Shown in pieces: positions 1-43,256 of a DNA stretch of 43,256 nucleotides. The stretch lies in IMG/VR virus record IMGVR_UViG_3300031951_000371, positions 1-43,256 of that record; one strand, given 5' to 3'. A program made the translations under genes and the position numbers. Source of the stretch: a virus. How positions within the stretch are numbered: position 1 is the first letter of the stretch; each line of letters starts with the position of its first letter. The notes beneath the pieces are model-generated. The model had not been told where the DNA came from. It worked only from the letters and a program-made list of their open reading frames with translations, and made no database searches.

Positions 1-313
1 GACCTTTGAGAGTTCCTTTTCCTGTAAACTCGTCTAAATATGAATTATCATAAAACTTTTTATCACCAGGATTTAAAAAATTAATTTTTGCAACAGACAC
101 TGTTTGTAAATCGTTGTTGTGTGGAACAGCACCAAGAAGAAGTTTTGTTCTAGGTAAAACTTTACATTCCAAATTAGCATACATGACCATGTTTTCATGT
201 TTGACTAATCTTTCTTTTACATTACCTTCGTTATCTACAATTCTGTTAGGGTCTATTATTATAATATTTTGGTAATCAAAGTCAACTAAAATATTTTCGT
301 CATTAATCGCCAT
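1..313 (-). CDS. Partial structural/baseplate-region protein (5' end only, runs off the left edge)
   Basis: The minus strand is open from an ATG at 313-311 to the window edge, giving the first 104 residues (begins MAINDENILVDFDYQ). The start overlaps the stop of the gp53-like gene (305-303) by a few bases, so the two are translationally coupled in the same operon. The fragment is beta-rich in appearance with no signal peptide or membrane segment, and no catalytic motif is visible. Position directly downstream of the gp53-like gene suggests another baseplate component, but the family is not recognised. The C-terminus is missing. Confidence 0.75.
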   Translation of the reverse strand, partial: MAINDENILVDFDYQNIIIIDPNRIVDNEGNVKERLVKHENMVMYANLECKVLPRTKLLLGAVPHNNDLQTVSVAKINFLNPGDKKFYDNSYLDEFTGKGTLKG

Positions 314-626
314 AATAAAAATAATAATTATCTATTGAATTTTTATATTCTTGTAATGACGCAATCAATGGAAAAGGAACTCTTAAAATAGAACCGTCTG
401 GTATATTCCATTCTTCTCCTCCGAATTGTGGATTGTTCGCCATTATTAACCAACCAAAAAATGGAGTACCATAAAATTGTTGTGATATTTTATCCATTCT
501 AGATTGACCGACTTTATAAATATAAGTCTTATCAGATGGTTTTGTATCTAATTTTACAAAAGGAACTGTTTTTTGTTCCCCATCAATAAGGAATTGATTG
601 TATCTATTATAATATTGGGATGACAT
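303..626 (-). CDS. Baseplate wedge protein, gp53-like with LysM-type fold
   Basis: 107 residues. The centre (about residues 36-90) has the pattern of T4 gp53 and LysM domains: 'YKVGQSRMDKISQQFYG', then 'FFGWLIMANNP', ending in 'IPDGSILRVPFP'. This is the 'needs-a-repeat / works where / is-a-legible-index' layout of a short LysM module used in baseplate wedges to clamp neighbouring wedge proteins. T4 gp53 is 196 residues, so this is a minimal version. The gene starts 2 nt after the stop of the 1613-residue gene and overlaps the next gene's start, so it belongs to the baseplate operon. The motif pattern is seen; wedge function is inferred from family and neighbours. Confidence 0.7.
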   Translation of the reverse strand: MSSQYYNRYNQFLIDGEQKTVPFVKLDTKPSDKTYIYKVGQSRMDKISQQFYGTPFFGWLIMANNPQFGGEEWNIPDGSILRVPFPLIASLQEYKNSIDNYYFYYGD

Positions 627-628
627 CT

Positions 629-3600
629 TTAACTTAATTTAACTTTACCATCAAAGGTCTTTTTATCCAAAATCCAATTCGTTGTACCATATATTTGTTT
701 TAGAATTGATTTTCTTCTTGAGTCAATATCTTGTGATGTTGGGTTTTTAATTGTTTGATAAAGTCTTCTTCTGTTTGCATTTTCATCTAATGTGAAATTT
801 TTTAAATCAGTATAAGCGGGACTTGTTTTATCCTCTTCTATAGTTTTTTTATCTAAATCATAAATCTCAACATACTTATCTCTAATATCATTTAGATTTT
901 CAGTCAACTCTTGTTTTGCCCCACCAATTTGTTCAATTTGTGGTGTTGATACAAATTCAACAAATAATATTTGATATTTATCCTCATTTGTAAATGTTTG
1001 TGATGCTAAGGTGTAAAATCTTTTTTCAGCATCTGTCAAATCATTCATATAATCTTTAGAGGTCTGAAAACAGTTTTCAGTATCGTAAAATGTTTCCGTT
1101 GGTAAAGGAACAATTTTTGAGTTATTTTTTTGGTCAGCATATTCATTAAGTTTTTTTGTTACCTCCCCAACATCAACTATCATTTGTTCAAATACTTCTT
1201 CTTCTTCAACCAATAAATATAATTTAACATCCCCATCAGTTAAAATTTTTCCATCATAACCCCTTAATGGTGGATAAAACGGTGGATTGTTAGGAAGTTC
1301 TTTTGTTGTAATAACATTCATTTTATTTAAGGTTTTCAAAAGTAGTTGTTCTACATCGACTATTGTTGTTACTGGTTGTGTTAAATTTTCAACCGCCTCT
1401 TTATCTAAACTTTCGACATATTTTTTTAACTTACTTTTTGCGTCTCTAATAATATCTTCTCTTTCTGCTAAAGATGGTGAATTCAAAAACGCCTTAATTA
1501 CTGGATTTTCATCATCATCAATATCTTCTTTTATTTTTTGTGCCAATTTGTTTACCTTTCTTTCAAACTCATCTGGTTTACCGTAAATTTTTGTATCCAA
1601 TTTTGTTTCGGTATAAATTAAAGTATTACCTGATGTGTAATTTCTATTTGAATTAACAAGTTGTAACATACTATAATTGTATTGGTCTACAATTGTCCCA
1701 TATTGATTCGTGCTTATTTCCAAATATTCTTTATATTGTGTGGATAATTCTTTAAAGACATTTGTATAGTCTATATCGCCAGTTTCAGTATCACCACTTT
1801 TAACTGTTGTTAAAACAGTTCCAATTGTTTCACCACCATCTGTGGCTTGTTCATTATTAGTTGTTGCATTGGCAATTGCCTTATCAACCAATTCTACAAG
1901 AGCATAGTTCAATTCTGTTTCTTCTGCTCTTTCATCATACATTTCCGTATTTGCGTAATAATTAAATGAAAGAGCATTTTGTAAAGTTTCTATTGGTTTT
2001 GCAAGACCATGACCTCCAATAAATTTTAAATCCACAGTAACACCAACAACCATAGGTTGTACACCAATACCTTCTGGGTTTAAATCAAGTAATGAACTCT
2101 CATAACTAAATGATATAGTTGTTGGTATAGCCTTTGTATGGTAAAAATCCCCCATTCTAATAACTAAAACAGGTGGAGCACCAAAACTTGTATTTAGTGC
2201 ATCATCATATTTAGGTTTACCATCACTACCTATTACAGGAATAGTTTGACCTGGTCTTGTACATTGATTCAAAAATGTAAGTCTTGCATTTAACCCTTCA
2301 GGTGTAATTGAATGAAATGCAGGGTTAAAATACTTTAGTTTATCTTTAAGTGTTTGAAACGCCATTGGGTCACTGTCTTTTAACATTTCAAAATAATCGC
2401 ATTCGGTAAGTAATCTTCTTATAATTTTTTTCCCTATTGCTTGTTTTAATCTATCTTGTACATCAGTATTTGGTTGAGGTTTTACCCCTTGTGGATTTGT
2501 TTGGTCAGGAGTACTTTGATTTAGATTATTTTCTTGTGTTGGATCTGTTGACGATATATCATCTGAAATTGTTATTTTACTAATAACAGCACAATTTATT
2601 GCCAAATTTGGATACGCATAAGGTACTTCTGTAGGGCTAAGTACTGTTGGTGGGATAGCATCTATTGTAAGAGATGTGTCAAATGACGCACCATTTTCCC
2701 CAACATCTGTTGTATATCTTTTTACTGTAACCTTAGATAAACTACCACTTGTTTGTATAGTGACTTTTTTATTGTCAATCTCGGTTTGTAATTTTTCTGT
2801 TAAAAATGTTTTTGCCGAATCCGCAAAAACAGTTGTTTTCCCATCAATTGTAATGTCAACAATGTTTTTATTCGACACAATACTTTTTATACCATCAACA
2901 AATTCAGAATTTATTTTATTATTATTTGATTGAACCACATCTTCAATAAATGCTTGTGTATCAGTATTGGTAAATGGTTCTCCTGTTGATACAACAACAT
3001 ATGAAACAGGAGCTAATTCAGAATATTCTACCGCTTTGGATAAATAATCGGTAATTTGAGACGAATAATTTGTATCTGTTGAATTTGGTTGAAAATAGAA
3101 TGTCAATCCTTCAAAATTTGTTTGAAACTCTTTTTCGTCTTCAGGTGTATTCCCTATGGTGTTCGCGTTATCCGCTGATGTGTTTTCAGCGGGTATTTCT
3201 TTTTGTATTTGTTCTAATTCTTCTGGTGTTAATCTTGGGTCATTTAACAAGTTTTGGTACATTTCTAACTCTCTCAACGGAAGAGTATTAAATTTTGCCG
3301 CTAACTCATATAAATCGTATTTTGTACATCCAGCTATAAATGACTTTACCAAATCATCAAATTTTTGTGTACCTAATTTTTCCAATTGTTTATTCACCAA
3401 CAAATTCATTATAGATGGGTGGTCAACAATAATCTTGAATCCAAGTTTACCTGATCGACCAGAATTTTTATACGTATGTATTTCTTCTGGTCTACCAAGA
3501 ATTGGGATACTATCAAAATTAACTGAAGGTGTATCACTGAATGTTAAATCATATGGTGGAAACCACATTATTCTTCCCCCATTCGGCCCTCTCTCACATA

Positions 3601-5470
3601 AAGGTAACTCATCAACCGTAAAACCTGGTCTATCTGAAGTTCTCCAAGCTAAGTTTTCAATGGACAACATATATTTTTTAACACCGTCTCTTGTTATATT
3701 TGTAGAACCTAAACCTTTTGTTGGTGCAATATTTAAATTATAAGTTTTATCTAAAACTGAATAGGTAAATCTCCTATTCTCTGTAGTCATACCATCTGTC
3801 TTTTGTAAGTCATTGAACGTATAATACGGTGTATCTTTTGTAAAAATTCTACAATATTCAATTCCTGCTTCTTCTCCTGTTGAATTATCAATATAGGACA
3901 TTACTTTAGAACCTTTAGTTATTTCTCTATAACCGTCATGAAAAACTTTACTAACTTGATTAATTGCGTTTCCTGCGTGTTTTAATCTTCTTTTCCCAAA
4001 AAGATTATCTGCAGAATTAATTAATCTTTGTGTATTATCAAGTATAGAACCTTGTTTTAATCCAAAGTTAGTTGATTCATTAAACAAGTACGGATTTGCG
4101 ATTGATGGAAAATCTTCATCTATTGAGACCGCATCTCCCCCTTGTTTTACTTTGAATCCAGCGTTTTCTTTAAATCTAGGTGATGTCCATACAAAACCAC
4201 CATCAGGTTTACCTCCATTTTCTGTACTTATACCGTTAAGACCAAAGAACGCTTGTTCCATTCCTGTCCCTTCATATTGGTTACCCATTTCATCTGGTCC
4301 AAATACAATAGCATTTGTTAACTTACCAAGTGAATTTATCGGTACAGCATTTACAGGTGAGGTAATAAATAGTGGATTGTTTACATCAGAACCCAAATAA
4401 TACCCACCTGTTACAGTAGCCCCAACTGAACGTAGTATTGTATTAACACCAGCTATCGCTGCGTTTCCAATACCACCAACCTGATAGTTTGGTCTATATA
4501 TGTTTTTTTCTAATAAAGAATATAGTGTTGATATTTGACCTGCACCTGTTTGAGTAAGTAAAGATTTAGATGGTTGTAAAAATCTACTTGCTCCATCAGC
4601 CAAAAGATTAAATGACCCTGCTGCGGTGTTTTGTAAAACGTTTGCTATTTGGTCGCCAGTACTTGGGTTTCTATTACTATCTTCATCAGTAAATAAAGGT
4701 CCAATCAATGGTGAGTTAGGGTCAAAGTCCCCTCTCAATCTATCTAAAAATGTAATATTACTTGGGGGTAGTGTAATTCTATAATCCTTACTTCCCCCTA
4801 AACCACTTCCAGCTAAAGCCGAAGGTGATGTAAGATTTGTACTTGTTTCTCTAAATAATTGTCTTTGTTGTTCTGCGGCAATTGTTGCGTTTAAATTATC
4901 ACGTAACTTACTCGCAGACAAATTAGCTAAAAATGAATCGTTTGATAAAGGTCCGTTACTTCCAGATGGATTAAGAACCGTAAACATAGTATATGTATTA
5001 TACGTTGACGGAGTAAAAATAATCGGATCATAATACGGTTGATGAATAGAGTTTATAAGTTGTATTTCTTCAACTGTAAATTGTTCTAAATAACCTCCTA
5101 TTGGACTGTACTTATTTTTAATGTAAGCTAAATTTTTAGATGGAAAACTTATAGAATCTAAATCACTATCTGTAAAATCATACTCACCCTCATTTGTTCC
5201 ATTTATAATAGGATTTTGTTGTGTTCCTGGAGTGTTTGGAAATCCTCCATTAGGACCGAATTTATTTAAAACGTAAAAATTATTTGCAACATTTGTTGAT
5301 CCGATGTTGGGACTATTTAAAACTGAATAATCAGATAAATTACTTTCATAATTTGTAGGTCCTGGTGGTGAACTATAAAAACCTGGAACACTATATGGTG
5401 TTAGATTTCTAACTATTAAGTCGTTCCTAAATGAAGAACTATTTTGGAAACTTAAAAAACTCTCAGGCAT
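629..5470 (-). CDS. Very large tail/baseplate structural protein (1613 aa)
   Basis: 1613 residues, the longest gene in the window, lying between the tape-measure candidate and the gp53-like gene; no enzyme motif is seen. The N-terminal 300 residues are rich in Asn, Ser, Pro and Gly. Residues about 640-720 hold an ordered block ('MWFPPYDLTFSD', 'KLGFKIIVDHPSIMNLLVN') and about 1110-1230 a second ('VLVIRMGDFYHTKAIPTTISFSYES', 'VGVTVDLKFIGGH'). The last 350 residues are charged and probably helical. A segment near 790-910 (begins 'LTFYFQPNS') looks faintly like an OmpA-type fold, which is too weak to call. A baseplate hub or tail-tip role is inferred from position. A TATTTATA element sits 14 nt upstream of the ATG. 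Confidence 0.75.
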   Translation of the reverse strand: MPESFLSFQNSSSFRNDLIVRNLTPYSVPGFYSSPPGPTNYESNLSDYSVLNSPNIGSTNVANNFYVLNKFGPNGGFPNTPGTQQNPIINGTNEGEYDFTDSDLDSISFPSKNLAYIKNKYSPIGGYLEQFTVEEIQLINSIHQPYYDPIIFTPSTYNTYTMFTVLNPSGSNGPLSNDSFLANLSASKLRDNLNATIAAEQQRQLFRETSTNLTSPSALAGSGLGGSKDYRITLPPSNITFLDRLRGDFDPNSPLIGPLFTDEDSNRNPSTGDQIANVLQNTAAGSFNLLADGASRFLQPSKSLLTQTGAGQISTLYSLLEKNIYRPNYQVGGIGNAAIAGVNTILRSVGATVTGGYYLGSDVNNPLFITSPVNAVPINSLGKLTNAIVFGPDEMGNQYEGTGMEQAFFGLNGISTENGGKPDGGFVWTSPRFKENAGFKVKQGGDAVSIDEDFPSIANPYLFNESTNFGLKQGSILDNTQRLINSADNLFGKRRLKHAGNAINQVSKVFHDGYREITKGSKVMSYIDNSTGEEAGIEYCRIFTKDTPYYTFNDLQKTDGMTTENRRFTYSVLDKTYNLNIAPTKGLGSTNITRDGVKKYMLSIENLAWRTSDRPGFTVDELPLCERGPNGGRIMWFPPYDLTFSDTPSVNFDSIPILGRPEEIHTYKNSGRSGKLGFKIIVDHPSIMNLLVNKQLEKLGTQKFDDLVKSFIAGCTKYDLYELAAKFNTLPLRELEMYQNLLNDPRLTPEELEQIQKEIPAENTSADNANTIGNTPEDEKEFQTNFEGLTFYFQPNSTDTNYSSQITDYLSKAVEYSELAPVSYVVVSTGEPFTNTDTQAFIEDVVQSNNNKINSEFVDGIKSIVSNKNIVDITIDGKTTVFADSAKTFLTEKLQTEIDNKKVTIQTSGSLSKVTVKRYTTDVGENGASFDTSLTIDAIPPTVLSPTEVPYAYPNLAINCAVISKITISDDISSTDPTQENNLNQSTPDQTNPQGVKPQPNTDVQDRLKQAIGKKIIRRLLTECDYFEMLKDSDPMAFQTLKDKLKYFNPAFHSITPEGLNARLTFLNQCTRPGQTIPVIGSDGKPKYDDALNTSFGAPPVLVIRMGDFYHTKAIPTTISFSYESSLLDLNPEGIGVQPMVVGVTVDLKFIGGHGLAKPIETLQNALSFNYYANTEMYDERAEETELNYALVELVDKAIANATTNNEQATDGGETIGTVLTTVKSGDTETGDIDYTNVFKELSTQYKEYLEISTNQYGTIVDQYNYSMLQLVNSNRNYTSGNTLIYTETKLDTKIYGKPDEFERKVNKLAQKIKEDIDDDENPVIKAFLNSPSLAEREDIIRDAKSKLKKYVESLDKEAVENLTQPVTTIVDVEQLLLKTLNKMNVITTKELPNNPPFYPPLRGYDGKILTDGDVKLYLLVEEEEVFEQMIVDVGEVTKKLNEYADQKNNSKIVPLPTETFYDTENCFQTSKDYMNDLTDAEKRFYTLASQTFTNEDKYQILFVEFVSTPQIEQIGGAKQELTENLNDIRDKYVEIYDLDKKTIEEDKTSPAYTDLKNFTLDENANRRRLYQTIKNPTSQDIDSRRKSILKQIYGTTNWILDKKTFDGKVKLS

Positions 5471-5484
5471 TATTTTATTTTACT

Positions 5485-5492
5485 TATAAATA
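5485..5492 (-). promoter_or_regulatory. TATTTATA element upstream of the 1613-aa gene
   Basis: Exact octamer on the coding strand, ending 14 nt before the ATG at 5470. It separates the baseplate operon from the tape-measure gene. Confidence 0.45.
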
Positions 5493-5517
5493 GATTCAAA
5501 AGATTTTTTTATGTTCA

Positions 5518-7521
5518 TTATTGATAATTGAATCCTTTAATTCTATTTAAAACTGTTTTTATGTTGTTGACAAATTCGTCTTTTAACACCACTGATTCTA
5601 TTGTAGATTTTAACATTTCTTTATCAGTACCTGTTGGTACATTTTTCAAATCTACCATTATATCTAATTTATGATTTATATCTGTTGAGGTTTTTATTTC
5701 ACTTGGGGTTGTGTTTATTGGGTTTGGCTGCATCATTATTGATGTTAATTCCTCATTTTTTAAACCCATCGATTTTAAAGTTTCTAAATTTATCGGACTT
5801 ATTGTTTCTACTGGTGCAGATACATAAGGATTTTGAGGTGATTTCATTCCTTCCATAAATTTATCAAAATCATCTTTTGTTTGTGGAAATTCTGTAGAAC
5901 CAATTATAGTATCTTTAGGATTAATTCTAATTGCCCCTTCTTCACCTAACAACATTCTATTATCACCAGGAAAACTAACAAAGTCATCCGCAACCCCAAA
6001 GAATTTTTTAATACTACCAGTAAAATCTCCTAATTTTGTAATTAAACTATTTAAATTTGTATCTAAAGTATCTATTAAATTTTGCATTTCTGTAATAATT
6101 TTATCTCCATATTCTTCAACACCAGAGATTATAGTTGGCATTTTATCTTCAATATTTTTTCCAACTTTATCTAAATAACTCAGTTTTAATTCAATCATTT
6201 TTCCCGCATCGTCTGTCAATTTATCTAAAGATTCTAATGCTGTTGTTGCTATTTTGTCTTGGGTATTAGCCATTGTTTCTATTATTTTTTCACCTCTTTC
6301 AGAACCAGCTATTTGACTTGGGATTACAGTTGATAGGGCTGCGAGTGAATTGGCAACTTTTTCACTTATTCCCATTTGTTGTTCTATGAGTCCTTTCAGG
6401 TCTTTGTCTTCTCCTGGTTTTGCTTCAAACGTTTTTTCTATTTGGTCATTTTGTGTTTTTAAAAAATCGGCTAATTTTTGTTGTTCGGTTTGTGACATAT
6501 CTTGAATTGCCTTTGTCACTTGTTGACCATCTTCTTTATATGTTACTTCAAATCTTCCATCTTTACCTTTAATTAAAATGTTTTCCAATTTTTGCATTTC
6601 CTTCTCGTCAGGAATCAAACCTTTCAATCCAGTTTCATTAATAATTTTTTGTTTGTCTTGCATTTCTTTGAAAGCAATCCCCATTTCTGACAGTTGGTTA
6701 GCATTGAAGCTTGTTCCTTTGGCAAGTTCGTCCATGAAATCCATTCCAACCGCACTCATTTTACCTGTTTCATCGACAAAGGTTGAAGCAATTTTAGCAA
6801 TTTCTTCTTGTAATTTTTCAGGGTCATTTCTTGATAAAAATCTAACTCGTTCAACATCCATCAATTCTGACTGTACAATACCTAATCTAGATAACTTATT
6901 AACAAACTCTTGAGCCTGTTCAGGTTGATACAAAGATTTAGCGGTTTCAAGAGCTGCCGTCATATCCCCTCTTAACATTGAGGATTTTGCTGCCATATCG
7001 GCCAACCCAATAACTCCGTCTTTAAAGTTGAATCTTGATAACTCTTTCAAATTTGCACCTACAAGTTTGGTAACAGTTTGAGCGTTTACTCCTATCAAAT
7101 CGGCACTCTCCATTATAGTTGCCATTTCTTCGTTTGCGGAGTATATTGATTTTCCCAAGTTTACATAACCTTCGAATAGTGTTTTAGTTTCAATACCAGT
7201 GGCTTGAGTTGTTGCAAACAATTCATCTGTTGCATTCTTGTTGAGAATAATTTGTGTTCCAAACGTTTCAAATAATGCGGTTTGTTGTGCAACAATTTTT
7301 TCTAAATTACCACCTAATCTTGTTACTTCAGTTAAACCTTCTGTAAGGGTTTGTTTTAAAAGAAATGCCTGTTCTCGACCAAACCCAATAGTATTGGCCA
7401 TTTTTCCAAACTGCTCGTCGATATTTTCAACCATGAGTTGTATACCCGTCAAGTTTGACTTTAAAGCGTCAGTAACTCCACCTAACCCAAATTGGGTTTC
7501 ACCTGTTACGAAAAACATCAT
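5518..7521 (-). CDS. Tape-measure-like tail protein
   Basis: 667 residues, mostly helical and coiled-coil in composition. It has long stretches rich in Lys, Glu, Leu, Ala and Gln, few Cys or Trp, and repeated 'NIDEQFGKMANTIGFG'-like amphipathic segments. The C-terminal 130 residues are richer in Pro, Asn and Ile. T4 gp29, the tape measure, is 590 residues and also lies close to hub and tube genes. At about 1.5 angstrom per residue the length would set a tail of roughly 100 nm. Two tandem ATGs (7521 and 7518) open the gene, and a TATTTATA element lies 10 nt upstream. No membrane segment or lysozyme-like domain is evident. The family is assigned from composition and gene order, not from a diagnostic motif. 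Confidence 0.6.
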   Translation of the reverse strand: MMFFVTGETQFGLGGVTDALKSNLTGIQLMVENIDEQFGKMANTIGFGREQAFLLKQTLTEGLTEVTRLGGNLEKIVAQQTALFETFGTQIILNKNATDELFATTQATGIETKTLFEGYVNLGKSIYSANEEMATIMESADLIGVNAQTVTKLVGANLKELSRFNFKDGVIGLADMAAKSSMLRGDMTAALETAKSLYQPEQAQEFVNKLSRLGIVQSELMDVERVRFLSRNDPEKLQEEIAKIASTFVDETGKMSAVGMDFMDELAKGTSFNANQLSEMGIAFKEMQDKQKIINETGLKGLIPDEKEMQKLENILIKGKDGRFEVTYKEDGQQVTKAIQDMSQTEQQKLADFLKTQNDQIEKTFEAKPGEDKDLKGLIEQQMGISEKVANSLAALSTVIPSQIAGSERGEKIIETMANTQDKIATTALESLDKLTDDAGKMIELKLSYLDKVGKNIEDKMPTIISGVEEYGDKIITEMQNLIDTLDTNLNSLITKLGDFTGSIKKFFGVADDFVSFPGDNRMLLGEEGAIRINPKDTIIGSTEFPQTKDDFDKFMEGMKSPQNPYVSAPVETISPINLETLKSMGLKNEELTSIMMQPNPINTTPSEIKTSTDINHKLDIMVDLKNVPTGTDKEMLKSTIESVVLKDEFVNNIKTVLNRIKGFNYQ

Positions 7522-7531
7522 AATATTCTTT

Positions 7532-7539
7532 TATAAATA
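7532..7539 (-). promoter_or_regulatory. TATTTATA element upstream of the tape-measure-like gene
   Basis: Exact octamer on the coding strand, 10 nt before the ATG at 7521, inside the 163-nt gap that separates this gene from the gp26-like gene. Confidence 0.45.
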
Positions 7540-7684
7540 AATACGGTAATTTTAATTTCTTCTATTCATCTCAATAACTTTCTCTACCATATAATTCCTT
7601 TGGTAGGTTGGGATTATCAAAAAATCTCTGTATGAGACATGAAGAAATTTAGAAAGAAAAATATATTGATCTAAAAGATATTTT

Positions 7685-8440
7685 TTATACGTCGAAGAAA
7701 GGCCGAAAAAAGTCAACCCCAAACGATATCATAGTCGATACGTTTTCTCCTGACGGGGCTATTGCGTTGAGTCTTAAATCTACTCCAGGTTCATTTTCCG
7801 ATATAAATCTTTTTATATATTTTGAATCCATAATTGGCATATTTTGTATAAAATCAATTATCGAAGATTTATCTCTACTACCATTAAGTTCTACAATCTG
7901 TTCTTGTAATGTCCAAACTGTTGTTGGTGTTACTCGACCTTTCAAATATGTAGATTCCATTTTGGTTATTTTTTGTTTTTCACCTAACGTCAAAAGTTTA
8001 AGTTTGACTTTAGCATTACTTTTTGGTAATGTTGTTTCAAATAGTCCTTCATTGTCAGGATTTACTTTTGGATTTTTGAAACTTAATTCTTCCAAACTAA
8101 ATGTGTGGTCAAAAAGTTTTCCTGTTAATGGATCTGTTAATTTAACAGTATATTCAGGTCCGAATGATGTGTTTCTAAGAAATATTAATATTGCTTCAAT
8201 ATCTCCATCTAACATTTCTTCAGGTTTCAATTCAGGTTCATATACTTTATTTCTTAACAAAGTTACTAATAAGTTGTTATTTTTCAAACCTGATGAAAGA
8301 GCGTCTTCGTCACTTGCATTTAAAAAACCTACTTTGACACTTGATTTTTTTGATTTATAAAAAATACCTTTTGATGGTAATTCAATAACATCATGTGGTA
8401 TTGTAAAATTCATTTGACCATATTTTATTTCATCTTCCAT
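7685..8440 (-). CDS. Baseplate hub / hub-assembly protein, T4 gp26-like
   Basis: 251 residues. The N-terminus has the signature of the T4 gp26/gp51-type hub family: 'ELPSKGIFY' (about 20-28), then a 'VGFLNASDEDALSSG' block (about 37-51) corresponding to the family's 'T/S-x-DE-x-IL' helix, 'LLVTLLRNKV', and 'DGDIEAILIFLRNTSFGPEY' (about 78-97). The family's usual next step is a pair of CxxC zinc knuckles. Here that stretch reads 'TDPLTGKLFDHTF' with no cysteine, so any metal site is lost. In T4 these proteins help assemble the baseplate hub or chaperone the tape measure, which fits the position between tape measure and tube. A weaker TATTTACA element lies about 37 nt upstream. Confidence 0.65.
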   Translation of the reverse strand: MEDEIKYGQMNFTIPHDVIELPSKGIFYKSKKSSVKVGFLNASDEDALSSGLKNNNLLVTLLRNKVYEPELKPEEMLDGDIEAILIFLRNTSFGPEYTVKLTDPLTGKLFDHTFSLEELSFKNPKVNPDNEGLFETTLPKSNAKVKLKLLTLGEKQKITKMESTYLKGRVTPTTVWTLQEQIVELNGSRDKSSIIDFIQNMPIMDSKYIKRFISENEPGVDLRLNAIAPSGENVSTMISFGVDFFRPFFDV

Positions 8441-8488
8441 AATCTTTTTGTTAAAAATATAATTTCATGTATTTTTATGTAAATAAAA

Positions 8489-8515
8489 AACCCATACACA
8501 ATATGTATATGGGTT
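8489..8515 (-). terminator. Intrinsic terminator after the tail-tube gene
   Basis: Read on the minus strand, arms AACCCATA and TATGGGTT form a perfect 8-bp stem (extendable with one mismatch), followed at once by TTTTTTATTT. It lies 22 nt past the tail-tube stop (8537). It ends the abundant tube message just before the gp26-like leader. Confidence 0.75.
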
Positions 8516-8536
8516 AATTTTAATGTTATATTATTT

Positions 8537-9025
8537 TTAGTAAACCAAAATTGCTCTATCCATTTTCAGAGTGAAGTTAACTTCACTCAAACCGTCTCCT
8601 GTGTAACCAAGAGAACCACCATCATATCCTAATGGAAATGCGTTAACCAATAACCATTTTTCGATAACAACACCCGTAGGATCTAACATTTCTAAATCTA
8701 CATTTCTTTTATAACCTGCAGCATAACCCATACGTCCTGTAACAGATTCTGCAACCAATCTAACCCATTCCATAACCGCTTGGGTGGTTGAAGGACCGAT
8801 TGGGTCTAATAGTTTCACTGCAATTTCACCCCATGTGAACGAACCAGCAACATATGTTTCTGTATTTAAGAATTTAATTGCTTGTGAACCTATTGTAATT
8901 TTAGGTCTCGATGCTGTTTGTACTACCCACTCATTGATACCCAAATCGGTTGGGAATCTCATTAAGAACCTATTCTGTCTTTTTGGTTCGTAAGGTATGG
9001 GCATTTTCATTAAAAGATCAGCCAT
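8537..9025 (-). CDS. Tail tube protein, T4 gp19-like
   Basis: 162 residues, against 163 for T4 gp19. It has the tube pattern: N-terminal 'PKRQNRFLMRFP', then 'SRPKITIGSQAIKFLNTETYVAG' with the strand pair that stacks rings, 'ITVKLLDPIG'-type strand at 'GEIAVKLLDPIGPSTTQAV', and C-terminal 'DGLSEVNFTLKMDRAILVY'. The product polymerises as hexameric rings inside the contractile sheath and forms the DNA conduit. The gene is monocistronic: a TATTTATA element precedes it by 33 nt and a strong terminator follows it, as expected for a highly expressed virion component. The long 33-nt leader resembles that of the sheath gene. Confidence 0.85.
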   Translation of the reverse strand: MADLLMKMPIPYEPKRQNRFLMRFPTDLGINEWVVQTASRPKITIGSQAIKFLNTETYVAGSFTWGEIAVKLLDPIGPSTTQAVMEWVRLVAESVTGRMGYAAGYKRNVDLEMLDPTGVVIEKWLLVNAFPLGYDGGSLGYTGDGLSEVNFTLKMDRAILVY

Positions 9026-9058
9026 GTTGTATTATTTTTTTTTCTTAGTTTATTTTAT

Positions 9059-9066
9059 TATAAATA
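9059..9066 (-). promoter_or_regulatory. TATTTATA element upstream of the tail-tube gene
   Basis: Exact octamer on the coding strand, 33 nt before the tube ATG. It lies just past the stop of the HAD-like gene. Confidence 0.45.
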
Positions 9067-9088
9067 TTAGTTAAAAAATTTTTTCTAT

Positions 9089-10009
9089 TTACTTCCTTTT
9101 ATTTTGAACTAATCTTCTACTAGACCAGTTTTCATAAATATTTTTTTCTCCTCCTTTTGTTAAATAAATATTTAAGTTTTCTTTTTCTTTATCACTTAAT
9201 TTATTTTTCATTGAATGGACATTTCTTTCGTCGTCATCTGAAAAACCAAATTTTGGTTCAACAAATTTAAATAGGTTACCTCCCACAGAATCATCTCCCG
9301 AACTAACGTGGTTAATAAAATAGGATTTCTGAAATTTTTTTGATGACCTTCTCTGATTTGTCATAAATCTTTTTATTTCTCGTATTTTCGCTTCCTCTGG
9401 ATTTGCAGCAGAACCTGCTCTGTATGAAACAGGTGAGAATTGACATCTCTCTAAATAATCGTTAATTAACCAATTCTCATTTTCTACTTGTTTTAACCCA
9501 GCTCTTCTTCTATATTCTTTTAAATTTTTTATTAACTGAGATTTCTCAATTCCATGCATATTGTTTTCTATAAGATATTTGACAGCTCTTTTTAGAACTG
9601 ATGGTGTATGTCCTCTTGCTGTAATAATCGCAAACACACTTCCATAGTTGATAGCCTCTTTAAAGTCATTCCACACATCTTGTGATGCGATTGGTGCGTA
9701 TTTAATATCTTCTAAAAATTTCCTGTCACCTGAAACTCCAAAATCTCTATATGGGTCTTTATCAAAACCTACTATCATATGACCTTTATAATTGAACGGT
9801 TCTTGACCTACTAAAGTTCTGTATTCAGCAAAATCTTCAGTGGACATACCAATAACGTCACCATCTTCGTCTTTTAAATAAATAAGGGTCGGCATTTCCA
9901 TTAAATTATCATCCCAATCAAAAGCATAATACTTAAGACCATATTTTAACATATTTTCTTGAGTGACCTCTGAAATAATACGTTTTACTATTTTTTTGTA
10001 ATTAAACAT
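9089..10009 (-). CDS. HAD-superfamily phosphatase-like protein
   Basis: 306 residues. Haloacid-dehalogenase motifs are in order: motif I 'AFDWDDNLM' with Asp31 and Asp33 as nucleophile and acid/base; motif II 'AIITARGH' with Thr130; a candidate motif III lysine at Lys208 ('EEAKIREIKRF'); and motif IV 'SSGDDSVGGN' with Asp239 and Asp240. HAD enzymes of this pattern are Mg-dependent phosphatases or phosphotransferases; the substrate cannot be told. The gene is inserted between tube and sheath genes and has its own TATTTATA element only 4 nt from the ATG. The N-terminus ('MFNYKKIVKRIISEVTQE') looks like a short leader ending in I-x-E, reminiscent of T4 capsid-targeting peptides, so packaging in the virion is possible but unproven. 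Confidence 0.75.
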   Translation of the reverse strand: MFNYKKIVKRIISEVTQENMLKYGLKYYAFDWDDNLMEMPTLIYLKDEDGDVIGMSTEDFAEYRTLVGQEPFNYKGHMIVGFDKDPYRDFGVSGDRKFLEDIKYAPIASQDVWNDFKEAINYGSVFAIITARGHTPSVLKRAVKYLIENNMHGIEKSQLIKNLKEYRRRAGLKQVENENWLINDYLERCQFSPVSYRAGSAANPEEAKIREIKRFMTNQRRSSKKFQKSYFINHVSSGDDSVGGNLFKFVEPKFGFSDDDERNVHSMKNKLSDKEKENLNIYLTKGGEKNIYENWSSRRLVQNKRK

Positions 10010-10013
10010 ATAA

Positions 10014-10021
10014 TATAAATA
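10014..10021 (-). promoter_or_regulatory. TATTTATA element upstream of the HAD-like gene
   Basis: Exact octamer on the coding strand, only 4 nt before the ATG. If it is a -10 element the transcript would start inside the coding region, so a downstream start or a different role has to be considered for this copy. Confidence 0.35.
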
Positions 10022-10037
10022 TTAACAAAATAAAAAA

Positions 10038-10057
10038 AGGGGAATTTATGTTCCCCT
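10038..10057 (-). terminator. Intrinsic terminator after the sheath gene
   Basis: On the minus strand a stem AGGGGAA / TTCCCCT with a 6-nt loop is followed by TTTTTTTATTTTG. It lies 21 nt beyond the sheath stop (10079). Confidence 0.8.
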
Positions 10058-10078
10058 CTTTCTTTGTTTTTATTTTAT

Positions 10079-13000
10079 TTAAACATCTTCGAAAGATGCT
10101 CCTGTTGGTGTTATGTAGAATGTTATATCAATAAATTCAAGTGAACGTGTTGGTTTGATATAAATTTTACCAGTCATTTGATTTCTATCTAAATCAGCAG
10201 TGTCGTTAGAAACTGTAACTCGGAAATCGTAAAGACCTCTGTCTCTTCTTATACCGTCAAGAATTGGATTAACCGCATTTAAGAAATCTTGTCTTACTTT
10301 TTCATCGTTTTGGTCAAACAACAACCTTACTGAAACCGCTGAAATTAATTTACGTGCTTGTAATAACAATCTTCTTACGTTAATTCTATCAAGTGCAGAC
10401 TCTCTAACTTGTAGGGTTTTGTTACCCCAAATTACAGTACCAACATCTGAGAAAGTTGCAATTGGGTTAATTCTTCCTAAATATAGAACATCTCTATCTT
10501 CTTGTGTTAACTTTTTACGTGCTTTAATTGAATTAACAATACCACGAGTGTAACCCGCCGCTGCGAACCAAGGGAATGCTATATTATCGGTCAACGCTAA
10601 GTTTCTTGTAACTTCTGCCGTTGGTGGTATATAGATTTGAGTGTTATTAACACTGTCTCTTGTAAGAACCCAAGGATAGTAAGTTGCGGTATAATTGGAA
10701 TCAATTCCAGTCTCTTCTAAATTGTCAACTGCTTCTTGTGGGTAAATAAGACCGTCAGCTCCTGTTGTTGTAGGAAGTAAAAGGTTATAATCTGGAGTTG
10801 TTGTTATATACAATGAATCCGCTCTTTCTGTCTCAATCATTTCTATTGTAGACTCAACCAAATTACTATTGTTAACATAGTCAATACCTGGAGTTACAAA
10901 TAAATTTATATTAACCGCTTCAGGATTAGAGAATGTTCTGATACCTAATAGATATGCGTAGTAGTCAGTATTTGCATAATCAGTTGTACCGTCACCAACA
11001 GAGATTTGTTTAAACGCTCCCCAACCAACTGCGTTTGGATATCTTGTAGTTGCACAAGCTCCGTTTAAATAACCTGTTCTACCTAAAACATATTTATCTT
11101 CATTTGTTCTTCTTTCACGGTATATATCCCATCCATCAAAACCTCCTTGTACTAACAAGGTAAATTTACGTGCAAATAATCTGTAATATGGGTTTGTATC
11201 AACAACAGGTTCAGAACTAAAGTCCGCACTACCAACGTAAAATCTTGGTTCACCACTTGTTGAGAAACCGTTAGAAATTGTTATACCACTTGCATTTTTA
11301 TCCATGTGGAATCCTCTTGTTCTATATAACCAAGGTGACGATTCAGTTGCAAAACAAATGTTTGATGGATTTCTTTTACCCACATATTCGAAGAAACTTG
11401 GGTCGTAACCATAATCAGCACTTGTTGAGAAACCTAAGAATGTTTTTCTTATGTTATCACCAGAAGATAATCCCGCATCATCAGTTCCTGAAGGAGTTCC
11501 AAACGGAGGATTGAATACTAATTCTCCTGGAAAATCATACTTAGTTTTGAAAATTGGGAACGGTGATTTTCCTCCGCTATACTCTCTAAAGTTATAACCT
11601 TCGAAACCACAAGGTAAAGCATCTATTGGTGCATCCTCGTTCATTTCTACCATAATATATCTAGATTTGAGTTCAAACTCTCCATCTAATGTACCTACCT
11701 TTTTAGCAATAAAATTATTTTCTTGCGGATTCATTGAACAGTTAGTGTACTTTTCTAAAACAACAGGGTTTGAGTCTGTATCATAGTAATCTCTCACTAA
11801 CACGGTAAATGTTTCGTTTGCGAAAGATATATCTGAAATAGAAATTTTAACTTCTGTGTTTGCACTGTTACCGTCAGATATAGTGTAAAATTTGAAAAGG
11901 TTATAAACTTTAGAACCTCTTACTTCTGATACTACCCAAGGACTTTCAGGTGATTGATATCTTTCTAAATACCAACCAATTGATGTTGGGTCTTCACTTT
12001 GTGCTTCAGGTAAAGAGATTAAATCACATTTTAAACCTCTAATATATCCTTTGTTGTATGCCCATCTCAACATTGTTTGGAATCTTTCCTCAACAAAAAG
12101 TGGTACGACATTTCTAGGTTTTCCAAAGTTGTTTCCACCGAAAACTTTTGATATATATTCTGAATCACTTGTAGAGAAAGATGTAACAAACGTGAAGTTG
12201 TTACCTAAATAGTTTGTTGCGTTTATAGCAAATTTAGCAAACGGGTTTTTAAGTACACTTTCATATTGACCTGTACAATCCATAGTTACGTCAGTTATAC
12301 CAGTAATTTCATATCTTGGATTATTTTCATCACTGTATGTAGATATACCTCTAGATCTCAATGTCGCAACAACCAAATCATCATAATTTGTATACGCCAT
12401 ACCCGAATAAACATATATCATACCTATCATTGTACCCGAAAAACAATCCACCACAGTTGTAGTTGTTGTAGTTGTGGGAACAACAGGAGTTGGGGTGATA
12501 CAAGGATTTGGTGTTGGTTCGGGTGTTGGTGCTGGTGTAGTTGTAGATGTTGTTATTGGGTTTATATTAGTTAAACCACTAACTACTGACCAAAATGAGA
12601 ACCCTGAATATTCCGCATTACCGATATTTTCAAACAAAGCATAATACCATGTATCATTAAATGGTGATGTGAAGTCAGTCAAACTTGCTGATGGTGACGG
12701 AACATTAAAAACATTTGTCGATGCAGTATATCCACTTGAGAGTATGTCATAATCATCTCCATCGATACTACCAAAATATGCTATAGATGTTTCTTCAGTT
12801 GCCGGATTTAATATTCTTTGATACGCAAAAAACTGTAAATCACTAAGTAATGTAGATGTATTACCATTAAATTGTTCATATTGTTCGTTTAATAATACTT
12901 CTATTTCATCAGGAAAAGATTCAAAAATTACAGATGAAACACCATTAGTACATCCTGTAAATTCTACAGTGAAAGGAATTGTTTTAGGTAAAATACAAAC

Positions 13001-13411
13001 TGGTTCACAACTTCCAGATGGAGTAACCGCACTTAAACAATATGGGTTAATTGTTGTTGGGTCAACGTTCGCACTAGTTGTAATAGACCAAGAAGGACCA
13101 GCGTCGTATCCTGATAGACCTAATATTCTTGAGACAAAAAGTTGATTTGATTGTTGTAAATAAGATTTAGCAATATATGCTGCTTCATATTTAGGTATTT
13201 GGGTGTTAACGAATTTTTCTGGAGATGTTCCCCCAAAGTAAGATTGGAATTCTTCGTAGTTTCTAATAAAAATAGGTTCGAAAGCCGGTCCTTTCAGGGT
13301 TTCTCCAGCAATCCCAAGAGTAGTAACACCAACACTTTGTGCTACAAAACTCAAATCTACTTCAGAAGTATAGACACCTGGTGAAACAAAAATTTTACTA
13401 TTAGTTGCCAT
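10079..13411 (-). CDS. Contractile tail sheath protein, T4 gp18-like, with a large Thr/Pro-linked insertion
   Basis: 1110 residues, against 659 for T4 gp18. The N-terminus 'FVSPGVYTSEVDLSFVAQ' and 'TTLGIAGETLKGPAFEPIFI' and the C-terminal 120 residues ('RRLLLQARKLISAVSVRLLF', 'IRRDRGLYDFRVTVSND', 'MTGKIYIKPTRSLEFIDITF') are classic sheath handshake regions. The surplus lies between about residues 100 and 450 and contains a Thr/Pro linker at 286-321 ('TTSTTTPAPTPEPTPNP' and a run of seven Thr), flanked by Cys residues. This inserted region should face outwards and may be a surface decoration or glycosylation target. It is monocistronic, between a TATTTATA element (39 nt upstream) and a strong terminator. 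Confidence 0.9.
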   Translation of the reverse strand: MATNSKIFVSPGVYTSEVDLSFVAQSVGVTTLGIAGETLKGPAFEPIFIRNYEEFQSYFGGTSPEKFVNTQIPKYEAAYIAKSYLQQSNQLFVSRILGLSGYDAGPSWSITTSANVDPTTINPYCLSAVTPSGSCEPVCILPKTIPFTVEFTGCTNGVSSVIFESFPDEIEVLLNEQYEQFNGNTSTLLSDLQFFAYQRILNPATEETSIAYFGSIDGDDYDILSSGYTASTNVFNVPSPSASLTDFTSPFNDTWYYALFENIGNAEYSGFSFWSVVSGLTNINPITTSTTTPAPTPEPTPNPCITPTPVVPTTTTTTTVVDCFSGTMIGMIYVYSGMAYTNYDDLVVATLRSRGISTYSDENNPRYEITGITDVTMDCTGQYESVLKNPFAKFAINATNYLGNNFTFVTSFSTSDSEYISKVFGGNNFGKPRNVVPLFVEERFQTMLRWAYNKGYIRGLKCDLISLPEAQSEDPTSIGWYLERYQSPESPWVVSEVRGSKVYNLFKFYTISDGNSANTEVKISISDISFANETFTVLVRDYYDTDSNPVVLEKYTNCSMNPQENNFIAKKVGTLDGEFELKSRYIMVEMNEDAPIDALPCGFEGYNFREYSGGKSPFPIFKTKYDFPGELVFNPPFGTPSGTDDAGLSSGDNIRKTFLGFSTSADYGYDPSFFEYVGKRNPSNICFATESSPWLYRTRGFHMDKNASGITISNGFSTSGEPRFYVGSADFSSEPVVDTNPYYRLFARKFTLLVQGGFDGWDIYRERRTNEDKYVLGRTGYLNGACATTRYPNAVGWGAFKQISVGDGTTDYANTDYYAYLLGIRTFSNPEAVNINLFVTPGIDYVNNSNLVESTIEMIETERADSLYITTTPDYNLLLPTTTGADGLIYPQEAVDNLEETGIDSNYTATYYPWVLTRDSVNNTQIYIPPTAEVTRNLALTDNIAFPWFAAAGYTRGIVNSIKARKKLTQEDRDVLYLGRINPIATFSDVGTVIWGNKTLQVRESALDRINVRRLLLQARKLISAVSVRLLFDQNDEKVRQDFLNAVNPILDGIRRDRGLYDFRVTVSNDTADLDRNQMTGKIYIKPTRSLEFIDITFYITPTGASFEDV

Positions 13412-13450
13412 AATTTTTTAGTTTAATTTATTATTATATTTTATTTTATA

Positions 13451-13458
13451 TATAAATA
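13451..13458 (-). promoter_or_regulatory. TATTTATA element upstream of the sheath gene
   Basis: Exact octamer on the coding strand, 39 nt before the sheath ATG. It is back-to-back with the plus-strand copy at 13495. Confidence 0.5.
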
Positions 13459-13494
13459 CCCAAGATTTAGGCAAAAACTTTACTTCTAACAAAC

Positions 13495-13502
13495 TATTTA
13501 TA
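13495..13502 (+). promoter_or_regulatory. TATTTATA element upstream of the small ribbon-helix-helix gene
   Basis: Exact octamer on the plus strand, 35 nt before the ATG at 13538 and divergent from the sheath copy. Confidence 0.45.
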
Positions 13503-13537
13503 TCTTGGTATGATTTTATTCTGCCTTTTTTCTACCT

Positions 13538-13699
13538 ATGGAAAAAGATTCAAAAAAAATAAAAAATTTGAAGATTTCTGTTGATGCTCACGATACTTTA
13601 AAAAAATATTGTGACAAAAGAGGTATTAAAATGTACAAGTTTTTAGAAAACTTAATTTATGAAAAGTGTAAAGAAAAAAAAGATATTTACGGTGAATAA
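13538..13699 (+). CDS. Small ribbon-helix-helix DNA-binding protein (53 aa)
   Basis: An ATG-to-TAA frame of 53 residues. Residues 8-16 ('IKNLKISVD') form the single N-terminal beta strand, followed by 'HDTLKKYCDKRG' (first helix) and 'MYKFLENLIYEKCKEKK' (second helix), the Arc/CopG/MetJ ribbon-helix-helix layout. Such proteins bind DNA as dimers, usually as autoregulators or operon repressors. The gene is divergent from the sheath gene and convergent with the gp15-like gene, whose stop codon begins at the very next base (13700). It has its own TATTTATA element, which argues that it is expressed. A role in setting late tail-gene expression is an inference. Confidence 0.65.
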   Translation: MEKDSKKIKNLKISVDAHDTLKKYCDKRGIKMYKFLENLIYEKCKEKKDIYGE

Positions 13700-14731
13700 T
13701 TAAATTAACTTTTGTTGGAAAACTAATACAGAATCTTTGGTAATATCATCTTTGATAATATCTATTCTCAGATTGTCACTTGTATTAATTTGTATTTCAG
13801 AAATATCTTGACCATAAAAGTCATCATTAATATAAACCTCATAAGAATCTACGTTATTTATTTCAGAAACTTTTAAGTCAGTAGTGTAATAAATTATATC
13901 GGATTTGGAATCTGACCCTACACTGAATTTGAAAGTAAAATCCAACGGTTCTTCAGGATTTTTCTTTTTTCTTTTCTTTTTTATCGATTCATCAACCTCA
14001 TACATTTGTATTGTTCTGACAATAGCAGGTTGTACTTCAAACTCGTCCTCATCTAATAATATCCCTTGTAAAGTCATTGGGTATTTTTGCATATAAAACT
14101 TTCTTTTTTCTAAATCTAATACTGATTCGTCAGAAGCGTCACTCATTATAATCGGAAGATAATGACCTTTTATATTTTGATACGCTTGTCTTGATGCAAA
14201 CGTCTGCATTATCTTTTTATTAAACTCATTTATTTCTCTCATTCTATTACAAATTATTATAACAGTATAATTTATTTGTACTGGTATTGGTTGAGGTATT
14301 TTATAAACGTCTAATCCATGTCTTTGACCGTCCCAAGTTGGTACTTGAGCATAATGATATAGTCTTCTATTTGGTATATTATATTTTATTGATGGTTCTC
14401 CGAATTTAACTTCTGGTTGTCTGACTACTGTAATAAAAGGAGGTTCGGCATTTTTATCAATATTTTGGAAGTCCCAAGTTTCAGTGAATTGAGACCAATT
14501 TTGTGTTGTTATCAAAATATCTATCATCGGGATTTTTTTCCCATCAACCGTTACTGTAAAATTTTCATTTACAAAATCTAAAAACCCTCTATCTAAATCG
14601 GCATGTAATAGTCCTTTTGGTAAAAACGTACCTTTCTCCATTATCATATCCGTCAATTCATGTCTCCTTTCCAATGGACCGACAGGAAATTTGAGTGATA
14701 TATTCTTTTTTATTTTTTTCGGTAAACCCAT
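13700..14731 (-). CDS. Tail terminator / sheath-stabilising protein, gp15-like candidate
   Basis: 343 residues (T4 gp15: 272). The middle follows the gp15 pattern: 'QPIPVQINYTVIIICNRMREI' (hydrophobic strand after Pro-Ile-Pro), 'FNKKIMQTFASRQAY', 'HYLPIIMSDASDESVLDLEKRKFYMQKYPMTL'. T4 gp15 has an equivalent 'PSPIKMIYELSIF', a central helix, and a 'SAAIDEAIDGDNLSRRRIEWSLTF' segment. The C-terminal 80 residues after a basic 'KKKRKKKNPEE' stretch are an extra beta-rich domain. It would cap the finished tail as a hexamer and bind the neck. It is co-transcribed with the preceding gp14-like gene (3-nt gap) and sits next to the sheath gene. The assignment rests on pattern matching by eye. Confidence 0.5.
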   Translation of the reverse strand: MGLPKKIKKNISLKFPVGPLERRHELTDMIMEKGTFLPKGLLHADLDRGFLDFVNENFTVTVDGKKIPMIDILITTQNWSQFTETWDFQNIDKNAEPPFITVVRQPEVKFGEPSIKYNIPNRRLYHYAQVPTWDGQRHGLDVYKIPQPIPVQINYTVIIICNRMREINEFNKKIMQTFASRQAYQNIKGHYLPIIMSDASDESVLDLEKRKFYMQKYPMTLQGILLDEDEFEVQPAIVRTIQMYEVDESIKKKRKKKNPEEPLDFTFKFSVGSDSKSDIIYYTTDLKVSEINNVDSYEVYINDDFYGQDISEIQINTSDNLRIDIIKDDITKDSVLVFQQKLI

Positions 14732-14734
14732 ATT

Positions 14735-15247
14735 TTACAATCCTCTAAATTCGTTAGAACTAACTGGGGATGCTATTATAGTTCTATAAAAAGGTTTATA
14801 ACCTTTATAATTATGTTTTATGTCTGACACTACCCTACCATCATTTACAACGGTGTAATACCTAACAAAATTTTCAGTTTCATAATAACCAATGTAATCA
14901 CCAAAACTAATATCAATATTTAATTCTTCCAATGTCTTTAAGTACACTGAAACTGTAATATTACCTGGTTCAACTTGGTCAACTCTAGATGACCCCAACA
15001 TTTTATTTTCGGGAGCGGCAATACCAATGTACGCATTAAACTCAACAGGTGGTAAATATATTATACCATCAGTAAGGGTTTCCCCATATACATCATCCTT
15101 TTTAGTTTTTGTCCTATCAACTCTATAAAGAACACAAGTGTAATTCATATCACCTATTAACCACTCTTGACCCATTCCAATTTCTAAATTGAAGTCGTTA
15201 TCACCAAAAAACTTACCAAGTCTCGTTATAGGAACTTTATTGTTCAT
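14735..15247 (-). CDS. Neck protein candidate, gp14-like
   Basis: 170 residues, shorter than T4 gp14 (256). It has the order expected for that neck protein: 'DDVYGETLTDGIIYLPPVEFNAYIG' (compare the T4 'IFGED...F..A..L' region), 'PGNITVSVYLKTLEEL' and 'ISFGDYIGYYETENFVRYYTVVNDG', a beta-rich core with the 'GD-x-I' turn. T4 gp14 joins the portal/gp13 ring to the gp15-capped tail. It heads a two-gene operon with the gp15-like gene. A one-mismatch copy of the TATTTATA element (TATTTATC, 15261-15268) lies 13 nt upstream. Confidence 0.45.
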   Translation of the reverse strand: MNNKVPITRLGKFFGDNDFNLEIGMGQEWLIGDMNYTCVLYRVDRTKTKKDDVYGETLTDGIIYLPPVEFNAYIGIAAPENKMLGSSRVDQVEPGNITVSVYLKTLEELNIDISFGDYIGYYETENFVRYYTVVNDGRVVSDIKHNYKGYKPFYRTIIASPVSSNEFRGL

Positions 15248-15297
15248 GAAGTATTTTCTTGATAAATATCTTTTTTATTATTATTTTTTATCTAAAA

Positions 15298-17061
15298 TTG
15301 GTTTTGGACAATATTAAACCTCTCATAGAACATCAAGCTTTAGAAATATTAGACACCTATTCTGGTGCAAATAACTATATTTTATCTTTGAGACAAAAAA
15401 AGGAATCAAATAAAAAATTTTACCCAACAAGGACACAATCAGACTACATTAATAATTACCATACTGTAACACCAAAAGTTGCTCGTAAATGGGTTGAGTT
15501 AGATACATATTTTGCAAAAAAGTTTGCGGAAGAAAAATATCTTTTACAGACTCCTGAAAAAATATATATAGAAAAGTTATTAGTAGAAAAAGAAAAATCA
15601 TATCACATTTGGGGAAAATTTTTCGAAAAGGACGTACTATCTGAATTTTGGGTGCCTAAATCGGCATTGATTAAATCTCACACAATTGAGAAAGTTGAGA
15701 TTGATTATTCTAAATATGAACATCGTCCTCCACTTTCACACCAAAAAGAAGCGATAGAAAAATTGGTTGGTTCTCGTAGATTTATATTAGCCGATGATAT
15801 GGGACTTGGTAAGACCACATCTACAATTATTGCCGCTTTAGAAACAGGAGCAAAAAAGATTTTAATTATTTGTCCCGCATCACTTAAAATCAACTGGCAA
15901 AGGGAGATTGAGAACTACTCAGATAGGAGTGTGTTTATTTCAGAAGGAAAAAAGTTTTCAACTGAGTCAGATTTTGTTATAGTAAATTATGATATTTTAA
16001 AAAATTTCCATGATTTAAAAGACAGTGAAAATTCTTTATTAAATCAATCCGACTTTGAACTTGTAATATTAGATGAAGCACATATGGTGTCTAATGCTCA
16101 GGCGCAAAGAACAAAAATAATTAATCACTTTGTTAAAAAAATTAAAAGAGTTTGGTTATTAACAGGAACACCGATGACTTCTCGACCAATGAACTATTAT
16201 AATCTTTTGAGTATCATCGAAAGTCCCGTCGCACAGAATTGGATGGCTTATGCTATCCGATACTGTCAGGGATATCAGTTTAAGGCGGGGAATAGAAAGG
16301 TATGGAACGTTCAAGGGGCATCAAATCTTGAGGAATTAAAAGATAGAACTTCAAAACAAATACTTCGTAGATTAAAAGAAGAGGTGTTGGATTTACCTGA
16401 TAAAATCATAACTCCTGTTTATTTGAGAACCTCATCAAAAGAATATAAAGATTTAATGGGTGAGTATTACGAATGGTTAGATAATCGTAAAGAAGAATCG
16501 TCATCACTTACCATTCAGTTTTCTAAACTTATGAAAGTAAGAAAGGTAATTGCAAATGAAAAAGTAAGACAAACAATTGAATTTGCCGAAAATATTATAG
16601 AACAAGGAAAGAAAGTCATTATTTTTACAAACTTTACAGACACTCTACAATTAATCCATAATCATTTTGGTAAACAGTCAGTTTATTTAGATGGGAGTTG
16701 TAATAAAGTTCAAAGACAATATGCGGTAGATCAATTCCAAGATAATGAAAAAATTAAAGTTTTTGTTGGTAATTTGAAAGCGGCAGGTGTTGGACTTACG
16801 TTGACGGCAGCTGAAGTTGTTATTATGAATGACTTATCTTTTGTTCCCGCAGAACACGCACAAGCAGAAGATAGAGCTTATAGATATGGACAAAAAAATA
16901 ATGTATTAGTTTATTATCCTATATTTGAGAACACAATAGAAGGTGCAATATATGACATACTAAATAAGAAGAAGAAAATCATAGGAACTGTAATGGGGGA
17001 TGAAGTTTCTGACTCAATAGATGTCGTAGAAGAAATTTTAAATTTAATTAATTTACGTTAA
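15298..17061 (+). CDS. SNF2-family DEAH helicase / translocase
   Basis: About 587 residues. Superfamily 2, SNF2-type motifs are all present: Walker A 'ADDMGLGKTTSTI' (near 15790), motif Ia 'ILIICPASLKINWQREIE', DEAH box 'LVILDEAHMVSNA' (near 16070), motif III 'WLLTGTPMTSRP', motif IV 'KVIIFTNFTDTLQLI', motif V 'VGNLKAAGVGLTLTAAE' and motif VI 'AEDRAYRYGQKNNV'. It probably acts as a dsDNA translocase in replication-fork or recombination repair, the niche of UvsW in T4. No ATG occurs before the Walker A region; TTG at 15298 or 15304 is the likely start (15259 is also TTG). No TATTTATA element is seen, unlike its structural neighbours. It is divergent from the neck genes. Confidence 0.9.
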   Translation: MVLDNIKPLIEHQALEILDTYSGANNYILSLRQKKESNKKFYPTRTQSDYINNYHTVTPKVARKWVELDTYFAKKFAEEKYLLQTPEKIYIEKLLVEKEKSYHIWGKFFEKDVLSEFWVPKSALIKSHTIEKVEIDYSKYEHRPPLSHQKEAIEKLVGSRRFILADDMGLGKTTSTIIAALETGAKKILIICPASLKINWQREIENYSDRSVFISEGKKFSTESDFVIVNYDILKNFHDLKDSENSLLNQSDFELVILDEAHMVSNAQAQRTKIINHFVKKIKRVWLLTGTPMTSRPMNYYNLLSIIESPVAQNWMAYAIRYCQGYQFKAGNRKVWNVQGASNLEELKDRTSKQILRRLKEEVLDLPDKIITPVYLRTSSKEYKDLMGEYYEWLDNRKEESSSLTIQFSKLMKVRKVIANEKVRQTIEFAENIIEQGKKVIIFTNFTDTLQLIHNHFGKQSVYLDGSCNKVQRQYAVDQFQDNEKIKVFVGNLKAAGVGLTLTAAEVVIMNDLSFVPAEHAQAEDRAYRYGQKNNVLVYYPIFENTIEGAIYDILNKKKKIIGTVMGDEVSDSIDVVEEILNLINLR

Positions 17062-17081
17062 TTTTTTTTAAATGATTATAC

Positions 17082-17089
17082 TATTTATA
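17082..17089 (+). promoter_or_regulatory. TATTTATA element upstream of the 100-aa gene
   Basis: Exact octamer on the coding strand, 13 nt before the ATG at 17103 and 20 nt past the helicase stop. Confidence 0.45.
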
Positions 17090-17102
17090 ATAAAAAATTG
17101 TT

Positions 17103-17405
17103 ATGAATAGATTGAACGAAAGAAAATTAGAAAGACTTTTAAGAAGAATAGTTAAAGAAGAGGAAGTAAATTTATCGGCAGATGTTGAGTTACTAAAAAC
17201 TCACAGTAACATACCTGGATGTGACCCAGAAAGATTGGACTTCCAAAAATGTTCAACAGAAGCATTTAAAACTTTACCAGCACCTGAGTTTGTAAAATTG
17301 TTTGAAAAATTATCTCAACAATCAGATGAACCATTAGAAAACCCAATGGATTCAATGGGTGAAATGTCAGAGTCTCGAAGAAGATATTATAGAAATAGAT
17401 ACTAA
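17103..17405 (+). CDS. Small basic/acidic protein with an I-x-E leader-like N-terminus (100 aa)
   Basis: 100 residues, not recognised. The N-terminus 'MNRLNERKLERLLRRIVKEEE' is a strongly amphipathic basic helix ending in I-V-K-E. The centre has 'IPGCDPERLDFQKC' with two Cys, and the C-terminus is a basic tail 'SRRRYYRNRY'. Basic-helix-then-IxE is the layout of short capsid-targeting leaders cut by T4-type prohead proteases, so a capsid internal protein is possible. It has its own TATTTATA element and a strong terminator 25 nt after the stop, so it is monocistronic and probably well expressed. Confidence 0.7.
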   Translation: MNRLNERKLERLLRRIVKEEEVNLSADVELLKTHSNIPGCDPERLDFQKCSTEAFKTLPAPEFVKLFEKLSQQSDEPLENPMDSMGEMSESRRRYYRNRY

Positions 17406-17430
17406 AATCTGTTATTAAACCAAAACAACT

Positions 17431-17455
17431 AACCTCGTCTAACGAGGTTTTTTTG
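17431..17455 (+). terminator. Intrinsic terminator after the 100-aa gene
   Basis: Stem AACCTCG / CGAGGTT (7 bp, 5-nt loop TCTAA) followed by a run of Ts. Because it covers the TTG at 17453, it also argues that the next gene starts at the ATG at 17477. Confidence 0.85.
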
Positions 17456-17464
17456 TTTAAAGAA

Positions 17465-17472
17465 TATTTATC
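17465..17472 (+). promoter_or_regulatory. TATTTATC element upstream of the peptidase-SOD fusion
   Basis: One-mismatch copy of the recurrent TATTTATA element, 4 nt before the ATG at 17477 and 9 nt past the terminator T-run. Confidence 0.3.
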
Positions 17473-17476
17473 ATTA

Positions 17477-18571
17477 ATGAATGTTACTTTTAAAAATATA
17501 AAATGTAAGTTAAATACAAAACAAAAAAATCTATTTAAAGATTTTTGTAAATTTTTACAAAAAAACTATGGTTTAAAAGATGATTTAATAATTTCATTTG
17601 TTGGTGAACGTATCGGTAAAATGACAACTGGTAGTCAACACGTAAAAAAAGGAATTAAAATACTAATTAATAATAGAATGAATAGAGACATTCTGAGAAC
17701 TATGGCTCACGAATGGATTCATGTATATCAAAGAAATGTATTAGGGAGAGAAAGAGGTCCAGACATTGGTGGAAAAAATGAAAACGAAGCAAATGCATTA
17801 GCTGGTTCTCTTTTAAAAAAATTTGAATCAAAAAATCCTAACATGGATGGAATAATTTATGAAGAGGTTAAACCAATACAAAATAAAATAAATTTATTAC
17901 AAGAGCAAATATTATTAATAGATGGGGAAAAATTAAGGAATGAATTTATAAATGAAATGAAAAAAATAGGAATAGAAAAATTACCTTATTCATATTCATC
18001 ATTAAGAAATTTTGTTGACCCAAAAACAATGAACATACATTATAATAAACATTATAAGGGTTATGTAAAAAAATTAAACGATGCTTTATCGGATAAAAAA
18101 TATGGTGATTTAGAATTAGAAGAAATTATTTTATCGGTTAGTAAATATGATGATGTTGTAAGAAATAATGCTGGAGGTGCTTTTAATCACGCTCTGTTTT
18201 GGAAAATGTTATCACCAAAAAAACAAGTCCCTAAAAAAGAGATTCTTGAAAAGATTAATAAGGATTTCGGTAATATTAAAAAAATGAAAGATGAGTTCAA
18301 CGAAGAGTCCAAAAAAAGGTTTGGTTCAGGATGGTGTTGGTTGATAATTACAAAAAATAAAAAATTAAAAATTATATCCACACCAAATCAAGACAATCCT
18401 CTGATGAATATTATAAAAGGAGGGGGATATCCTGTCTTGGGACTTGATTTATGGGAACACGCATATTATTTAAAATACCAAAATAAAAGAGATGAATATA
18501 TCAAAAACTTTTGGAATCATGTAAATTGGGATTTTGTTAATGAACTATTTTTGTCCCGAATAGATAATTGA
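17477..18571 (+). CDS. HEXXH metallopeptidase fused to an Mn-type superoxide dismutase
   Basis: 364 residues from ATG 17477. Residues 1-120 hold a zinc-peptidase core: 'MAHEWIHVYQ' gives His78-Glu79-x-x-His82, and 'NENEANALAGSLL' supplies the third ligand (Glu102 or Glu104), resembling ImmA/IrrE-type gluzincins. A helical linker covers about 130-165. Residues 168-364 are a complete Fe/Mn superoxide dismutase: 'LPYSYSSLRNFVD', ligands His188, His238, Asp324 and His328 ('DLWEHAYYLKYQNKR'), active-site His192 and Tyr196, and 'GSGWCWLI'. Gly at the Fe-enzyme glutamine position (residue 234) together with Gln305 in 'STPNQDNPL' points to the Mn type. It would convert superoxide to peroxide. No signal peptide is seen. 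Standalone SODs are about 200 residues, so the whole domain is present. It is preceded by a terminator and followed by neck genes. Confidence 0.9.
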   Translation: MNVTFKNIKCKLNTKQKNLFKDFCKFLQKNYGLKDDLIISFVGERIGKMTTGSQHVKKGIKILINNRMNRDILRTMAHEWIHVYQRNVLGRERGPDIGGKNENEANALAGSLLKKFESKNPNMDGIIYEEVKPIQNKINLLQEQILLIDGEKLRNEFINEMKKIGIEKLPYSYSSLRNFVDPKTMNIHYNKHYKGYVKKLNDALSDKKYGDLELEEIILSVSKYDDVVRNNAGGAFNHALFWKMLSPKKQVPKKEILEKINKDFGNIKKMKDEFNEESKKRFGSGWCWLIITKNKKLKIISTPNQDNPLMNIIKGGGYPVLGLDLWEHAYYLKYQNKRDEYIKNFWNHVNWDFVNELFLSRIDN

Positions 18572-18573
18572 AA

Positions 18574-18581
18574 TATTTATA
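18574..18581 (+). promoter_or_regulatory. TATTTATA element upstream of the gp13-like gene
   Basis: Exact octamer on the coding strand, 14 nt before the ATG at 18596 and immediately after the SOD-fusion stop. Confidence 0.45.
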
Positions 18582-18595
18582 TAAAAACAATCATT

Positions 18596-19720
18596 ATGTC
18601 TATTATAAGCAATGAAGAAAGAGAAAAACTCTACAAAAGAGTAAGACACGTATTGGGTGCTCCACTTAGGTCAGTTGAATTAGAAGATGAGCAACTTGAC
18701 ACTCTTTTGGAATTCTCCATTGAGGACTATTCGCAATACATACAAGAATGGTTGACTGAAAGTCAATGGACAAGTTTATGGGGATTAAACGTTGAAACCC
18801 AATCTTTAACAAATGCCTTCATGACTAAAAGTTTGGATTACGAAACAAGATATACTTATGCGTATTCAAAAATTGTAGGTTTGCAAGCCGGAGGTGATTG
18901 GGTACTAAAAAAAGATTATATTCAATTAGAACGAGGACAACAAATTTATGAGATACCTGCGGGTCGAGAATTAAACGAATTGTTGTGGTTTACTCCACCA
19001 GAAATGAATAACCTTCTGTTCGATCCTTGGGCCTTTGGAGGTATTGCTGGTGGTGGTATATCAGGACCTGCAGGATACGCACAAGTTGGTAACGTGTCAG
19101 GTAGTTATTTCTTAATGCCAGCATTTGATATGTTGTTGAGAATGCAAGAAATAAATATACAAAAAAGAATAATTGCTGGTGACTTAACTTATCGTGTGAC
19201 CGCACTACCTAACGGAAAAAAAGGTATACACTTAATGAATACACCTGGAGGTAAATTTGATTTTGGTAACTCAACTTTGATGAAAGGTAAAGTTTGGTAT
19301 TGGTATTACGACACAAACGATGCTGATAGAGATAAATGTTTAAAAGATAATCCTGACATTATAAAACTTCCTTCGGATGTACCTTTTGATAAAATAAGTT
19401 GGAACGATTTAAATAATCCTTCTCAAATTTGGGTTAGAAGATGGTTTGTTGCTTCAGCAAAAGAACTATTATCAAAAGTTAGAGGTAAATTTAGTGGTAA
19501 TTTGAAAACTCCTGATGGTGACCTAACTATGGATTATGCAACTTTAGCAACAGAAGGTAAAGACGAAAAAACTAAATTACTTGAGGAGTTGACAGGAGCT
19601 GAAGGAAGATTAACAAGACTTAGACCTGATAAAGTTTTAGAAAGAGAGGCATTAATTGCTGAAAATCTTAACAAGACTTTGAAGTTTAGAGCTATGCCAA
19701 GACAAATATACGTAATATGA
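18596..19720 (+). CDS. Neck / head-completion protein, gp13-like candidate
   Basis: 374 residues (T4 gp13: 309). The N-terminal 'LDTLLEFSIEDYSQYIQEWL' helix is of the kind seen in neck and connector proteins. The C-terminal third has 'WVRRWFVASAKELLSKVRGKFSGNLKTPDGDLTMD' and then a Glu/Lys helix 'EKTKLLEELTGAEGRL', a pattern typical of gp13-like proteins. A Gly-rich loop ('AFGGIAGGGISGPAG', about 148-162) lies between. It would sit on the portal after packaging and receive the tail. Its TGA overlaps the ATG of the next gene by 4 nt (ATGA), so the two are coupled. Assignment is by pattern and context. Confidence 0.55.
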   Translation: MSIISNEEREKLYKRVRHVLGAPLRSVELEDEQLDTLLEFSIEDYSQYIQEWLTESQWTSLWGLNVETQSLTNAFMTKSLDYETRYTYAYSKIVGLQAGGDWVLKKDYIQLERGQQIYEIPAGRELNELLWFTPPEMNNLLFDPWAFGGIAGGGISGPAGYAQVGNVSGSYFLMPAFDMLLRMQEINIQKRIIAGDLTYRVTALPNGKKGIHLMNTPGGKFDFGNSTLMKGKVWYWYYDTNDADRDKCLKDNPDIIKLPSDVPFDKISWNDLNNPSQIWVRRWFVASAKELLSKVRGKFSGNLKTPDGDLTMDYATLATEGKDEKTKLLEELTGAEGRLTRLRPDKVLEREALIAENLNKTLKFRAMPRQIYVI

Positions 19721-20061
19721 CAAATATACCACAAAGAAAAAATGTTATTAGGTATCAAAACACAATTGATATTCCTAAAATTGATGACAAGGCGGTTATT
19801 ATTTCCGCTAAAGAGTATTGGACTAGAGATGAAAACTTATTAATTGTAAGAGGAGTGGATTCATCCGAAGTTACTTTAAACTCAATTATAACTAAAAGAA
19901 TAATAATAAAGTCATTGACTCAAGTTTTAGTTAAATCAGACACAGGTTTAATTGATGAGGAATGGGATGAGCTCCTTTTGGAAAAAGGAGCTTGCGTACA
20001 ATTTCAGTTCGTAGAAGGTAATTGGTATATACTATCCTCCGACGGTCTCAAAATGTCTTAA
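19717..20061 (+). CDS. Small unknown protein coupled to the gp13-like gene (114 aa)
   Basis: 114 residues, not recognised. It reads as alternating short beta strands ('DKAVIISAKEYW', 'NLLIVRGVDSSEVTL', 'KRIIIKSLTQVLVKSD', 'CVQFQFVEGNWYILSSD'), like a small beta-barrel or a carbohydrate- or virion-binding module. Translational coupling with the gp13-like gene suggests a virion or neck role. Its last 30 nt overlap the 3' end of the convergent DNA polymerase gene. A 10-bp perfect hairpin lies within its coding sequence at 19970-19992. Confidence 0.7.
   Translation: MTNIPQRKNVIRYQNTIDIPKIDDKAVIISAKEYWTRDENLLIVRGVDSSEVTLNSIITKRIIIKSLTQVLVKSDTGLIDEEWDELLLEKGACVQFQFVEGNWYILSSDGLKMS
19970..19992. 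repeat. Perfect 10-bp inverted repeat near the convergent gene ends
   Basis: AGCTCCTTTT, loop GGA, AAAAGGAGCT. It lies inside the 114-aa gene and 40 nt past the DNA polymerase stop on the other strand. No T-run follows on either strand, so it is not a standard intrinsic terminator. Confidence 0.5.
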
Positions 20062-22863
20062 TTCTTCTTCTCCTAAGAATTTTAACATAAATGGGTCTGC
20101 CAATCTATACATATGGAATGGTGATTCACCAACCTTATCCCAAAAAACCATTTCTTCATCTGATATTTGCATCACATCTTCCAGTTTGTCTTGGTCTCCC
20201 TCCTCAAAAGGTTGTCCATTAATTAACTCACATTGTTCAGTTGTGAAGAAAGGTCTGTCTTCTGGATTTTTAATCAATAAAGATTTTCTAACCTCTTGTT
20301 TAAAAACAACAAGTAACGGTTCTACTCTTTTGTTAAAAGTCGCAATTGCTCTTTGAATGTTATATTCTCCTAACATATCAGGATTGTTTTCTAAATCTGT
20401 TGGGTCTAATCTATAACAATTTAATTGGATTATTGAATCCATGTTATCTTCAGGGTATGTACCATATCCGTCAAAATAACTATCTAAATGTTCTTGTGTC
20501 CATCCTTTTTTAGGTTTGTTAACTTTTTGAACGTCTCCATGTGATGCCTTAGTTCCATTGTTAACGTAATAGATAATATCACCAAGATTCACATTTAAGT
20601 TTTCTCTGATTGCAAGTTCCATGTGTGCTTGTCTTGACATTAAAGCCCCCGCCTTTGTCTTGGTTTTACTTCTTGCAATATAATCGTCAATAGATTGTTT
20701 GACTTTTGACTTGTTTGCAATTTGAGCCAAAGGAATTTTTTGATCGAATATTCTTTGTAGGTATTCATAATAGTATTCTACAAATCCTTTACCATCACCA
20801 TCAAGTAACATTTTAATCGCTTTATCTAAAAATACCTCAATATACTTTGGCATCTTTTTAGATTTGATTGAGTTACCTGTAAGTTTGATTTTACCTTTAC
20901 CTGTGATAAGGGCGTAGTTCTTTCTTGCTAAGTTAATACAGGCGGGCCACTGTCCATCAGTATCAAGTGCCATTTCACCTCTCATTGCTAAGTCATTAAA
21001 CTCCATCACATCAGCTTCTTCACCTACATATTCTTTACCCTCCTTAACTTTCCAATTAAGTCCCTTACCAATGTATCTTCTACTTTCTACACCATCGGGA
21101 ACAGAGAAGTTAATACCATCCGTGTCCATCACAAGTGGAGTATATCCTCTATCCATAAAGAAATGAATCATCATTCTTAGATACTGTCTTCCTGTACAAG
21201 TAATCATCTCACCTTTATCCATGTCACCCCAATGAAATACTTGTGGTGCAGATAATGAACCAAAGAATGCATTGATAAAGATTTTGATTGGTAACTGTTT
21301 TCTGTCAAAAGAAAGTGACTTCTTCTTGTCAATACTCGCATATTCCTCAGCCAAATTCTTATACATAATACGGGTTGTTCTAAAATGTGATAACAAACCT
21401 TTCATCGCACCTGTTATATCGCATTCGGGAAATACATCATGAACCAACTGAATAGATGGGTATAGTGAAGAGTAGTCAAGTTTTAATACGTTCCTTGAAT
21501 ATCCTGTTCTGATTAACCTTGACAAACCACCAACAAAGTTTCTCTTCTCGTTTTTAGCAGGGATTGCAAGTCCATGTTTGTAAGACCATGCTAACATCAA
21601 CATTTTCCATAATGTCGCAGTTCCCATTGTTGAAACTCTTTCATATGTTGTTGGTACAAGTGAGGCGAGAAGAAAAGTTCCTTGATTGAACTCCTCATCA
21701 ACAAGTAGGGTTTCCTCCAAGTCATCGTCAAGATATCTCTCTACAATATCGTCACCTGTTGTTTTGATATATATGTCATTTCTTCTTTCACAAACCTCAT
21801 CAATCTTGGTATCAATACCAACTTTTTTATAACCACCATTTTGAATGTTTAACCAATATTCGTTTTTATTAGAATACATGGGGGCAATCTTGGTATGGTC
21901 AATATAGATACGGTCTTTTGCTTCCGCATCAATAAACTTTGTAATGTACTTAAGTCCCGCTTCTTTGATATTAGAATTGATTGCTTGTGCTCTACGAACT
22001 GAGTGTAGAATATCAATTACGTTATAACCCCACATCTGAACTTGATTATATTTCTCAACTTCATTTGCTAATTTTAACATTGACTCCTTTTGGGATATTG
22101 GTTTGTTTGAATTAAGAGATGTATTAAGTTTTTTGATATCCAAGTTTAGAGCTTTACATCTCTCAAAAATCCAATACCAGTCAAAGTTCGCTGAGTTGTA
22201 ACCTGATATGATTGATGGTTTAATTTCTTCTATTGTCCTGAAAAACTCAACAAGTCCTCTTCTTTCTTCATCTTCGTCTTTACACTCAATTACTTTAAGA
22301 AAACCTTTGTTAGTTTTCATACCTATCATAAATATCCTACCGTCTTTTGGTTCTAAAGCGGTAGTTTCCAAGTCGAATACAAACCTCGTGATATCGTTGT
22401 ATTCCTCGAATCCTTTGAATAACCTTTTTTCTTTTGAGATGAGGTATTGTTCTACAGGCGGTAGAACCATTATTTTATCTTTTGTTTTTTCACCCCAAGG
22501 GTCTATTCCTCCGTCTCTAAAAAACTGAATGAGTGTTCTATATCCTTTAAGGGATTTAACCATAAAAGTTAAACCCCTTTCTAATCTTTCATTACCATCG
22601 GTACGTAACTTCTCAATTACAATACCATATTTAGACATTGCCTCTTTTTGTAATCCTTTAGAATTACTATAAAAGTTTAAACCACGTAAATCACCAACCC
22701 ATGCAAATGCAATAAGGTTATCTTTGACAATAGATTTACCTTTGTCAGGGACTTCTTTGATTTTAAAAATTTTGTCGGATGCGTAATCGTACTCTATTGA
22801 TACGATGTACTCTTCTGGGTCATTCCCTTCAAGGAACTTTTGAATCTCTTCTTGTGAAATCAT
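20032..22863 (-). CDS. Family B DNA polymerase (T4 gp43-like)
   Basis: 943 residues (T4 gp43: 898). Proofreading exonuclease motifs: Exo I 'FDLETTALEP' with Asp164 and Glu166, Exo II 'GYNSANFDWYW' with Asp228, and a probable Exo III 'YLDDDLEETLL' (Tyr377, Asp381). Polymerase motifs: A 'LDYSSLYPSI' with Asp463; B 'KQLPIKIFINAFFGSLSAP' (about 522-540); C 'VMDTDGINF' with Asp580 and Asp582, where the usual DTDS is DTDG. The thumb includes 'KGKIKLTGNSIKSKKMP'. This is the replicative polymerase, with intact proofreading. The gene ends in TAG, which fixes TAG as a real stop in this genome. There is no TATTTATA element upstream; a 6-bp hairpin sits in the leader instead. The 3' end overlaps the convergent 114-aa gene by 30 nt. 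Confidence 0.96.
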   Translation of the reverse strand: MISQEEIQKFLEGNDPEEYIVSIEYDYASDKIFKIKEVPDKGKSIVKDNLIAFAWVGDLRGLNFYSNSKGLQKEAMSKYGIVIEKLRTDGNERLERGLTFMVKSLKGYRTLIQFFRDGGIDPWGEKTKDKIMVLPPVEQYLISKEKRLFKGFEEYNDITRFVFDLETTALEPKDGRIFMIGMKTNKGFLKVIECKDEDEERRGLVEFFRTIEEIKPSIISGYNSANFDWYWIFERCKALNLDIKKLNTSLNSNKPISQKESMLKLANEVEKYNQVQMWGYNVIDILHSVRRAQAINSNIKEAGLKYITKFIDAEAKDRIYIDHTKIAPMYSNKNEYWLNIQNGGYKKVGIDTKIDEVCERRNDIYIKTTGDDIVERYLDDDLEETLLVDEEFNQGTFLLASLVPTTYERVSTMGTATLWKMLMLAWSYKHGLAIPAKNEKRNFVGGLSRLIRTGYSRNVLKLDYSSLYPSIQLVHDVFPECDITGAMKGLLSHFRTTRIMYKNLAEEYASIDKKKSLSFDRKQLPIKIFINAFFGSLSAPQVFHWGDMDKGEMITCTGRQYLRMMIHFFMDRGYTPLVMDTDGINFSVPDGVESRRYIGKGLNWKVKEGKEYVGEEADVMEFNDLAMRGEMALDTDGQWPACINLARKNYALITGKGKIKLTGNSIKSKKMPKYIEVFLDKAIKMLLDGDGKGFVEYYYEYLQRIFDQKIPLAQIANKSKVKQSIDDYIARSKTKTKAGALMSRQAHMELAIRENLNVNLGDIIYYVNNGTKASHGDVQKVNKPKKGWTQEHLDSYFDGYGTYPEDNMDSIIQLNCYRLDPTDLENNPDMLGEYNIQRAIATFNKRVEPLLVVFKQEVRKSLLIKNPEDRPFFTTEQCELINGQPFEEGDQDKLEDVMQISDEEMVFWDKVGESPFHMYRLADPFMLKFLGEEELRHFETVGG

Positions 22864-22886
22864 ATATTTTATTTTGGTGTATTTGC

Positions 22887-22904
22887 TGTCGAGTTAGGTC
22901 GACA
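22887..22904 (-). promoter_or_regulatory. Leader hairpin upstream of DNA polymerase, possible autoregulatory operator
   Basis: On the coding strand TGTCGA-CCTAAC-TCGACA forms a perfect 6-bp stem with a 6-nt loop, ending 23 nt before the polymerase ATG. The string TAACTC across loop and stem is shared with the loop (AAUAACUC) of the known T4 gp43 translational operator. In T4 the polymerase binds that hairpin to repress its own mRNA. A parallel role here is an inference. Confidence 0.35.
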
Positions 22905-22944
22905 TTTACCTTCAAATAAAATATAGGAGTAAAAATTACTCTTA

Positions 22945-23586
22945 TCAACTGAGATTTTGAAAATGTTTAGCTATTCTTTTACTGAGTCTTACTCTTGGGT
23001 CATCTTCAGTCCTCCCAACCACATTATATGGTACTATAAATCCAAAACTTAAGAATACCCTTCTTGAATTGAACTCGTTTGTCCAATGTTTATAGAGTGA
23101 AGCTTCAAAACCATATAAATCGGTTTCTTCAATGTGGATAGATTCTTTGTCAACAAAAAAATTATAATTGTCAGATAAAACACTTATATTACATTTATAG
23201 TTTATGTAACCGTCAAGTGATGCGTCATAATGTGGATTTATTTTTCCACCTTTACTCATATCAACCGCTTGTAAAAAAATGTTATCTTTTGGAAAATTAA
23301 ATTCTTCAGAAATTTTATTTATTAAATTATATATAAAATTAGGTAGATGTTCTTTTGAAACATCGGATATTGATTGAAATTTTGTAATATAATTTGTTAA
23401 AGGTGTATTGGAAATGTCAAACATAAAAGATTTACCATTAAGCGTTTTGGATAATTCTGTTAGGTGGTGATTACTATTGTTACCACTATGATTAACAGAA
23501 TCAATCCATTTTACTATTTGGTCTACTTCATCTTTTGAGATGAATTTTTTTTTTATCTTACAGGTTTCCAATTCCGTATTTTCCAA
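22945..23586 (-). CDS. 2-oxoglutarate/Fe(II)-dependent oxygenase-like protein
   Basis: 213 residues. The double-stranded beta-helix dioxygenase triad is visible: 'INPHYDASLDGY' gives His119-x-Asp121, and 'YKHWTNEFNSRRVFLSFGF' gives the distal His167 with Arg175/Arg176 placed to bind 2-oxoglutarate. A hydrophobic core strand 'YKCNISVLSDNYNF' follows the HxD. Related phage enzymes hydroxylate proteins, nucleobases or small molecules; the substrate here is unknown. The start overlaps the 3' end of the 88-residue gene by 29 nt, so the two are coupled, and DNA polymerase follows 81 nt downstream on the same strand. Confidence 0.75.
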   Translation of the reverse strand: MENTELETCKIKKKFISKDEVDQIVKWIDSVNHSGNNSNHHLTELSKTLNGKSFMFDISNTPLTNYITKFQSISDVSKEHLPNFIYNLINKISEEFNFPKDNIFLQAVDMSKGGKINPHYDASLDGYINYKCNISVLSDNYNFFVDKESIHIEETDLYGFEASLYKHWTNEFNSRRVFLSFGFIVPYNVVGRTEDDPRVRLSKRIAKHFQNLS

Positions 23587-23824
23587 TTTTTTTTAAATTA
23601 TGTTTTTCCAAAAACTCTTTTGGGTTCATTACTTCAATAATTGTTAATTCAGCAGAATCCATAAGTTGTTTTGCCTTTTCTTCAGGAACTGCCATAACAC
23701 ACAATTTATGAGTTGCTGGTAATTCTCCTGTTGGTGATAAATCTATTTTTAAGATATTATCATTTTTCATTTTTTCTCTTGCTTGAAGAACTTTGCTTTC
23801 TTCACATAATATACAGATTCTCAT
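23558..23824 (-). CDS. Small conserved-looking unknown protein (88 aa)
   Basis: 88 residues, not recognised. It starts 'MRICILCEESK' with two Cys spaced CxxC-like (C-I-L-C) and continues 'PLSPTGELPATHKLCVMAVPEEKAKQLM' and 'PKEFLEKHNLKKIGKYGIGNL', an alpha/beta sandwich-like alternation. It lies 12 nt after the beta-solenoid fibre gene and overlaps the oxygenase gene by 29 nt, forming a small operon with it. No membrane segment or known catalytic motif is visible; a small regulatory or chaperone role is possible but unsupported. Confidence 0.65.
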   Translation of the reverse strand: MRICILCEESKVLQAREKMKNDNILKIDLSPTGELPATHKLCVMAVPEEKAKQLMDSAELTIIEVMNPKEFLEKHNLKKIGKYGIGNL

Positions 23825-23836
23825 GTTTTGAATTTC

Positions 23837-26281
23837 TTATACGTTTATATCAGTTATGTTGATGGTATCCGAACTATCATAATAGGACAACCTTTTACTT
23901 CCACCCTGTCTCTCAAAAATTTGACAAGTATATGACTCATAAACTGATGGGTTAGAACTTACACCCGTTACTGTAATAACAACATCATCATCAACATCCG
24001 TACCTCCTATTTGTGTTCCAAGTATTGTTATGGTATCACCTGTTTGATATAATTTGCCTTGTGTATTACCACTAACACCAACTACAGATCCTCCTGAAAC
24101 CTCAATATCAAAAGATGCATTTACACCAATACCGTTTGTTACACCAGTTAATGACGTGTATGTACTATTTATTGCGGTAGTTCCTGTTGCAGTAAATGAA
24201 AATCCTGTGATGTTTCCATAATTGGTTGTAAAATCAACTGTAGTGATAAATGTGTCTATAATATTCCATTGAAAATTGTTACCTATTGTATTTTCATTAA
24301 AATCATTACCTATTGTATTTTCATTAAAATTTTCACCTATTGTATTTCCAGCAAATTCATTACCTATTGTATTTCTACTAAAATCAGGTCCTATTGTATT
24401 AGTATTAAACGCGGAACCCCAAATGTTATTACTAACATAACCTAAAAAGTCATTATTAAAAGTATATGAACCAATATTATTACCATAAGTACCTCCTGAA
24501 AACTGATTACCACCAACAAAAGAATCAACATTGTTTTCTTCAAATGACAGAAGCATCATATTACCTTTAAATTCATTTGATATTTTGTTGTGATTGAAAT
24601 TATCATAAATTGTATTATTTTCAAATGTATTACCGATAACATTATTAGTGGTTTGTCCACTTATGTCGTTATTAAAAAACGAAACACCAACGTTATTTTT
24701 ATAAAAATCTTGAGTTATTATATTGTTGTTGAAATTGGTACCTATTTTATTTTCATTAAATGCGCTAATACCAATGTTATTAATATCCCCTAGTGTGTTA
24801 TTATTAAAATTATCACCAACTGTATTACTCTCAAACGAACTATATATATTATTACTGAAGAAACTAGGTCCGATTATATTAACAATAAAATCTGAATATA
24901 CTTTATTAATAAAAAACGATTCTCCGATTATATTATTTGTAAAATTATTAGTGTCTAATAAATTTTCATAAAAACTACCAACAATTTGGTTATTCTCAAA
25001 TCCTGAATCAATTATATTATTATAAAAGTCACTACCAATATTATTGTTTATAAAGCCATCTTGTGACATTGTTATAAAGTTAGACGAAAAGTTTACACCA
25101 ATTCTATTATTGTCAAAATCAAACCCATCATCATCCCCAATCATATTATCTTGAAATCTCTCCCCAATCAAATTACCATCCATATCACAGTCGATAATAT
25201 TTCTTTGGAAGTCCGTCCCGACTGTATTATCGTCAAAATCATTTGTAATAATATTATACTTAAAATTTGAACCACAAATATTTGAATCCATGTCTTCGTT
25301 AAATGTATTACCTTCAACACCTCCACCAAAATAGTTATTTCTATAAGTTCCTGATAAAAATACATTGTTGGATAGTAAAAATGTGTTGTAATTATTAAAA
25401 TTACCCAAATAAGTATTTAAATTTAAATTATTATTAAAAGTATAATATTCTGAAAACCCTGTATATCCAGAACTTATAACGTTACATTGGAATGGACTCA
25501 TATGTTGAGGTAAAGATATACCTCTTGAATAATATGTGTCGGATATGGTAGGTATTGTAGTTCCTGTGACATACATTTCGGTATCACTTGTTATACTTGT
25601 AATTTCAAAATACCCAAAAGAACCAATCGGAAATTGACCAAAATTATTGTAAACTCCTAAAATGTCTCCAACAACAAAGTCACTGTTAAAAAAAGTTGTA
25701 AACCCTGTAACAAGTCCTGTTGGGTCAATAGTAATACTACCATCTAGTAATTGTTCAGAAAAAAAACCTTCGTATCTTATAAATTGAACTGCTCTGAAAT
25801 CATAATCGGCTCTGTTATTTTTTTCATCAATTCTTTCTGTAATCCTACCCTTCGCAGGACTTGATGTGACCTCAGTTGTATTCCAATTTATATCATAAGT
25901 AATTTTATCTTGTGGGTATAATGTTGAATATACAGTTGGTGAAAATCCTGTTGTTGAAGTTGCTAATAATAACAATGGTTCAGTATTACCCGTTTTATAG
26001 TTACCTGTCACAATTGGGTCACCAACATTATTGAAATTAGGTTGGTCGTAACAAGTTTGAAAATCGGTCATTAAATAATAACCGCCAGGTGTTAAAGTTC
26101 CTCCAGTATATAAAGAATATAACTCATCGTAAGTTACTTCTTCATAAGTTCCTCCACCTGTTGATAAACCTGAATAAGGAATATGAAAAGTGAAACCACT
26201 TTGTTCGATTGGAAATAACGAATTACTTGTTATTCCTGTTGATAGTGCTAATTCTCCTATTGTTTTTCCTGAAAGTATCAT
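23837..26281 (-). CDS. Beta-solenoid tail fibre/spike with Asn-rich 9-residue repeats
   Basis: 814 residues. The N-terminus 'LSGKTIGELALSTGITSNSLFPIEQSG' is an attachment motif shared with the fibre at 36323. About residues 300-680 are a long run of imperfect 9-residue repeats of the form N-x-I-G-x-x-F-x-x (for example 'NTIGNEFAG', 'NTIGENFNE', 'NTIGNDFNE'), with Ile and Phe pointing alternately inwards and Asn ladders at turns, as in a beta-solenoid. The C-terminal 130 residues are a beta-rich Gly/Thr domain ending 'RLSYYDSSDTINITDINV'. It is most likely a receptor-binding or side fibre; a depolymerase is not supported because no catalytic motif is visible. It has its own TATTTATA element. 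Confidence 0.75.
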   Translation of the reverse strand: MILSGKTIGELALSTGITSNSLFPIEQSGFTFHIPYSGLSTGGGTYEEVTYDELYSLYTGGTLTPGGYYLMTDFQTCYDQPNFNNVGDPIVTGNYKTGNTEPLLLLATSTTGFSPTVYSTLYPQDKITYDINWNTTEVTSSPAKGRITERIDEKNNRADYDFRAVQFIRYEGFFSEQLLDGSITIDPTGLVTGFTTFFNSDFVVGDILGVYNNFGQFPIGSFGYFEITSITSDTEMYVTGTTIPTISDTYYSRGISLPQHMSPFQCNVISSGYTGFSEYYTFNNNLNLNTYLGNFNNYNTFLLSNNVFLSGTYRNNYFGGGVEGNTFNEDMDSNICGSNFKYNIITNDFDDNTVGTDFQRNIIDCDMDGNLIGERFQDNMIGDDDGFDFDNNRIGVNFSSNFITMSQDGFINNNIGSDFYNNIIDSGFENNQIVGSFYENLLDTNNFTNNIIGESFFINKVYSDFIVNIIGPSFFSNNIYSSFESNTVGDNFNNNTLGDINNIGISAFNENKIGTNFNNNIITQDFYKNNVGVSFFNNDISGQTTNNVIGNTFENNTIYDNFNHNKISNEFKGNMMLLSFEENNVDSFVGGNQFSGGTYGNNIGSYTFNNDFLGYVSNNIWGSAFNTNTIGPDFSRNTIGNEFAGNTIGENFNENTIGNDFNENTIGNNFQWNIIDTFITTVDFTTNYGNITGFSFTATGTTAINSTYTSLTGVTNGIGVNASFDIEVSGGSVVGVSGNTQGKLYQTGDTITILGTQIGGTDVDDDVVITVTGVSSNPSVYESYTCQIFERQGGSKRLSYYDSSDTINITDINV
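24255..25375 (-). repeat. 27-bp (9-residue) coding repeats of the beta-solenoid
   Basis: Imperfect repeats with a 27-bp period; the copies at 24260-24400 are nearly identical, while distal copies have drifted. The sharper copies near the C-terminal end suggest recent duplication. Confidence 0.7.
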
Positions 26282-26296
26282 TTTTTTGTTTTTTTA

Positions 26297-26304
26297 TATA
26301 AATA
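26297..26304 (-). promoter_or_regulatory. TATTTATA element upstream of the beta-solenoid fibre gene
   Basis: Exact octamer on the coding strand, 15 nt before the ATG at 26281. Confidence 0.45.
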
Positions 26305-26344
26305 TCATATTTTGTTTATTAATTAAGTTAAGATGTTACATCGT

Positions 26345-27757
26345 TTAGGTTGGTGTTGGAGTTGGTGTTGGAGTGGGTTCTTGTTCAAATTGTAGTTCGT
26401 TAACTAAAATATTTAATGGAAAATCAATGTCAATAGGTTGGATGAACACTTCTCCCGTTTTGGTTAACAAACTATAATTTAAAGCAGGATTAGTAGAAAT
26501 TGTTTGACCTGATGTCTCATTTTTTGGTATTATTACTGTTGACCCTATTGTTATATCCCCACCACCAATTAAATCTAAATTAACACTTATTGGTAATGAG
26601 ACGTTTTTATTGATAGGGATATTTGAATTTACAGTAAAATAAGTAACAACTGAACCACTTGAGACATAAATACTTACGGTATATATAATTTCTGGATCTT
26701 TATATTCCAAATAAGAATTGTTTTCCACATCAATGTATTCATGATTTTCGGTTATAATTGGGTTAATTAATACTTCAAACGTTGGTGTAACTGTAGGTGT
26801 TGGTGTAACTGTAGGTGTTGGTGTAACTGTAGGTGTTGGTGTAACTGTAGGTGTTGGTGTAACTGTAGGTGTTGGTGTAACTGTAGGTGTTGGTGTAACT
26901 GTAGGTGTTGGTGTTGGGGTTATAGAGTAGATTTCATTTATAGTATATGTTAAATAATTTGGACTAAATAGTATGTTAGAAAAAACATCATTTCTTGTAA
27001 GATTATTGTAATCCACATCTAAAATAACTTGTGTTGTCCCCGAAATATCTTGTAAATCTATAGTAACACCTGTTGTGATAGTAATTGGGTTACCACTATA
27101 AACATCAAGAGTATGTGTAAAATACATCAACACTGGTTCATTAACATTTTGGTTTGCGGTTAAATTGTAATCAATAATTGTTGAACCTGTCGTAATTACC
27201 ACATTTAAAACTACTTCCAATGGTATTGTTGTTGTCGTTGTTACTACAGGACTTGTTGTTGTTGTCGTTGTAATAGGTGGGCACGGTTGACAAGTCGGAC
27301 AAGGAGTTGTAGTGGTAGTTGTGGTTGTTTTAAAAGGTACATCAACACAACATGGGAATTCACTTACATAACATGAATCATAAGGTAAATCATCCGCAAT
27401 ATAAGACTCCTGAACATTTATAAAAAGTTTTTCTCTAATTGGTAAAATTAAAACCCCATCAGAATTTCGTAATAAAAATTGACCTTCGTATCTCCCGACT
27501 TTATTTGTGTCTTTATTTTGAAATTGGTAATATACATAATATTCGGGGTCTGCGTTTGGTTCTAATAATTTTTTAGACACAAATCCCGCTGGTCTAGTAA
27601 CTATTTTAGGAATACCTGTTTCTATGTCAACCATAGAAAAGAATATTGCAGATTCTTCTATTAAAGACATCATTCTATTGAAGTCACTTCTTCCATCTTT
27701 AACAACTTGTATTTTTAGTAGAGGTAAAGTAGCGTTTTTCTTAATAAAGAATTCCAT
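26345..27757 (-). CDS. Mucin-like appendage protein with (VTPTPT)n repeats and a BppU-like N-terminus
   Basis: 470 residues. The N-terminal 140 residues ('MEFFIKKNATLPLLKIQVVKDGRSDF', then 'VGRYEGQFLLRNSDGVLILP') resemble the N-terminal beta-sandwich of BppU-type baseplate upper proteins, an anchoring domain. A Cys-containing Thr-rich stretch follows ('TTTTTTTTPCPTCQPCPP', then 'TTTTTTSPVVTTTTTIP'), then a beta domain, then a perfect repeat of Pro-Thr-Pro-Thr-Val-Thr (about 282-330), another beta domain and a C-terminal 'PTPTPTPT' tail. This is the composition of an O-glycosylated stalk. It lies directly downstream of the glycosyltransferase operon. A one-mismatch TATTTATT element (27772-27779) is 14 nt upstream. 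Confidence 0.7.
   Translation of the reverse strand: MEFFIKKNATLPLLKIQVVKDGRSDFNRMMSLIEESAIFFSMVDIETGIPKIVTRPAGFVSKKLLEPNADPEYYVYYQFQNKDTNKVGRYEGQFLLRNSDGVLILPIREKLFINVQESYIADDLPYDSCYVSEFPCCVDVPFKTTTTTTTTPCPTCQPCPPITTTTTTSPVVTTTTTIPLEVVLNVVITTGSTIIDYNLTANQNVNEPVLMYFTHTLDVYSGNPITITTGVTIDLQDISGTTQVILDVDYNNLTRNDVFSNILFSPNYLTYTINEIYSITPTPTPTVTPTPTVTPTPTVTPTPTVTPTPTVTPTPTVTPTPTVTPTFEVLINPIITENHEYIDVENNSYLEYKDPEIIYTVSIYVSSGSVVTYFTVNSNIPINKNVSLPISVNLDLIGGGDITIGSTVIIPKNETSGQTISTNPALNYSLLTKTGEVFIQPIDIDFPLNILVNELQFEQEPTPTPTPTPT
26781..26906 (-). repeat. Seven perfect 18-bp tandem repeats encoding PTPTVT units
   Basis: Unit on the plus strand: GTTGGTGTAACTGTAGGT, seven identical copies in a row, then degraded edges. 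Complete identity over 126 bp at silent positions implies recent slippage or expansion. Copy changes keep the reading frame (18 bp = 6 residues). Confidence 0.9.
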
Positions 27758-27785
27758 TAAATGTTTTTAATAATAAATATATCAA

Positions 27786-29468
27786 TCAACATTCTTTTCT
27801 AAGATGGGCTTCGTAAAATTCAAATCTATTATGTTCGGTTGGTGTTAATAATAAAACAGCTGGGTTAATTTTACCTTTAATAGTTTCTTGATAACAATGA
27901 CTCATAAGTGTCTGTTCATATGGGTGTTGAAATTTAGTTTCTAAATAACATTTGTAGTTACCCTCTTTAGACATTATAATTGGCCAATTAGAAAGATATA
28001 TTTCACCACTAGCATATGGTACATTTTTATGGGACTTTATATATTTAAACTCTAAGTTTGGGGAATCTTTATCCAATCCTTGTTTAGGTAAGTTTTTATT
28101 TTCAGGCCAGTGAGATTCTCTAAATGATTGAGGGACATTATACCAAGACCATTGTTTGTCATGACTACCAAAAAATTCCGTAAAATTTAATTTTAAAAAA
28201 TCAAAACCTTCTTTAGTCATAATTTCAATTGACGAGTTAAACAAATTTTTAATCTTTCTGTTGAACCCATTTTTACATACATTGTCTATACCATTGTAAA
28301 AAAACATATCATCCTCAAAAAAGAAATAGTGACTTAAATTTTCTTGGTCATTAAAATGTTCCGCAATAAATTGCCTTCCACCTGTAATTCCTATGTTATC
28401 TTTTTTGATATGAACAAATCCATACATATCACATAATTGTAGATATTTTTCTGTTGTTGATAGGTCAGTAGAATTATTTAATAAAAACTTATTTGTTTTA
28501 TTTAAAAAATTAGTATCATATTCTAACATAGAGTCAATTAAAGTCTCAAATTGTTTCGGGGAATTGAAAGAGATTACATATAGTCCTATGTCTTTTACTT
28601 CCTTAATTATTTTTGTTTTTTCTATATTAGATGTAATAGATTTAATTTTTACGGTTTCATTTTTTACGTCTTCAAAAAATCGGTATAAAAGTCCGTTTGA
28701 TTCTATTTCACAATAATCTATTAAGTTAGGATACAAATAAGTCATAATTGTAAACAAACTTTCTTCAGTCCCCATCAAACCATTTTTTAATGTATCCATC
28801 ATCAAACTATAATATTTAGAATTCATTTCCGAAATTGTGTCTTTATTCCCACCAAAAAAACCACCTCTACAAACAAACTTGGGGTTTTGTGTAGAAAGTT
28901 CACACATTTTTTCATAATTAAAACCATGTATTTCCGTATTGGTCTCATACGGAAAACAAATAAATAAAAATTTTTCTGTTAAACTTTTTATTTTATTTAA
29001 AACATCGTCATGTGTAAAATAACCTGAATGAACAGTATTTGTGATTCCGGCATCTATCCAAAATAATTTATCAGAATTAAATTTATCCAATATTTTTGCA
29101 TCATGAAGAAGAAACATTTTTGACATTACAAGTGGATTATACATATCAAGTTTGGATTGTGTTGACTCTTTTAACCACCCAACCTGATTATACCAATTTG
29201 GGTTAGTTCTTATTGTTTGTATTGTCTCGTAATAATCGTTTGACTTAAACCAATTTAAATCCCTTAAAATAAATTGGGTTTTATCTGAATCACGCCTTTC
29301 ATTAACAAAATGTTTAAGATTTTCATCTCCGTATATTATAAGATTGCAATCAACCCTCAACAATTCTTCCAACTTGTTTAGATAATGTTCATAGCTTCTA
29401 GACCATCCTTCTTCTAGATTACCTCTACCAATGTCCCATAAACCAGTGACTAATGTTATTTTATCCAT
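27786..29468 (-). CDS. Two-domain glycosyltransferase (HtrL/YibB-WlaTC-like plus GT-A)
   Basis: 560 residues. The N-terminal domain (about 1-290) begins 'ITLVTGLWDIGRGN', the hallmark of the HtrL/YibB and WlaTC family, and contains 'KLFWIDAGITNTVHSG' and 'CRGGFFGGNKDTI', as in glycan-building enzymes. The C-terminal domain (about 295-560) begins 'IGLYVISFNSPKQFETLIDSML' and carries 'YFFFEDDMFFYNG', a GT-A style nucleotide-sugar and metal site. The fusion could add two successive sugars. It is the last gene of the glycan operon; stop-to-start spacing to the preceding gene is 2 nt. The gene ends in TGA. Substrates are unknown. Confidence 0.75.
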   Translation of the reverse strand: MDKITLVTGLWDIGRGNLEEGWSRSYEHYLNKLEELLRVDCNLIIYGDENLKHFVNERRDSDKTQFILRDLNWFKSNDYYETIQTIRTNPNWYNQVGWLKESTQSKLDMYNPLVMSKMFLLHDAKILDKFNSDKLFWIDAGITNTVHSGYFTHDDVLNKIKSLTEKFLFICFPYETNTEIHGFNYEKMCELSTQNPKFVCRGGFFGGNKDTISEMNSKYYSLMMDTLKNGLMGTEESLFTIMTYLYPNLIDYCEIESNGLLYRFFEDVKNETVKIKSITSNIEKTKIIKEVKDIGLYVISFNSPKQFETLIDSMLEYDTNFLNKTNKFLLNNSTDLSTTEKYLQLCDMYGFVHIKKDNIGITGGRQFIAEHFNDQENLSHYFFFEDDMFFYNGIDNVCKNGFNRKIKNLFNSSIEIMTKEGFDFLKLNFTEFFGSHDKQWSWYNVPQSFRESHWPENKNLPKQGLDKDSPNLEFKYIKSHKNVPYASGEIYLSNWPIIMSKEGNYKCYLETKFQHPYEQTLMSHCYQETIKGKINPAVLLLTPTEHNRFEFYEAHLRKEC

Positions 29469-29470
29469 TT

Positions 29471-30052
29471 TTATTTTTTTAATTCCGCATAATCAGACCA
29501 TCCCCCATAACCAACATTATGGGTTATAATATAATTTTTATTTATCAAAAAGTTTTTTAACTCTATTCCGTTTATATGTAAATTTTCATAATAAATCTTA
29601 TCAATAATAAATTTATTAAAATTTATTGATTTAATGATTTTATCATCAAAACCTTCTGTATCAATATAAAGTATGTCAATTTTGGTTAAATTGTATTTTT
29701 CTAATAAACGGTTAATACATAAACAATCAAGTTCACGATAACAAACACCATTTTCTGTATAATGATTTCTAACTTTTATTGAATGGGTTTTGTTTAAACT
29801 AGCCAATTCAAACTTATTAATATGGTTAGTATCTTCTTCATGAAAATAAATTTTCTCCTTTGTTAGATTTTCATCATCGGTTATTATTATATTTTCCAAA
29901 TTAATATTCCCAACATGAGAATAACATTTTAATAAACTTTCATTATGTTCAATGAAAGGTTCTACAAGTATTAATTTATTGATATTTTCATTTTGTATTA
30001 AATCTGTGAAATCATCGAATCCTCTGTTCGACCCTATTTGAACTGCTATCAT
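29471..30052 (-). CDS. FkbM-family methyltransferase
   Basis: 193 residues. The SAM-binding start 'AVQIGSNRGFDDFTDLI' (residues 3-19), acidic 'LILVEPFIEHNESLL' at the end of strand 2, and the FkbM signature 'IDILYIDTEGFDDKIIKSIN' are visible. FkbM enzymes O-methylate hydroxyls, often on sugars; capping of the glycan made by the neighbouring transferases is the natural reading. It lacks the N-terminal extension of many FkbM proteins. It is tightly packed in the operon (2-3 nt gaps on both sides). Confidence 0.8.
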   Translation of the reverse strand: MIAVQIGSNRGFDDFTDLIQNENINKLILVEPFIEHNESLLKCYSHVGNINLENIIITDDENLTKEKIYFHEEDTNHINKFELASLNKTHSIKVRNHYTENGVCYRELDCLCINRLLEKYNLTKIDILYIDTEGFDDKIIKSINFNKFIIDKIYYENLHINGIELKNFLINKNYIITHNVGYGGWSDYAELKK

Positions 30053-30055
30053 TTT

Positions 30056-30751
30056 TTAATTCTTAATTTTACAAACCCAACCCACTTCTAAAAATGATGT
30101 CTCTTTAAGTGGTGTTAAATTATATTTTATATTAGTACCATCTATGTCCGAATCCTGTATTTCCATCCAGTTCCAAAAATTGTTTTTCATTTTTTTTTCA
30201 AAATACTCTTCGTTTGGTGAATAATCATGTGCCATTATTATATCACCTGTTTTTAATAATTTAGAAATTAATCTGAATTCATTTTTTTTACTACCTCCAT
30301 CACATAGAACTAATGTTGTACCTTTTAATTGAATGTACTCTTTTAATTCATTCATACATTGATTATCAAAAAAGTCGCTATAGTCAATCAAAAATAAGTT
30401 TTTTACTATAAGGGATATCCTTTTTTTTTCTAATCTTTTTTTTGTAAATTCCGGTATTGAGACATCATAAGATATAAGTTCAGAATCCTTTAAATTATTT
30501 AAATCCAATAAGTCCCTAATTATTTCAGTTAACCCACCGTGAAAAGTTCCTATTTCTAACACTCTACTTGGTTTATGTAATTTAATTAAATCATTAAATC
30601 TATCAACAATATTCGGATTTTGTTCAATTGACAGACCATTGTAACTTACGTGATTCACAACACCATTACGAAAATTAATATCAAAATAATCGTTTTCAAA
30701 ACAATTTTTTGTTGAGCATGAAAGTTTATTTTTAATTTCAGTTAAATTCAT
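30056..30751 (-). CDS. SAM-dependent methyltransferase (CmcI / class I type)
   Basis: 231 residues. The SAM motif 'RVLEIGTFHGGLTEIIRDLL' is followed by 'SELISYDVSIPEF' (acidic loop after strand 2), 'TTLVLCDGGSKKNEFRLIS' and 'GDIIMAHDYSPNEEYFEKKM'. The 'LCDGGSKKNE...HDY' arrangement resembles cephalosporin-hydroxylase (CmcI) and rhamnosyl O-methyltransferase families, whose members methylate sugars. It begins immediately after the stop of the preceding glycosyltransferase (TAA directly followed by ATG), so translation is coupled. Together with the FkbM enzyme it gives the operon two candidate glycan methylases. Confidence 0.7.
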   Translation of the reverse strand: MNLTEIKNKLSCSTKNCFENDYFDINFRNGVVNHVSYNGLSIEQNPNIVDRFNDLIKLHKPSRVLEIGTFHGGLTEIIRDLLDLNNLKDSELISYDVSIPEFTKKRLEKKRISLIVKNLFLIDYSDFFDNQCMNELKEYIQLKGTTLVLCDGGSKKNEFRLISKLLKTGDIIMAHDYSPNEEYFEKKMKNNFWNWMEIQDSDIDGTNIKYNLTPLKETSFLEVGWVCKIKN

Positions 30752-31750
30752 TTAAAGAAGTTTTTTCAAGTCTATTCGGTTTATTAAGTATTCAATGTTT
30801 GATGGTAAAGTACAGTTTTTATCAAACCAATTTTTAGCATTTTCCGATACAAAGTTTAAATATTCGTCATTATTTTTCACTCTATTCCATGTTGTAATTA
30901 AGTTATTTTTGAAATCGGTGTATGAGTTGTATTTAGGATGTCCATCGAAAGAATAATCACAGGAATGATAACAACTTATATAATGAAAATTAGGTATTAA
31001 TGGGTCTGGATAATTAATATTTAAATGAGGTCTAATTACAGGTATCCCTACCCCAAAACATTCAATGTCCCTATTACACATTTCATTTCCACCTGGTAGA
31101 CTTAAAGATACTTTATATTTTGATAAGTCATTCAGATATTCAGTATACTCCATATTTTGGTTATCAACATTTTTGTCAATAATAATAATGTCATCTGTTA
31201 CAATTTCATTTACCATTTTTTTTCTAAAATCCCATAACCACCCCCTAAAAAAAAGTTTTTTTTCTTTATCTGAGTTTTTGTTTTTTTCATATAAAGAATT
31301 CATAAAATCATAACAACAATCAAAATAAGGCCCATAATAAAAAGGTTCATAAATATTTTTAATGTCATTTGGAAATTTTACATCTAAATTGTTTTTTGTG
31401 TTTGTTTTGAATGTATAGTAATCGTAGAAATTAAACCCTCCTGGATAAAAAAATTGAACCATGTTTTCCGCATCCCAACCTAAGTGAGACATGAAATGGT
31501 ATTTCCAATTGTCAAAAAAAGAAATTAAAATATATTTTTTATTTTCAGGGTTCACTATTGAAAAATTCATACAACTATAAATTCCTCCCTGACCGTACTT
31601 TTCGTAATTTGTGTCGTTAACAATCTCAAAAGAGAAGTCGTTAAATTTTTTTTGTAGTTCGGTCAATAATTTATTAAAAAAATTAGTAATATAAAAATCT
31701 TTATCCCCAAATCGAATTTGTCTTTGTTCGTTCCTTATATGTAGTTTCAT
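30752..31750 (-). CDS. GT-B glycosyltransferase-like protein (exostosin/CAP10-like)
   Basis: 332 residues from ATG 31750, which lies 4 nt after the upstream stop; an earlier ATG at 31768 would overlap that gene by 14 nt and is less likely. The C-terminal half has 'KYKVSLSLPGGNEMCNRDIECFGVGIPVIRP', the nucleotide-sugar grip (Arg-Asp/Glu-Gly-Pro-Val pattern) found in CAP10 and exostosin-type transferases. The N-terminal half has 'KKYILISFFDNWKYHF' and a Phe/Tyr-rich stretch. Donor and acceptor are unknown. It is second in the glycan operon. Confidence 0.65.
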   Translation of the reverse strand: MKLHIRNEQRQIRFGDKDFYITNFFNKLLTELQKKFNDFSFEIVNDTNYEKYGQGGIYSCMNFSIVNPENKKYILISFFDNWKYHFMSHLGWDAENMVQFFYPGGFNFYDYYTFKTNTKNNLDVKFPNDIKNIYEPFYYGPYFDCCYDFMNSLYEKNKNSDKEKKLFFRGWLWDFRKKMVNEIVTDDIIIIDKNVDNQNMEYTEYLNDLSKYKVSLSLPGGNEMCNRDIECFGVGIPVIRPHLNINYPDPLIPNFHYISCYHSCDYSFDGHPKYNSYTDFKNNLITTWNRVKNNDEYLNFVSENAKNWFDKNCTLPSNIEYLINRIDLKKLL

Positions 31751-31754
31751 TTTT

Positions 31755-33002
31755 TTATAAATTTCCACTTATTCTATTACACCACCCTTTGGATTTACTG
31801 TAAGGCCAAACAACCCAATATTTAGGGTTTTCAGTTGTATTAAATTCTCTCCATATTTTACAATAACCATCAGGGTCTTGTTTCATTCTAAGTATTTCTG
31901 AGGTATCTGCGTCTTGTCTATATAAAGTTTCATCTTTTTCGTTATGAAACGCAACAACCCAAAATTCATAATCATTCTCAGAAACATCATTGAAAGACAC
32001 ATCAATACAATGTTTAAATATCTTTGAGAAACTATCCATCCATTCTTGTTCATTTGTATAATCATACGGATTTGGAGGATATTTTTTATCTATAGTATAC
32101 TGTTGAATTCCTCTTTTTGAGAATAATATACCAGAATATTTTTCGTAATCTCTTACTGTTCTTTCTGTGCCAAATCCATATTTTCCTAAGTCCCCATCAT
32201 ATTTTTCACCATCTACACCTAACACTTGTCTATTTTTTTTATGACAATTCTGATTTTTTATAAACCATTGTTTGTCATCATCCCACTGTTTTGTTCTACC
32301 TTTTCTTGTATATTCGTGCCAAATTACGGTTTTGTGTGGGTGAAATAAATCATAACCATGTGTATATGCTCTTACGGCAATTGATATTTCCTCTCCATGA
32401 AAATAGTATTCAGGATCGTGTTGAACCTCATTGGAAAATTCTCCTAATGTAAAAGCAAAATGCGCAGAATAAAATCTTGCAGGAATTGGTTGTTTAAGAG
32501 TTTTCCAATTAGGAATAACTTCAGGTAAAAAGAAAACAACACCTTCAGGTGTAAATCTATCAAAAACCATTCGCCAAGGTTCATTAACTCTTCCTTGTGG
32601 GTCATTGTCAGGGTCAAAAGAAGAAACATAACCCGTTAATAATGGCTTTTTATGTCCTTTTTTTTGTAATTGTTTAACCATTTTAATTAATGTGTCATCC
32701 CAATTTTTTTCGAATCTCATATGAGAATCCAACTGAAGGGTGTATTCCTCCCCATTATATAACTGTTGGACTTGATTTCTTGCCCAACAAACACCTGTTG
32801 ATTCTTGATACGGGACATTTAAAATTCTAAATCTCTTGTCACTCTCATATTCTGATAAATCATCAAATTTATCTTCAGAATGATATTGTCTACAAATCCC
32901 AAATCTTAGGTTTTCAGGTTTTTTAGCTTTATCAATACAATCTTTAATTGTTGGTATAAGTTGAGGATCTCTATAGGATGCAATTTGAATAAAAATTTTC
33001 AT
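31755..33002 (-). CDS. Polypeptide GlcNAc-transferase-family glycosyltransferase
   Basis: 415 residues. 'IFIQIASYRDPQLIPTIKDCIDKAKKPENLRFGICRQY' at the N-terminus, 'STGVCWARNQVQQLYNGEEYTLQLDSHMRF' with Asp92-x-His94 as the metal/UDP site, 'YFHGEEISIAVRAYTHGYDLFHP' and 'VIWHEYTRKGR' define the family of UDP-GlcNAc:polypeptide alpha-N-acetylglucosaminyltransferases known from Dictyostelium and trypanosomes, also found in bacteria and phages. The eukaryotic members start O-glycosylation on Thr of mucin-like proteins. It is the first gene of a five-gene glycan operon flanked on both sides by Thr-Pro repeat proteins, which are plausible acceptors. The C-terminal 120 residues are an extra domain rich in Trp, Tyr and acidic residues. 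Confidence 0.8.
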   Translation of the reverse strand: MKIFIQIASYRDPQLIPTIKDCIDKAKKPENLRFGICRQYHSEDKFDDLSEYESDKRFRILNVPYQESTGVCWARNQVQQLYNGEEYTLQLDSHMRFEKNWDDTLIKMVKQLQKKGHKKPLLTGYVSSFDPDNDPQGRVNEPWRMVFDRFTPEGVVFFLPEVIPNWKTLKQPIPARFYSAHFAFTLGEFSNEVQHDPEYYFHGEEISIAVRAYTHGYDLFHPHKTVIWHEYTRKGRTKQWDDDKQWFIKNQNCHKKNRQVLGVDGEKYDGDLGKYGFGTERTVRDYEKYSGILFSKRGIQQYTIDKKYPPNPYDYTNEQEWMDSFSKIFKHCIDVSFNDVSENDYEFWVVAFHNEKDETLYRQDADTSEILRMKQDPDGYCKIWREFNTTENPKYWVVWPYSKSKGWCNRISGNL

Positions 33003-33089
33003 TTTTTATTTAAAATAATAGAGCAACTCATTTTGAAAATAAATGTTACCGAGATAACGTTTTAGATTTTTGTTTGATAGTAACTATTA

Positions 33090-34298
33090 CTAACTGTTTC
33101 TTGACTCTAAGTTTGACACTCTTGTTTTTAAAGACTCTATTTCTGTTGTCAACCTTTCTATAATTTTTTGTTGTTCTTTTGTAGATTCAACTAATAATGA
33201 AACCATTTCGGAATAACGTATTGTTTTGTAATCTGATATGCCATTGAATGTTACCGCTTCAGGTAAGAATGATTCTACTTCTTGTGCAATCATACCTATT
33301 TGTCTACTTTGGTCATCTACCTCAAAATTTTCAGCGTTTTTATAATTAAAATAAACCCCTCTTAAATTTTTAACAATATCTGTTGCACCACTTATTGGTA
33401 TTATATTTTCCTTCAATCTTACATCAGATGATGTTGTTGTCAGTATTCCTGTTGTTGCGTTTCTATATAATGCAACGCCAGTGCTCGATACCGTACCTAC
33501 CGATATTTCTTTATCAACTCTTAATTTTTGTTTGATATACAAACCAGATCCACCTATTGTCGGTAAATCCGTTCTTACTGATGGGTAAAAAATCATTTGG
33601 TCATTTGTACCACTACCACCAAAACTAGTTAAACCACTTGTCGAACTATTATTTATATAAAACGGTTCGTTTGATGAGGTAGAGTTCGCATCAATCTCAC
33701 TATAATTAGTAAATCTTGTAAATGAAGAATCTACACCGCCTACCGAATCTCTCACTGTAATTCTAGCAGAATCTGTTGCTGTTTCTATTTGTACTGAGTT
33801 AACATTAGGACCTAAATTATATATTGGTGTACCCCCTGACCAATTTATTTTTATTAAATCATTTGTTCCTAAGACCGCACCAGATCCTGACGAATAAGAA
33901 AGTTTAAAAATATTGTTGTCGGACCTATCAACACCAAAGGCGTAAGATGGTGTAGATGCGGACGTTGATAAAAACCTTATGAATGCATCCTGTGTTGATC
34001 CAGTGTCTCTTAATGAAATATTTGGGGACGCTGAATTTTTAGTTAAAATCAATGTTGTACCATCAAATTTAGCATTTACTTCACCATTTAAAGTGTTGGG
34101 TGATCCAGTTGCGGTAATTAAATTATCGTTAACATTATTATTAATTGTTATACCAGTCAAGAATGTACTTGTAAAAGAACTATAAGGTAACGCTTCAGTT
34201 CTACCCGTAGATATAGGATTGTAATTAACGATAGGCATTAGTGAATTAGAATAACCTGTCGTTGCAAAAGGGAGTGATGATATTGGTAAATCTGCCAT
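33090..34298 (-). CDS. Tail fibre with C-terminal S74 intramolecular chaperone
   Basis: 402 residues. The N-terminus 'LPISSLPFATTGYSNSLMPIVNYN' is a variant of the attachment motif of the other fibres. The middle is a beta-rich shaft. The C-terminal 110 residues are a peptidase S74 / endosialidase-type chaperone: 'SDVRLKENIIPISGATDIV', 'QIGMIAQEVESFLPEAV', 'KTIRYSEMVSLLVESTKEQQ', then a trimeric coiled coil. S74 domains trimerise the fibre and then cleave themselves at a Ser-Asp site near 'SSDVRLKEN'. The stop is TAG followed in frame by TAA. A TATTTATA element lies 8 nt upstream. Confidence 0.85.
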   Translation of the reverse strand: MADLPISSLPFATTGYSNSLMPIVNYNPISTGRTEALPYSSFTSTFLTGITINNNVNDNLITATGSPNTLNGEVNAKFDGTTLILTKNSASPNISLRDTGSTQDAFIRFLSTSASTPSYAFGVDRSDNNIFKLSYSSGSGAVLGTNDLIKINWSGGTPIYNLGPNVNSVQIETATDSARITVRDSVGGVDSSFTRFTNYSEIDANSTSSNEPFYINNSSTSGLTSFGGSGTNDQMIFYPSVRTDLPTIGGSGLYIKQKLRVDKEISVGTVSSTGVALYRNATTGILTTTSSDVRLKENIIPISGATDIVKNLRGVYFNYKNAENFEVDDQSRQIGMIAQEVESFLPEAVTFNGISDYKTIRYSEMVSLLVESTKEQQKIIERLTTEIESLKTRVSNLESRNS

Positions 34299-34306
34299 AA
34301 TTTATA

Positions 34307-34314
34307 TATAAATA
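34307..34314 (-). promoter_or_regulatory. TATTTATA element upstream of the S74 fibre gene
   Basis: Exact octamer on the coding strand, 8 nt before the ATG at 34298 and 3 nt from the preceding gene's stop. Confidence 0.4.
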
Positions 34315-34317
34315 TAT

Positions 34318-35574
34318 TTAAGTAACAATTATTCTTCCACCATCTTCTTGTAAAATTAAAAACATATTTTCTTGTGCTAAGAATGGTTTCACTATTGGTG
34401 ATGGAGTTACTGTTGGAGTTACTGTTGGAGTTACTGTTGGTGTAACTGAAATTGTAGGTGTAACGGTTGGTGTGGGTGTTGTTGTTGGTGTGACTGAAAT
34501 TGTAGGTGTAACAGTTGGGGTTATAGTTGGTGTAGGTGTAGAAGTTTTTGTTGGTGTAACGGTTGGTGTAACTGAAATTGTAGGCGTAACTGTTGGTGTA
34601 ACTGTAGGAGTAACAGTTGGTGTAACTGTAGGAGTAACTGAAATTGTAGGTGTTACAGTTGGTGTAGGGGTAGATGTTTTTGTAGGTGTGACAGTTGGTG
34701 TAACTGTTGGGGTGGTTGTTGGTGTTAATGAAATTGTAGGTGTAACAGTTGGTGTAGGAGTAGTAGTCTTTGTTGGTGTAACTGTTGGAGTAGGTGTTGT
34801 TGTAACGGTAGGTGTTACAGTTGGTGTAGGTGTAGAAGTTTTTGTTGGTGTTACTGTTGGTGTTACTGTAGGTGTTACAGTTGGTGTTACAGTTGGTGTA
34901 GGTGTAGAAGTTTTTGTTGGTGTGACAGTTGGTGTAACTGTTGGGGTGACTGAAATTGTAGGTGTAACAGTTGGTGTAGGAGTTGGGGTTTTTGTAGGAG
35001 TTGCGGTAGGTGTAACAGTAGGAGTTGCGGTAGGTGTAACGGTTGGTGTAACTGTTGGAGTAACAGTTGGTGTGGGTGTTTGTGAAAAACTTGGGTACGG
35101 TGGAGTACACCCAAATTCAAAACATAAATCACCTATTCCTAAGTTTAAATTAATTATATTTGTTGGATTTGTACCACAAGCAAAATAAGTAATTCCACTT
35201 GACACCTCAATGTTTGTTTGTTGATTACCAAAACAATCAGTATAATCAAAGTATCCAGAAACTGTTGAGGTATTCTCAAGTCTCAAACAATAACAAAGAT
35301 TTGTTGGTGTTGATGTTGGGGATGGGGTTAAAGTAGGTGTAGGTGTTGATGTTACACAATAATAAGGATGAAATACTTCACAACCTTGATTATCGGTTAT
35401 TTTAACAATAAAAGAAGTTGACCCATTAAAAGGGAATGGTAAATCAAAAGAGTAATTAGGAGGTATTGTAACGGAAGAATTCTCAACAACACAGAATGAG
35501 TTAGTGATATCACATACCGATATTTCAAAAGGTGGAGTTCCTGTGACACCTGTAATTACAACTTGTGTTGGCAT
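34318..35574 (-). CDS. Mucin-like appendage protein with SprB-like N-terminal domain and long VTPT repeat stalk
   Basis: 418 residues. Residues 1-75 ('VVITGVTGTPPFEISVCDI', 'FIVKITDNQGCEVFHPYYC') follow the Bacteroidota SprB/gliding-adhesin repeat layout of 'GTPPF-x-V' and 'DNQGC'. Residues 90-165 are a second Cys-bearing beta domain. About residues 170-395 are almost pure Val/Thr/Pro/Ser ('VTPTVTPTVTPTKTSTPTPT' and variants), a stiff stalk with more than 100 potential O-glycosylation sites. A short C-terminal cap 'MFLILQEDGGRIIVT' ends it. Its N-domain has a broken paralogue just upstream (35603-35860). A one-mismatch TATTTATT element (35578-35585) lies 3 nt upstream. Confidence 0.7.
   Translation of the reverse strand: MPTQVVITGVTGTPPFEISVCDITNSFCVVENSSVTIPPNYSFDLPFPFNGSTSFIVKITDNQGCEVFHPYYCVTSTPTPTLTPSPTSTPTNLCYCLRLENTSTVSGYFDYTDCFGNQQTNIEVSSGITYFACGTNPTNIINLNLGIGDLCFEFGCTPPYPSFSQTPTPTVTPTVTPTVTPTATPTVTPTATPTKTPTPTPTVTPTISVTPTVTPTVTPTKTSTPTPTVTPTVTPTVTPTVTPTKTSTPTPTVTPTVTTTPTPTVTPTKTTTPTPTVTPTISLTPTTTPTVTPTVTPTKTSTPTPTVTPTISVTPTVTPTVTPTVTPTVTPTISVTPTVTPTKTSTPTPTITPTVTPTISVTPTTTPTPTVTPTISVTPTVTPTVTPTVTPSPIVKPFLAQENMFLILQEDGGRIIVT
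34395..35081 (-). repeat. Degenerate VTPT/TPTP coding repeat array
   Basis: About 690 bp of imperfect 6- to 18-bp units (GTTGGTGTAACT, GTAGGAGTTACT and variants). Silent positions vary, so the array is older or under stronger diversification than the perfect array at 26781. Confidence 0.85.
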
Positions 35575-35602
35575 ACAAATAAATATAAACTCAATTTGAA
35601 TT

Positions 35603-35860
35603 TTAGCAAGGGTTTATTGTTGTTGTTGGTGTTGGGGATGCACAAGAATAAAATTCAAATTTTTCACAACTATCGGCATCAACTATTTTATTTAATAACT
35701 AACATGAAGTATCTAAAGACGATGGAACCGTAAATGTATAACTTGGTGGACATGAAGTTAATCCCGTTATAAAAACACATAATGTATTTGTAATATCACA
35801 AACATAAACATCAAATGGTGTTGTTCCTGTTATATTAGTTATTGTAATATCGTTTGACAC
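35603..35860 (-). pseudogene. Broken paralogue of the SprB-like N-terminal domain
   Basis: Reading the minus strand from a GTG at 35860 gives 53 residues ('ITITNITGTTPFDVYVCDITNTLCVF', 'PPSYTFTVPSSLDTSC') to an in-frame TAG at 35701-35699, then 31 more residues ('IVDADSCEKFEFYSCASPTPTTTINPC') to TAA. It lines up across its full length with residues 3-80 of the neighbouring 34318 protein, including 'CDIT', the Cys positions and the start of the Thr-Pro linker. It is therefore a duplicate stopped by one nonsense codon and lacking the stalk. TAG works as a stop in the DNA polymerase gene, so general recoding is unlikely. This fills the only 300-nt stretch without an intact gene. Confidence 0.7.
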
Positions 35861-35874
35861 TATAAAAAATATTC

Positions 35875-36318
35875 TTACAAACCTAAATAGGTAATTAAAT
35901 TATGGTATTCAGTTTTTAATGTTTCTCTTTGATCCATTATTGTTTGTGGTATTAATTCACCACCTAAAACATATCTTTCTACCGATTCCCTAAGATTAAA
36001 AATATTTGATATTTTTTCAGAATATAAAACTCTAATTTTATGTTTTAAAGTTTCAGATCCAGTAACAGTTAATGTATTATCTTCGTTAATGTTTTCACCA
36101 TCCAAAATTACATTAAGATATAAATTTTTTATTTCTTCACTAACTGTATTGTAAATTTCAGGAACTTCTAAAGTTAAATGAAATGAGATATAACCTTCCT
36201 TAATAACATAACCTGATACATAGTTTTCTCTGAATTCCTCAATATTATTTTCATCATAATAAACCACAGTTTTTTTATTTAAAACCGTAATTATTTGGTA
36301 ATATTTTTCTTTTTTCAT
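35875..36318 (-). CDS. Unknown protein between fibre genes (147 aa)
   Basis: 147 residues, not recognised. The first 90 residues read as beta strands ('YYQIITVLNKKTVVYYDE', 'GYVIKEGYISFHLTLEVPE', 'LYLNVILDGENI'). The last 50 are helical ('IFNLRESVERYVLGG', 'TIMDQRETLKTEYHNLITYLG'). It starts 4 nt after the stop of the fibre gene at 36323, so it may be its dedicated assembly chaperone or a small fibre-associated subunit; this comes from position only. Confidence 0.65.
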   Translation of the reverse strand: MKKEKYYQIITVLNKKTVVYYDENNIEEFRENYVSGYVIKEGYISFHLTLEVPEIYNTVSEEIKNLYLNVILDGENINEDNTLTVTGSETLKHKIRVLYSEKISNIFNLRESVERYVLGGELIPQTIMDQRETLKTEYHNLITYLGL

Positions 36319-36322
36319 TATG

Positions 36323-38053
36323 TTATAATTTTATTTTTAAATTTATCATTGTAGTTACCGTTGTTGGATTTGTAGTCCATGTTGGTGTAATCCATCTAAC
36401 TTGTAATTTATCACCACTTGTTACCGATAATGGAGTTCCTAAAACAAAATTATTATTAACTGTTGGGCTGAACGATATTCCTGAAACAACCACATTTCTT
36501 ATTCTTTTACCTTTAGTACCTCCTGGATTAATACTAAACCTAATTTTCATTTGGTTTGAAGTTGCGGGAACGGTTACTGAAGTTGGGATGTATGGACTCG
36601 AGGCCGTTGGTGTTGCGGTAAGACCCGCAGTTGCCCATGTAGAACCGTTATCTAACGAATATTCCACCAATACAGGTCCGTCAGTACCTGACCCAAAAGT
36701 TGCAATATCTAATGAAACAACTAAAGAAACATAAGACGACCCATCAAATGTAGGTGATGTTAATGTCGATGTTATTCCTGTAAGTCCGGCATAACTATTA
36801 ATATATGTTACAAAAACCGATGCCCATCCCGCAGGTTGTGTAGTTCCTAAAAAAGTTTCGGATAATATGGTAGTAGAACTACCTGATGTAAATTGTAATG
36901 TCGATGAAATTGTTTGAGATGTTCCCCCTGATAAATTATTGATTGTCATCGTTGAGTTTTCATTAGACCCTCCCACGAAATTCGATGATATTATTACCTC
37001 AGTTATTAGACCCGTATATTGGCTTACAATGTTCCAAGGATCTCTGTTTGTTGTACTTGGGGTTAATGTTGATAACGACCCGATATAGTAAGTTGTTGCA
37101 TCGACAGGATTTAAAGTGCTGTGACCAAATAGCATATTAACAAACGAAGGGACATTAAGATACGTTGTTGCCGATATTGTTGGAACATTTAATGTACCTG
37201 TCATTGTATCACCACTTTTGTTAACTTTATTATTTTCTAAATTAACTATTGTGGTACACCCACTTAAAGTTTCACAAGTAAGAGCATTAAAATTACTAAA
37301 TGGTGTAATCCCATAAGAATAATTTTGTTGTCCTTCAGTAAAAAATGTTATTGTGTTTGTCTGAGATCCGGTGTTTGTTGACCTTACTTTAACTAAGATT
37401 CTATCCGTAATATCAATAGTACTCCCACTATAATAACCGTCGGTAAGTTCCATTGAAGTTGTTGGTGAATATGTTAATACCTCGGATGGTGCGGTTGTAA
37501 GTATTAGGGTTTCGGTTCCACCTGTTGTATAAACATATACCTCACAAAATACTTCAAAAGAAGCGTTTATTACGTCCTTATATGAGTGTAAGTAAAAACT
37601 CCAAACACCCGCAGGTATTTTTGTTGTATTTGGGTAACCTATTGGGGTTAAAAACGATGCGATTGTTGATGTAACACCACTGTTTATTGTTACCCCTGTT
37701 GTTTGTTCCGTTAAATTTGTTCCTATTGGTGAAAATTCTTGATAAGGAGACTGTGATTGTGATAGATTTAAATAATAAACTTCACCTCCAGCACCCCCAA
37801 TAGGTAGTCCTGTAACCGTAAATGATCCTCCTGAATTATTTTTGAATAATATTTCACCATTCGTATATGTTCCCCCTGTTACATAAACATCAGAAAAACC
37901 ACTGAAAACATAATTTTTTATATCTGTTATTTTAGTCGATTTGGTAACACCAGAGGGGACTTGAAGATTTTCAATAACCAACAAATCATTTGAGGTAAAT
38001 CCAGTGTAATTTACATATGGTAATTGTGTTATCGTTTTTCCTGTAAGCGGCAT
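36323..38053 (-). CDS. Tail fibre / collar-type receptor-binding protein
   Basis: 576 residues. The N-terminal 'PLTGKTITQLPYVNYTGFTSNDLLVIENLQ' and 'SGVTKSTKITDIKNYV' form the attachment motif shared with the beta-solenoid protein. A beta domain follows (about 85-270), then 'NKVNKSGDTMTGTLNVPTI' (about 285-303), the repeat of classic tail fibres. The C-terminal 200 residues are a jelly-roll-like beta sandwich ('GPVLVEYSLDNGSTWATAG', 'NQMKIRFSINPGG') of a type often used for carbohydrate binding. It is a probable receptor-binding fibre. A TATTTATA element lies 12 nt upstream and a 147-residue gene is coupled downstream. Confidence 0.75.
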   Translation of the reverse strand: MPLTGKTITQLPYVNYTGFTSNDLLVIENLQVPSGVTKSTKITDIKNYVFSGFSDVYVTGGTYTNGEILFKNNSGGSFTVTGLPIGGAGGEVYYLNLSQSQSPYQEFSPIGTNLTEQTTGVTINSGVTSTIASFLTPIGYPNTTKIPAGVWSFYLHSYKDVINASFEVFCEVYVYTTGGTETLILTTAPSEVLTYSPTTSMELTDGYYSGSTIDITDRILVKVRSTNTGSQTNTITFFTEGQQNYSYGITPFSNFNALTCETLSGCTTIVNLENNKVNKSGDTMTGTLNVPTISATTYLNVPSFVNMLFGHSTLNPVDATTYYIGSLSTLTPSTTNRDPWNIVSQYTGLITEVIISSNFVGGSNENSTMTINNLSGGTSQTISSTLQFTSGSSTTILSETFLGTTQPAGWASVFVTYINSYAGLTGITSTLTSPTFDGSSYVSLVVSLDIATFGSGTDGPVLVEYSLDNGSTWATAGLTATPTASSPYIPTSVTVPATSNQMKIRFSINPGGTKGKRIRNVVVSGISFSPTVNNNFVLGTPLSVTSGDKLQVRWITPTWTTNPTTVTTMINLKIKL

Positions 38054-38065
38054 TTTTATTTTTTT

Positions 38066-38073
38066 TATAAATA
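38066..38073 (-). promoter_or_regulatory. TATTTATA element upstream of the collar-type fibre gene
   Basis: Exact octamer on the coding strand, 12 nt before the ATG at 38053. Confidence 0.45.
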
Positions 38074-38082
38074 GTTTATAAT

Positions 38083-38874
38083 TTAATATTTTAAATATTC
38101 ATCTTCACCAGTAATAATGTAGAAAATATCATTAGTCAATATTGCATCTATTATTATTTGTTCTGATGTTGGGGTAACAGTAGGTGTTATAGTAGGAGTA
38201 TTAGTAACAGTAGGTGTTATAGTAGGTGTTATAGTAGGCGTTATAGTAGGAGTATTAGTAACAGTAGGCGTTATAGTAGGAGTATTAGTAACAGTAGGAG
38301 TTATAGTAGGAGTATTAGTAACAGTAGGAGTATTAGTAACAGTAGGAGTATTAGTGACAGTAGGTGTTATAGTAGGAGTTGGGGTACATCCACATGGATT
38401 TGTACAAGTTTGAGTTGGTTTAGGAGTTTTACTTGGTTTAGGTGTGTTCGATGGTTTTGGACAACCACATGGGTTTGTACAAGTTTCCGTAGGTGTTGGT
38501 GTTAGTGTTGGGGTAATTGTCGGTGTTGTTGTCACACTAGGTGTAGGTGTAGGTACTTTACAAGGGTCTAATGAAGGTGTAGGTGTTAGTGTAGTTGTTG
38601 GTGTAGGGGTTGGTGTCTTGGTCAAAGTCAATGTAGGTGTTGGTGTAGGTGTTGATCTAGGAACGTTTAAAATATTCAAACACTGACCATCCTCAACTAA
38701 AATAGTATAAGTTCCATAAACCTGTCTTGATGGGTTAAGTTCATTAGGATAAAAAACAAAAGGTAAAGTCACAAACCCCAAATTTAGGGTAATATTATCA
38801 TTGTCTGGTTTAAATAAAACATTTACAGTTTTACCTTCAAAATTTTTACTATTAATTGTTATACTTAGTGACAT
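38083..38874 (-). CDS. Mucin-like appendage protein with Thr-Pro stalk and Cys-Gly-Cys clusters
   Basis: 263 residues from ATG 38874, which lies 4 nt after the stop of the preceding gene; a GTG at 38916 inside that gene is less likely. Residues 1-75 are a small beta domain ('[20 protein letters not shown]', '[16 protein letters not shown]'). Residues 78-235 are Thr-Pro repeats interrupted twice by '[11 protein letters not shown]'/'[11 protein letters not shown]' clusters and a basic '[11 protein letters not shown]' segment. The C-terminus is a short cap ('[24 protein letters not shown]'). The Cys clusters could crosslink stalks. It is translationally coupled to the papain-like structural protein. 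Confidence 0.7.
38167..38386 (-). repeat. Imperfect [10 protein letters not shown] coding repeat array
   Basis: Units such as GTAGGAGTATTAGTAACA and GTAGGTGTTATA alternate over about 220 bp. Several copies are identical at silent sites, so this array has also expanded recently. Confidence 0.8.
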
Positions 38875-38878
38875 TTTA

Positions 38879-41770
38879 TTAACTTGCAATTTCTGTGGCA
38901 ATACAAATCTCACCACGTTCTTTTATTAATCTATTCATATCATTAAAGGATATAGTTGCTCTTCCATTTTTTCCCCAATTTTTACCCCAACTATTTTTTA
39001 TTCTAAATGTTTTGTTTTTAATATCAACACCATTAATTACATAAGCATGACCTCCTGAATTTCTACCCCCAACCCTTATAAGTCCATTTTTGTCTGGAAA
39101 AAACATATTGTAATACCAATTTGTGCCCACAACTACAGGTCCAATCTTCATTACCGTATCAATTAATGTATTTAAATCGAAAGCCCAATAGTACGATTTT
39201 ATTTTACCTATCTTTTGTAAATATTTGGCGCCAGCACGAACTGACGTTCCTGCATAGTTTTCTCCTGGCCATTCGTCAATTTTTTGAGATTCAGTATATA
39301 TAATATTTGGTTTAATAATTGGAGGTATTCCACCTTGTTCTGTTGGTCCGTCTTCTAACCAATGTGACCATGAAAACCCAACACATTGAGGTGTTCTACC
39401 TTGATCTCCCCACCAACCATCGTCGTTCCAATACCTTGAGGTAATTGTTGATGATGAATTTGGTTTTACTACAGTACTTAATTTTGAAAAATTATTTTTA
39501 ATTAGATAATTTAAATCCCTCTTATCTTCTTTTTCAACCCTACCTAATTCAAACGGTAATAAAGGTTCACCTGTTGTTGTTGTGGTTGTTACTAACGTTG
39601 TGGTGGTGGTAACAATCTCATTGTTTATACTAAATGTAAAATCATTTGTTAAACAAATTGTTGTATCACAATTTGGACAATCGGGGTCAAATAAATCAAA
39701 TTTACCTTTAAGTAGTTTAAAATTATGTTTTACCTCATCAGAACTTAAAGGTTCGACATACATTCTAAATTGAGATATAGCACCCTCAAATGTACCCCCA
39801 AAATTTTGTTCCAATAATATATTTGTATTTAAACCAGATAAAGTTGTTGCACTTAAAATATTATTTGGTAAACATTCAGGGTCTTGTATATAATTTGAGG
39901 TCAAACCAGTACAAGAAGAAAATGTAAGATTTTCGTGTAACCCTTGAGTTCCTCCTCCCCATGAAATATTAAATGGAACTCCTATTTGTTTTTCTTTATC
40001 GGTGTTAAGACCTCTTGGTATAACCTCCTCAAAGTTTTCTTTGGTGAATATTTTTTTACCGTTAACATATATTTTTAGTCTTCCTAATCGATATTTTTTA
40101 TCGTCTAACCATATGTTATTTAAATTAACTAACTCTATAAGTTCACCATTTTGGTCATTGTGAGTTAAAGGTGGTTTTATTAACTCAACTGAATTACCCG
40201 CTAAAGAATCTAAGTACTCAAATTTTGTTATGTCACCCAATCCTCCATAATATTTTAAATCACAGTAATCATACCATGAATATCTTTCCCAAACAACATC
40301 TACTAAAAACCAATGTTCTTCATTTAAAAATGCCGGATTTACTATCTCACAGTAAGGGTAAATTGGTGGAGTACAAAATTCCTCTATCGTATAACCAGTA
40401 ACATATGTTTGCCCTGTAACACAAGTCCCTGTTGTTTCACAGTCACCCGTAAACCTTAAAACTTTTACCCCTATTTGTGGATTTTTAACATCACCACATA
40501 ATTTAAATGAAATGTTGTTTGACATTACATCAAAAAGAGGGTCTGTCTCACAAGTGTTTTCTATTGATGTAAACCCTGTTGAACCGCAGTTTATACAGTC
40601 TTTACATTCTTCACATACAGTACAACTTGGAGTACACACAGGTTTGGATATTGTACAGGTTGGTTGTGGTGTTGACGTTGGTGTTGGGGTTGGGGTTGGT
40701 AGTATTACGGTTTCACATTTGTGTGTCTGACACTCCCACCCACAAGTTTCACAAGGTTTATCATTACAACCACATCCACAACTAACCGACATTCTTTTAT
40801 CACCACCACATAAATCACATCCATAATTTATATGAGGGTCATGTTGATTGTTAATCGATCTTGGGGGATATATGTATATACATCTACTATTAGTCACTGT
40901 TTTATCACAACACGCACAAGTAGATGGACAACCACTTAAAGAATTTGTTACTCTTGTATAACCACTAAGACAATTTGGATATCCGTCCGCATGATGGTAA
41001 AATTTATTTTCCGCCCTTGTACCAAGATAAAAAAATGTATTTTTGTTTTGAGGATATATTAGGTTAAGAGTTGTTTCACTTGATAAAGGAAAGTATTCAT
41101 TTATGAGTCTAGGTTTTAATATTATTTCTACACTCCAACCCTTTGACATTCTTTCAGGTAAAACTTCATAATCAAAACCAAAAAGTTTATAAAACCCTTG
41201 ATAAAAACCACCATATAATTCATGATATTTACCAACGGTTGAATCTTGTTTACTTACAATTTCATATAATGTTGTTTTGTTTATACCTGAAAATCTTTGA
41301 TTAGTTTCAGTATATCCTGTTGTTTGAAACATTTTGAATCTTCTGTCAAAATGTAATCTATCAAACTTTAAAAAATCACTATATAACCCTTTTGTAAAGT
41401 TTAAAGTTTCTCCAGTCATTTTATTAACTAATCCATTATCAATGCCAGTTAATCCTACGTCACACAAAGTTGATGAAGAAAAACAAGTTAAATCATCATC
41501 ATTTGGGTTAAAATAGTTTTGTGAAACAAAAACATTATTAGAATTAAAATTCTTATACGTCAGATTTAAACCCTGTGATGTCAATGGGTTATTAATGTCT
41601 ATATTTATTGGTAACTTGTCTCCATAAGTTTCAGCAATCAAATACGGAGAAAACACCACTTCTTCATTAAAATCTCTTTCATCAGAAGTTAATGACATAT
41701 CCATAGAATCATAAATGAGACCTATTTTTAGTTTTGGATAAACATATTGATTAATATTTTGATATGACAT
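38879..41770 (-). CDS. Large structural protein with LamG-like domain and C-terminal papain-like cysteine peptidase
   Basis: 963 residues from ATG 41770 (an upstream TTG frame at 41800 is ignored because the TATTTATA element lies there). The N-terminal 240 residues are a structural domain ('GGFYQGFYKLFGFDYEVLPERM'). A Cys-rich zone (about 275-420) has many CxxC pairs and a 'TPTPTPTSTP' linker. A laminin-G-like beta sandwich follows ('GGTFEGAISQFRMYVEPLSSDEV', about 680-710), then a Thr linker. Residues about 760-963 are a C1A papain fold: Gln790, Cys796 in 'DQGRTPQCVGFSW', His908 in 'SGGHAYVING' and Asn926 in 'KNSWGKNWGKNG'. All catalytic residues are present. It could cleave host surface proteins at adsorption or mature virion proteins. 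Confidence 0.85.
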   Translation of the reverse strand: MSYQNINQYVYPKLKIGLIYDSMDMSLTSDERDFNEEVVFSPYLIAETYGDKLPINIDINNPLTSQGLNLTYKNFNSNNVFVSQNYFNPNDDDLTCFSSSTLCDVGLTGIDNGLVNKMTGETLNFTKGLYSDFLKFDRLHFDRRFKMFQTTGYTETNQRFSGINKTTLYEIVSKQDSTVGKYHELYGGFYQGFYKLFGFDYEVLPERMSKGWSVEIILKPRLINEYFPLSSETTLNLIYPQNKNTFFYLGTRAENKFYHHADGYPNCLSGYTRVTNSLSGCPSTCACCDKTVTNSRCIYIYPPRSINNQHDPHINYGCDLCGGDKRMSVSCGCGCNDKPCETCGWECQTHKCETVILPTPTPTPTSTPQPTCTISKPVCTPSCTVCEECKDCINCGSTGFTSIENTCETDPLFDVMSNNISFKLCGDVKNPQIGVKVLRFTGDCETTGTCVTGQTYVTGYTIEEFCTPPIYPYCEIVNPAFLNEEHWFLVDVVWERYSWYDYCDLKYYGGLGDITKFEYLDSLAGNSVELIKPPLTHNDQNGELIELVNLNNIWLDDKKYRLGRLKIYVNGKKIFTKENFEEVIPRGLNTDKEKQIGVPFNISWGGGTQGLHENLTFSSCTGLTSNYIQDPECLPNNILSATTLSGLNTNILLEQNFGGTFEGAISQFRMYVEPLSSDEVKHNFKLLKGKFDLFDPDCPNCDTTICLTNDFTFSINNEIVTTTTTLVTTTTTTGEPLLPFELGRVEKEDKRDLNYLIKNNFSKLSTVVKPNSSSTITSRYWNDDGWWGDQGRTPQCVGFSWSHWLEDGPTEQGGIPPIIKPNIIYTESQKIDEWPGENYAGTSVRAGAKYLQKIGKIKSYYWAFDLNTLIDTVMKIGPVVVGTNWYYNMFFPDKNGLIRVGGRNSGGHAYVINGVDIKNKTFRIKNSWGKNWGKNGRATISFNDMNRLIKERGEICIATEIAS

Positions 41771-41781
41771 TCTTTTTATTT

Positions 41782-41789
41782 TATAAATA
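41782..41789 (-). promoter_or_regulatory. TATTTATA element upstream of the papain-like structural gene
   Basis: Exact octamer on the minus strand, 11 nt before the ATG at 41770, and only 13 nt from the divergent plus-strand copy at 41803. Confidence 0.5.
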
Positions 41790-41802
41790 CAACATATCAA
41801 AG

Positions 41803-41810
41803 TATTTATA
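41803..41810 (+). promoter_or_regulatory. TATTTATA element upstream of the LETM1-like gene
   Basis: Exact octamer on the plus strand, 13 nt before the ATG at 41824. A degenerate second copy (TATTTATG, 41819-41826) covers the start codon. Confidence 0.5.
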
Positions 41811-41823
41811 TAAAAAAGTATTT

Positions 41824-42786
41824 ATGTCTTATTTAGATAATATATTGACTGAGAAAAAAAATAAAACGATAGAAACTATAAGTAAAACTTTGAAGTCGTA
41901 CAAAGATACTGCCGTAAGTGAGTTTAAAGAAACTCGTTTATTGGTCAGGATTATAATTGGGGCAGCAAAAGAATATATTAGGAAAAAAGATTTTGATTTA
42001 AGTGATGAGGATAAAAAATTCATCAAAGACCAATCTTCTGATATTTTGAAACTAATACCTTTAATAGTACTACAAGTAGTTCCAGGTTCTTCTATTGCTA
42101 CACCATTTATAGTTAAGTTAAGTCAAAAATTAGGTATTAAACTCAACAGTAAAGTACCTGAAAAATATAAAGAAGATAAGGAAGTTAAAACTGATGGTGA
42201 AATTGATGAACTTGTTGGTGCTGACGGTTCTCCATTAGGTTCTAATATTCCGTTATTAAAATTGGACTTGCATCCAAGAAAAACTATGGACCAAACGGCA
42301 AGATCATCACGGGTAAGTCAGTTCCCTTTTATACGAGTTTACTACGGTGAATCGGAAGAAAAGGATGGAAAAATTTTAGATGAGGTTGACTATTCAGAGG
42401 CCTTTGGTTATGAAGAAACAAGAAACGCTAAAACCTTTAAACAGTGTTTGTCGATATTCAAAGAGTTAGGAATTGACGATATTGATGATAGAAAGAGCAG
42501 ATGTAAAGATTTTGGATTTGACCCAAAATTAAAAACTCAAGTAAGGGGTGCTTTTACTAAAAGAAGATTATCTGAATTAGAAAAGGAAAAGGTTGAATCG
42601 ATTCTTGATGAAATTATTTTATCAAAAAGAGGAAAAAATACTGACTTAATTAAAAAAACCGAAACAGAAGAAAACGAGACAATTTTCAAAATACTTAAAC
42701 GAAATCTTGAATCAATAAAAAATATAGCCGATAAAGAAAATATAGATATCAATAAATTAGTGAGGATTTTAAAAAAAGGTGAATAA
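41824..42786 (+). CDS. LETM1-like domain protein of unknown role
   Basis: 320 residues from ATG 41824; an ATG at 41764 lies upstream of the promoter element and is rejected. Residues about 37-115 contain 'ETRLLVRIIIGAAKEYIRK', then 'SSDILKLIPLIVLQVVPGSSIATPFIVKLSQKLGIKL', which follows the LETM1 'KLIPF-x(7)-P-x(7)-P-x(3)-KLFP' pattern (ribosome-binding-like domain of mitochondrial LETM1). The single hydrophobic stretch is too polar to be sure of a membrane segment. The rest is charged and helical. The N-terminus 'MSYLDNILTEKK' again ends in I-x-T-E, leader-like. Next in the operon is an overlapping GTG-start gene. Function is unknown; a capsid/internal or host-takeover role is possible. Confidence 0.7.
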   Translation: MSYLDNILTEKKNKTIETISKTLKSYKDTAVSEFKETRLLVRIIIGAAKEYIRKKDFDLSDEDKKFIKDQSSDILKLIPLIVLQVVPGSSIATPFIVKLSQKLGIKLNSKVPEKYKEDKEVKTDGEIDELVGADGSPLGSNIPLLKLDLHPRKTMDQTARSSRVSQFPFIRVYYGESEEKDGKILDEVDYSEAFGYEETRNAKTFKQCLSIFKELGIDDIDDRKSRCKDFGFDPKLKTQVRGAFTKRRLSELEKEKVESILDEIILSKRGKNTDLIKKTETEENETIFKILKRNLESIKNIADKENIDINKLVRILKKGE

Positions 42787-43240
42787 AGATTTATATAATA
42801 AAACTATTGATATACCAAAACCTGTTTTGGATCACTTGACTGTTTGTTTTGAAAGAGTTCCAAATTCTGATTCTAGTGTTGAGGGACACAAAAGAAACGA
42901 AGAATTAAGGAATAGTAAATACGCAACGTTTCAGCAACTAGAAAGAATTGATAATTGGTTTAGATATTTCAATGGGAATAAAGAAGACGCCCCTTATATT
43001 CTCAATGGAGGAGACTACATGAGAAATTGGGTATCTAATACAATTAGACAAATGAGAGATAATGATGGTTTCACAAAAAAAATAGATAAAGAGTATATGC
43101 CAAGTGAACCTGTTGATAAAGATTTTTTGAAGGATTTGGGTCCGATTGCAAGTATGTTCGACCCAGAAGATGACACAGATAATATAAAAATACAAGAAAG
43201 CCTAGATAGGATAAACTATTTAATTAAAAAAACAATTTGA
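42779..43240 (+). CDS. Unknown protein coupled to the LETM1-like gene (153 aa)
   Basis: 153 residues, not recognised. It starts with GTG at 42779, overlapping the upstream TAA by 8 nt; no closer ATG exists in frame. It has 'YATFQQLERIDNWFRYFNGN', 'GGDYMRNWVSNTIRQMRDN' and an acidic C-terminal half ('MFDPEDDTDNIKIQESLDRI'), all helical and soluble. The stop is followed after 1 nt by the ATG of another gene, so it is the middle of a tightly packed operon. The neighbours suggest a virion or packaging role only weakly. Confidence 0.7.
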   Translation: MNKDLYNKTIDIPKPVLDHLTVCFERVPNSDSSVEGHKRNEELRNSKYATFQQLERIDNWFRYFNGNKEDAPYILNGGDYMRNWVSNTIRQMRDNDGFTKKIDKEYMPSEPVDKDFLKDLGPIASMFDPEDDTDNIKIQESLDRINYLIKKTI

Positions 43241-43241
43241 T

Positions 43242-43256
43242 ATGCCAGTATTAGAA
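43242..43256 (+). CDS. 5' fragment of the next gene
   Basis: ATG at 43242, one base after the preceding TGA, opens a frame (M-P-V-L-E) that runs off the right edge. Nothing can be said about the product; the spacing fits the operon. Confidence 0.45.

Follow-up and report, generated by a model that had tools for sequence, protein, structure and literature searches.

The window, a stretch of 43,256 nucleotides of viral DNA, harbors on its plus strand a frame that translates without a stop into a protein of 364 residues, in which an N-terminal zincin domain is joined through a linker to a superoxide dismutase (SOD) domain of the Mn type (Table 1). The gene is preceded by an ORF of 100 aa, which gave no family match, and is followed by the gene for a head–tail adaptor. 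The original prediction placed it among structural genes, which is only roughly the case: the adaptor agrees with that description, but a helicase, the 100-aa ORF and a DNA polymerase are also neighbours. On the minus strand, positions 10079-13411 of the window encode a tail sheath protein of 1110 aa, where the sheath match covers the last 290 residues only and the long N-terminal part is unmatched.

Table 1. Features of the zincin–SOD gene and its surroundings (positions in the window; residues of the 364-aa protein).
Feature	Position	Strand	Basis
Upstream 100-aa ORF, with leader MNRLNERKLERLLRRIVKEEE like the tags of relatives	17103..17405	+	Tag-profile score above all 1692 internal sites; same place in relative G001
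Terminator-like stem (AACCTCGT/ACGAGGTT) and T run, between 100-aa ORF and fusion gene	17431..17454	+	Read from the sequence; many relatives have a comparable stem
TATTTAT late-type element, starting 12 nt before the fusion ATG	17465..17471	+	Found in every one of 38 distinct upstream regions
Fusion gene, 364 aa: zincin, linker and Mn-type SOD	17477..18571	+	Open frame; Pfam SOD; best 80 of 224 relatives all fused
Zincin (HEXXH) domain, residues 1-120	17477..17836	+	AlphaFold model; structural matches to phage zincins
HEWIH, residues 78-82, HEXXH metal/catalytic motif	17708..17722	+	No variation at H78, E79 or H82 among 55 distinct relatives
E102-N103-E104, candidate third metal ligand, in the next helix	17780..17788	+	E102, E104 invariant; helix 100-119
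Helical linker, residues 132-164, from zincin to SOD	17870..17968	+	Helix, pLDDT 60-78 by block; least conserved region
Conserved L-x-E, residues 141-143, candidate prohead-protease site	17897..17905	+	[LI]xE kept by at least 95% of the 28 aligned sequences; tag-profile top 0.7%
Conserved [LI]-x-E, residues 158-160, second candidate site	17948..17956	+	At least 95%; tag-profile 11% tail, unremarkable; P1' always Met
Mn-type SOD domain, residues 166-358	17972..18550	+	Pfam; phmmer to solved SODs, 1.2e-62; ligands invariant
Downstream head–tail adaptor gene	18596..19720	+	phrog_211, 1.5e-10; same order in relative G001

Judged by its sequence, the C-terminal half is an intact Mn-type SOD. Pfam recognises Sod_Fe_N at residues 167-246 (3.3e-20) and Sod_Fe_C at residues 252-356 (2.4e-40), and the solved structures nearest to the window protein, aligned over residues 168-356, are SODs, mostly Mn enzymes. 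The metal ligands are, by homology, H188, H238, D324 and H328, so that the protein has both of the domains and the three His and one Asp ligands that define a Fe/Mn SOD. H192, Y196 and Q305 are second-sphere residues, the last of them being the glutamine of the Mn type.

The N-terminal domain was modelled by AlphaFold with 28 relatives (mean pLDDT 87.5 over residues 1-165) as a small alpha/beta fold, in which helix 69-87 carries the HEXXH motif and helix 100-119 the glutamates. With this succession of a HEXXH helix and a second one bearing a conserved Glu, in an alpha/beta fold, the domain conforms to the zincin-like metallopeptidases. Pfam matches are weak and distributed over several zincin families (DUF6055, SprT, M76, M91 and M78; best E 1.9e-4 among 28 members), the window protein reaches the cut-off of no Pfam zincin family, and solved structures, such as YbeY and thermolysin, match weakly as well (E 0.019 or worse). 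Among predicted structures of phage proteins there are 24 matches at E <= 1e-3, the best of which is a standalone protein of 127 aa with 41% identity, while others sit within large proteins named amidoligase, AAA or cytidyltransferase. The scattered weak Pfam matches, together with the good phage matches, therefore point to a phage zincin family that is not securely ImmA/IrrE. The domain had been described beforehand as gluzincin or ImmA/IrrE-like, an assignment that was not secured, although two of the phage structural matches are named IrrE-like: the ImmA/IrrE family (PF06114, M78) matched 2 of the 28 members, with a best E of 0.011, and did not attain its cut-off, so that membership in it was rejected. 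The standalone zincin relative of Synechococcus phage B23, gp332, gave 8.9e-4 and 19.5 bits against PF06114, below the cut-off of 22. Its N-terminus, MNYKQFLRES, we take to resemble a capsid-targeting peptide of T4.

Viral contigs gave 224 stretches coding for relatives, the best 80 of which were examined, comprising 55 distinct proteins. Peptidase and SOD share one frame in all of these best 80 of the 224, which confirms the single-frame phage fusion of the original prediction and rules out that an assembly join or a frameshift between the two domains had produced it. Nor are the two domains always encoded separately, since fusion is the rule within this phage group, and the standalone zincin relatives found belong to phages outside it. 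The architecture is widespread in viral contigs, and each of the 36 larger contigs yielded exactly one match to the peptidase profile, the open frame around it being in every case long enough for the fusion. The residues that had been named for the peptidase (H78, E79, H82, E102 and E104) and for a complete Mn-type SOD (the four ligands with H192, Y196 and Q305) are all invariant in the 55 distinct relatives, as predicted. Both halves are under purifying selection; in the comparison with relative L016, the peptidase has a dN/dS of 0.12 and the SOD one of 0.04, and with values of about 0.04-0.08 the SOD is under the strongest purifying selection.

In a quick tree with some long branches, 17 fused SODs group together (SH-aLRT 98) next to SODs of Bacteroidota, with which they share 46-52% identity, and most of the other phage SODs tested lie far from this clade. 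Because the fused SODs form a single clade in that position, the fusion probably arose once. A cellular origin of the whole fusion found no support: the Bacteroidota SODs examined lack the peptidase domain, being standalone enzymes with short or signal-like N-terminal extensions, and the peptidase profile had no match in 395 Bacteroidota genomes. A scan of genome contigs with two short patterns returned at least 13 loci, and the matches listed were to the SOD part. For the capsid protein of the relatives, the nearest counterparts come from an uncultured phage, a Microcystis phage and the Flavobacterium phages immuto. The hosts are probably freshwater Bacteroidota, and the carriers are T4-like jumbo phages that probably infect members of this phylum. 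By eye, two ORFs that adjoin the major capsid gene or lie close to it (L098 2122-4215 and L099 10150-10440, both on the minus strand) begin like secreted proteins of the Bacteroidota type, a hint as to the host.

The sequence TATTTAT is found within 45 nt upstream of 13 of the 28 window genes in the sense orientation and of none in the antisense orientation, as compared with 1.8 in shuffles. This strand bias, and its presence in 38 of 38 distinct upstream regions of the fusion, bear out the earlier claim that the gene has a late-type element of its own. It probably serves this phage group as its late promoter, from which some mRNAs would be nearly leaderless; with TATTTAT as the -10 element, the fusion mRNA would be one of them. 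In the window, the element usually starts 20-23 nt before the start codon, against 12 nt at the fusion gene. A T4 late promoter (TATAAATA) in the gene direction was rejected, as the element reads TATTTAT in that direction.

In 34 of the 80 relatives examined (the best 80 of 224), the SOD continues into a further C-terminal module, of which there are at least four kinds, and by their sequences these modules are exchangeable. One of them, with a conserved GQD...QVKP, is like PD-(D/E)XK nucleases. A secure nuclease identity was not reached, given that this module had no Pfam match and that its best nuclease fold match, I-Ssp6803I, is weak (prob 0.95, but E 0.05 and TM 0.19). The module of L015 and L029 is a small domain, which is also found in relative G002 as standalone proteins with the leader MKIIITESQYKLIKEN, whose genes flank the fusion gene on either side in a tandem arrangement and, in one case, sit beside gp21. 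As the domain at the SOD end is that of the neighbouring tandem proteins, this small module looks like one gained by fusion with an adjacent gene. The tandem tagged paralogues, of ~149 aa, flank the fusion gene at G002:C1:238754-242671 (L194-L195), and more copies are present elsewhere in that genome. It was also considered that the downstream structural gene had been fused to the SOD in the long relatives, which was rejected because the extensions are unrelated modules.

The joints between the modules carry a recurrent motif. The T4 prohead protease gp21 cleaves after the consensus L/I-X-E (PMC9026906). Only two [LI]xE motifs are kept in at least 95% of the 28-sequence alignment, and both of them lie within the linker; permutation of the linker columns for both motifs gave p = 0.054, so that, taken alone, they are suggestive only. 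The window linker LQEQILLIDGEKLRN was scored with a leader profile built with the anchors excluded, and it falls in the top 0.7% of the 1692 internal sites used as background, or about 4% after correction, as this site is one of six in the window protein. At the joint between SOD and C-terminal module, most long relatives have LNES, LKES, LNET or LNEN. These sequences suggest that the joints are candidate gp21 cleavage sites, at which the protein would be cut apart. A gp21-type prohead protease is encoded in 4 of 9 records, all of them relatives, and the long-contig relatives also encode gp23, the N-terminus of which has a T4-like LINE|AT in 4 of 4 genomes examined; neither gene was found on the window's own contig or on near-identical ones, which stop short of the head genes, so that both proteins are known only from relatives. 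Two of the traits of a T4-type internal protein, a gp21-type protease and an [LI]xE in the protein itself, are thus present, the first of them in relatives only.

Similar motifs head many other proteins of these phages. The pattern [LI]xE[SANQ] occurs within the first 28 residues of 57 of the 292 proteins of relative G001 (19.4 +- 4.0 when shuffled) and in the N-terminal leaders of 53 of the 325 proteins of G002 (21.1 +- 4.4), and the stricter [LI][TN]E[SANQ] occurs 25 times in G002 against 2.8 +- 1.6, figures that are inflated by paralogous leaders and that come from mechanically called ORFs of relatives sharing ancestry. Leader families such as RLTESDLTRIVRRVIKEQ, MNLQESIRRILRE and KIIITESQYKLIKEN are found on dozens of otherwise unlike proteins (L100-L114 of G001; L183-L197 of G002). 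Recurrent leaders of this kind are probable capsid-targeting tags, which, by analogy with T4, would direct the proteins to the capsid. The simple leader pattern is present in 0 of 31 window proteins; such a lack of enrichment would be expected of a window occupied mostly by genes for tail and replication.

The gp21 consensus at the joints, the gp21 and gp23 genes of the relatives, the enrichment of leaders, the score of the linker, the standalone tagged form of a C-terminal module and the start of B23 gp332 lead us to propose that the fusion is a cargo polyprotein, which gp21 would cut after its packing into the head and which would be injected to provide SOD at entry. We consider this as probable as its negation, the relatives that support it not being independent of one another. 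According to this model, late expression from the TATTTAT element would yield the protein, which would enter the prohead core; there the gp21-type protease would cut at the [LI]xE joints, and the freed modules would be injected with the DNA. The SOD could then remove superoxide at entry, being active as soon as infection begins and ahead of viral transcription; the zincin and the C-terminal module may act on host or DNA targets. T4 provides the precedent for cutting, targeting and injection, and zincin polyvalent proteins that for the architecture. The [LI]xE joints and the tag-bearing proteome of the relatives lend weight to the original suggestion of a late-made or packaged protein, packaging itself being inferred. 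Several features count against cargo: a few long relatives have VKE in place of [LI]xE at the SOD joint (VKES in two), Met follows the Glu of the second linker site, and the N-terminus of the window fusion, MNVTFKNIKC, has no [LI]xE nearby and no leader of its own, the tag-like element being internal. In its general form, that Bacteroidota jumbo phages pack multi-enzyme polyproteins, from which the prohead protease frees zincin, SOD and a variable third enzyme at internal tags for injection, the proposal is tentative, and we would put it slightly below even chances.

The main rival is a late-expressed auxiliary enzyme that stays uncut in the cell as a two-domain protein, its linker being structural and its SOD guarding host and virus during replication. 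The prediction of the linker as one helix speaks in its favour, and so do the separate SOD genes found among metabolic and stress genes in other phages and the common occurrence of oxidative-stress genes in freshwater phages (PMC6802176). It leaves unexplained, however, why the conserved motifs are positioned at the joints, why these joints are like the leaders of dozens of proteins and why it is at joints of this type that the C-terminal modules have been exchanged, and we regard it as possible but rather unlikely. It could also be argued that the zincin itself cuts the linker, freeing the SOD before packaging or after injection, as zincin self-processing has been proposed for polyvalent proteins (Iyer et al. 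2017, PMC5512222), the catalytic residues of the zincin are invariant and several linked modules occur in relatives; but the joint motifs fit the gp21 consensus and proteins bearing similar leaders are generally devoid of a zincin, which makes self-processing improbable. A zincin controlled by an SOD that acts as a sensor of superoxide or metal, the redox or metal switch of the original prediction, has in its favour only that two domains with their catalytic residues kept are joined, and is very improbable, since the SOD keeps all its catalytic residues under the strongest purifying selection, as a working enzyme would, and a variable linker of lower confidence separates the domains; no evidence for such switching was found.

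If the fusion is indeed packaged, these phages import their own superoxide defence into the cell, and oxidative stress at entry would be a pressure worth countering ahead of viral gene expression. The cargo polyprotein would then be a case of a bacteriophage delivering an antioxidant enzyme by means of its virion, as part of a cargo system that relies on tags and comprises dozens of proteins per phage. The joints suggest a testable [LI]xE tag code, by which packaged and injected proteins could be predicted among several hundred unknown jumbo-phage proteins, and such tags could also be a means of loading enzymes into phage heads. Even without packaging, there remains a widespread architecture that was not found described in the literature searched. 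SODs as separate phage genes are already known, and no paper on a peptidase–SOD fusion was found in a search whose coverage left out most subscription journals; nor did a search for papers that link capsid-targeting sequences or cargo with jumbo phages bring up any. SOD is unmentioned in the jumbo-phage survey and has 0 occurrences in the paper on polyvalent proteins (PMC5512222), and a clue to SOD in PMC4908380 was dismissed, as it is merely the title of a reference.

Among known systems, SOD is listed as one of the virion-packaged proteins of giant viruses (PMC9405923), but the Cu,Zn SOD of these viruses, e.g., Megavirus chilensis, belongs to an unrelated enzyme family and to viruses of eukaryotes. 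Vibrio phage 2.275.O and the group of Pseudomonas phages Callisto/PA5oct share with the fusion a phage-borne Fe/Mn SOD, which in them is a separate gene, with 26-28% identity and a distant place in the tree. The Fe/Mn SODs of Bacteroidota are closer, having the full domain with all ligands and an adjacent position in the tree, and differ in that those examined have no peptidase domain. The internal proteins of T4 (IPI-III and Alt), whose capsid-targeting peptides are cut by gp21 and whose injection is established (PMC9026906), resemble the present case in the gp21 orthologue of the relatives, the [LI]xE sites and the targeting-like leaders. The T4 cargo named in that paper does not include SOD, the packaging of the fusion is inferred from sequence, and its sites, unlike those of T4, are located between the enzyme domains of one polyprotein and not only at its ends. 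As to the architecture, the zincin is the commonest domain of phage polyvalent proteins (Iyer et al. 2017, PMC5512222), which combine several effector domains, commonly with a zincin, as the fusion does with its zincin, SOD and optional module. In both, a zincin is joined to other, exchangeable enzymatic modules; the fusion differs from polyvalent proteins in that it is small, with two or three domains, and in that its joints fit a prohead protease.
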